A stretch of DNA of 33,248 nucleotides. Source: Myxococcota bacterium. GTDB lineage: Bacteria; Myxococcota_A; UBA796; CAJQPC01. The DNA lies in the NCBI GenBank assembly GCA_023150845.1, contig JAKLKD010000042.1, positions 1 to 33,248 on the forward strand, given 5' to 3'. How positions within the stretch are numbered: position 1 is the first letter of the stretch; each line of letters opens with the position of its first letter. The notes under the pieces were generated by a model. It ran no database searches. It was not told where the DNA came from and saw nothing but the letters and a program-made list of their open reading frames with translations. Both the position numbers and the translations under genes were made by a program. Below are positions 1-33,248 of this stretch, one piece after another.

Positions 1-1
1 C

Positions 2-415
2 GCGAAGGCCCCGCCGCCCGCCGCGGTCACCCCGCCGGTCTTGACGCCGACGCCCGCGCCGCCTCCGCCCCGCGCAGGCCTCGTCGTCCACCCGCACCTG
101 CCCGACACGCCGCCGACGGAGCTGCCCACGGCCGCCCACGAGGCGCTCATGAACCGGCCCGGCGCCGTCGTCGACATCTCCCAGCTCAGCGGCCTTGGCG
201 TCCAGGGGGATCCCAGCCGTATGGCCGAGAAGGGCCCCGGCAAGTGGACCGAGCAGGGTCGCTCCACCGAGGAGCTCGGCGCGATCATCAAGAACTCGAG
301 CCCCGTGCGCAGCCTTGACCTGGAGTCCCCCCGGGGCGGCGCCTGGGCCTGGCTCGTCGTCGTGCTGGCCGTCTTGGGCCTCGGCGCCTTGGCGTGGTGG
401 CTCCTGCAGTCCTGA
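2..415 (+). CDS. C-terminal part of a tail-anchored protein, cut by the window edge
   Basis: The reading frame is open to the left edge, so the true start lies outside the window; a TTG at 41 is not convincing because Ala/Pro-rich coding continues upstream of it. What is visible is a Pro/Ala/Thr-rich low-complexity linker (roughly the first 45 residues), then about 65 residues of polar sequence, then one strongly hydrophobic segment near the end (WAWLVVVLAVLGLGALAWWLL) with only two residues after it. This is the layout of a protein whose soluble part is in the cytoplasm and which is held in the inner membrane by a C-terminal helix, or the end of a kinase or FHA-type signalling protein. No family is recognisable from the fragment. 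The next gene starts 35 bases downstream on the same strand. Confidence 0.6.
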   Translation, partial: AKAPPPAAVTPPVLTPTPAPPPPRAGLVVHPHLPDTPPTELPTAAHEALMNRPGAVVDISQLSGLGVQGDPSRMAEKGPGKWTEQGRSTEELGAIIKNSSPVRSLDLESPRGGAWAWLVVVLAVLGLGALAWWLLQS

Positions 416-450
416 GCGGGCCAGGGTAAGCTGGTCCCCGGAGACACCCC

Positions 451-1578
451 ATGCGCCAGCACGCTCTCGTCGCCTCCCTCCTCCTCGTGGCCTGCGGTGA
501 TAAGCCCGACGACGGCCCCATCTACAACGGGGAGACCGGCGACACCTACGTCCCGTGGCCCGACGACACCGCCTCCGGCACCGACGACGACGGCGACGGC
601 TTCACCGTCGAGGCGGGCGACTGCGACGACGGCGACGTCTACGTCAACCCCGGCTGGACCGAGAACGAGGCCGAGGGCAACGCCGCCGACGGCAAAGACA
701 ACGACTGCGACGGCTACGTCGATGAGTCCTTCCGAGGCATCGTCGTGCTCCAGCAGGGCGACGGCAGCTCCCCGGCGCGAATCGTCGGCGTCGATGACTT
801 CGGCGACACGGAGTGGGAGGTGCCGCTCGACGACCCCACGCTCATCCCGTACTTCATGGCGCCGGGGCTCGACTCGGGCTGGCTCATCGGCACCTTGGGC
901 TCCCACGACGGCGCCGCCGAGGTGACCATCGCGCTCTACTCCGTGAGCGCCGAGGGCAACACCACGCTCCTGTGGGACCTCAGCGACCCCGAGGTCTACG
1001 AGTTCGGCCTCGGCGGCGTCGCGGCGCACCCCGACGGCTACTACCTCGTCTGCACTGGCGACACCGTCTCGGCCCTGGAGCCCGACGGCTCGGCGCTCAC
1101 CCCCTTGATGACCTCAGACCCCGAGGCCGACTTCTTCAGCTTCGACGTCGCCGTAGACGGCGTCACCGGGGAGATCGGCGTCTTTGGCCTCTACGGCGAG
1201 TTCGCCCTCATCAGCCGCGACGGCGCCGTCGAGGTCAAGCGCCCCCTGGACCCCGACAACATCGAGTACGTCGTCTGGTCCGGCATCAAACGCGCGGACG
1301 GCTGGTACTCCGGCGGCTCCGGCACCTCGGGCTGGCGTGTGATGCGCTTCAACGTGAGCCAGAACGACTGGGTCGAGAAGATCAGCTTCGACGAGGAGTG
1401 GACGCCGCACTTCTTAGAGACCGACGACGTCAACGGCGGCTTCTTCGTGTCGTCTACGGACGCGACCTACCCCATCGTCTGGCGGCTCTCCGAGGAGGAC
1501 GGCACCGCCGCGCCCTTCTTCCGCTCGCCCTATGAGGACTTCGACTTCCAGCTCTGGGACCTCTACACCCGCTACTGA
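451..1578 (+). CDS. Lipoprotein with MopE-type putative metal-binding motif
   Basis: A 375-residue secreted lipoprotein. It starts with a short signal peptide ending in a lipobox (LLVAC, lipidated Cys15), preceded by GGAG at 440-443 ahead of the ATG. Residues about 43-92 form an Asp/Gly-rich stretch with DDDGDG, then GDCDDGD, then PG, then DNDCDGYVDE. This is the arrangement of the 'putative metal-binding motif' (MopE/PF11617) common in myxobacterial surface proteins; calcium or copper binding is inferred from that family. The remaining 280 residues have repeated short beta-strand-like units with Trp/Gly/Asp turns, suggesting a beta-propeller-like fold, but no domain is identified with certainty. 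It probably sits on the outer membrane. Its stop codon lies inside the palindrome at 1573-1591. Confidence 0.85.
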   Translation: MRQHALVASLLLVACGDKPDDGPIYNGETGDTYVPWPDDTASGTDDDGDGFTVEAGDCDDGDVYVNPGWTENEAEGNAADGKDNDCDGYVDESFRGIVVLQQGDGSSPARIVGVDDFGDTEWEVPLDDPTLIPYFMAPGLDSGWLIGTLGSHDGAAEVTIALYSVSAEGNTTLLWDLSDPEVYEFGLGGVAAHPDGYYLVCTGDTVSALEPDGSALTPLMTSDPEADFFSFDVAVDGVTGEIGVFGLYGEFALISRDGAVEVKRPLDPDNIEYVVWSGIKRADGWYSGGSGTSGWRVMRFNVSQNDWVEKISFDEEWTPHFLETDDVNGGFFVSSTDATYPIVWRLSEEDGTAAPFFRSPYEDFDFQLWDLYTRY

Positions 1579-1591
1579 CCATCGGTCAGTA
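1573..1591. promoter_or_regulatory. Perfect 8+8 bp palindrome, operator or terminator
   Basis: TACTGACC-ATC-GGTCAGTA, two perfect 8-base arms with a 3-base centre, overlapping the stop codon of the upstream lipoprotein and lying about 80 bases before the lipoprotein/regBA operon. It has the size and symmetry of TetR-type operators. It could also fold as a short terminator hairpin, though no T-tract follows. The core GACC-N3-GGTC recurs at 19210-19220. Confidence 0.45.
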
Positions 1592-1671
1592 ATCGCCGCG
1601 GCTTGGGCGCGACATTGGGCCGCACCCCGATCCCGGGCCTGTGTGGATAAGCTCGGGGGTGGAGGAACCTG

Positions 1672-2043
1672 ATGCTGATCATGCTCGCCGCGCTGGGCTG
1701 CGCCCACAAAGACCACGCCGCCGACAGCACCTCGGGGCCCTCCGTAGCCTTCCTCGCCCCGGCGGACGGCGAGCTTGTGGCGCTCGGTGAGCACACGGTG
1801 TCCCTCGTCGTCGAGGGCTTCACCTTGGCCGAGGTGGAGCGCCACAACGAGGGCACCCCCGAAGGTTTTGTGCGGCTCAGCCTCGACGGCGAGCCGGTCA
1901 TCGAGAGCGGCCTCACCCAGCTCCCGTACACGCTGACCGACACCGGCCCGCACACCCTGACGGCGGAGCTGTTCTACAGCGACGGCGACGCCTTGGAGCC
2001 CGCGGTGAGCGCCACGGTGGCCATCACAGGGGTCGTCGAGTGA
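1672..2043 (+). CDS. Small lipoprotein, first gene of the regBA operon
   Basis: A 123-residue predicted lipoprotein. A strong ribosome-binding site (GGAGGA, 1661-1666) fixes the ATG at 1672. The signal peptide is unusually short: only nine residues precede the lipobox Cys10 (LAALGC) and there is no basic n-region. The mature part looks like a single Ig-like or beta-sandwich domain with alternating hydrophobic strands. It resembles the next gene product (VEGF..L......G.V.L.L.G and the closing ..L.ELFYSD), so the two are probably diverged tandem duplicates. It overlaps the next gene by GTGA (start 2040, stop 2041-2043), so the two are likely translationally coupled. The function is not recognised. 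Its position suggests an envelope partner or output of the RegB sensor encoded two genes downstream. Confidence 0.8.
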   Translation: MLIMLAALGCAHKDHAADSTSGPSVAFLAPADGELVALGEHTVSLVVEGFTLAEVERHNEGTPEGFVRLSLDGEPVIESGLTQLPYTLTDTGPHTLTAELFYSDGDALEPAVSATVAITGVVE

Positions 2044-2402
2044 GCCGTGTGTGGCCTTGGCTGCCGCTCTTGGCCGCCTGTGGCTGCGGGCCCGGCGAGA
2101 TCACCATCCTGAGCCCCGAGGCTGGCGAGTCCATCTGCGGCGACCCGATGTTGCTCAGCGTGGCCGTAGACGGCTTCCGCCTCGTGGCGCCGACCGCGGA
2201 CGAGACCCGCCGGGAGGGCCGTGGGCACCTCGACGTGCTGCTCAACGGCCAAGAGACGGCGATGATCTGGGCCGAGGAGGCGCGCATCGGCGTCGAGCCC
2301 GGCCTCTGGCGCCTGCGGGTTGAGCTGTCTTACGACGACCACAGCCCCACCGGCGCCTTTGACGAGCTGGACCTCACCGTGGACCCGGAGCTCTGCCCGT
2401 GA
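2040..2402 (+). CDS. Small lipoprotein, paralogue of the preceding gene
   Basis: A 120-residue predicted lipoprotein starting at GTG 2040, inside the stop of the gene before it. The signal peptide ends at a lipobox with Cys14 (LLAAC; Cys16 is the alternative). The mature domain follows the same strand pattern as its upstream neighbour (VDGF.L, L.VLLNG, L.VELSYDD), which supports a tandem duplication followed by strong divergence. The C-terminus has a lone Cys (ELCP) that could form a disulfide. The stop codon at 2400-2402 overlaps the GTG start of the histidine kinase at 2399, so the two lipoproteins and the kinase form one coupled translation unit. No known family is assigned. Confidence 0.78.
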   Translation: MSRVWPWLPLLAACGCGPGEITILSPEAGESICGDPMLLSVAVDGFRLVAPTADETRREGRGHLDVLLNGQETAMIWAEEARIGVEPGLWRLRVELSYDDHSPTGAFDELDLTVDPELCP

Positions 2403-3628
2403 CCACGCCCCTCTCCGACGCCACCTCGGCCTGGACGACGCTCTCCCGGCTGCGCTGGCTGGCGGCGGCGGCGCAGCTCTTTGTGCTCGGCCTCGTGATC
2501 TTGGCGGACTTGCGGCTCCCCTACGCGGAGATCTTCGGCGTCGCCGTCGTCACCGCGAGCTCCAACCTGCTCTTGGCGCGGCTCGTCTCCGTGTCGCGGC
2601 GGGTTCAGGTCGCCGTGGTGCTCGACATCGTGCTGCTCACGGTGCTGCTCGGCCTCGCCGGGGGGCCACACAACCCCTTCACGGCGCTCTACCTCGTGCA
2701 CACCGCGCTCTCCGCGGCGCTCTTGGGCCCGCGCTGGACCTGGGGCGTGGCCTTGCTCTCCACCTTCGGCTACGCGGCGCTGTTCCCGCTGCATTACCCC
2801 GTGCACGCGCTGATGCAGCACCACGACCCCACGGCGCACCTGCGCGGCATGTGGGTCGCCTTCGCCATCACCTCCGTCGCCATCGCCTTCTTTGTGGCCC
2901 GGCTCGCCGCCGTGGCCCGGGACCAGCGCGAGGCCCTGGTCGCCGCCGCCGCCCGGGCGGATCGCCTCGCGTCCTTGACCACTCTGGCCGCCGGGGCCGC
3001 CCATGAGCTCGGCAGCCCGCTCACCACCATCGCCATCGCCGCGAAGGAGCTCGAGAACGGCGCGCGGCGGGCGGGCCGGGAGAGCGACGCTGAAGACGCC
3101 AAGCTCATCGGCGAAGAGACCGCGCGCTGCCGGGAGATCCTCCAGGAGATCGCCGGGCGCGCCGGGACCGGCGTCGGTGAGGCCCCGGAGCGTGTCGACG
3201 GCGAGTGGCTCGCGGCGGAGCTGCGCCGGGCGCTCGGCGAGGCGCTCTGGGCGCGGGTAGACGTGGCGCCGGGCCGGGAGTTCTGGGCCATCTTGCCGCC
3301 GCGCACCTTCGGCCGGGCCGTGGTCACCCTCGTTCGGAACGCCTTGGAGGCCTCCCCCGAGGACCAGCGCGTGAGCGTGCTCCTGCGCCGGGACGACGCG
3401 GCGGTGGAGGTGGAGGTCGTCGATCGGGGCGTGGGCCTGAGCGCCGCCTTGGCCGCCCGGGTCGGCGAGCCCTTCTTCACCACCCGGGCGCCGGGCCAGG
3501 GCCTCGGCCTCGGCGTGTTCTTGGCCCGGGCCTTCGTCGAGCAGACCGGCGGGGAGATGAGCTTCCAGTCCACGCCGGGCCGGGGCACGCGGGTGGTCCT
3601 GCGCTGGCCCGCGGTGACGAGCGGTTAG
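2399..3628 (+). CDS. regB: RegB/PrrB-type redox-sensing histidine kinase
   Basis: A 409-residue membrane histidine kinase of the RegB/PrrB/ActS family, which senses the redox or quinone state and phosphorylates a RegA-type regulator. Residues 15-170 contain about six hydrophobic helices. Residues 88-94 read GGPHNPF, matching the family's quinone-binding signature GGxxNPF. The H-box (AHELGSPLTTI) has phospho-acceptor His202. Cys244, in ARCREIL, corresponds to the redox-active cysteine of Rhodobacter RegB (Cys265). The ATPase domain has an N-box (RNALEA, about 313), a DRGVGL box (342) and GQGLGLG (366). The start is GTG 2399, overlapping the upstream stop. The regulator gene follows after 38 bases. 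Unlike many regB genes, it has no senC/prrC copper-chaperone neighbour; two lipoprotein genes occupy that place. Confidence 0.9.
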   Translation: MTTPLSDATSAWTTLSRLRWLAAAAQLFVLGLVILADLRLPYAEIFGVAVVTASSNLLLARLVSVSRRVQVAVVLDIVLLTVLLGLAGGPHNPFTALYLVHTALSAALLGPRWTWGVALLSTFGYAALFPLHYPVHALMQHHDPTAHLRGMWVAFAITSVAIAFFVARLAAVARDQREALVAAAARADRLASLTTLAAGAAHELGSPLTTIAIAAKELENGARRAGRESDAEDAKLIGEETARCREILQEIAGRAGTGVGEAPERVDGEWLAAELRRALGEALWARVDVAPGREFWAILPPRTFGRAVVTLVRNALEASPEDQRVSVLLRRDDAAVEVEVVDRGVGLSAALAARVGEPFFTTRAPGQGLGLGVFLARAFVEQTGGEMSFQSTPGRGTRVVLRWPAVTSG

Positions 3629-3666
3629 AGCAAACTCAGCCCCTGACGGCAACGCGGAGAAGAACG

Positions 3667-4212
3667 ATGTCTGAGCTTCGACCGACCTTGTTGGTGGTGG
3701 ACGACGACGAGCGCCTCCGGGAGCGCCTGCAGCGGGCCCTGCGTGACCGCGGCTACGAGGTGCGTGGCGCGGGCTCGGCGAAGGAGGCGCTCTCCTTGGC
3801 CCGGGAGGAGACCCCGGAGCACGCGCTCTTGGACCTCCGCCTGCCCGACGGCGGCGGCCTGCAGCTCCTCCGAGAGCTGCGCGACCTCGACCCGACCATC
3901 AACATCGTCGTGCTCACGGGCTACGGCAGCATCGCCACGGCGCTTGAGGCCGTGCGCCTGGGCGCCACGCATTACCTCACCAAGCCCGCCGACGCCGACC
4001 AGATCGTCGCCGCCCTGCGCCGGCGTGAGCTCGGCGCCCAGGACGACCCGCCGCCGCCGGAGGTGGTGCCGTCCTTGGCCCGGGCCGAACACGAGCACAT
4101 CGAGCGTGTGCTCGCCGACTGCGGCGGCAACGTCACCCAGGCCGCGAAGTTGTTGGGCCTGCACCGGCGCTCGCTGCAGCGGAAGCTGAGCAAGTATCCG
4201 CCCCGCCGCTGA
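3667..4212 (+). CDS. regA: RegA/PrrA-type response regulator
   Basis: A 181-residue response regulator with a Fis-type DNA-binding helix-turn-helix, the partner of the RegB kinase just upstream. The receiver has the acidic pocket D12-D14, phospho-acceptor Asp56 (LLDLRLP) and Lys106 (YLTKP). The family's four-proline linker is present (PPPP, about 128-131). The DNA-binding end has GGNVTQAAKLLGLHRRSLQR, very close to RegA and PrrA, including the near-invariant HRR-LQRKL part. The size matches the family (about 184 residues). The ATG at 3667 is chosen because it follows GGAGAAG and gives the canonical N-terminus; coding-like sequence before it in this frame is a shadow of regB. In purple bacteria this regulator controls photosynthesis, respiration, and carbon and nitrogen fixation; the targets here are unknown. 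Confidence 0.92.
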   Translation: MSELRPTLLVVDDDERLRERLQRALRDRGYEVRGAGSAKEALSLAREETPEHALLDLRLPDGGGLQLLRELRDLDPTINIVVLTGYGSIATALEAVRLGATHYLTKPADADQIVAALRRRELGAQDDPPPPEVVPSLARAEHEHIERVLADCGGNVTQAAKLLGLHRRSLQRKLSKYPPRR

Positions 4213-4220
4213 CCCCACCC

Positions 4221-4871
4221 TCACCCCCCAAAGGTCGCCACCGTCCAGGGGTGCTCGTGGTGGTCGAGCGCGGCGGGGTCCACGGAGTGCTCGGGGCGCA
4301 GGCGGCTCAAGAGGCGCTGCATGGTGCGGTGGTCACGCTGGCTCATCACGGGGATCCCGGCGCGATCGAGGGTGGCCGCCATGACGCCCATGCCGCGCTG
4401 GAACCGCCGGGGGCTGTCGCTCCGGGCGCCCAAGGAGATCACCTGGGTGCCGCAGGCCGCGCTCATGTCGGTGAGCACGGCGAGCACGACCCCCTCACGC
4501 TGGGCGAGGGTGAGCGCCTCAGCCGCGGCGGCGATGATGCCCGCGGTGCCGTCTTGGCCGTCGTCAAACAAGAAGCGGGCGTGGCCGTCGAGCGCCGCGT
4601 GGCCGTCGCCGTCGTGGAGGTCGGGCATCCGCCGGGGCGTGCCAAACGCCATGTGTTCGGGGCAGACGGGCACCCAGCGCAGGTTGTCCAGCCCCCGCAG
4701 CAGGTCGAGCGCGCGCTCCATGCCGTAGCTGGTGCCGTCGATGCCGCAGCCCCAGGACATCATGCAGCCGCTCACGAGGATGGGCCAGGGGCGCTGGGCG
4801 GTCGGGTCGGGCAAAGTGTCGAGGGCGGCCCAGACGCGGCGGAGGTGGTCGGGGGTCGGCAGGCTGGGCAT
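4221..4871 (-). CDS. DUF523 / TudS-type [4Fe-4S] protein
   Basis: A 216-residue protein of the DUF523 family, whose characterised member TudS is a 2-thiouracil desulfurase using a [4Fe-4S] cluster held by three cysteines. Visible family features are ILVSGCMMSWGCGIDG (Cys36, Cys42), VPVCPEHMAFGTPR (Cys70 and the conserved Pro-Glu), and a later SAACG (Cys140) in the place of the family's SPSCG. The start at 4871 is supported by a GAGAGG ribosome-binding site. The frame stays open far upstream, but that part is the shadow of the neighbouring lipoprotein. It lies 8 bases after the lipoprotein stop and is probably co-transcribed with it. It converges on regA with an 8-base gap. Substrate specificity cannot be judged from sequence. 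Confidence 0.85.
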   Translation of the reverse strand: MPSLPTPDHLRRVWAALDTLPDPTAQRPWPILVSGCMMSWGCGIDGTSYGMERALDLLRGLDNLRWVPVCPEHMAFGTPRRMPDLHDGDGHAALDGHARFLFDDGQDGTAGIIAAAAEALTLAQREGVVLAVLTDMSAACGTQVISLGARSDSPRRFQRGMGVMAATLDRAGIPVMSQRDHRTMQRLLSRLRPEHSVDPAALDHHEHPWTVATFGG

Positions 4872-4879
4872 CGGGCCTC

Positions 4880-5476
4880 TCAGCGTTGGTAGAGCTGGGT
4901 GATCACCGTGCCGTCGCCGCTGAGCGCGGTGATGACGAGGGCGCCGTACCCCTTGGCGTCGTCCGGGGCGGGCACGCAGCCCTTGTGCCCGCCGCCCAGG
5001 GTGACGCCGGGGGCGCTCGCGGTGATCGGCGGGCGCAGCGGCGTCTCGGCGCCCGGGGCGAAGAGCTCGATCTGGGCGGAGACGGTCCCGGTGATGACCA
5101 CCGCCGCGGCGTAACACCCGCCGAGCTCCATCTTCGCGGGCAGGCGGAGCGTCGCGCCGGTGGTGAAGGTGGCGCCCGAGGCGTGGCCGAGGCGGCGCAG
5201 GAAGATCTCGCCTTGCTGTGCGAGCGCCTCGACGGCGGGCATCTGGGCGCTCATCTCCTCGACGCTGAAGGGCAGGGCTGTGCCCTCGGGCTTGGCGTCG
5301 CCTAAGGCCGCGAGCTCACCGCTCGGCCCGGCGGGGTTCCCGGCGCTGGGGTCTCCCGCCGCGCCGGGGTCGGTGAGGGCCGGGTCCCCCTCACCCTCGA
5401 CGGAGCTGACCTCGACGCAGCCCCCGAGGGTGAGGGCCGAGCCGAGCGTCAGGGCCGAGAGGAGCGAGGCGCGCAT
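4880..5476 (-). CDS. Lipoprotein of unknown function
   Basis: A 198-residue predicted lipoprotein. The signal peptide MRASLLSALTLGSALTLGGC places the lipidated cysteine at residue 20. It is followed by a Gly/Pro/Asp/Ser-rich linker (about 25-70) typical of surface-exposed lipoproteins, and a C-terminal domain of about 120 residues with three further cysteines and several strands (GATLRLPAKMELGGCYAAAVV, then HKGCVPAPDDAKGYGALVI). The KGCVPAP / GYGA stretch resembles a small disulfide-stabilised beta domain, but I do not recognise the family. There is no convincing ribosome-binding site. A promoter with a perfect -35 box ends exactly at the ATG, so a leaderless transcript is plausible. The TudS-like gene follows 8 bases later. 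Confidence 0.8.
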   Translation of the reverse strand: MRASLLSALTLGSALTLGGCVEVSSVEGEGDPALTDPGAAGDPSAGNPAGPSGELAALGDAKPEGTALPFSVEEMSAQMPAVEALAQQGEIFLRRLGHASGATFTTGATLRLPAKMELGGCYAAAVVITGTVSAQIELFAPGAETPLRPPITASAPGVTLGGGHKGCVPAPDDAKGYGALVITALSGDGTVITQLYQR

Positions 5477-5482
5477 AGGCGC

Positions 5483-5511
5483 ATCACACGCCAGCGCCGG
5501 GTTGATGTCAA
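5483..5511 (-). promoter_or_regulatory. Sigma-70-type promoter for the lipoprotein, apparently leaderless
   Basis: On the minus strand TTGACA (5511-5506, perfect -35), a 17-base spacer, and TGTGAT (5488-5483, 4 of 6 for -10). The expected start of transcription, about 7 bases further on, coincides with the A of the lipoprotein ATG at 5476. The -35 box overlaps the second stop codon of the interrupted gene upstream. No Shine-Dalgarno sequence is visible before 5476, which fits a leaderless mRNA. Confidence 0.5.
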
Positions 5512-5909
5512 GGAGGGTCGGCGGCCATCCCGACGGCGCAGCGCGCGCCGTAGCCGAGCACGGCGTTGTCGGCGACCGGCGAAGGGACGGGCCGCCAGCC
5601 GCGGGCGAGCCGGGCGTCGAGGAGCTCATCGAGGCTCGGCAGGTGATCCCAGACGGCGACCGCCGTCACCTTGCCCAGTCAGGTCGAGTCGTAGACGAGC
5701 CAGCGGTCCTCGCTGAGGCGCACCGGCACGTCGAGGCTGAACTCGTCCATGGCCCGGGGCTCCTCCACCAGGAGTCCCTCCCCGAACGCCCAGCGGGCGG
5801 CGCGCTCCAGGAGCGTGTGCCGCGCGATCATGCCCTCGATGACGAGGCGCTCCGTGGCGCTCAGGCCGACGTGATCGTAGATGTGGATGGGCGGCGGGGA
5901 GAGGTTCAT
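5508..5909 (-). CDS. Unknown small protein with in-frame TGA: possible selenoprotein or nonsense-interrupted gene
   Basis: The ATG at 5909 opens 76 codons (MNLSPPPIHIYDHVGLS...) ending at a TGA at 5681-5679. The same frame then continues for 56 more codons (LGKVTAVAVWDHLPSLDELL...) to a second TGA at 5510-5508. The part after the first TGA looks fully coding: about 51 of its 56 codons end in G or C, its residue composition is normal, and it contains the regular pattern WDHLPSLDELLDARLARGW. Read through, the product is 133 residues with position 77 either selenocysteine, a mutated Trp/Cys codon, or a sequencing error; a Cys is present at 124. A hairpin with a GGUC loop follows the TGA at SECIS-like distance. 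General reassignment of TGA is excluded, because most genes here end in TGA. The family is not recognised. The conventional reading is 5679-5909. Confidence 0.55.
5641..5671 (-). promoter_or_regulatory. SECIS-like hairpin just after the in-frame TGA
   Basis: On the minus strand, AGGUGA (5671-5666) pairs with UCACCU (5646-5641), and CGGC with GCCG, closing a GGUC tetraloop at 5661-5658. The 3' side has a 7-base bulge (UCUGGGA). Alternatively GACGGC pairs with GCCGUC as one 6-bp upper stem. Seventeen bases separate the TGA from the loop. From memory, the Escherichia coli fdhF SECIS has 18 bases and the same GGUC loop sequence. The hairpin could also arise by chance in GC-rich coding sequence. 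Confidence 0.35.
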
Positions 5910-5922
5910 AGACTCAGCGTAG

Positions 5923-5936
5923 CGAGGCTCACCTCG
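5923..5936. repeat. Short inverted repeat in a divergent intergenic region
   Basis: CGAGG-CTCA-CCTCG, 5-base arms with a 4-base centre, in the 79-base gap between the interrupted gene (-) and the DUF6756-like gene (+). It may be an operator shared by both. No clear promoter boxes were found beside it. Confidence 0.25.
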
Positions 5937-5988
5937 ACAGATCCAGCCCCGGCGACGATGTAAGGGTGATGACAGGAGGGCGAGACCG

Positions 5989-6441
5989 ATGGCCGTAGAC
6001 CCCGAGCTGCTGGAGGAGCTCCGCGCCCTCGCGCCCGGTCTCGGGGTCGTGGAGCTGGCCGAGGCCGACGCCGCCGGGGTGATCCGCCGCGCCCGGGCGA
6101 CCTTTGTTACGCGCCCTAGGGTGACCTGGTGGTGGACGGCGCTCAGGCCGCCGACGGTCACTCTGCCCTACGGGGGGCAGGACGGCCTCACACTGCTCGT
6201 GCGGCTGCTCCCCGCCGAGACGAGGGCGGTGCTCGTGGTCACCGACGACGAGCCCCCGCCTTGGCCTACGTTTGAGGGCGCCATCGGCGACCTCGTCGCG
6301 CTCCTGCGGGAGCTGCGGCCCTTTGAGCTCTGGCTCAGCGCCCGTGAGGCGGACTGGATCGTCTTCGACACCCACCATGACGCCCTGGTCGTGGCCGGGC
6401 CCCTCGTCGCCGCGGCCCAGTCCGTCGAGGCCTCCCGCTGA
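5989..6441 (+). CDS. DUF6756-like protein
   Basis: A 150-residue soluble protein. The start is supported by AGGAGG at 5974-5979. The second half (TDDEPPPWPTFEGAIGDL, then RPFELWLSAREADWIVF, then THHDALVVAG) matches the pattern I associate with the DUF6756 family, in which a conserved F-E-x-W/Y strand precedes W-x-x-x-x-x-HHD-x-L near the C-terminus. That assignment is from memory and should be tested by a profile search. No signal peptide, membrane helix or catalytic signature is visible, so the function is unknown. It is transcribed away from the interrupted gene upstream and converges on the MBL-fold hydrolase with an 18-base gap. Confidence 0.75.
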   Translation: MAVDPELLEELRALAPGLGVVELAEADAAGVIRRARATFVTRPRVTWWWTALRPPTVTLPYGGQDGLTLLVRLLPAETRAVLVVTDDEPPPWPTFEGAIGDLVALLRELRPFELWLSAREADWIVFDTHHDALVVAGPLVAAAQSVEASR

Positions 6442-6459
6442 GGCGCGGGTGCTCGGTCC

Positions 6460-7299
6460 TCAGCGCCCGAGGCGCCCGGTGACCCACTTCTGGAGGCCCG
6501 GCGTGAGCTTGGGCACCCCTCGAGATCCGGGACGGTCGGGGGCGCGGCTCTGGTGATGAACGACCTCGCCGTCCTCGGGCACCCGGCAGCGCTCGGCGAG
6601 GCCCTCGGCGGCGAGGCGCGCCCGCAGCGCGTCCCGGGTCGTCGGGCAGTGGTCCAGGGCCTCAAGGTGATTGAAGATCACGAGGCCCGGCGCGAGCTTC
6701 GCCAAGGCCACGAGCTCGTCCATCGAGAAGAGGATGTCGCCGCCGAGCCCCATGTTCGCCGCGCCCGCCGGGGCCACGATGACGTCCGGGCGCATCCGGG
6801 TGATGGCCTCGCGCACGCCGGGGCTGAGCACGGTGTCGCTCGTGAGGTAGACGCTCGGCTCGTCGGGGTGCGCGAGGTACACCCCGGCCACGGGCCCCAT
6901 CCACCAAGCCAAGGCGCCTTGGCCGTGCTGGCCGGGGATGAGCTCCACGTCGAGGCCCAGCGCGCCGTCGGTCCAGGGCTCGGCCTCTAGACCTCGGCCG
7001 CGCAGCGCCGCGGCGTCCGTCGGCGCCGCCCACACCGGCAGGCCCCGGGCCTTGAGCCAGGCCACCCCGGGGCCGTCGAGGTGATCGGGGTGCTCGTGGG
7101 TGATGATCACGCCGCTGACGTCCTGCAAGGCCGCCTCAGCCCCGGCGGGCAGGGCCACGAGGGGGTTCCGCCGCCGCCCGCCGCCGAAGAGCTTGAAGCC
7201 CGGCATCACCCCCGGCGCCGAGAGCATGGGGTCGATGAGCAGGCGGTGGGGGCCGAGCTGGAGGATCGCCGTGGCGTTGCGAAGGTGGTGGAGCTGCAT
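6460..7299 (-). CDS. MBL-fold metallo-hydrolase
   Basis: A 279-residue metallo-beta-lactamase-fold hydrolase. The metal-binding motif HEHPDH is at residues 68-73 (HxHxDH). It is followed by further ligand-like positions, PGQHG, then SDT (in YLTSDTVLS), and later NHLEALDH, which fit the UlaG-like / general metal-dependent hydrolase branch. The N-terminal strand pattern HHLRNATAILQLG..RLLIDPML is also typical of that branch. The substrate is unknown. An ATG at 7347 would add 16 residues; 7299 gives the usual family N-terminus. It is divergent from the LysR-type regulator starting at 7409, the classic arrangement of a LysR protein and its target gene, so regulation by that neighbour is likely. 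Confidence 0.85.
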   Translation of the reverse strand: MQLHHLRNATAILQLGPHRLLIDPMLSAPGVMPGFKLFGGGRRRNPLVALPAGAEAALQDVSGVIITHEHPDHLDGPGVAWLKARGLPVWAAPTDAAALRGRGLEAEPWTDGALGLDVELIPGQHGQGALAWWMGPVAGVYLAHPDEPSVYLTSDTVLSPGVREAITRMRPDVIVAPAGAANMGLGGDILFSMDELVALAKLAPGLVIFNHLEALDHCPTTRDALRARLAAEGLAERCRVPEDGEVVHHQSRAPDRPGSRGVPKLTPGLQKWVTGRLGR

Positions 7300-7408
7300 C
7301 GTCGCCTCTGGTGGGAGGCTCCTCTCTACGTCGCCCCAACGCTGCATGAAAGAGGCTAAGATCGCGGCGTCATCATCCGTTTTTGCAGCGTCGTGCCGGA
7401 GGTGCCCC
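7300..7408. promoter_or_regulatory. Divergent control region between the MBL hydrolase and LysR genes
   Basis: A 109-base gap between divergently transcribed genes, expected to hold both promoters and a LysR-binding site. It includes a locally AT-richer stretch (about 7346-7386). I could not find a convincing T-N11-A box or -35/-10 pair, so only the arrangement supports this entry. Confidence 0.3.
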
Positions 7409-8314
7409 GTGGACTGGTCGCTCTTGTGCACCTTTGAGGCCGTCGCCCGGCTAGGGAGCGTCAGCGCGGCGGCCAAGGCCCTCGGCGTGAGCCAGTCCAC
7501 GGTGAGCCGCCACCTCGACCGGCTGGAGGCCGAGGCGCGCTCGCCGCTGGTCACCCGGGAGCGCCCGACGCGGCTCACCGAGCGCGGGGCCCGGCTCTTG
7601 TCGTCGATGGCGCCGATGGTCGAGGGCGCCTTGGCCGCGCGCTCCGCCTTGGAGGACGAGGACGAGCTCGTCGGGGAGGTCACGATCGCGACGGTGGCCG
7701 AGGTCTCCCGCTGGGTCTTGAGCCCCCGGCTCCCGGCGCTGCTCACGCGCCACCCCCAGCTCCGCCTCCGGGTGCTCACGGGCAACCAGGTCCTGAGCCT
7801 CGCCGCCGGGGAGGCCGACCTCGCCCTGCGCCTCGCCCGCCCCGAGACCGGCGATCTCGTCGTGCGCCGCGTCGGCGTGTTTGATCACGCCCTGTTCGTC
7901 GCCGATCCCGTCGAGGCCGCGCCGGGCCTGCCTTGGCTCGGCCTCACCGGGTCGCTGGCGGCCATCCCCGAACAACAGCACGCCCAGCGCGCCTTCCCCG
8001 ATCGCCCGGCGCGGCTCCTCGTCGAGGACGTGGAGTCCTTGGCCTTGGCGGTCGCGGCGGGCCTCGGCGTGGCCATCCTGCCCCGGGCCTTGGCGGCGCG
8101 GGTGGGCGGGCTCAAGGAGGTGCGCCCAGAAGACGTCGGGGCGCGGGCGCTCGGCCCGGTCGCGGATCGAGGGCTGTGGCTTGTGGTGCACCGAGCCCGG
8201 CAGAGGCTGCCTCGGGTGCGCGCCGTGGCCCGTTGGATCTTGGGGGAGGAGGATCCTGCCCCGCCCGATGACACCCCGACGCAAACTTCGCTCCGGACTT
8301 TCCCGCGGAGTTGA
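7409..8314 (+). CDS. LysR-family transcriptional regulator
   Basis: A 301-residue LysR-type regulator. The winged helix-turn-helix occupies residues 1-60 (MDWSLLCTFEAVARLGSV, then AAAKALGVSQSTVSRHLDRLE). The effector-binding domain follows from about residue 90 (GEVTIATVAEVSRWVLSPRLP, ending in VAAGLGVAILPRALA). The start is GTG 7409, preceded by GGAGG at 7398-7402; the frame is open further upstream, but that region overlaps the divergent hydrolase and is not needed by the family. The C-terminal 20 residues are Pro/Thr-rich and probably disordered. It probably autoregulates and controls the divergent MBL-fold hydrolase; the inducer is unknown. Confidence 0.9.
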   Translation: MDWSLLCTFEAVARLGSVSAAAKALGVSQSTVSRHLDRLEAEARSPLVTRERPTRLTERGARLLSSMAPMVEGALAARSALEDEDELVGEVTIATVAEVSRWVLSPRLPALLTRHPQLRLRVLTGNQVLSLAAGEADLALRLARPETGDLVVRRVGVFDHALFVADPVEAAPGLPWLGLTGSLAAIPEQQHAQRAFPDRPARLLVEDVESLALAVAAGLGVAILPRALAARVGGLKEVRPEDVGARALGPVADRGLWLVVHRARQRLPRVRAVARWILGEEDPAPPDDTPTQTSLRTFPRS

Positions 8315-8368
8315 TCTACGCTAAGGCGTCTCTCCCCGACGCGCTCTCGGAGCCAACCCCCCCGCCTT

Positions 8369-9298
8369 ATGCCTGCGGACGACGAGGAATCCTGGGTCAT
8401 CCGCCTCTTGGCTCCCCCTGCGGCCGCCCTGCCGCCTGAGGTTCGGGTCGGGATCGGCGACGACGCGGCGGTCTTGGCCGATGGTCGGGTGCTCACCGTC
8501 GACACCATGGTCGAAGGGGTGCATTGGGACGCGCGCTCCGCCCCGGCGGATGTCGGCGCCAAGCTCGCCTTGGTGAACGCCTCGGACGTCGCGGCCTGCG
8601 GCGCCGTGCCGACCCTCGCGCTCCTGTCGATGTCTCTGCCGAACCCCGTGGATCGCGCCTGGGTAGAGGGCTTCGCCGAGGGGCTCCGGGAGGGCCTCGC
8701 CGCCTGCGGCGCCGCGCTCATCGGCGGCGACACCACCCGGAGCGCCGGGGGCGTCGTCGTGAGCCTCACCATGCTCGGCCAGCTCCAGGCCGCGCCGCTC
8801 CTGCGCCAGAACGCCGAGGTCGGCGACGACCTCTGGGTGAGCGGCACCTTAGGCGACGCCAGCTTGGGCTTCGCCACCTCGGCCCCCGAGGGCCTCCGCG
8901 CCTTACGCCGCCCCACGCCTCCTCTGGCCCTCGGCCCGGCCTTGGCCGCCCGGGGGCTCTCGCGGGCGGCGATGGACCTCTCCGACGGACTCGCCACGGA
9001 CCTCCCCCGGCTCTGCGCCGCGGCGGGGGTCGGCGCTGAGGTCTGGCCTGAGGCCCTCCCCGCGTCAGACGAGCTGCGCGCCTCCGGCGCCGACCCGATC
9101 CCTCACCAGGTCGGCTTCGGCGACGACTACCAGCTCGTGTTCACCGCGCTACCCGCGCGTCACGACGACCTCCTCGCGCTCGGCGCCGACCTCGGTCTGC
9201 GCCTCAGCAAGATCGGCCGCGTGACCCAAGGCCCAGAGGTGACCCTCCGCGGTCACGCCTGGCCTCGGAGCTGGCAGCACTTCCCTGGACCTCAATGA
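8369..9298 (+). CDS. thiL: Thiamine-monophosphate kinase
   Basis: A 309-residue ThiL, which phosphorylates thiamine monophosphate to thiamine diphosphate, the last step of coenzyme B1 synthesis, in the cytoplasm. Family motifs are visible in order: GIGDDAAVL (residues about 29-37, ATP/Mg binding), TVDTMVEGVHW (about 49-59), KLALVNASDVAACGA, LIGGDTTRS, VSGTLGDA, MDLSDGLATDLPRL and GFGDDYQLVFT. The length is normal (E. coli 325). No thiamine riboswitch (THI box) is recognisable in the 54 bases upstream. Its stop overlaps the ATG of the following transporter (ATGA at 9295-9298), which couples a vitamin kinase to two CNNM/CorC-type proteins. ThiL needs magnesium, so a link to magnesium homeostasis is possible but is inference. 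Confidence 0.95.
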   Translation: MPADDEESWVIRLLAPPAAALPPEVRVGIGDDAAVLADGRVLTVDTMVEGVHWDARSAPADVGAKLALVNASDVAACGAVPTLALLSMSLPNPVDRAWVEGFAEGLREGLAACGAALIGGDTTRSAGGVVVSLTMLGQLQAAPLLRQNAEVGDDLWVSGTLGDASLGFATSAPEGLRALRRPTPPLALGPALAARGLSRAAMDLSDGLATDLPRLCAAAGVGAEVWPEALPASDELRASGADPIPHQVGFGDDYQLVFTALPARHDDLLALGADLGLRLSKIGRVTQGPEVTLRGHAWPRSWQHFPGPQ

Positions 9299-10659
9299 CC
9301 GACCCAGTCCCCTTATCGGGGCTCCTCCCGCTGATCGGCGGCGCCGCCGCTGAGATCGACCTCGCGCCAGCGCTCGCCCTCGCCGCGACCTTGCTCTGCT
9401 TCTCGGCGATGTTCTCGGCGTCAGAGACGGCGATCTTCTCGCTCCAGGCCACAGATCGGGAGCACCTCAAGCGGGAGGGGCTGCCCGGCGCCTTGGTCGA
9501 GGCCCTGCGGAGCGACAAGCGGCGCACCTTGCCGTCGATCCTCATCGGCAACGAGCTGGTCAACATCTCGCTCTCCGCGGTGTTCGCGAGCCTCATCCTC
9601 ACCTTGAGCCCCACCCGGCCCTGGCTGAACCTCGTCGTCGCGACGCCGCTGCTGATCCTCTTCGGTGAGGTGACGCCGAAGACCTTGGCCATGGCGAACC
9701 CGCGCCGGGCCGCCTTGTTCTTGGCCCGCCCGCTCACGTTCTGGTCGTTGATGATCACCCCGGCGCGCTGGCTCTTGATGCTCATCGCCGACTTCGCCCT
9801 GCGCATCTTCGGCGTCGACACGAGCCCCCGCTCCGAGGTGCTGCAAGAGGACGAGGTGCGCCAGCTCATCGACCAGGGCAGCAAGGCCGGGGCCATCGGC
9901 GCCAACGAGCGCGCGCTCATCGACCGCCTCTTCGACTTCTCCGACACGACGGTGTCCCGGCTGATGACGCCGCGGCCCGACATCATCGCGTTCCCGATCA
10001 ACACGCCCTTGGAGCGCCTCATCGACGAGCTGCAGCGCAGCCGGGTGAGCCGGGTGCCCATCTACCAGGGCCGCATCGACAACATCCTCGGCGTGCTCCT
10101 GACCAAAGACCTCCTGCGCTTTAAGGGCCAGGGCAACCCGGGCTCAGGGGAGCTGCGGGCGCTGTTGCAGGAGGCCTTCTACGTCCCGGCGAGCAAACGC
10201 GCCGCGGACATGCTCAAGGAGTTCCAGAAGCGCCGCAGCCACATGGCCATCGTCGTCGATGAGCACGGCAGCGTCGTCGGCCTCGTCACCTTAGACGACC
10301 TCCTCGGCGAGCTCGTCGGTGAGCTGCTCGACGAGCAGGACGACGACTCCCAGGAGGCTGTGCCCGTGGGCCACGGCGTGTGGACGGTCATCGGCGCCAT
10401 GGACGTGGACGACTTCCAGGAGCGCCTCGGCATCACGCTCCCCGAGGGCGAGTACCACACCGTCGGTGGCTTCATCTTGGACCGTGTCGGGCACATCCCC
10501 GAGAAGGGGGAGCGGGTGGTGCATGAGGGCCACGTCTTTGAGGTGATCGGCGTCGATCACCGCCGCATCACCAAGGTCAGCGTGCGGCCCCTGGAGCAGC
10601 CTGAGAGCGACGAGAGCGGCGACGCGGCGAAGGCCCGCCGCGACGAGGGGGAGGCATGA
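9295..10659 (+). CDS. CNNM/CorC-HlyC-type transporter (DUF21, CBS pair, CorC_HlyC)
   Basis: A 454-residue membrane protein of the hemolysin-C/CorC/CNNM family, linked in other organisms to magnesium or cobalt movement. Residues about 25-205 are the CNNM (DUF21) membrane domain, with the signature SASETAIFS, then IGNELVNIS, then FGEVTPKT. Residues about 225-345 form two CBS domains (VSRLMTPRPDIIAFP and HMAIVVDEHGSVVGLVTLDDLL), followed by an acidic loop (DEQDDDSQE). The CorC_HlyC domain spans about 360-435 (YHTVGGFILDRVGHIPEKGE). The C-terminal tail is charged. It starts inside the thiL stop and its own stop overlaps the ATG of a second family member. Head-to-tail pairs of this family are common in bacteria and may act as heterodimers. 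Confidence 0.92.
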   Translation: MTDPVPLSGLLPLIGGAAAEIDLAPALALAATLLCFSAMFSASETAIFSLQATDREHLKREGLPGALVEALRSDKRRTLPSILIGNELVNISLSAVFASLILTLSPTRPWLNLVVATPLLILFGEVTPKTLAMANPRRAALFLARPLTFWSLMITPARWLLMLIADFALRIFGVDTSPRSEVLQEDEVRQLIDQGSKAGAIGANERALIDRLFDFSDTTVSRLMTPRPDIIAFPINTPLERLIDELQRSRVSRVPIYQGRIDNILGVLLTKDLLRFKGQGNPGSGELRALLQEAFYVPASKRAADMLKEFQKRRSHMAIVVDEHGSVVGLVTLDDLLGELVGELLDEQDDDSQEAVPVGHGVWTVIGAMDVDDFQERLGITLPEGEYHTVGGFILDRVGHIPEKGERVVHEGHVFEVIGVDHRRITKVSVRPLEQPESDESGDAAKARRDEGEA

Positions 10660-11921
10660 ACCTCACCCTCGCCCTCACGCTCTTGGCCGTGTTTGTCATC
10701 ACCGAGGGCTTCTTCTCTGGGAGTGAGCTCGCGGTGGTGAGCGCCGACCGCCTCCGGCTCAAGGCCCGGGCTGAAGACGGCGACCGCGGCTCCGCCTTGG
10801 TGCTCAAGATGTTGTCTAAGCCGAGCCACCTGCTCGGCACCTGCCTCATCGGCACAAACATCAGCGCGGTGTCGTCGTCTACGGTCGTCACCGCGGCGAT
10901 GGTCCACGCCTGGGGCGACGACCTCGGCGGCGTCATCGCCGTGGCCACCTTGGTGCCCGTGGTGCTGCTCTTCGGCGAGCTCATCCCCAAGAGCATCTTC
11001 GAGAGCTACGCCGACACCCTCGCGCCGAAGGTGGTGTTCCCGCTCTACGTCTTCTCCGTGCTCTTTTACCCGGCGCTCAAGCTCCTGGAGCTCATCACCG
11101 ACGGCCTGCGCCGCGGCCTCGGCGTGAGCGGCGAGGGCCAGGCGATCAGCCGTGAGGTCATCCAGAACCTCCTCGACAACGAGCGCACCACGGCGCTGGA
11201 CGAGGGGGACCGCGAGCTGATGCTGCGGGTGTTTGAGTTCTCCTCGGCCACGGTCGAGGACGTGATGAAGCCGCTCATCGAGGTCGTGTCGATGCCTGAG
11301 AGCGCCACGGCCGCCGAGGCCATCGCGCTCATGGTCGAGCACGGCTACTCCCGGATGCCGATCTTCCAGGGCCGCGTCGATCAGGTCACGGGCATGTTGC
11401 ACCACAACGACCTCTTGTTCTTGAGCGACCTCTCCACCCCGATCCGTGAGGTCGCCCGCCCGGCGATCTTTGTGCCCGAGAGCAAAAAGATCGAGGAGCT
11501 CTTTCAAGAGATGCGCCGCACCCGCCAGCGTGTGGTCGTGCCCGTGGACGAGTACGGCGGCGCCGTCGGCCTGCTCACCATGGAGGACATCCTGGAGGAG
11601 CTCGTCGGCGAGATCGACGACGAGTACGACGAGCGCACCCGCGCCGCGAGGAAGGTCGGCCCCGACACCTGGGTGATCTCCGCCCGCGCCGAGGCCGAGC
11701 TGCTCGACTCCTCCTTGGGCTTTGAGCTGCCTGAAGGCGACTTCGACACCCTCGCGGGCTTCATCCTCGTGCGCCTCGGCCGCGTGCCGACGGTGGGGGA
11801 GAAGGTGCTGGAGGGCCCCTGGGAGCTCGTCGTTCACAAAGCGAACGACCGCGCCATTCTAGAGGTGAGGATGCGTCGGCTCGACGGCCCCAAACGTGCG
11901 GACCGGACGGCGTCGGCCTGA
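10656..11921 (+). CDS. Second CNNM/CorC-HlyC-type transporter
   Basis: A 421-residue paralogue of the preceding gene, translationally coupled to it by an ATGA overlap at 10656-10659. The membrane domain (about 1-170) carries FFSGSELAVVSADRLRL, LIGTNISAV and LFGELIPKSIFE. The CBS pair (about 200-325) contains VEDVMKPLIEV and VVVPVDEYGGAVGLLTMEDIL. An acidic EIDDEYDE stretch and a CorC_HlyC domain (FDTLAGFILVRLGRVPTVGE) follow. Sequence identity with the first copy is low outside the motifs, so the duplication is old and the two probably have distinct roles or form a heteromer. No terminator with a T-tract follows; a short inverted repeat lies at 11942-11959. Confidence 0.92.
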   Translation: MNLTLALTLLAVFVITEGFFSGSELAVVSADRLRLKARAEDGDRGSALVLKMLSKPSHLLGTCLIGTNISAVSSSTVVTAAMVHAWGDDLGGVIAVATLVPVVLLFGELIPKSIFESYADTLAPKVVFPLYVFSVLFYPALKLLELITDGLRRGLGVSGEGQAISREVIQNLLDNERTTALDEGDRELMLRVFEFSSATVEDVMKPLIEVVSMPESATAAEAIALMVEHGYSRMPIFQGRVDQVTGMLHHNDLLFLSDLSTPIREVARPAIFVPESKKIEELFQEMRRTRQRVVVPVDEYGGAVGLLTMEDILEELVGEIDDEYDERTRAARKVGPDTWVISARAEAELLDSSLGFELPEGDFDTLAGFILVRLGRVPTVGEKVLEGPWELVVHKANDRAILEVRMRRLDGPKRADRTASA

Positions 11922-11941
11922 CGATCGGGATAGGGTGAAGC

Positions 11942-11959
11942 TGGGCCCGTGACGGCCCA
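11942..11959. repeat. Inverted repeat before the dehydrogenase gene
   Basis: TGGGCC-CGTGAC-GGCCCA, perfect 6-base arms with a 6-base loop, three bases before the ribosome-binding site (AAGGAGG, 11962-11968) of the alcohol dehydrogenase. It may be a weak terminator for the thiL operon, an operator, or an RNA hairpin affecting translation of the next gene. Confidence 0.35.
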
Positions 11960-11973
11960 AGAAGGAGGCACGG

Positions 11974-13182
11974 ATGAGAGCCATCGTCTTGGAGGCCGAC
12001 TGGGATCCCCGCCCGGGCTTTCGCCTGACCGCGGCTGAGCGTGAGGCGAAGAAGGCGATGGGCAGCGCGGTCTGGCGCCACCCCCGCTTCGCCGCCGCCC
12101 GCCTCAGCGACCCGGCGCCGGGCCCGCGGGACGTCGTCATTCAGGTCCGCGCCTGCGGCGTCTGCGGCTCAGACACCCACTGCTACGAGACCGACGCCGA
12201 GGGCTACATCATCTTCTCCGGCCCCGTGCGCCTGCCCGTCGTCCCCGGCCACGAGTACACCGGGGTCGTCGTCGCCAAAGGCGCTGAGGTCCGCAACCTG
12301 CACGTCGGCGATCTCGTCGCCGCCGAAGGAATGCTCAACTGCGGCGTGTGTGAGGCCTGCCGCGTCGGGCGGCCCAACCAGTGCCCGCACCTGGAGATGG
12401 TCGGCTTCTCGGCGCCGGGCGCCTACGCCGAGTACATCGTCACCGAGGAGCGCTTCTGCTGGAGCCTCAACGGCCTCGCTCAGCGCGTCGGCGACGCCCA
12501 GCGCGCCCTGGAGCTCGGCGCGCTCATCGAGCCCATCGCCTGCTCCTACAACGGCGTCTTCGTCTCGGGCCGGGGGATGCGCCCGGGGGACCACGTCGTC
12601 GTTCACGGCTGCGGGCCCATCGGCCTCGGCGCCATCGCCTTGGCCCGGGCGGCCGGGGCGGCGACGATCCTCGCCTTCGACGTCTCTCCCGCGCGCTGTG
12701 AGGTGGCCTTGGCCATGGGCGCCGATGAGGCCCACGATCCGCGCAAGCTCAGCGAGGAGGGCTCCTCCCCGGCTGAAGAGGTGCGCCGCGTCACCAAAGG
12801 CTGGGGCGCCGATCTGCAGATTGAGGCGGCGGGCGCCGCGAAGCACACCATGCCCGAGATCGAGCGGTCGTTTGCGCCAGGGGGCCAGATGATCTACCTC
12901 GGGCGCACCGGAGAGCGCGCGCCGGTGATGCTCGACGCGCTCGTCACTGGCGCCTCCAGCATCTCCGGCTCTCGTGGACACGTCGGCGGCGGCTGTTTTC
13001 CTCAGGTGATCCGCCTCTTGGAGCGGGATCTCCTAAGGGCTGAGCCTATGATCACCTCGCGGCTGCCCTTCGACGAGGCCCTCGGCGCCCTCGCGCAGAG
13101 CTGCACGCGCCAAGACGGAAAGATCATGCTCGTGTACGATCAAGCCGCTCAGGCCCTCTCTGCGGGGGGCATGACCACTTAA
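11974..13182 (+). CDS. Zinc-dependent medium-chain alcohol dehydrogenase
   Basis: A 402-residue NAD(P)-dependent alcohol dehydrogenase of the medium-chain (MDR) superfamily, cytoplasmic. Catalytic zinc site: Cys64 in CGVCGSDTH and His93-Glu94 in PGHEYTG. Structural zinc: Cys123, Cys126, Cys129 and Cys137 with canonical C-x2-C-x2-C-x7-C spacing. Rossmann fold: GCGPIGLG from 212, followed by FDVSPARCEVALAMGAD. The overall pattern is closest to the threonine/sorbitol dehydrogenase branch. It has an extra N-terminal segment of about 40 residues (WDPRPGF...WRHPRFAA) before the usual start of the catalytic domain, which is unusual. The start is secure: AAGGAGG six bases before the ATG. The substrate cannot be told from sequence. 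Confidence 0.9.
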   Translation: MRAIVLEADWDPRPGFRLTAAEREAKKAMGSAVWRHPRFAAARLSDPAPGPRDVVIQVRACGVCGSDTHCYETDAEGYIIFSGPVRLPVVPGHEYTGVVVAKGAEVRNLHVGDLVAAEGMLNCGVCEACRVGRPNQCPHLEMVGFSAPGAYAEYIVTEERFCWSLNGLAQRVGDAQRALELGALIEPIACSYNGVFVSGRGMRPGDHVVVHGCGPIGLGAIALARAAGAATILAFDVSPARCEVALAMGADEAHDPRKLSEEGSSPAEEVRRVTKGWGADLQIEAAGAAKHTMPEIERSFAPGGQMIYLGRTGERAPVMLDALVTGASSISGSRGHVGGGCFPQVIRLLERDLLRAEPMITSRLPFDEALGALAQSCTRQDGKIMLVYDQAAQALSAGGMTT

Positions 13183-13210
13183 CGAAGGATCAGAGCTACA
13201 CTCTGGCCCC

Positions 13211-13260
13211 GAGAACGACATCGCCCCCTCCAGGTTCTCTGGAGAACGGGTTCATTGACG
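13211..13260 (+). promoter_or_regulatory. Control region of the Hsp70 gene: inverted repeat and -35-like box
   Basis: GTTCTC-TG-GAGAAC (13234-13247) is a perfect inverted repeat with a 2-base centre. The half-site GAGAACG also occurs at 13211-13217, 31 bases (three helical turns) upstream of the copy at 13242-13248. A TTGACG (-35-like) lies at 13255-13260, but the matching -10 position (13278-13283, GTAGTC) is poor. This suggests an operator for an unidentified regulator. It is not the CIRCE element. Confidence 0.35.
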
Positions 13261-13323
13261 TGTCCAGGCTGTCCGTGGTAGTCAGCCCTGGCAGACTCTC
13301 TTCATCCAGGCAGGCAGCGGTCC

Positions 13324-15216
<1,893 letters not shown>

Positions 15217-15219
15217 GCC

Positions 15220-15999
15220 TTGTCGAGCGACGCGGACGTCGCGCCCCCGACCTCGGCGGCGCGAATTGTCCTGGTTCATCCGCTGTTCCCCGGCAACGTG
15301 GGGGCGGCGGCGCGCGCCATGGCGAACACCGGCGTCGATGAGCTGGTGCTCGTCGACCCGCCCGCCTTTGATGTCGAGCGCGCTCGGTGGATGGCCACGG
15401 GGGGCGTGCCGATCTTGGAGCGCGCCCGTTTTGTCGGGGATGTCGCCGAGGCCGTGGAGGGCTGCACCCTCGCCGTCGGCACCTCGGCCCGGCCCCGGCG
15501 CTGGGGCTGGCCGGTGTGGTCGCCGGAGGAGCTCGCCCGGCGGGTCCACGACGGCCCGGGCCCCGTGGCGATCCTGTTTGGCCGTGAGGACTCCGGCTTA
15601 GACAACGAGAGCCTCGGCCGCTGCCAGGCCGTGCTCAAGATCCCGACGGCGGCGGAGCCTAGCCTCAACCTCAGCCAGGCCGTGCTCATCGTCTGCTCGG
15701 CGATCTTTGAGGAGGGCCGCCGCCGGGGGCTCACGCAGGAGACCGAGCGTCCCCAGGCGCCGCGGCCCAAGGCCCCGAGCGACCGCGCGCCGATTGACCT
15801 CCAGCGAAAGCTCATCGAGGCGACGATGGAGGCCCTGGCCGAGACCATCTACCTCGACGGGCGTAACCCCGATCAGGTCTTCACGACCCTGTCGATCCTC
15901 TTGGAGCGCGCCCAGCCCACCCGCGCCGAGCTCGACGTGCTCCGGGGGATGGTCGCCAAGACGAGCTGGGCGCTCAAGAACGGGCCCAAACGACGCTGA
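15220..15999 (+). CDS. trmJ: TrmJ-type SPOUT RNA 2'-O-methyltransferase
   Basis: A 259-residue SPOUT-class methyltransferase of the TrmJ/TrmH family; E. coli TrmJ (246 residues) methylates the ribose of position 32 in certain tRNAs using S-adenosylmethionine. Motifs: VHPLFPGNVGAAARAMANTG (motif 1, about 17-36), ILFGREDSGLDNE (motif 2, SAM-knot region) and PSLNLSQAVLIV (motif 3). A C-terminal helical extension (SDRAPIDLQRKLIEATMEALAETIYL) matches the TrmJ dimer arm. The start is given as TTG 15220, 3 bases after the Hsp70 stop, with only a weak ribosome-binding site; translation probably depends on the upstream gene. No better ATG or GTG exists before motif 1. Exact tRNA target and position are inference. 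Confidence 0.85.
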   Translation: MSSDADVAPPTSAARIVLVHPLFPGNVGAAARAMANTGVDELVLVDPPAFDVERARWMATGGVPILERARFVGDVAEAVEGCTLAVGTSARPRRWGWPVWSPEELARRVHDGPGPVAILFGREDSGLDNESLGRCQAVLKIPTAAEPSLNLSQAVLIVCSAIFEEGRRRGLTQETERPQAPRPKAPSDRAPIDLQRKLIEATMEALAETIYLDGRNPDQVFTTLSILLERAQPTRAELDVLRGMVAKTSWALKNGPKRR

Positions 16000-16007
16000 G
16001 CCCGGGG

Positions 16008-16037
16008 GCGCCGCCCGCGCCGCCACGAGGGCGGCGC
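16008..16037. terminator. Bidirectional terminator-like hairpin
   Basis: GCGCCGCCC (16008-16016) and GGGCGGCGC (16029-16037) form a perfect 9-bp GC stem with a 12-base loop, centred in the 51-base gap between two convergent genes. There is no T-tract on either side, as is usual for very GC-rich genomes. Position and strength make a shared terminator the best reading. Confidence 0.6.
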
Positions 16038-16050
16038 AGGGGAGCGTGTC

Positions 16051-17934
16051 TCAGTCGCAGACCGTCGCGGTCCAGGACTCGACGTTGTTCGACTCCTCAC
16101 ACTCATAGACCGTGCCCGCGCCGACGTCGTCCTCGTCCGCGGTGACCACGGGGGTCTTGCCCTTGAGCTTCGAGGCGTCGGCCTCAAAGGTGATGACCTC
16201 ACCGCTCGTGCCCGCGGGGATCGCCGCCGTCGTCCAGCCAATGGCGAGCACCTCACCGCCAGCGCCCGCGCGCAGCGTCATGAAGATGCCCGCAGGGGCC
16301 TCGACGTTGCCCGCGTTCAGCGCGCGCGCCGCGACCTTCACGACGCCCGACTTGCACTCCTCCTCACAGACGTCGATCACCTCGGCGCGCAGATCGATGA
16401 ACTCGCTGGGGGGCAAGCCGACGTCGCCGGAGCGGAAGCTGTTGTAGGTCGAGAAGTTGTTGCCAGCGCCGGAGGGGATGCCGCCCAGGGCCTCGACGTT
16501 CGTGATGCTGTAGCCGTGCTGGTTCCAGATCTTCCGGCCCGGGGGCCAGGTCTCATCGGCGTCGCCGTAGACCGTCACGGCGCCGATCGTCGCGTTGCCG
16601 TTGCAGTGGCCCAGCACGATCTCCACCTGATCGTCGTTGTCCACGTCGGCGACGACCGGGGTCTCCAAGATGGTGTACGAGGCGTGATCGCCGCTGGTGA
16701 ACTTCACCGAGCCGTCGAGGCCGGAGAAGAACTGGATGCGGGTCTCGTCGGCGTAGAGCACCTCGGGGTAACCGTCGAGCTCAAAGTCGAAGAGCACGGG
16801 GCCCGCGGCGCCGGACACGTCGTTGATGGTCGCGCGCCACATCTCGACGCCGCCCCACTTCATCGCGATGAGGGCGTTCTGGGCGGCGAAGACGAACTCG
16901 GGGAGGCCGTCGCCGTCCATGTCGTCGGCGGCCGGGGCGCCGAGGTTACCGCTGAAGGTGCGGGGGCCCCAGGCCGTCGAGCCGTCGGTCTCTAGGCCGT
17001 AGACGTAGACACCCGAGGTCTTCACGATCTCGCCCTCGCCGTCACCGTCGAAGTCCGCCACGGCGACGAGGCCGTCGGGGGTAGACGAGGACCAGATCGT
17101 CGCGCCGTCCGGGGTGTAGGCGGCGTTGCCCACGACGAGCTCCATCACGCCGTCGTTGTTCATGTCCACAGGCACGGACATGGTGCCGTAGGTGCTGGAG
17201 CCGGTGCCGCCGTAGGGGGCCGCGCCTTTGCCGAGGGTGCCTTTGCCGCGCACCTTGCCATCGACGCCGCGCATGATGACGTTGCCGGCCAAGACCTCGA
17301 TGTTGCCGTCGCCGTCCATGTCCGCGATGGAGGGGTAGTTGTAGCCGTAGGGGTCGAGGTTGGAGGCGAGGCCCGTGGTGCACCACTTCTGGCTGCCGTC
17401 TTGGCCGCTGAGCGCGCAGACCTGGGAGGCCGCGGCGGTGACTACGTCGGGCCAGCCGTCGTTGTCGATGTCGCCCACGGCGAAGCCGCCGTCCTGGCCG
17501 TAGCCCGTGCCGGAGCTGGCCCAGAACGGGCCGCTGCCGTCGCCTTTGAGCGCGATGACCTTGTTGTTCTGGTAGACGATGACCGCGGGGAGGTCCTCGT
17601 CATCGATGGCGCCGGAGCTGTTGGAGTCGACGATCTGGGCCACGGCGGCGGGGCCGCAGAAGGGGCCGTTGCCCCACTTCCACTCCTTCACCGGGTTGAA
17701 CTTGCCCGTCTGGAGCTCGACGTCACACTCGGCGTTCAGCTCGACGGAGGCGGGGTCGGGCTGCTCCAGCTCACCGCAGGCGTCCAGAGGCTCGGCGCTG
17801 TCGTCCGTCTCGCTCTCGCCCAAGGGGCCCGTGTCATCGGCGCCGGAGGCGTCCTTGTTCGGGTTGACCTCGTATTCCGTGCAGGCGACCATCAAGGCCA
17901 GGGACAGGCTCGCGCCCAAAAACGCGGTTCGCAT
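16051..17934 (-). CDS. Large surface lipoprotein with FG-GAP/VCBS repeats and C-terminal CARDB-like domain
   Basis: A 627-residue lipoprotein. Lipobox LMVAC puts the lipidated Cys at 18, followed by an acidic Asp/Glu/Thr/Ser linker (to about 55). Residues about 80-470 hold repeated FG-GAP/VCBS-type units, each with a calcium-binding-like loop: DSNSSGAIDDEDLP, DIDNDGWPDVV, DMDGDGNIEVL, DMNNDGVMELV, DFDGDGEGEIV, DMDGDGLPEFV, DFELDGYPEVL, DVDNDDQVEIV. These normally form a seven- or eight-bladed beta-propeller. The final 115 residues (from about ADLRAEV..CEEEC) look like a CARDB/adhesion Ig-like domain with a conserved Cys-rich close (ECEESNNVESWTATVCD). It is probably an outer-surface adhesion or binding protein. 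It is divergent from the sulfotransferase; GGAG precedes the ATG. Confidence 0.9.
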   Translation of the reverse strand: MRTAFLGASLSLALMVACTEYEVNPNKDASGADDTGPLGESETDDSAEPLDACGELEQPDPASVELNAECDVELQTGKFNPVKEWKWGNGPFCGPAAVAQIVDSNSSGAIDDEDLPAVIVYQNNKVIALKGDGSGPFWASSGTGYGQDGGFAVGDIDNDGWPDVVTAAASQVCALSGQDGSQKWCTTGLASNLDPYGYNYPSIADMDGDGNIEVLAGNVIMRGVDGKVRGKGTLGKGAAPYGGTGSSTYGTMSVPVDMNNDGVMELVVGNAAYTPDGATIWSSSTPDGLVAVADFDGDGEGEIVKTSGVYVYGLETDGSTAWGPRTFSGNLGAPAADDMDGDGLPEFVFAAQNALIAMKWGGVEMWRATINDVSGAAGPVLFDFELDGYPEVLYADETRIQFFSGLDGSVKFTSGDHASYTILETPVVADVDNDDQVEIVLGHCNGNATIGAVTVYGDADETWPPGRKIWNQHGYSITNVEALGGIPSGAGNNFSTYNSFRSGDVGLPPSEFIDLRAEVIDVCEEECKSGVVKVAARALNAGNVEAPAGIFMTLRAGAGGEVLAIGWTTAAIPAGTSGEVITFEADASKLKGKTPVVTADEDDVGAGTVYECEESNNVESWTATVCD

Positions 17935-18073
17935 AGGGAGACTCCATCAGCGCAGCAGAAGAAGGCCAAGATAGCCGCTTCCTGAGCGGATCGCTCGGTT
18001 GTTCTGCCGACCGGGGCGCTCCTCACGTCGCCTCGTTATGATGGCCGCGCCTGGATGGTGCTCAGGAGCGCGC
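17935..18073. promoter_or_regulatory. Divergent promoter region between lipoprotein and sulfotransferase
   Basis: A 139-base gap with both genes reading outward. It contains a short perfect hairpin, CCGCT-TCCTG-AGCGG (17975-17989), and on the minus strand a TATCTT -10-like box about 40 bases before the lipoprotein start. No good -35 box was seen, so the promoter positions are uncertain. Confidence 0.3.
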
Positions 18074-19192
18074 GTGCAAGACAAGTTGATCTTCCTCATC
18101 GGTCCCCCTCGGTCGGGCTCAACCCTGCTCATGCGCATGGTCTCGACCCACTCCCAGATCTACAGCCGCCCCGAGCCGCACCTCATGACGCCGCTCGCGC
18201 ATATGGGCGTCTACGACAACGTCGACAAGGCGCCCTACGACCAGCTCCAGTCGGCGCAGTCCATCGCAGAGTTCATCCGGGACCTGCCCGGCGGCGAAGA
18301 GGACTACCTCGACGCCGTGCGCGCTTTTTGCGACGTCATGTATGGCCGGATGCTCAAGACCCAAGAAAAGCCCTACTTCTTGGACAAGACCCCGGCCTAC
18401 AGCCTCATCCTGCCGTTCTTGGTGAAGGTCTTCCCCAAGGCCAAGTACATCGTGCTCACCCGGCACCCCTGCTCGGTCTGGGACAGCTACGCCGAGAGCT
18501 TCTTTGACGGCGACTACGCCGCGGCGAAGGACTTCAACCCGATCCTCCCGCGTTATGTCCCGGCGATCGCCCGCTTCTTGCGGGAGAACGCCGTGGAGCA
18601 TGTCCACGTGCGCTACGAGGACATCGTCTCCGACCCCGAGCCCCAGCTCCAGCGCATCTACGCCCACATCGGCGTGCCGCACGAGCCCGAGACGGTGAAC
18701 TACGGCCGCCAGAAGCCCAAGGTGGAGGGGGGCCTGGGTGATCCGCTCGGCGTGAACAAACACAGCCGCCCGGTGACCTCGTCGATGGAGAAGTGGGCCC
18801 AGAACGCCGCCGCCGAGCCCGGCCGGGTGGAGATCCTCCGGGAGATCTGCGGCAGCCTGCACCCCGACGACGTGCGCGCCTGGGGCTACGACCCCACGAC
18901 CCTCTTTGAGCCCCTCGACCGTGTGGACGTGCCCAAGGCCCAGCAGAAGGCGCTTGAGGCCAAGAAGAAGGAGAAGTGGGACCGCTACCGCGTGCAGCGC
19001 CGCGCCCTGGTGGTGCTCCGCCGGGACATCCACAAGAAGGCCCTGGGCAAGCTGCTCACGAAGGTGCGCTTCTTCTGCGACGTGCTCCTGCGCGGCGGCG
19101 GCGAGAGCTTCAACCTCTACAAAGACCTGCAGTACGGCGAGCGGGGCGCCTTGCCCAAGGCCCGGCAGCCCGAGCCCGACGACGGCGAGTAG
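18074..19192 (+). CDS. PAPS-dependent sulfotransferase family protein
   Basis: A 372-residue sulfotransferase-fold protein. The 5'-phosphosulfate loop is FLIGPPRSGSTLL (Gly10-Thr17 of GPPRSGST), and the 3'-phosphate-binding motif is IVLTRHPCSVWDSYAESF (Arg130, Ser134). Both are the standard PAPS-binding elements, so transfer of sulfate from PAPS to a carbohydrate, lipid or peptide acceptor is expected; the acceptor is unknown. The C-terminal 100 residues form a highly basic helix (KAQQKALEAKKKEKWDRYRVQRRA), then KALGKLLTKVRFFCDVLLRGG, perhaps a peripheral membrane or partner-binding tail absent from minimal family members. Start GTG 18074 is chosen for AGGAG at 18064-18068 and the correct distance to the P-loop; in-frame ATGs at 18038 and 18041 are alternatives. 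Confidence 0.88.
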   Translation: MQDKLIFLIGPPRSGSTLLMRMVSTHSQIYSRPEPHLMTPLAHMGVYDNVDKAPYDQLQSAQSIAEFIRDLPGGEEDYLDAVRAFCDVMYGRMLKTQEKPYFLDKTPAYSLILPFLVKVFPKAKYIVLTRHPCSVWDSYAESFFDGDYAAAKDFNPILPRYVPAIARFLRENAVEHVHVRYEDIVSDPEPQLQRIYAHIGVPHEPETVNYGRQKPKVEGGLGDPLGVNKHSRPVTSSMEKWAQNAAAEPGRVEILREICGSLHPDDVRAWGYDPTTLFEPLDRVDVPKAQQKALEAKKKEKWDRYRVQRRALVVLRRDIHKKALGKLLTKVRFFCDVLLRGGGESFNLYKDLQYGERGALPKARQPEPDDGE

Positions 19193-19207
19193 GCCCCCTC
19201 CGGTGAG

Positions 19208-19235
19208 TAGACCGGCGGTCTAGACCGATGGTTTA
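19208..19235. repeat. Tandem palindromes between convergent genes
   Basis: TAGACCG-G-CGGTCTA (19208-19222) is a perfect palindrome. A second, imperfect copy, TAGACC-GAT-GGTTTA, overlaps its end (19221-19235), giving a 13-base step. Both share the GACC-N3-GGTC/T core also seen at 1577-1587. They sit between the 3' ends of the sulfotransferase and the hybrid kinase, so they may terminate both transcripts or bind a TetR-type protein. Confidence 0.45.
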
Positions 19236-19251
19236 GCGTCCTGGAGCGGGC

Positions 19252-22418
<3,167 letters not shown>

Positions 22419-22422
<4 letters not shown>

Positions 22423-22490
22423 GCGGCTCGCCTCATGGCGCGCGCTCCCCAAAGGCGTGCCAAATCATGAGGGGAGGGGAGCCGATTCAT
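22419..22490 (-). CDS. Possible 23-residue leader peptide coupled to the hybrid kinase
   Basis: ATG 22490 opens a 23-codon ORF (MNRLPSPHDLARLWGARAMRRAA) whose TGA (22421-22419) overlaps the GTG start of the kinase. A TACACT box (22502-22497) lies exactly where a -10 element would place the transcript start at this ATG, so the mRNA may be leaderless. No -35 or Shine-Dalgarno sequence was found. It could serve only to bring ribosomes to the kinase start, or it may not be translated at all. Confidence 0.3.
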
Positions 22491-22531
22491 CTCATCAGTG
22501 TACCGCAGGTGCCGCGCCCGGAGCGCCCGAG

Positions 22532-22954
22532 TCAGGGCAGGGTGCTCCAGGCCCCGGCGGCGAGCCCCGTCATGGCCCCGTAGAGGAGGATCTCGGCGTT
22601 CTCCGTCCAGGGCTGGATACGCCGCACGGCCCCGTAGAGGTGGACGAGCGTCATGCCGAGGCAGGCGACGAAGATGATCTCCAAGACGTAGGGGTGCGCC
22701 GCTGGATCTCCCGCCGCGCGCATCGCGAAGAGCGTGATGGTGATGGCCAAGGTGCCGGTGCAGCGCCCGAAGTACTCGGCGAGCTGGTGCAGGTGGATGT
22801 TCTCCGGCGCGTTGAGGTCCACGGGCAAGGCCCACTGAAACCAGCGCGCCCAGCGCAGCGGCACGAGGGTGAGCGGGAGCCCATAGATCAGCAAGAAGCT
22901 GAACGAGGCGAGCCACAAGAAGCCGCTCGCGAAGGGCTGGTTGGCGTTCAACAT
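22532..22954 (-). CDS. Small membrane protein, about four helices
   Basis: A 140-residue integral membrane protein of no family I recognise. Hydrophobic segments are at about 10-33 (ASGFLWLASFSFLLIYGLPL), 67-80 (GTLAITITLFAMRAA), 88-108 (YVLEIIFVACLGMTLVHLYG) and 119-137 (AEILLYGAMTGLAAGAW). The stretch between the first two (RWFQWALPVDLNAPENIHLHQLAEYFGRC) is polar and holds two closely spaced His and a Cys, which might bind a metal or heme; this is only a suggestion. GGAGCAG lies a few bases before the ATG. It is upstream of the hybrid kinase on the same strand (110 bases) and divergent from the cyclase, so it could belong to the same signalling group. Confidence 0.75.
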   Translation of the reverse strand: MLNANQPFASGFLWLASFSFLLIYGLPLTLVPLRWARWFQWALPVDLNAPENIHLHQLAEYFGRCTGTLAITITLFAMRAAGDPAAHPYVLEIIFVACLGMTLVHLYGAVRRIQPWTENAEILLYGAMTGLAAGAWSTLP

Positions 22955-22988
22955 GCGCTGCTCCTGCTCATACCGTGGCCATACACGG

Positions 22989-23031
22989 GTGGAAGGATCC
23001 CTTCACTCCGTGACGCTGATGATGATATCCT
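22989..23031. promoter_or_regulatory. Divergent promoters around an imperfect palindrome
   Basis: GTGGAAGGATCCCTTCAC (22989-23006) is an 18-base imperfect palindrome centred on GGATCC. On the plus strand TTCACT (23002-23007), 18 bases, then TATCCT (23026-23031) makes a plausible promoter for the cyclase with a start near 23038. On the minus strand TTCCAC falls in the mirror half, ahead of TATGAG, for the membrane-protein gene. A protein bound at the palindrome would therefore cover both -35 regions. Confidence 0.4.
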
Positions 23032-23054
23032 GATCTCTTGGCGCGTTGCGTCAG

Positions 23055-23076
23055 GCTCCGCAATGAGCTGCGGAGC
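23055..23076 (+). promoter_or_regulatory. Leader hairpin before the cyclase start
   Basis: GCTCCGCA-ATGAGC-TGCGGAGC: a perfect 8-bp stem with a 6-base loop between the predicted transcript start (about 23038) and the GTG start at 23098. There is no T-tract, so a translation- or stability-controlling element is more likely than a terminator. It also argues that the region is untranslated leader and that TTG 23038 is not the start. Confidence 0.4.
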
Positions 23077-23097
23077 GAACCCGCCGCGGAACTCCTG

Positions 23098-26000
23098 GTG
23101 TCCACGTCTTCGCTGAGTGACCCGGATCTCCTGCTCTCTTCGGCCTCGGACGAGAGAGAAGGCGCCGCGCTGCTCTCCGCGTATGTGCCGAGCCTGGCGC
23201 TGACCGATCTCGCCTTCGGGCGTGAACGTGACGCCCAAGGCATGCGCGCCGGGCTCATCCTCGCCGACCTCCAGCACTCCACCCGCTTCGTCGCCGACCT
23301 CACCCACCAGGGCCCCCAGGGCCTCGACACCCTGCAACGGGCGCTGCGCGCTTGGTCCGAGGGCTCGGTTCGGGTGATTCACGCCGCGGGCGGGGTGGTC
23401 TACCAGTTCGCGGGCGACGCCATCCTCGCCTGCTTCCCCCAGGGCCTCGACGAGCCCGACGCCGCCTTGGCCCAGCGCCTCGCGGCCACGGCCCAGCGCC
23501 TCGCGGCCTTCGCCGAGACCACCCGGGCCGTGCAGACCCCGACCGAGGCCCTGGAGCTGCGCTGCAAGTTCGGCGTCGCGATGGGGGAGGTCCACCGGCT
23601 CATTCTCGGCGTCGCCGACCTCTGGCTGCACCCGCTGCTCGTCGGGGATCCCTTGGCCGCGGCCGTGCGCGCCGAGAAGCGCGCCTCAGGCGGTGAGGTC
23701 GTCGTCGACACGAGCGTCGCCCGGCACCTGCCCCCGTCGCTCATCGCCCGCACCTTAGACGACGTCTCGCTGCTGAGCCCGATCCCGGCCGCGGGCGCCC
23801 CGGCCGCCCGGCGGGACACCCCCACCCACGCTGGCCTCGCGCCGCGGCTCCTGCACCCCTTCTTGGCCCGCCGCCTCACCCACGAGCGCGACGAGCTCAT
23901 CGCCGAGCTGCGTGGGGTCACCTGCGTCTTCCTCAAGTTTGAGCTGGAGGGCGCGCCCGGCCCGCTCATCGAGCGCCTGCCGGAGCTGCGCGCCTTCTAC
24001 GAGCTCGCCCAGCGCGAGAGCCTACGCTTCGGCGGCTTCTTGGCCCAGACCGACTTCACCGACAAGGGCAACGTGCTCTTTGTGGTGTTCGGGGCGCCGA
24101 GCGCTGTCGAGCACCAGGAGCTCATGGCGACCCGCTTCGCTTGGGCGATGCTGCAGGGCGCCGAGAGCCTCGGCGGCGTCGGTGAGGTGCGGGTCGGCGT
24201 GTCGACGGGGCCAGCCTACTGCGGCATCATCGGCGGCGGCGGGCGCCGGGGCTACACCACCTTGGGGGAGGTGGCCCACGTCGCGGCGCGGCTGATGACG
24301 CACAGCGATCGCGGCGTGCTCGTCGACGCCGCCACGGCGCGCACGATCTCCCGGGATTTCGCCTTGGGGGAGCCCAAGGCCCTCAACCTCAAGGGCATCG
24401 ACCACCCCGTGCTCACCCTGCCCGTGCTCTCCGCGCTCAGCGGCGAGCGGGCGCGGGTGGTGCCGGAGCTCGTCGGGCGTCAGGCGGCGCGCAGCCTGCT
24501 CCGGCGGGCCCTGAGCGCGGCCTTGGCGGGCGGCGGCGCGGCGACGCTGCTCGTCGGGGAGGCCGGGGTCGGCAAGTCGAGCCTCACCGAGGCCCTCGCC
24601 GTCGAGGCCCGCGGCCGCGGCGTACACGTCGTCGAGGGCGCCTGCTACACCTACGAGCAGCGCACCCCGTTCTACCCCTGGCGTGAGCTGCTGCTCCGGC
24701 TCCTGGAGCTGCCGCCGACCTTGCCCCTGGCCGAGCGGGTCGCCCGCTTAGAGGCCGAGGTGCGCCAGGTGGCCCCGGACGACCCCGGCGCGGGCTCGCT
24801 GCTCGTCGAGATGATGGGCTGGGAGAGCGAGTCCCCCCGCGCCCGCGCCTTGGACGCCCGCGGTCGCCGCCAGCGCCTCAGCGCCCTCGTGGTGCAGCTC
24901 ATCGCCGGGCGCGCCGCCCGCGGCCCGCTCTTGTTGTGGCTGGAGGACGTTCATTGGGCGGATCGGTCGTCGCTCGAGCTCGCTGAGCACGTCGCCGCCC
25001 GGCTGGACTCTTTGCCCGTGGCGATGTTGATCACCGCCCGCCCCGGCGAGGCCGACGAGCGCCTGTCCGGAGCGTCGGGGGTGCGCCGCTGTGAGCTCGG
25101 CCAGCTCGCCGACGACGAGGCCCGGGCGCTCACCCGGATGCTCCTCGCTCTGCCCGAGCCCCGCCTGGAGCTTGAGACCCGCATCCTCAGCCGGGCCCAA
25201 GGCAACCCCTTCTTTATCCAGTCCATCGTGCATGGCCTGCGGGAGGCCTACGGCGACTCCTTGGCGGGCATCCCCGAGCGGGTCGAAGACATCGCCTTGC
25301 CCCACTCCGTCCAAGAGGTGCTGCTCTCCCGCCTCGACCGGCTCGGCGAGGCGGAGCGCGCCTTGCTCAAGGGCGGCTCGGTCATCGGCCGCGTCTTCGC
25401 CGTGGACGCCGTGCGGGTCATCTGGCGGGAGTCCCTCGACGGCGACGTCGTGGACGAGGCCCTGCGGCGGCTCAACACCGCGTCGTTGGTGTCTATCGAG
25501 TCCCGAGCGCCGCTCTTCGCGGCCTTCCAGCATGTGCTGATCCGCGACGTCTGCTACAACACCCTGCTCCCGGGCGTGCGGCAGGCCATGCACCGCCGCT
25601 TCGTGCTCTACCTTGAGGAGGCCCTCGGCCAAGGTGCCCGCGGCGCCTCAGCGCTCTTGGCTTACCACAGCGTCGAGGGGGACGACCCCGAGCGTGGCCT
25701 GCGCTACACGCTCATGGCCGCCCGAGACGCCCGCGACCAGTACGCGAACGACGACGCCATCGCCCATTACCGGCGCGCGCTCGGGCTTCTGGAGCAGGTC
25801 GAGCTCTCCGCCGACGACCGCGCCGCCACCCACCACAGCGTCATCGTTGAGCTCGCCGAGGTGCTGGTGAGCGCGGGCAAGTACGAGGAGGCCGTCGAGC
25901 TCCTGCGCGCCGGGGAGGCCGTCGCCCGCAGCGACCAAGAGCGCGCCGAGATCCAGGAGGGCCTCGGCCGGGCTTACCAAGAGCGCGGCGACAGCCACCT

Positions 26001-27273
26001 CGCCATCGACGCCCTGGAGGCCTCCTTGGGGCTCTACGGGCGCCGGGCGCCGCGGAGCCTGTTCAGCCTCGTGCCCCTCACCCTCGCCGGGGTGCTGTCC
26101 TTCTTCTTGGGGCGTGACCCCGAGGGCAGCGCCAGCGCCAGCCGCGGGCCGGGCCGCAAGCAGCTCACGACCTTGGTGTCGTTGATCCGCATCTACTACT
26201 TCTTGGACATCGCCAAGCTGGTCTGGGCGACCTTCGCCGCCCTGAACCTCGGGCGGCAGGTGGCCTCGGCGCCGGAGCTCTCCCAGGCCTACACCTACTA
26301 CGGCACCGTGCTCTCCGGGGCCGGGCTGCTCGGCGGCGCCCAGCGGGCCTGCGCCCACGGCCTCGCCTTGGCCCGGCGGGGCAACGACGCCGTCGCCGAG
26401 GCCATCGCGCTGAGCCGCCTCGGCACACGCCACACCTTCGCCAACCAGCTCGACGAGGCCATCCAGCTCCACACCGAGGCCCGGAAGGTCTTCTTGCGGG
26501 TCGGTGAGCTCTGGGAGACCCAGACCGGGCTCATGCTCCACGCGACGAGCCACTTCCTCAAGGGCGAGTTCGCCCGGGCCTTGCCCGTCTTTGACGAGAT
26601 GGGTGAGCTGGCCAAGAGCCTCAACGCCATGCGCCACCAGGCCTGGCGCCACTCCTGGTCGCCGATGTGCCGCTACCTCTTGGGCATGACCGGCGCGAAG
26701 GAGGCCCTGGAGGAGCTGGAGGAGGCCCACCGCATCAGCGAGTCCTTGGCCGACCTCGCCAACCAGTGCGCGGCGCTTAACCACCAGGCCAACATCATGG
26801 TGCTGGAGGAGGACGCCGAGGGCGCCGCCAAGGCCGCGCTGCGCGCCTTCTCGTGTGTGTGGCGTTACCACATCCTCGTGCCCTTCTTGCAGATCGGCCT
26901 CGTGGACGCCGGAGAGGCCGCGCTCTACGCCCTGAGCCGCGGCGCCAAGGGCGTGCCGAGCTGGCGTCTGCGCGCCGTCGTGACGCTCTGCTCGGCGAAG
27001 GCCCAGGCCCTCGGGCTCATCTACCCCTACCTGCGCGGCCCGGCCCTTCGCCTGCGCGCCCGCTCGGCGCAGTGGCGTGGCGGCCCCGAGGCCGCGGCGG
27101 AGCTCTACGACCGCGCCTTGCCCGTGCTGCGCGGCCAGCCGAACACCTACGAGCTCGCGGTGACGCTCCAGGCCGCGGCGGAGGCCTCGTCGGGGGCGCG
27201 CCGCGAGGCGTTTGAGGCCGAGCTCGCCCAGGTGCGGGCGGGGCTCGGCCTCTCGGCGCAGCGCGCGGCCTGA
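23098..27273 (+). CDS. Soluble-adenylyl-cyclase-like protein: two cyclase domains, AAA-type NTPase, TPR region
   Basis: A 1391-residue cytoplasmic signalling protein with the layout of mammalian soluble adenylyl cyclase (ADCY10). Cyclase domain 1 (about 50-200) keeps both metal-binding aspartates, Asp57 in LILADLQHST and Asp107 in QFAGDAIL. Domain 2 (about 274-440) resembles the second ADCY10 domain: TDKGNVLFVVFGAPSAVEHQEL and VSTGPAYCGIIGGG..GYTTLGEVAHVAARLM. An ATPase module follows, with Walker A GEAGVGKSS (487-495) and Walker B LLLWLEDVHW (611-620). After a helical region of the type found in LuxR-family MalT-like ATPases comes a TPR-rich C-terminus (about 840-1390). Synthesis of cAMP is inferred. 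The residue just before FAGD is Gln; as I recall, human ADCY10 has a bicarbonate-linked Lys there. The start at GTG 23098 is uncertain; TTG 23038 would add 20 residues. Confidence 0.88.
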   Translation: MSTSSLSDPDLLLSSASDEREGAALLSAYVPSLALTDLAFGRERDAQGMRAGLILADLQHSTRFVADLTHQGPQGLDTLQRALRAWSEGSVRVIHAAGGVVYQFAGDAILACFPQGLDEPDAALAQRLAATAQRLAAFAETTRAVQTPTEALELRCKFGVAMGEVHRLILGVADLWLHPLLVGDPLAAAVRAEKRASGGEVVVDTSVARHLPPSLIARTLDDVSLLSPIPAAGAPAARRDTPTHAGLAPRLLHPFLARRLTHERDELIAELRGVTCVFLKFELEGAPGPLIERLPELRAFYELAQRESLRFGGFLAQTDFTDKGNVLFVVFGAPSAVEHQELMATRFAWAMLQGAESLGGVGEVRVGVSTGPAYCGIIGGGGRRGYTTLGEVAHVAARLMTHSDRGVLVDAATARTISRDFALGEPKALNLKGIDHPVLTLPVLSALSGERARVVPELVGRQAARSLLRRALSAALAGGGAATLLVGEAGVGKSSLTEALAVEARGRGVHVVEGACYTYEQRTPFYPWRELLLRLLELPPTLPLAERVARLEAEVRQVAPDDPGAGSLLVEMMGWESESPRARALDARGRRQRLSALVVQLIAGRAARGPLLLWLEDVHWADRSSLELAEHVAARLDSLPVAMLITARPGEADERLSGASGVRRCELGQLADDEARALTRMLLALPEPRLELETRILSRAQGNPFFIQSIVHGLREAYGDSLAGIPERVEDIALPHSVQEVLLSRLDRLGEAERALLKGGSVIGRVFAVDAVRVIWRESLDGDVVDEALRRLNTASLVSIESRAPLFAAFQHVLIRDVCYNTLLPGVRQAMHRRFVLYLEEALGQGARGASALLAYHSVEGDDPERGLRYTLMAARDARDQYANDDAIAHYRRALGLLEQVELSADDRAATHHSVIVELAEVLVSAGKYEEAVELLRAGEAVARSDQERAEIQEGLGRAYQERGDSHLAIDALEASLGLYGRRAPRSLFSLVPLTLAGVLSFFLGRDPEGSASASRGPGRKQLTTLVSLIRIYYFLDIAKLVWATFAALNLGRQVASAPELSQAYTYYGTVLSGAGLLGGAQRACAHGLALARRGNDAVAEAIALSRLGTRHTFANQLDEAIQLHTEARKVFLRVGELWETQTGLMLHATSHFLKGEFARALPVFDEMGELAKSLNAMRHQAWRHSWSPMCRYLLGMTGAKEALEELEEAHRISESLADLANQCAALNHQANIMVLEEDAEGAAKAALRAFSCVWRYHILVPFLQIGLVDAGEAALYALSRGAKGVPSWRLRAVVTLCSAKAQALGLIYPYLRGPALRLRARSAQWRGGPEAAAELYDRALPVLRGQPNTYELAVTLQAAAEASSGARREAFEAELAQVRAGLGLSAQRAA

Positions 27274-27319
27274 TCCCCCTCTGGCGCGTAAGGCGGCCAA
27301 AAACGTAGGGATTCACTGT

Positions 27320-27328
27320 GGTATGGTC
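27320..27328 (+). promoter_or_regulatory. Extended -10-like box of the M28 peptidase gene
   Basis: TGG-TATGGT resembles an extended -10 element (TGn-TATAAT, 4 of 6). It lies 5 bases before the ATG at 27334 and would start a nearly leaderless transcript; there is no Shine-Dalgarno sequence and no -35 box. Confidence 0.25.
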
Positions 27329-27333
27329 GCCGC

Positions 27334-28326
27334 ATGGACCCCCTTCACCCCTTCTCTACGCCCTGGCTCTGGGCCCTCGCCGCCTTGAGCGGCTGCTCCG
27401 GCGGCTCCTCCGGCACCGACGACTCGTCCTTGCCCGGGGTCGAGCCCCTGGGCTGTGAGCGGTCAGACGCCTATGACCAGGCGGCCATGACCGCGGATCT
27501 GGCCTATCTGGCGTCTCCGGAGCTCGACGGCCGGGCGCCGGGCTCTGAAGGCGACGACCTGGCCCGCGCCTTCGTCGCCGATCGTTTCGCCTGCCTCGGC
27601 CTCGTCGAGCTAGGCACCGGGGAGGGGTTTCATCAGAGCTTCACCGACGACGCCGGCAACCCGACCGGCAACGTGCTCGGCATGATCCCCGGCGCCCGAT
27701 CGAGCGTGATGGACGAGTCCGTGGTGATCTCCGCGCACATCGATCACTTCGGCGACGGCTGGCTCGGCGCCAACGACAACGCCTCTGGGGTGACCGCGCT
27801 CTTGGCCATCGCCCACCACCTGATGAACGAGGGGGAGCCGCCCGACCGGACGATCGTGTTCGCGGCCTTCGGCGCCGAAGAGTCAGGATTTGAGGGCGCG
27901 GAGCGCTTCATGCGGCGCGCGCCGACGGAGCTCGACCTCGACCAGATCGTCTACAACGTGAACATGGACATGGTCGGCAGCTACGCCTCCTCCGCCACGC
28001 TCTACGCCTTGGGCACCTTCCGGGGCACCGCGGGCCGCGAGGCCGTCGTCGCCCACGAAGGCGACCACCCGACCCTCGACGTCTCCGTTGGTGACGGATC
28101 CGACCAGTCCGACAACTACAGCTTCTGCTCGCGCGGCGTGCCCTACGTCTTCTTCTGGACCGAGGACGAGTACTGCTACCACGAGCGCTGTGACCGCTCG
28201 GAGCTCATCGACTACGAGGCGCTGACGGAGATCGCCTCGCTCAGCGGCGCGACGGCGCTCACCCTGGCCAACAGCGATACCGACCTGATGGGCGCGGTGC
28301 GGCCCAATCGGGACGTCTGCTTTTAG
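27334..28326 (+). CDS. M28-family zinc metallopeptidase lipoprotein
   Basis: A 330-residue secreted aminopeptidase-type M28 metalloprotease, anchored as a lipoprotein (lipobox LSGC, Cys21), followed by a Gly/Ser/Asp linker. Co-catalytic zinc ligands and catalytic residues are all in place: His135-x-Asp137 (SAHIDHFG), Asp148 (GANDNASG), Glu182-Glu183 (FGAEESGFEG), Asp212 (NMDMVG) and His283 near the end (YHERCD). SDQSDNYSFCSRGVPYVFF takes the usual place of the family's SDHxPF..xGIP block. Several cysteines (41, 87, 265, 281, 286) probably form disulfides, consistent with export. It probably cleaves N-terminal residues from extracellular peptides, as many predatory or scavenging myxobacteria do; this last point is inference. 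It converges on the sigma-factor gene with 21 bases between. Confidence 0.92.
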   Translation: MDPLHPFSTPWLWALAALSGCSGGSSGTDDSSLPGVEPLGCERSDAYDQAAMTADLAYLASPELDGRAPGSEGDDLARAFVADRFACLGLVELGTGEGFHQSFTDDAGNPTGNVLGMIPGARSSVMDESVVISAHIDHFGDGWLGANDNASGVTALLAIAHHLMNEGEPPDRTIVFAAFGAEESGFEGAERFMRRAPTELDLDQIVYNVNMDMVGSYASSATLYALGTFRGTAGREAVVAHEGDHPTLDVSVGDGSDQSDNYSFCSRGVPYVFFWTEDEYCYHERCDRSELIDYEALTEIASLSGATALTLANSDTDLMGAVRPNRDVCF

Positions 28327-28347
28327 GCCGCCCCGGAGACCCACGGC

Positions 28348-29241
28348 TCAGGCGGTGAGGAAGCCCTCAAGGGAGCGGCAGCCCTCGGCCCGGCGAAGCT
28401 TGGCCAGAGCCTTGATCTCGATCTGGCGGATACGCTCGCGGGTGAGGTTGAACTGCGCGCCGATGGCCTCGAGGCTGTAGTGCGCGGGCTCGCCGATGCC
28501 GTAGCGCATCCGGAGCACCTTCTCTTCGCGAGGGCTCAGGCTGCAGAGCACGTCGTTGATCTCTTCCTTGAGCGAGGCGTCCTCCAGCGGGGCTGAGGGC
28601 AGGCCCGTGGTCTCGTTCTCGATGAAGTCGCCCAAGGAAGACTCGGAGTCATCGGAGACCGGGGCGTCGAGGCTCATGGGCTCGCGGGTGAGCTTCATGA
28701 GCGCGTTGACCTTGCGCGGGTCGAGGTTGAGGCGCTCGGCGACCTCCTCAAGGGTCGGCTCGCGGCCGATCTCTTGGAACATCATCTTCTGGGTGTGCCG
28801 GACCTTGTTGATGACCTCAAGCTTGTAGATCGGGATCCGGATGGTGCGGCACTGGGACTCGATGGCGCGGATGATGGACTGGCGAATCCACCAAGAGGCG
28901 TAGGTCGAGAACTTGAAGCCGCGGTCCGGCTCAAACTTCTCGACGGCGCGCATGAGGCCGATGTTGCCCTCTTGCACGAGATCGGCGAGGGGGAGGCCGC
29001 GGTAGGAGTACTGCCGGGCGATGGAGACGACGAGGCGCAGGTTGGCGTTGGTGAGGATGACCTTGGCGATCTCGGCCTCGGGGCCGCCCTCACGCACCCG
29101 GCGCGCGACCTCAATCTCGTCTTCCCGCTTGAGGAGCGGGATGCTGCCCATGCGCTCCAGGTACTTGTTGAGGAGGACGCCACTCGGGGACTCGTCGATG
29201 AGCTGACGACGGGGGCGCTTGCTCTCGGCGGGGCTGTTCAT
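28348..29241 (-). CDS. Group 2 sigma-70-family factor (RpoS/RpoD-like)
   Basis: A 297-residue primary-like sigma factor lacking region 1.1, hence group 2 (RpoS, SigB or similar). Region 1.2 is [23 protein letters not shown]. Region 2 has [33 protein letters not shown], and the -10-recognising segment [19 protein letters not shown]. The [15 protein letters not shown] region matches region 3.0. Region 4 has [16 protein letters not shown] and the helix-turn-helix [29 protein letters not shown]. An acidic linker ([16 protein letters not shown]) lies before region 4. A strong GAGGAG ribosome-binding site precedes the ATG. The gene is preceded by a consensus sigma-54 promoter (29292-29308), so its synthesis probably depends on RpoN and an enhancer-binding protein. 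It probably directs a stress, starvation or developmental regulon. Confidence 0.93.
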
Positions 29242-29291
29242 GCGCTCTCCTCCTCGGGTCTTGGGTCAGGGCTTGGCTCAGTTTTTTGTTC

Positions 29292-29308
29292 TGCAAAGTC
29301 CGTGCCAA
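29292..29308 (-). promoter_or_regulatory. Sigma-54 (RpoN) -24/-12 promoter of the sigma-factor gene
   Basis: On the minus strand the sequence TTGGCACGGACTTTGCA (29308-29292) matches the sigma-54 consensus TTGGCACG-N4-TTGCA at every conserved base. The diagnostic GG (29306-29305) and GC (29294-29293) are exactly 10 bases apart. Transcription would start at about 29281 and leave a 40-base leader with a strong ribosome-binding site before the ATG at 29241. This is the best-defined promoter in the window. Confidence 0.8.
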
Positions 29309-29606
29309 CTTCGTTGTTTTGTGGTCGAACCCCTGAACTTCTTGAGGTTGATGAGACACCAACACAGAGCGTTTGCGTCCAGAGGCAGATCACTCCCCTG
29401 CGGGGGCGGCTCCAGCGCGATCCTCTCGGCCCGCTGAGGGGGCCTCGGCGTGGGCTTTGTCACGGTCTGGTGTCCGAGCGCTGGGACGGCGTACAAAAAT
29501 CTGAACACGCCTCGTCCGAAGCTTTGGCGGGAGGCGGCGATGCTCTGGGTTGACCACGACGTTCATGTCGTGTGAAGGTGGACCCAAACGCGCAGATGGA
29601 GCTCCT
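29309..29606. other. Regulatory gap between the divergent sigma-factor and wecB genes
   Basis: The largest gene-free stretch in the window (365 bases counting the promoter and leader of the sigma gene). It starts AT-richer than its surroundings. It contains hairpins CCCC-TGC-GGGG (29395-29405) and GGCCC-N7-GGGCC (29428-29444), a 16-base palindrome with one mismatched pair, GTCCGAGCGCTGGGAC (29472-29487), and an inverted repeat near wecB. The 16-base palindrome lies about 190 bases upstream of the expected sigma-54 start, a fitting place for an enhancer-binding-protein site. No credible gene was found on either strand. Confidence 0.45.
29550..29572 (+). promoter_or_regulatory. Inverted repeat overlapping a -35-like box upstream of wecB
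   Basis: CACGAC-GTTCAT-GTCGTG (29555-29572) has perfect 6-base arms. It starts at the last base of a TTGACC -35-like box (29550-29555). The -10 position (29573-29578) is poor, so the promoter is uncertain. The repeat could be an operator for wecB and psd. Confidence 0.35.
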
Positions 29607-30743
29607 ATGCCTCGCCGTGTGCTCAGCGTCTTTGGAACCCGCCCCGAGGCCATCAAGATGGCCCCCGTCGTCAAGGCCCTCGCCGCGGACCCCGACTTTG
29701 AGGGGCGGGTGTGTGTGACCGGGCAGCACCGGGGGATGCTCGACCAGGCGCTCTCCTTGTTCGGCATCACCCCGGACCACGACCTCAACGTCATGCGCCC
29801 CGGCCAGAACCTCACCGAGCTCACGGCGCGCATCTTGACCGGCATGAAGGACGTGCTCGACACCGAGCGGCCCGACGTGGTGCTCGTCCACGGCGACACC
29901 ACGACGACGCTGGCCGCGACCTTGGCGGCCTTCTACGCCCACATCCCCGTGGGCCACGTCGAGGCGGGCTTACGCACCGGGGACCTCAGCTCACCCTTCC
30001 CTGAGGAGGCCAACCGGGTGCTCGCCGACCAGCTCTGCACCTACCTCTTCCCGCCCACCCAAGGCTCGATGGAGAACCTCAAGCGGGAGCGCCTGCCCGT
30101 GGAGCGGATGTGGGTGACGGGCAACACCGTCATCGACGCCTTGTTGTCGGTGCGGGACCAGGTGAAGGCGCGGCCGCCCTCGGACTGGGCCGAGGCCCTG
30201 GGGCCGACCATGCCGCTCTTCGACGCGCCGGAGCGCCGGGTCGTGCTCATCACCGGCCACCGCCGGGAGAGCTTCGGCCAGGGCTTCTTGAACATCTGCG
30301 AGGCCATCCGCACCCTCGCCGATCGGTTCCCCGACGTGGCGTTTGTTTACCCCGTACACCTCAACCCCAACGTGCAGGGCCCGGTGTATGGCCTCCTGGG
30401 CGACCGGGAGAACGTGCTGCTCATCCCGCCTTTGGACTACGCGCCCTTCGTGCGGCTCATGGACCGCAGCGACGTGGTGCTCACGGACTCCGGCGGCATC
30501 CAGGAGGAGGCGCCGAGCCTCGGCAAGCCGGTCTTGGTGATGCGGGAGACGACGGAGCGCCCCGAGGCCGTCGACGCGGGCACGGTGAAGCTCGTGGGCA
30601 CCGACATCCAGGCCATCGTCGGCGGCGTGACGACCTTGCTCACCGACCGCGCGGCCTATGACGCCATGGCCCGGGCGGTGAACCCTTACGGTGACGGCCT
30701 GGCGAGCGGCCGAATCCTCGACGCCTTGCGCCCGCCGCGCTAA
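29607..30743 (+). CDS. wecB: UDP-N-acetylglucosamine 2-epimerase (non-hydrolysing)
   Basis: A 378-residue enzyme that interconverts UDP-GlcNAc and UDP-ManNAc in the cytoplasm, supplying ManNAc-type sugars for polysaccharide or O-antigen synthesis. The family blocks are complete: [13 protein letters not shown] (about 9-21), [110 protein letters not shown]. The start ATG 29607 follows GGAG (29598-29601) and gives the standard N-terminus; an in-frame upstream start would add 19 non-conserved residues. It is followed after 11 bases by psd, and the two are probably one transcript of cell-envelope genes. Confidence 0.95.
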
Positions 30744-30754
30744 GCGCCGCCCCC

Positions 30755-31585
30755 ATGAACGACGCGCTTATCGTCACCCTGCTCTCCGTCGTGCCCAAGG
30801 GCCTCGGCTCCCAGCTCCAAGGGGCCGTGTCTCGGGCGGGGCTCTCCAAACACATCATCCGGTGGTACGCCGGGCGATATGGCGTGAACCTCGACGAGAT
30901 GGTCGGCACCCCGGAGGACTACGCGACCCTCCAGGACTTCTTCGTGCGGCCGCTCAAGCCCGGCGCGCGGCCGATTGACCCGGCCCCCGAGGCCCTGGTG
31001 TCCCCGGCGGACGCCCGGGTCTACGCCTTCGGCACCTTGACCGAGGACGGCCAGCTCCCGCCGGAGGCGAACCTCGGCCTAGACGCCATCGAGCTCGTCG
31101 GCGGGGACGGTCGCTACCAGGGCGGGCAGTTCGCCGTGCTCTACCTGAGCCCGAAGGACTACCACCGCGTTCACCACCCCCTCGACGCCCAGATCGTCGG
31201 CCAGCGGTATCTGCCCGGCGCCTTGTGGCCGGTCTTCCCCGAGGCCACACGCCGGGTGCCGAACCTCTTCGCGGTGAACGAGCGCCTCGCGGTGTTTGTG
31301 CAGCACGAGGCGGCGGGGCAGGTGGCCGTGGTGCTCGTCGGGGCCTACGGCGTGGGCCGCATGACGACGGCCTTCTCAAAGATCGTGACCAACACCGGCG
31401 AGGCCGCGTCGTTCCAGGGCTTCAACCCCACCTTGCCCGTGAAGCGTGGGGATGAGCTGGGCCGCTTCAACCTCGGCTCGACGGTGATCTTGGTCACCGA
31501 GCCGGGCCGGGTGGAGTGGGAGCTAAGCGTCGGCGACAACGTCAAGGTCGGCCAGCGCATCGGCCGCATCGTCTCCGGCGCCTGA
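30755..31585 (+). CDS. psd: Phosphatidylserine decarboxylase proenzyme
   Basis: A 276-residue type I phosphatidylserine decarboxylase, the membrane-associated pyruvoyl enzyme that makes phosphatidylethanolamine. The self-cleavage motif LGST is at 240-243: the chain is cut between Gly241 and Ser242, and Ser242 becomes the pyruvoyl group. The maturation triad partners are Asp86 (VSPADARVY) and His140 (YHRVHHP). Other family blocks include LQDFFVRPLKPGARP, NLFAVNERLAVF, VLVGAYGVGRM and GRFNLGSTVI. The size is slightly shorter than E. coli Psd (322). It lies 11 bases after wecB. Its last 63 bases overlap, tail to tail, the 3' end of the long gene on the other strand, and the overlapping codons encode the end of the small alpha subunit (GDNVKVGQRIGRI). 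Confidence 0.95.
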   Translation: MNDALIVTLLSVVPKGLGSQLQGAVSRAGLSKHIIRWYAGRYGVNLDEMVGTPEDYATLQDFFVRPLKPGARPIDPAPEALVSPADARVYAFGTLTEDGQLPPEANLGLDAIELVGGDGRYQGGQFAVLYLSPKDYHRVHHPLDAQIVGQRYLPGALWPVFPEATRRVPNLFAVNERLAVFVQHEAAGQVAVVLVGAYGVGRMTTAFSKIVTNTGEAASFQGFNPTLPVKRGDELGRFNLGSTVILVTEPGRVEWELSVGDNVKVGQRIGRIVSGA

Positions 31586-33248
31586 GCAGCGCTCGGCGGC
31601 GCGCACCAGCACCTCGGCGAGCTCGTCGGCCTGGGCGTGCCCGGTGAGGATCTGGGGGAGCAGCACGGACTCGACGAGCTGGTAGGCCAAGGCGGTCACC
31701 TGCCGCGGGGTCGGGGCCTCCCCCAGGCGGTCGAGGGTGGCCTCATCCGCGCTGAGCGCGGCCTCGACGCGGCGGGTGAGGCCCTTCGACGCCGTGAGCC
31801 CGGCGGTGAGGCGGCTCGTCGCCTCGAGCACGGCGCGGCGACGCCGCCGGACGGTGTCCTTGAGGGCCCGGGCGCGCTGGGCGGCGCGCTCCTTCTGTGT
31901 CCAGGCCGACTGCTCGGCGACCTCAAAGCCCATGGCGCTGAGCAGCTCTCGGTTCGCGGGGCTGTCGAGGAGCGCCAGAGGTTTCCCTTTGCCGAGGTCC
32001 TTGTCGCCGTAGATGAGGCCGCGCCCGCCCAGCGCCTTCGCGGCTTGCAGCGGGGAGAGCGGCCCCTTGGGGGTACTGAGCAGGGGCAGTGAGAAGTAGA
32101 AACGGGCGCCCTCGCTGAGCTTGTCGGGGTCGAAGGGGCGGCTGGCCGAGGCGCGCAGCAGGGCGCAGAGCCGCGCCCGGGGGACGGCCTCGGCGACGAG
32201 GCGGCCGACGCAGTCCCGGGCGAGGGACTCCTTGAGCGTCGCCAGGGCCTTGTGCACCTCGGGGAGCGCGGCGACGACGCCGCCGACGGGCATGTCCTTG
32301 AGGTCGAGGACCGCGACGACGCCCGGGGTCGCCTCGCTCGCCCCGGTGATCGTGGCGCCGCGCACCCGCAGGTCGATCTGGGCGGGCCCGAGCTCGGCGC
32401 TCAGCGCGGCGAGGCCCCGCAGGTGCTTGTTCTCTATCTGGGCCACGGCGAGGGGCTCAAGCCCGGCGGGCAGCTCAAAGGGCTGGGCCCGGGCGGTGAG
32501 CGCCTCGGTGACCCGGCGGCGCTCCTCGGCGCGCTGGTGCTCGTCGGCGGCCTCGGCGTCGGCGTCGCGGCCGGGCAAGAGCGCCTCAAGGAGGGTTCGT
32601 TCGGCGGGGTCGAGCTGGATGAAGGGCCGCTCGGGGTCGAGGCTGCGGCTGCTCACGCCCACGTTGACGTAGCGGCGCTCCTTGAGCTTGGCGAGGTCCC
32701 GGGCGCTCAGCGCGCGGTCGTCGCCGGTCAAGAACACCGGCAAGCCCACGAGCCGCCCGAGCTTGCCCTTGGCGCTCGTGAGCTTCGAGGGGTGGCTGAG
32801 GTTCCGGGCGATGAGGCGCAGGATGAGGCCTCGGTCCGTGGTCGGGTCGAGGCGGTCGATGAGCGCGGCGAGCTGCTTCTGGGTGAGGTCCTGCACGGCG
32901 TTGAGCGCGGCGCTCAGGTGGGCGTCGTTGACGGCGGTGAGCGTCTGCTTGTCGGCGGTGAGGCTCGACGCGCTGAGCGCGCCGACGACGGGGATAGGCC
33001 CGGGGGCGTCGACCTCACCCAGCGGCCGCCAGTCCTTGTAGAGCGCCAGCCCCGACGCGCCGTCGCGGCGCACCTGCACGAAGCCCTCGCGCCCGCCGCC
33101 GAGGATGGGCACGGTGAGCAGCACCTCGGGGCCCGTCGCCGGGACCGGGCGGCTCGGCGGGGCGCTCAGGTGGGCGACGAGGCGGGCGTCGAGCTCAAGC
33201 TGGGCGCCGTAGTCCTCGACCTTGCCCCAGCGGCCCAAGGCCGCCCGC
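31523..33248 (-). CDS. Large unrecognised protein, N-terminus outside the window
   Basis: At least 574 residues; the frame is open to the right edge, so the start lies outside. I do not recognise the family. The visible part alternates beta-rich segments (about the first 70 residues: VLLTVPILGGGREGFVQVRRDG) with long Ala/Leu/Arg-rich helices. It includes LPVFLTGDDRALSARDLAKLKERRYVNVGV and a C-terminal basic helical stretch RARALKDTVRRRRRAVLEATSRL. The region around LTGDDRALS is faintly reminiscent of proteins with an Hsp90-like ATPase N-terminus, but no motif proves it. There is no signal peptide or membrane helix in the visible part. Codon third positions are strongly G/C, as in real genes here. 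It ends at TAG 31525-31523, 63 bases inside psd. Confidence 0.75.
   Translation of the reverse strand, partial: RAALGRWGKVEDYGAQLELDARLVAHLSAPPSRPVPATGPEVLLTVPILGGGREGFVQVRRDGASGLALYKDWRPLGEVDAPGPIPVVGALSASSLTADKQTLTAVNDAHLSAALNAVQDLTQKQLAALIDRLDPTTDRGLILRLIARNLSHPSKLTSAKGKLGRLVGLPVFLTGDDRALSARDLAKLKERRYVNVGVSSRSLDPERPFIQLDPAERTLLEALLPGRDADAEAADEHQRAEERRRVTEALTARAQPFELPAGLEPLAVAQIENKHLRGLAALSAELGPAQIDLRVRGATITGASEATPGVVAVLDLKDMPVGGVVAALPEVHKALATLKESLARDCVGRLVAEAVPRARLCALLRASASRPFDPDKLSEGARFYFSLPLLSTPKGPLSPLQAAKALGGRGLIYGDKDLGKGKPLALLDSPANRELLSAMGFEVAEQSAWTQKERAAQRARALKDTVRRRRRAVLEATSRLTAGLTASKGLTRRVEAALSADEATLDRLGEAPTPRQVTALAYQLVESVLLPQILTGHAQADELAEVLVRAAERCSGAGDDAADALADLDVVADA

Follow-up and report, generated by a model that had tools for sequence, protein, structure and literature searches.

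In the window analysed here, a stretch of 33,248 nucleotides forming a whole myxobacterial contig, the genes for two small, probable lipoproteins (LP1 and LP2) directly precede regB and regA, which code for a redox-responsive histidine kinase and its response regulator. This arrangement is real and modestly conserved. The reading we favour, to which we give a probability of about 45%, is that RegBA regulates a periplasmic copper or cuproenzyme module in this lineage, and that LP1 and LP2 are envelope members of that module which would be co-transcribed with the regulator.

Layout of the locus

The window represents one contig of a 444-contig assembly (genome G000, 7.1 Mb) of a lake myxobacterium. 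An initial annotation had described four consecutive genes with two GTGA overlaps starting at 2040 and 2399 and with regA following next, and the coordinates agree with this description (Table 1). Each overlap comprises 4 bp (2040-2043 between LP1 and LP2, 2399-2402 between LP2 and regB). Overlaps of this length were present at 122 of 495 same-strand neighbour pairs in our gene maps and are the commonest overlap type there, so those of the window are ordinary. The gene starts in these maps were taken from a codon-usage caller, which clips the starts of LP2 and RegA in the window.

Table 1. Genes and sequence features of the LP1-LP2-regB-regA locus (positions refer to the window).
Feature	Position	Strand	Remarks
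GGAGG, likely ribosome-binding site of LP1	1661..1665	+	read directly from the sequence; 6 nt 5' of the LP1 ATG
LP1, small probable lipoprotein, 123 aa	1672..2043	+	DUF4399-like Ig fold (modelled); subfamily without Cys pair
LP2, small probable lipoprotein, 120 aa	2040..2402	+	DUF4399-like Ig fold (modelled); subfamily with Cys pair
LP2 His63	2226..2228	+	invariant in 16 LP2 rows; falls on the DUF4399 GHHH motif in the alignment
LP2 His101	2340..2342	+	invariant in 16 LP2 rows
regB, RegB/PrrB/ActS-family redox histidine kinase, 409 aa	2399..3628	+	family models, tree
RegB quinone motif GGPHNPF, residues 88-94	2660..2680	+	sequence, alignment
RegB periplasmic loop between TM5 and TM6 (residues 132-151; 2 Met and 5 His)	2792..2851	+	topology inferred
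RegB phospho-acceptor His202 in AAHELGSPL	3002..3004	+	sequence, alignment
RegB redox Cys244	3128..3130	+	sole Cys of RegB; Cys in 31/31 aligned rows
regA, RegA/PrrA/ActR-family response regulator, 181 aa	3667..4212	+	family models
RegA Cys152	4120..4122	+	corresponds in the alignment to the Cys in the DNA-binding domain of PrrA (1umq)

Identity of RegB and RegA

The best NCBIfam model for the sensor was ActS/PrrB/RegB (NF033792; 214.9 bits, E = 1.8e-63, below the equivalog cut-off of 350), and that for the regulator was ActR/PrrA (NF033791; 177.4 bits, E = 2.4e-52, below the equivalog cut-off of 250). Judged from their sequences, the two proteins are a divergent but clear RegB/RegA pair; we treat RegB as a family-level relative and do not call it an equivalog. 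They share with the proteobacterial RegBA/PrrBA/ActSR systems a RegB-type membrane sensor carrying the GG..NPF motif and the redox cysteine, and a Fis-type regulator with a cysteine in its DNA-binding domain, as in RegA/PrrA/ActR. The quinone motif and the redox cysteine pointed out in the initial annotation are both present, the former starting at residue 88 and the latter lying between the H-box and the ATPase domain. Members of the RegB family sense the quinone pool and the thiol redox state, while RegA carries the response (PMC9147068). By analogy with the family, the kinase activity of the window RegB would most likely be set by the quinone pool and by Cys244, with the phosphate being passed on to RegA.

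A RegB tree was built from 30 of 34 RegB-like genes, namely those with a regA gene called alongside. The window RegB clustered in it with the sister RegBs of genomes G050 and G034 (support 89/84), which belong to the same order but to another family than the genus of the window.

Properties of the two lipoproteins

LP1 and LP2 proved to be paralogous, as had been proposed (about 24% identity; profile-profile probability of 99.2), and they represent two orthologous subfamilies which recur as neighbours. The LP1 subfamily is characterised by the motifs NEGxPxG(Y/F) and Y(A/S)DGD and has no Cys pair; its alignment revealed no invariant set of His or Cys residues able to form a metal site. The LP2 subfamily shows C33, H63, L68-N69-G70-Q71, H101 and C119 as invariant residues. 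A clear lipobox is present in LP2 (LLAAC), while that of LP1 is preceded by a short signal (MLIMLAALGC, 9 residues ahead of the Cys) of a type also common to many genes of the lineage.

The pair had been described as being of unknown fold. AlphaFold modelled both proteins as all-beta Ig/FnIII-like sandwiches (pLDDT 90.6 for LP2 and 84.9 for LP1), and both showed the same best match among solved structures, the FnIII-like module 3pe9 (Z 10.3, rmsd 2.1 over 82 for LP2; Z 10.9, rmsd 1.8 over 82 for LP1). As modelled, this fold points to no function. All matches of the fold search were of the generic Ig/FnIII-like kind; CopC (5icu) appeared as a weak match in both Foldseek lists (E 0.014 and 0.007) and was not used because the fold is too common.

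Searches of LP1 and LP2 against Pfam and NCBIfam gave no match above cut-off, and there was no Pfam match to DUF4399 (PF14347) at E values up to 1; two relatives reached 12.1 and 12.4 bits with this model, which has a gathering score of 28. Profile comparison by hhalign aligned both subfamilies with DUF4399 along their entire mature length (probability of 96.9 for LP2 and 96.0 for LP1, compared with 0.2 to 16 for unrelated controls), and the LP profile recovered, at E values of about 1e-7 to 1e-9, five genes that are likewise matched by the DUF4399 model. The lipoproteins differ from DUF4399 proteins in lacking the GHHH and THIHYG segments, of which LP2 retains one GHHH histidine, and the Cys pair is a feature of LP2 which DUF4399 does not share.

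Distribution of the lipoproteins and their association with RegB

LP2 was searched in 58 genomes, including that of the window, and a combined LP1 and LP2 profile (A3) in 63 genomes of the order and 377 of the phylum. The family was detected in 41 of the 63 order genomes (threshold 1e-5), with up to 20 matches in one genome, and includes multi-repeat proteins of 400-700 aa. At a threshold of 1e-12, it was present in 38 of the 377 phylum genomes, 31 of which belong to the order; the LP stretches fetched from the other seven contained no RegB. The RegB search (NF033792, E up to 1e-40) covered 58 of the 63 order genomes, leaving out G058-G062, and yielded 36 loci in 26 genomes; the RegB of G003 scored below this threshold, was recognised separately and is excluded from the counts based on 36 loci.

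The exact order LP1-LP2-regB-regA was found in 2 of the 58 order genomes covered by both the LP2 and the RegB search, G000 and G001, which belong to the same genus. In G001 (locus L066), the genes are arranged as in the window, from a 375-aa gene via LP1, LP2, regB and regA to a desulfurase-like gene, and LP1 and LP2 are 77% and 77-78% identical to their window counterparts. The lipoproteins are thus kept beside regB in a sister species, and LP genes also flank the related regBA genes of G050 and G034. The proposal of a four-gene order conserved across Myxococcota was dropped, since among the order genomes this order is restricted to the genus.

Of the 36 RegB loci, 4 have LP genes at a distance of up to 6 kb, compared with 0.08 expected. 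This figure refers to the 65 LP matches listed (E about 1e-18 or better); as with all chance figures given here, it assumes uniform placement and treats relatives as independent, and two of the four loci (G000, G001, G050 and G034) stem from one genus. We conclude that the proximity of LP genes and RegB is beyond chance. The LP family is nevertheless not specialised on RegB and mostly occurs without it: 17 of 19 loci fetched by LP similarity contain no RegB, the exceptions being L066 and L071. Among these 17 loci, six carry LP1 and LP2 together, as also seen in L107 and L117; six have a neighbouring gene for a YtkA-like protein of 280 aa and eleven do not. Most LP pairs adjoin genes for YtkA-like proteins, of which the 280-aa versions score below the Pfam cut-off, or housekeeping genes, and some LP loci lie beside gcvH/ftsH or nadA (by eye).

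These distributions bear on the earlier suggestion that the lipoproteins provide RegB with an extra envelope input, i.e., that they are periplasmic accessory proteins which touch its short loops and tune the kinase activity. The direct overlap of LP2 with regB in two species, the presence of LP genes both before and after regBA in G050 and the His-containing TM5-6 loop of RegB as a possible docking or metal site are consistent with such a role. However, most LP loci lack RegB, two genes separate LP1 from regBA in G034 and G050, 4-bp overlaps account for a quarter of all same-strand junctions, which makes the coupling commonplace, and the recurrent neighbours point to copper or metal instead. 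We therefore regard a sensory input as rather unlikely. Alternatively, LP1 and LP2 may be generic Ig-like envelope lipoproteins of this lineage that came to lie ahead of regBA in a single genus by chance. The abundance of the family, with its tandem-repeat versions, the generic FnIII-like fold and the restriction of the exact order to one genus would all fit, yet LP genes occur near RegB in a second clade, and their adjacency to two further gene families exceeds the expectation from uniform placement (see below). An incidental operon appears somewhat unlikely on this evidence.

Copper-linked neighbourhoods in related genomes

The gene clusters of G050 and G034 combine regBA and LP genes with those for YtkA-like proteins, for a protein family termed P268 ("SCC"), and for MbnP and MbnH. 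In G050, the order is LP2 (divergent), regB, regA, YtkA-like, P268, LP1, YtkA-like genes, LP1, MbnP and MbnH; in G034, it is regB, regA, YtkA-like, P268 and LP1, with MbnP and MbnH on the other strand. The MbnP and MbnH calls are based on matches to PF20243, TIGR04052 and TIGR04039 above cut-off. MbnP and MbnH, a copper protein and a di-haem enzyme, were described as a pair whose role was then unclear (PMC3621798), and copper proteins of the CorA/MopE type with di-haem partners are also on record (PMC3912023). The YtkA-like lipoproteins of 120 aa, which come before P268 in the vicinity of RegBA, Nos or MbnPH genes, resemble YtkA/CtaK (PF13115), a protein thought to cooperate with Sco in CuA assembly in Bacillus, the only source of what is known of the role of CtaK (PMC13344008).

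P268 occurs in 13 of the 63 order genomes; its members share a conserved CC close to the protein start and have no Pfam match. It adjoins RegBA in six of the 13 (G011, G033, G051, G034, G050 and G003), a count that is biased because the profile itself derives largely from members linked to RegBA, five of these six among them; one of its seven new matches, a further RegBA-YtkA-P268 arrangement in G003, lies beside RegBA. Scored per RegB locus, P268 was found beside 5 of 36, where 0.03 would be expected, and 3 of 36 have MbnP alongside (0.06 expected). LP genes adjoin P268 in 3 of 13 cases (0.05 expected) and MbnP in 3 of 18 (0.06 expected), both for uniform placement among the 65 LP matches listed. 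LP1 follows P268 in G034, G050 and G042, the last of which carries LP1, P268 and YtkA together and no RegB; it follows MbnP-MbnH in G054, and in G015, RegBA adjoins MbnP-MbnH with no LP present. YtkA-P268 is also found beside NosD in G041 and G046 (TIGR04247 above cut-off) and, by eye, in G010.

In the genus of the window, P268 lies beside MbnH in both G001 and G000, the latter carrying YtkA-P268-MbnH on a separate contig (C387, locus L144), and a search of the G000 genome yielded no MbnP. Parts of the single cluster of G034 and G050 are thus split in this genus into RegBA-LP1-LP2 and, elsewhere, YtkA-P268-(MbnP)-MbnH. No copper gene stands alongside the window operon itself, where MbnP-MbnH are absent, and its link to copper runs via the other genomes and another contig. 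The gene at 451-1578, upstream of LP1, carries a "Cu-binding_MopE" motif, which scored below cut-off and was set aside as evidence for copper.

Several LP loci lie near genes of efflux systems. An LP pair adjoins an RND gene fragment with CusA/CzcA (TIGR00914) as its best model in L054, LP2 lies near a CusA/CzcA gene in L108 (TIGR00914, 1160 bits, above cut-off), an LP pair lies near an RND gene matching best to multidrug models in L107, and an RND-type operon with a CDF-like gene is located near LP in L153, outside the order (by eye). The recurrence of YtkA, MbnP, MbnH, NosD and CusA/CzcA as neighbours points to copper or metal handling. The loci L054, L108 and L153 might indicate a module for heavy-metal efflux or general envelope metal stress rather than for cuproenzyme maturation; with MbnP, MbnH, NosD and YtkA all belonging to the copper-supply side, we consider this improbable.

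Comparison with the senC-linked systems

In proteobacteria, the usual neighbour of regBA is senC/prrC, the gene for a copper chaperone. The window contains no SCO gene and therefore no senC near regB, in line with the initial annotation. SCO1-SenC genes are present in 52 of the 63 order genomes, including two in G000 (contigs C426 and C135), but comparing the lists by eye showed none within 6 kb of the 36 RegB loci, and on two contigs that carry both, they are more than 50 kb apart from RegB. Compared to the proteobacterial RegBA-senC arrangement, the window has a lipoprotein pair upstream of regB, no SCO/SenC, and scores below the NCBIfam cut-offs. LP1 and LP2 may occupy the place which senC/prrC holds in proteobacteria.

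Candidate copper-responsive features of RegB and RegA

Copper binding has been reported for the RegA of R. capsulatus, in which Cu2+ together with oxygen leads to a disulfide dimer through Cys156 (PMC9147068); Cys152 of the window RegA, its putative counterpart, aligns with the matching Cys of PrrA (1umq). Of the 31 RegA rows compared, 30 could be read at this position, and 13 of these have a cysteine there, with 5/5 in the context of LP or MbnPH genes, 1/3 beside YtkA-P268 only and 7/22 in the others; it is missing in G011 and G033, although their RegBA genes adjoin YtkA-P268. As a marker of copper linkage, the cysteine is suggestive but confounded by ancestry, and it was not adopted. The stretch of the TM5-6 loop contains 2 to 7 Met in the half of the RegB tree to which the window belongs (17 rows with G003), compared with 0 to 2 in the other large RegB group (12 rows, several of them bioA-linked), a difference which kinship by itself could explain; counts in this loop go as high as 8 His and 7 Met, in the RegB of L081. 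A plasmid search for a canonical proteobacterial RegB as a reference for the loop returned kinase-domain matches only. These features would fit a RegBA system responding to both copper and redox state, in which the His/Met-rich loop binds copper delivered by the lipoproteins, Cys152 of RegA serves as a copper- and oxygen-dependent dimer switch, and the pair controls the loading of MbnP-, Nos- or oxidase-type cuproenzymes. We consider this elaborate version improbable.

Proposed role of the locus and its meaning

Returning to the favoured reading of a RegBA-regulated copper module, LP1, LP2, regB and regA would form one operon, from which the lipoproteins are made in step with their regulator. 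The RegA regulon of this lineage would most likely include the periplasmic copper or cuproenzyme module, and RegBA may thereby govern copper-dependent respiration or copper loading. LP1 and LP2 would most likely act as structural or copper-handling members of this module, possibly binding copper themselves and presumably without contacting RegB directly. The copper context of the locus itself is indirect but recurrent, which hints at such a role.

RegBA is known as a global redox regulator, and its link to copper is recent, coming from copper binding by RegA in Rhodobacter (PMC9147068). In the literature searched, we found no description of a link between RegBA and copper at the level of gene loci in myxobacteria or of a copper-sensing RegB, that article being the closest. 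A lineage in which RegBA repeatedly stands beside genes for YtkA-like, MbnP/MbnH and DUF4399-like proteins offers a natural test of copper as a signal, and the DUF4399-like proteins gain a first testable role.

Genes flanking the operon

The regBA operon, with its two DUF4399-like lipoproteins, is bordered by two genes whose positions are retained or matched in G001, the sister species of the genus (Table). The 375-aa lipoprotein carries a single MopE-type motif (PF11617, under the cut-off), and its counterpart in G001 has the same position and about 89% identity. The desulfurase-domain gene is convergent with regA and is retained in G001.

Table. Coordinates of genes and loci.
Feature	Location	Strand or arrangement	Remarks
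375-aa lipoprotein gene	window 451-1578	same as operon, just upstream	
2-thiouracil desulfurase-domain protein	window 4221-4871	minus	PF04463, 61.2 bits
YtkA-like, P268 and MbnH genes	L144 (G000:C387) 4780-7114		no MbnP
Sister-species counterpart	L125 (G001:C826) 4471-7696	MbnP between P268 and MbnH	
RegB of locus L081	4846-6168		

Lipoprotein signals appeared ultra-short at window position 1672 and at many other loci (e.g., L053:1080, L062:4638 and L064:693). Allowing for possible non-standard starts, the Cys is preceded by at most 11 residues in 81 of the 177 lipobox candidates as called; in the case of 40 candidates, no in-frame ATG, GTG or TTG yields more than 13. Large proteins built of several tandem copies of the LP-type DUF4399-like domain were also observed in genomes G057, G046, G034 and G054 (e.g., L137:1925-3295), representing one family of the order.

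Copper-context and RegB loci elsewhere

We searched the window's own genome (G000) for MbnP and found none; its MbnH is a di-haem enzyme missing its customary partner.

A second, distant RegBA type was observed in G050 (L090, contig C47) and G034 (L091, contig C81), where it adjoins a TonB-receptor-like gene, as judged by eye, and has a His-rich TM5-6 loop, the inferred periplasmic loop of RegB. In genomes of family f4, visual inspection shows RegB lying after, or overlapping with, a gene for a bioA-like aminotransferase (L080, L083, L086, L087, L104). The TM5-6 loop stretch of the L081 RegB contains 8 His and 7 Met and strongly resembles a copper site.

Follow-up and report, generated by a model that had tools for sequence, protein, structure and literature searches.

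The type case of selenocysteine (Sec) insertion by SelB and a bacterial SECIS element (bSECIS) is fdhF of Escherichia coli, in which a hairpin lies directly downstream of an in-frame UGA. According to the published bSECIS model, the hairpin has a stem of 4–16 bp and a loop of 3–9 nt with G in the first two positions, is situated 16–37 nt from the UGA and has an MFE of ≤ −7.5 kcal/mol (PMC13188914). Among bacterial selenoproteins, GrdA (glycine reductase selenoprotein A) is the only one said to lack Cys homologues (deep-Sep paper, PMC12013277). Here we describe a gene in a 33 248-nucleotide stretch of DNA from a Myxococcota bacterium (the window) that shares with fdhF both the in-frame UGA and the hairpin directly downstream of it. 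As in SelB/bSECIS selenoproteins generally, the apical loop contains G and is located at 16–37 nt, and the genome encodes SelA, SelB and SelD. The product differs from the known proteins of this type in the motif around the Sec, which is T-U-[L/N]-[G/A] and not UxxC or CxxU. An initial annotation of the window had suggested that position 77 is Sec in an unrecognised family. This suggestion is supported by the homologues, the hairpin, the Cys-bearing relatives and the SelA, SelB and SelD encoded in the genome and, judged from sequence comparison, the gene can with high confidence be counted as a true selenoprotein gene whose family is unrecognised.

Results

The selenoprotein gene (positions 5508–5909, minus strand) starts with an ATG at 5909 and ends with a TGA at 5510–5508. 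It encodes 133 residues, comprising 76 codons, an in-frame TGA at codon 77 (5679–5681, minus strand), which is read as Sec in the context T-U-L-G, and 56 further codons; homologues align across the TGA. Third codon positions have a GC content (GC3) of 97% in the 76 codons that precede the internal TGA and of 91% in the 56 that follow it. The layout and the GC3 of about 91% behind the TGA had been described in the initial annotation and were confirmed on the minus strand. The gene is present as a single copy in its own assembly. An open frame of 267 codons (5160–5963, plus strand) runs antisense to it and has counterparts at four other loci; this frame is likely an artefact of high-GC3 coding on the opposite strand.

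A scan of genome contigs yielded 13 related loci, each with a TGA at the same codon. In a profile search, 32 of 379 Myxococcota genomes were strongly matched, again each with TGA77, and 3 of 392 Planctomycetota genomes carried a TGA-bearing member, two of which were already known from the earlier scan. These two phyla were sampled evenly, while other phyla were covered by the scan for close relatives only. Family members include one from a Gemmatimonadetes metagenome-assembled genome (L005) and one on the complete chromosome of Limnoglobus roseus (L003), and at the protein level members are about 32–75% identical to the window product. After removal of duplicates, TGA was found at codon 77 in all 43 distinct members from at least three phyla, and Trp, Cys or any other sense codon at this position in none of them. 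Residue 77 of the homologues had been named beforehand as the site to check, and the outcome was 100% TGA without any Trp. One further family copy (L110, genome G480) has lost the TGA: 4 nt are deleted at the Sec site, which leaves the two halves in different frames, and the copy has probably either decayed or been misassembled. No relatives were found in a viral structure library, in plasmids or in viral contigs.

The GGUC-loop hairpin noted past the TGA was indeed present, fits the published model and covaries. It has the sequence GACGGC-GGUC-GCCGUC (5652–5667, minus strand; loop 5661–5658), starts 11 nt after TGA77 and, with a 4-nt loop situated 17 nt after the TGA, a 6-bp stem and −9.6 kcal/mol, lies within the constraints for bSECIS elements. 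The folding energy of the window sequence taken singly was unremarkable (z = −0.3 to −1.4) and was therefore kept out of the evidence for the hairpin; an Rfam search of the window returned no element. Among 32 distinct sequences of a first group of members, all 192 cells of the six pairs are standard pairs, and changes on both sides occur in four of the six. Cells changed on both sides numbered 15, which none of 500 shuffles reached, compared with a mean of 2.4 after shuffling, and the signal was lost when the pairing partner was slid by 1–3 columns. RNAalifold, run unguided, returned exactly this hairpin. Conservation and covariation of the hairpin are thus far beyond chance.

Several of the compensatory pairs alter the encoded residues, a pattern that constraint on the RNA instead of the protein would produce: GAUGGC/GCCAUC in L061 exchanges T for M and V for I, GAAGGC/GCCUUC in L064 exchanges T for K and V for F, and CGCGGC/GCCGCG in L060 replaces both T and V by A. 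Silent sites within the hairpin are frozen (GCG 32/32, GTC 32/32, GCC 30/32). Outside the hairpin, conserved residues on either side use synonymous codons freely, with four to five codons in use for the conserved Pro and Arg downstream. The loop letters are GGTC at 43 of the 45 sites listed. A second group of nine sequences (L007, L008, L011, L014, L054, L058, L062, L063 and L065), characterized by the motif [N/D]-x-V-S-V-W, has a hairpin that is related but shorter, with GGUC at the same position. Here the loop is GGUCUCC or GGUCU and the 3′ arm is displaced by a few nucleotides. No covariation was detected among these nine sequences, which was counted against the Sec reading.

The initial annotation had named the sel genes as a further check, and selA, selB and selD were found in the genome, while selC was not found in the draft. 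SelB, SelA and SelD scored 311, 487 and 374 bits respectively. The SelD of this genome is itself a selenoprotein (CAGU) with an in-frame TGA and a hairpin of the form GGCCCGGA-GGU-UCUGGGCC, whose loop lies 20 nt past the TGA; the host organism must therefore insert Sec. Rfam and pattern searches of the draft (G000; 95.7% complete, 444 contigs) did not reveal a tRNA-Sec gene, and the candidates obtained were only Leu, Ser and other tRNAs. Likewise, tRNA-Sec was not found in the congeneric draft G003, although G003 encodes SelA and a selenoprotein gene of the family. Both absences are likely due to gaps in the assemblies or to a selC that has diverged. Among the gene-bearing genomes tested, 10 of 11 contained tRNA-Sec(TCA), and SelA was encoded in 34 of 36, being absent from the drafts G148 and G298. 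The missing selC of G000 and G003 and the missing SelA of these two drafts were counted against the Sec reading. SelA was also encoded in 30 of 36 sampled genomes that lack the selenoprotein gene; its presence is therefore a matter of consistency, not of association. Within the window, an AIR-synthase-type (AIRS) protein encoded at 8369–9295 (plus strand) weakly matches the SelD model; it is probably a thiamine-monophosphate kinase and not SelD.

In the profile search, the TGA-bearing members were separated by a clean gap from distant stop-free proteins of about 145–165 aa. These proteins, a Myxococcota family (L071–L079 and L082; motif QGEFHHDVV...STNCNGGVKEV), are homologous to the selenoprotein over 82 columns, and their invariant Cys (STNCNGG) aligns with Sec77 (hhalign probability 97.8, E = 7.6 × 10−13). 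A mixture of Cys and Sec at position 77, which had been put forward in advance as support for recoding, is thus provided by a distant homologous family. This family contains TNCNGG in place of TTULG, lacks the TGA and possesses a conserved C-terminal part of its own, FDPCELL..DARSELRPEHRRRQRGGGW. Its invariant motifs are QGEFHHD, TNCNGG, F.PC and RQ.GGGW, and it has no match in Pfam or NCBIfam. A second distant Cys form (L111) is encoded in a Planctomycetota genome. Searches of 771 genomes sampled from two phyla did not turn up a close Cys form at the level of orthologues. In this respect the window family resembles GrdA (PF04723); it differs from GrdA in that a distant Cys family exists, and Pfam reports no sequence relation between the two.

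Residues D55, E56, T76, U77, V84, P91, L97, R100, G104, W105 and G119 are invariant in the selenoprotein family, and D60, D74, G79 and W87 are nearly so. A structure predicted from 42 sequences (pLDDT 91.8, pTM 0.85) describes the window product as a compact α+β protein, in which Sec77 would be positioned in a tight turn between strands 69–76 and 80–87. Fold searches of the PDB with both models gave nothing significant, the best Foldseek E-value being 0.14. With VIA-align, the first model reached a best Z of 5.5, with 4dm5 (OsmE; rmsd 3.4, 87 aligned) and 7ui9 (rmsd 4.3, 64 aligned) among the matches, and the better model a best Z of 4.9 with 7ui9 (rmsd 3.8, 60 aligned). Weak matches to NTF2-like and RelE-like folds were treated as common arrangements, and the protein may still have a known fold, the thioredoxin fold included.

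Neither Pfam nor NCBIfam gave a credible match to any of 42 members, and none was obtained among PDB sequences; the best chance matches (E = 0.008 and 0.013) were to unrelated families and involved one or two members. The family is not included in the 119 selenoprotein families catalogued in a 2026 review or in the 2025 deep-Sep list (PMC12013277). The catalogued families were tested by HMM where Pfam or NCBIfam has one, and those of Haft and Tolstoy (2025) were covered as listed in the 2026 review and in NCBIfam. The text of the 2026 selenoproteome review does not name Myxococcota, Planctomycetota or Gemmatimonadetes, and the main text of the 2016 selenoprotein survey does not mention Myxobacteria or Planctomycetes. 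The window family is hence a new selenoprotein family, absent from the catalogues searched.

Discussion

Four findings underlie the reading of UGA77 as Sec: the UGA is conserved, the hairpin is conserved and covaries, a distant family has Cys at the aligned position, and SelA, SelB and SelD are encoded in the genome. Since the TGA has been kept in at least 43 copies of three phyla together with a conserved hairpin, it almost certainly encodes Sec. During translation, SelB loaded with Sec-tRNA(Sec) would dock on the hairpin just past the UGA; UGA77 would then be decoded as Sec and the ribosome would proceed to codon 133.

A conserved hairpin directly 3′ of a stop codon could also stimulate read-through. 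In programmed read-through, a near-cognate tRNA, for instance that for Trp, would decode the UGA under the influence of the hairpin and a short and a long form of the protein would be made; the 100% conservation of the UGA would agree with this. Nevertheless, we consider it very unlikely: the distant homologues contain Cys at the site and not Trp or random residues, nearly all bearers possess the Sec machinery, loop, stem and spacing of the hairpin match the bSECIS model, and a similar GGU-loop hairpin is found in the SelD gene of the same genome. An arrangement of two genes, or of translational coupling, in which one ORF stops at the TGA and the next begins directly after it, would look the same, since in it too an open frame follows a stop. 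Yet the second half is always in frame with unchanged spacing, the stop-free relatives align through the site as a single continuous domain, and the predicted structure has a one-domain fold, the TGA residue being placed where the chain turns from one strand into its neighbour, which renders this arrangement highly improbable.

The initial annotation had also considered that a nonsense mutation or a sequencing error had turned TGG or TGC into TGA and left a pseudogene. Apart from that view of a single sequence, nothing speaks for such an event, and it is already refuted by the homologues: the TGA recurs in 43 distinct members, drawn from many assemblies, and the protein sequence beyond it is conserved. 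A sequencing error at TGA77 is excluded because independent genomes share the identical TGA, and the probability of a pseudogene is negligible.

Taking residue 77 as Sec, what the protein does can be proposed with less certainty. Up to three residues on either side of U77, no Cys is conserved, and there is no thioredoxin-like CxxU or UxxC motif. As a conserved second Cys is lacking, a mechanism with one selenol and an external thiol seems most likely. The invariant D55, E56 and T76 and the nearly invariant D60 point in the same direction, and we see roughly even chances that the selenoprotein is a one-selenol redox enzyme of the peroxidase or reductase type that is regenerated by an external thiol. 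More tentatively, the protein might have an unrecognised fold and perform a new reaction, with its Sec in effect fixed across at least three phyla and no Cys form among orthologues. If this were true, the family would be the second case, after GrdA, of Sec without Cys replacement in close relatives.

With this family, Myxococcota, Planctomycetota and Gemmatimonadetes gain a widespread, unannotated selenoprotein, and also a Cys family that is related to it and has no name. Standard annotation probably truncates or drops such genes, and methods of family finding that need close Cys homologues would tend to overlook this one. Moreover, the near-invariant hairpin with its natural compensatory variants represents a ready test set for the recognition of SECIS elements by SelB.

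The gene neighbourhood is not conserved beyond the same genus, and in the absence of a conserved operon partner the context therefore gives no hint of the substrate. A gene for a 2-thiouracil desulfurase (DUF523, PF04463), located at 4224–4850 on the minus strand of the window, is syntenic in the congeneric genome.
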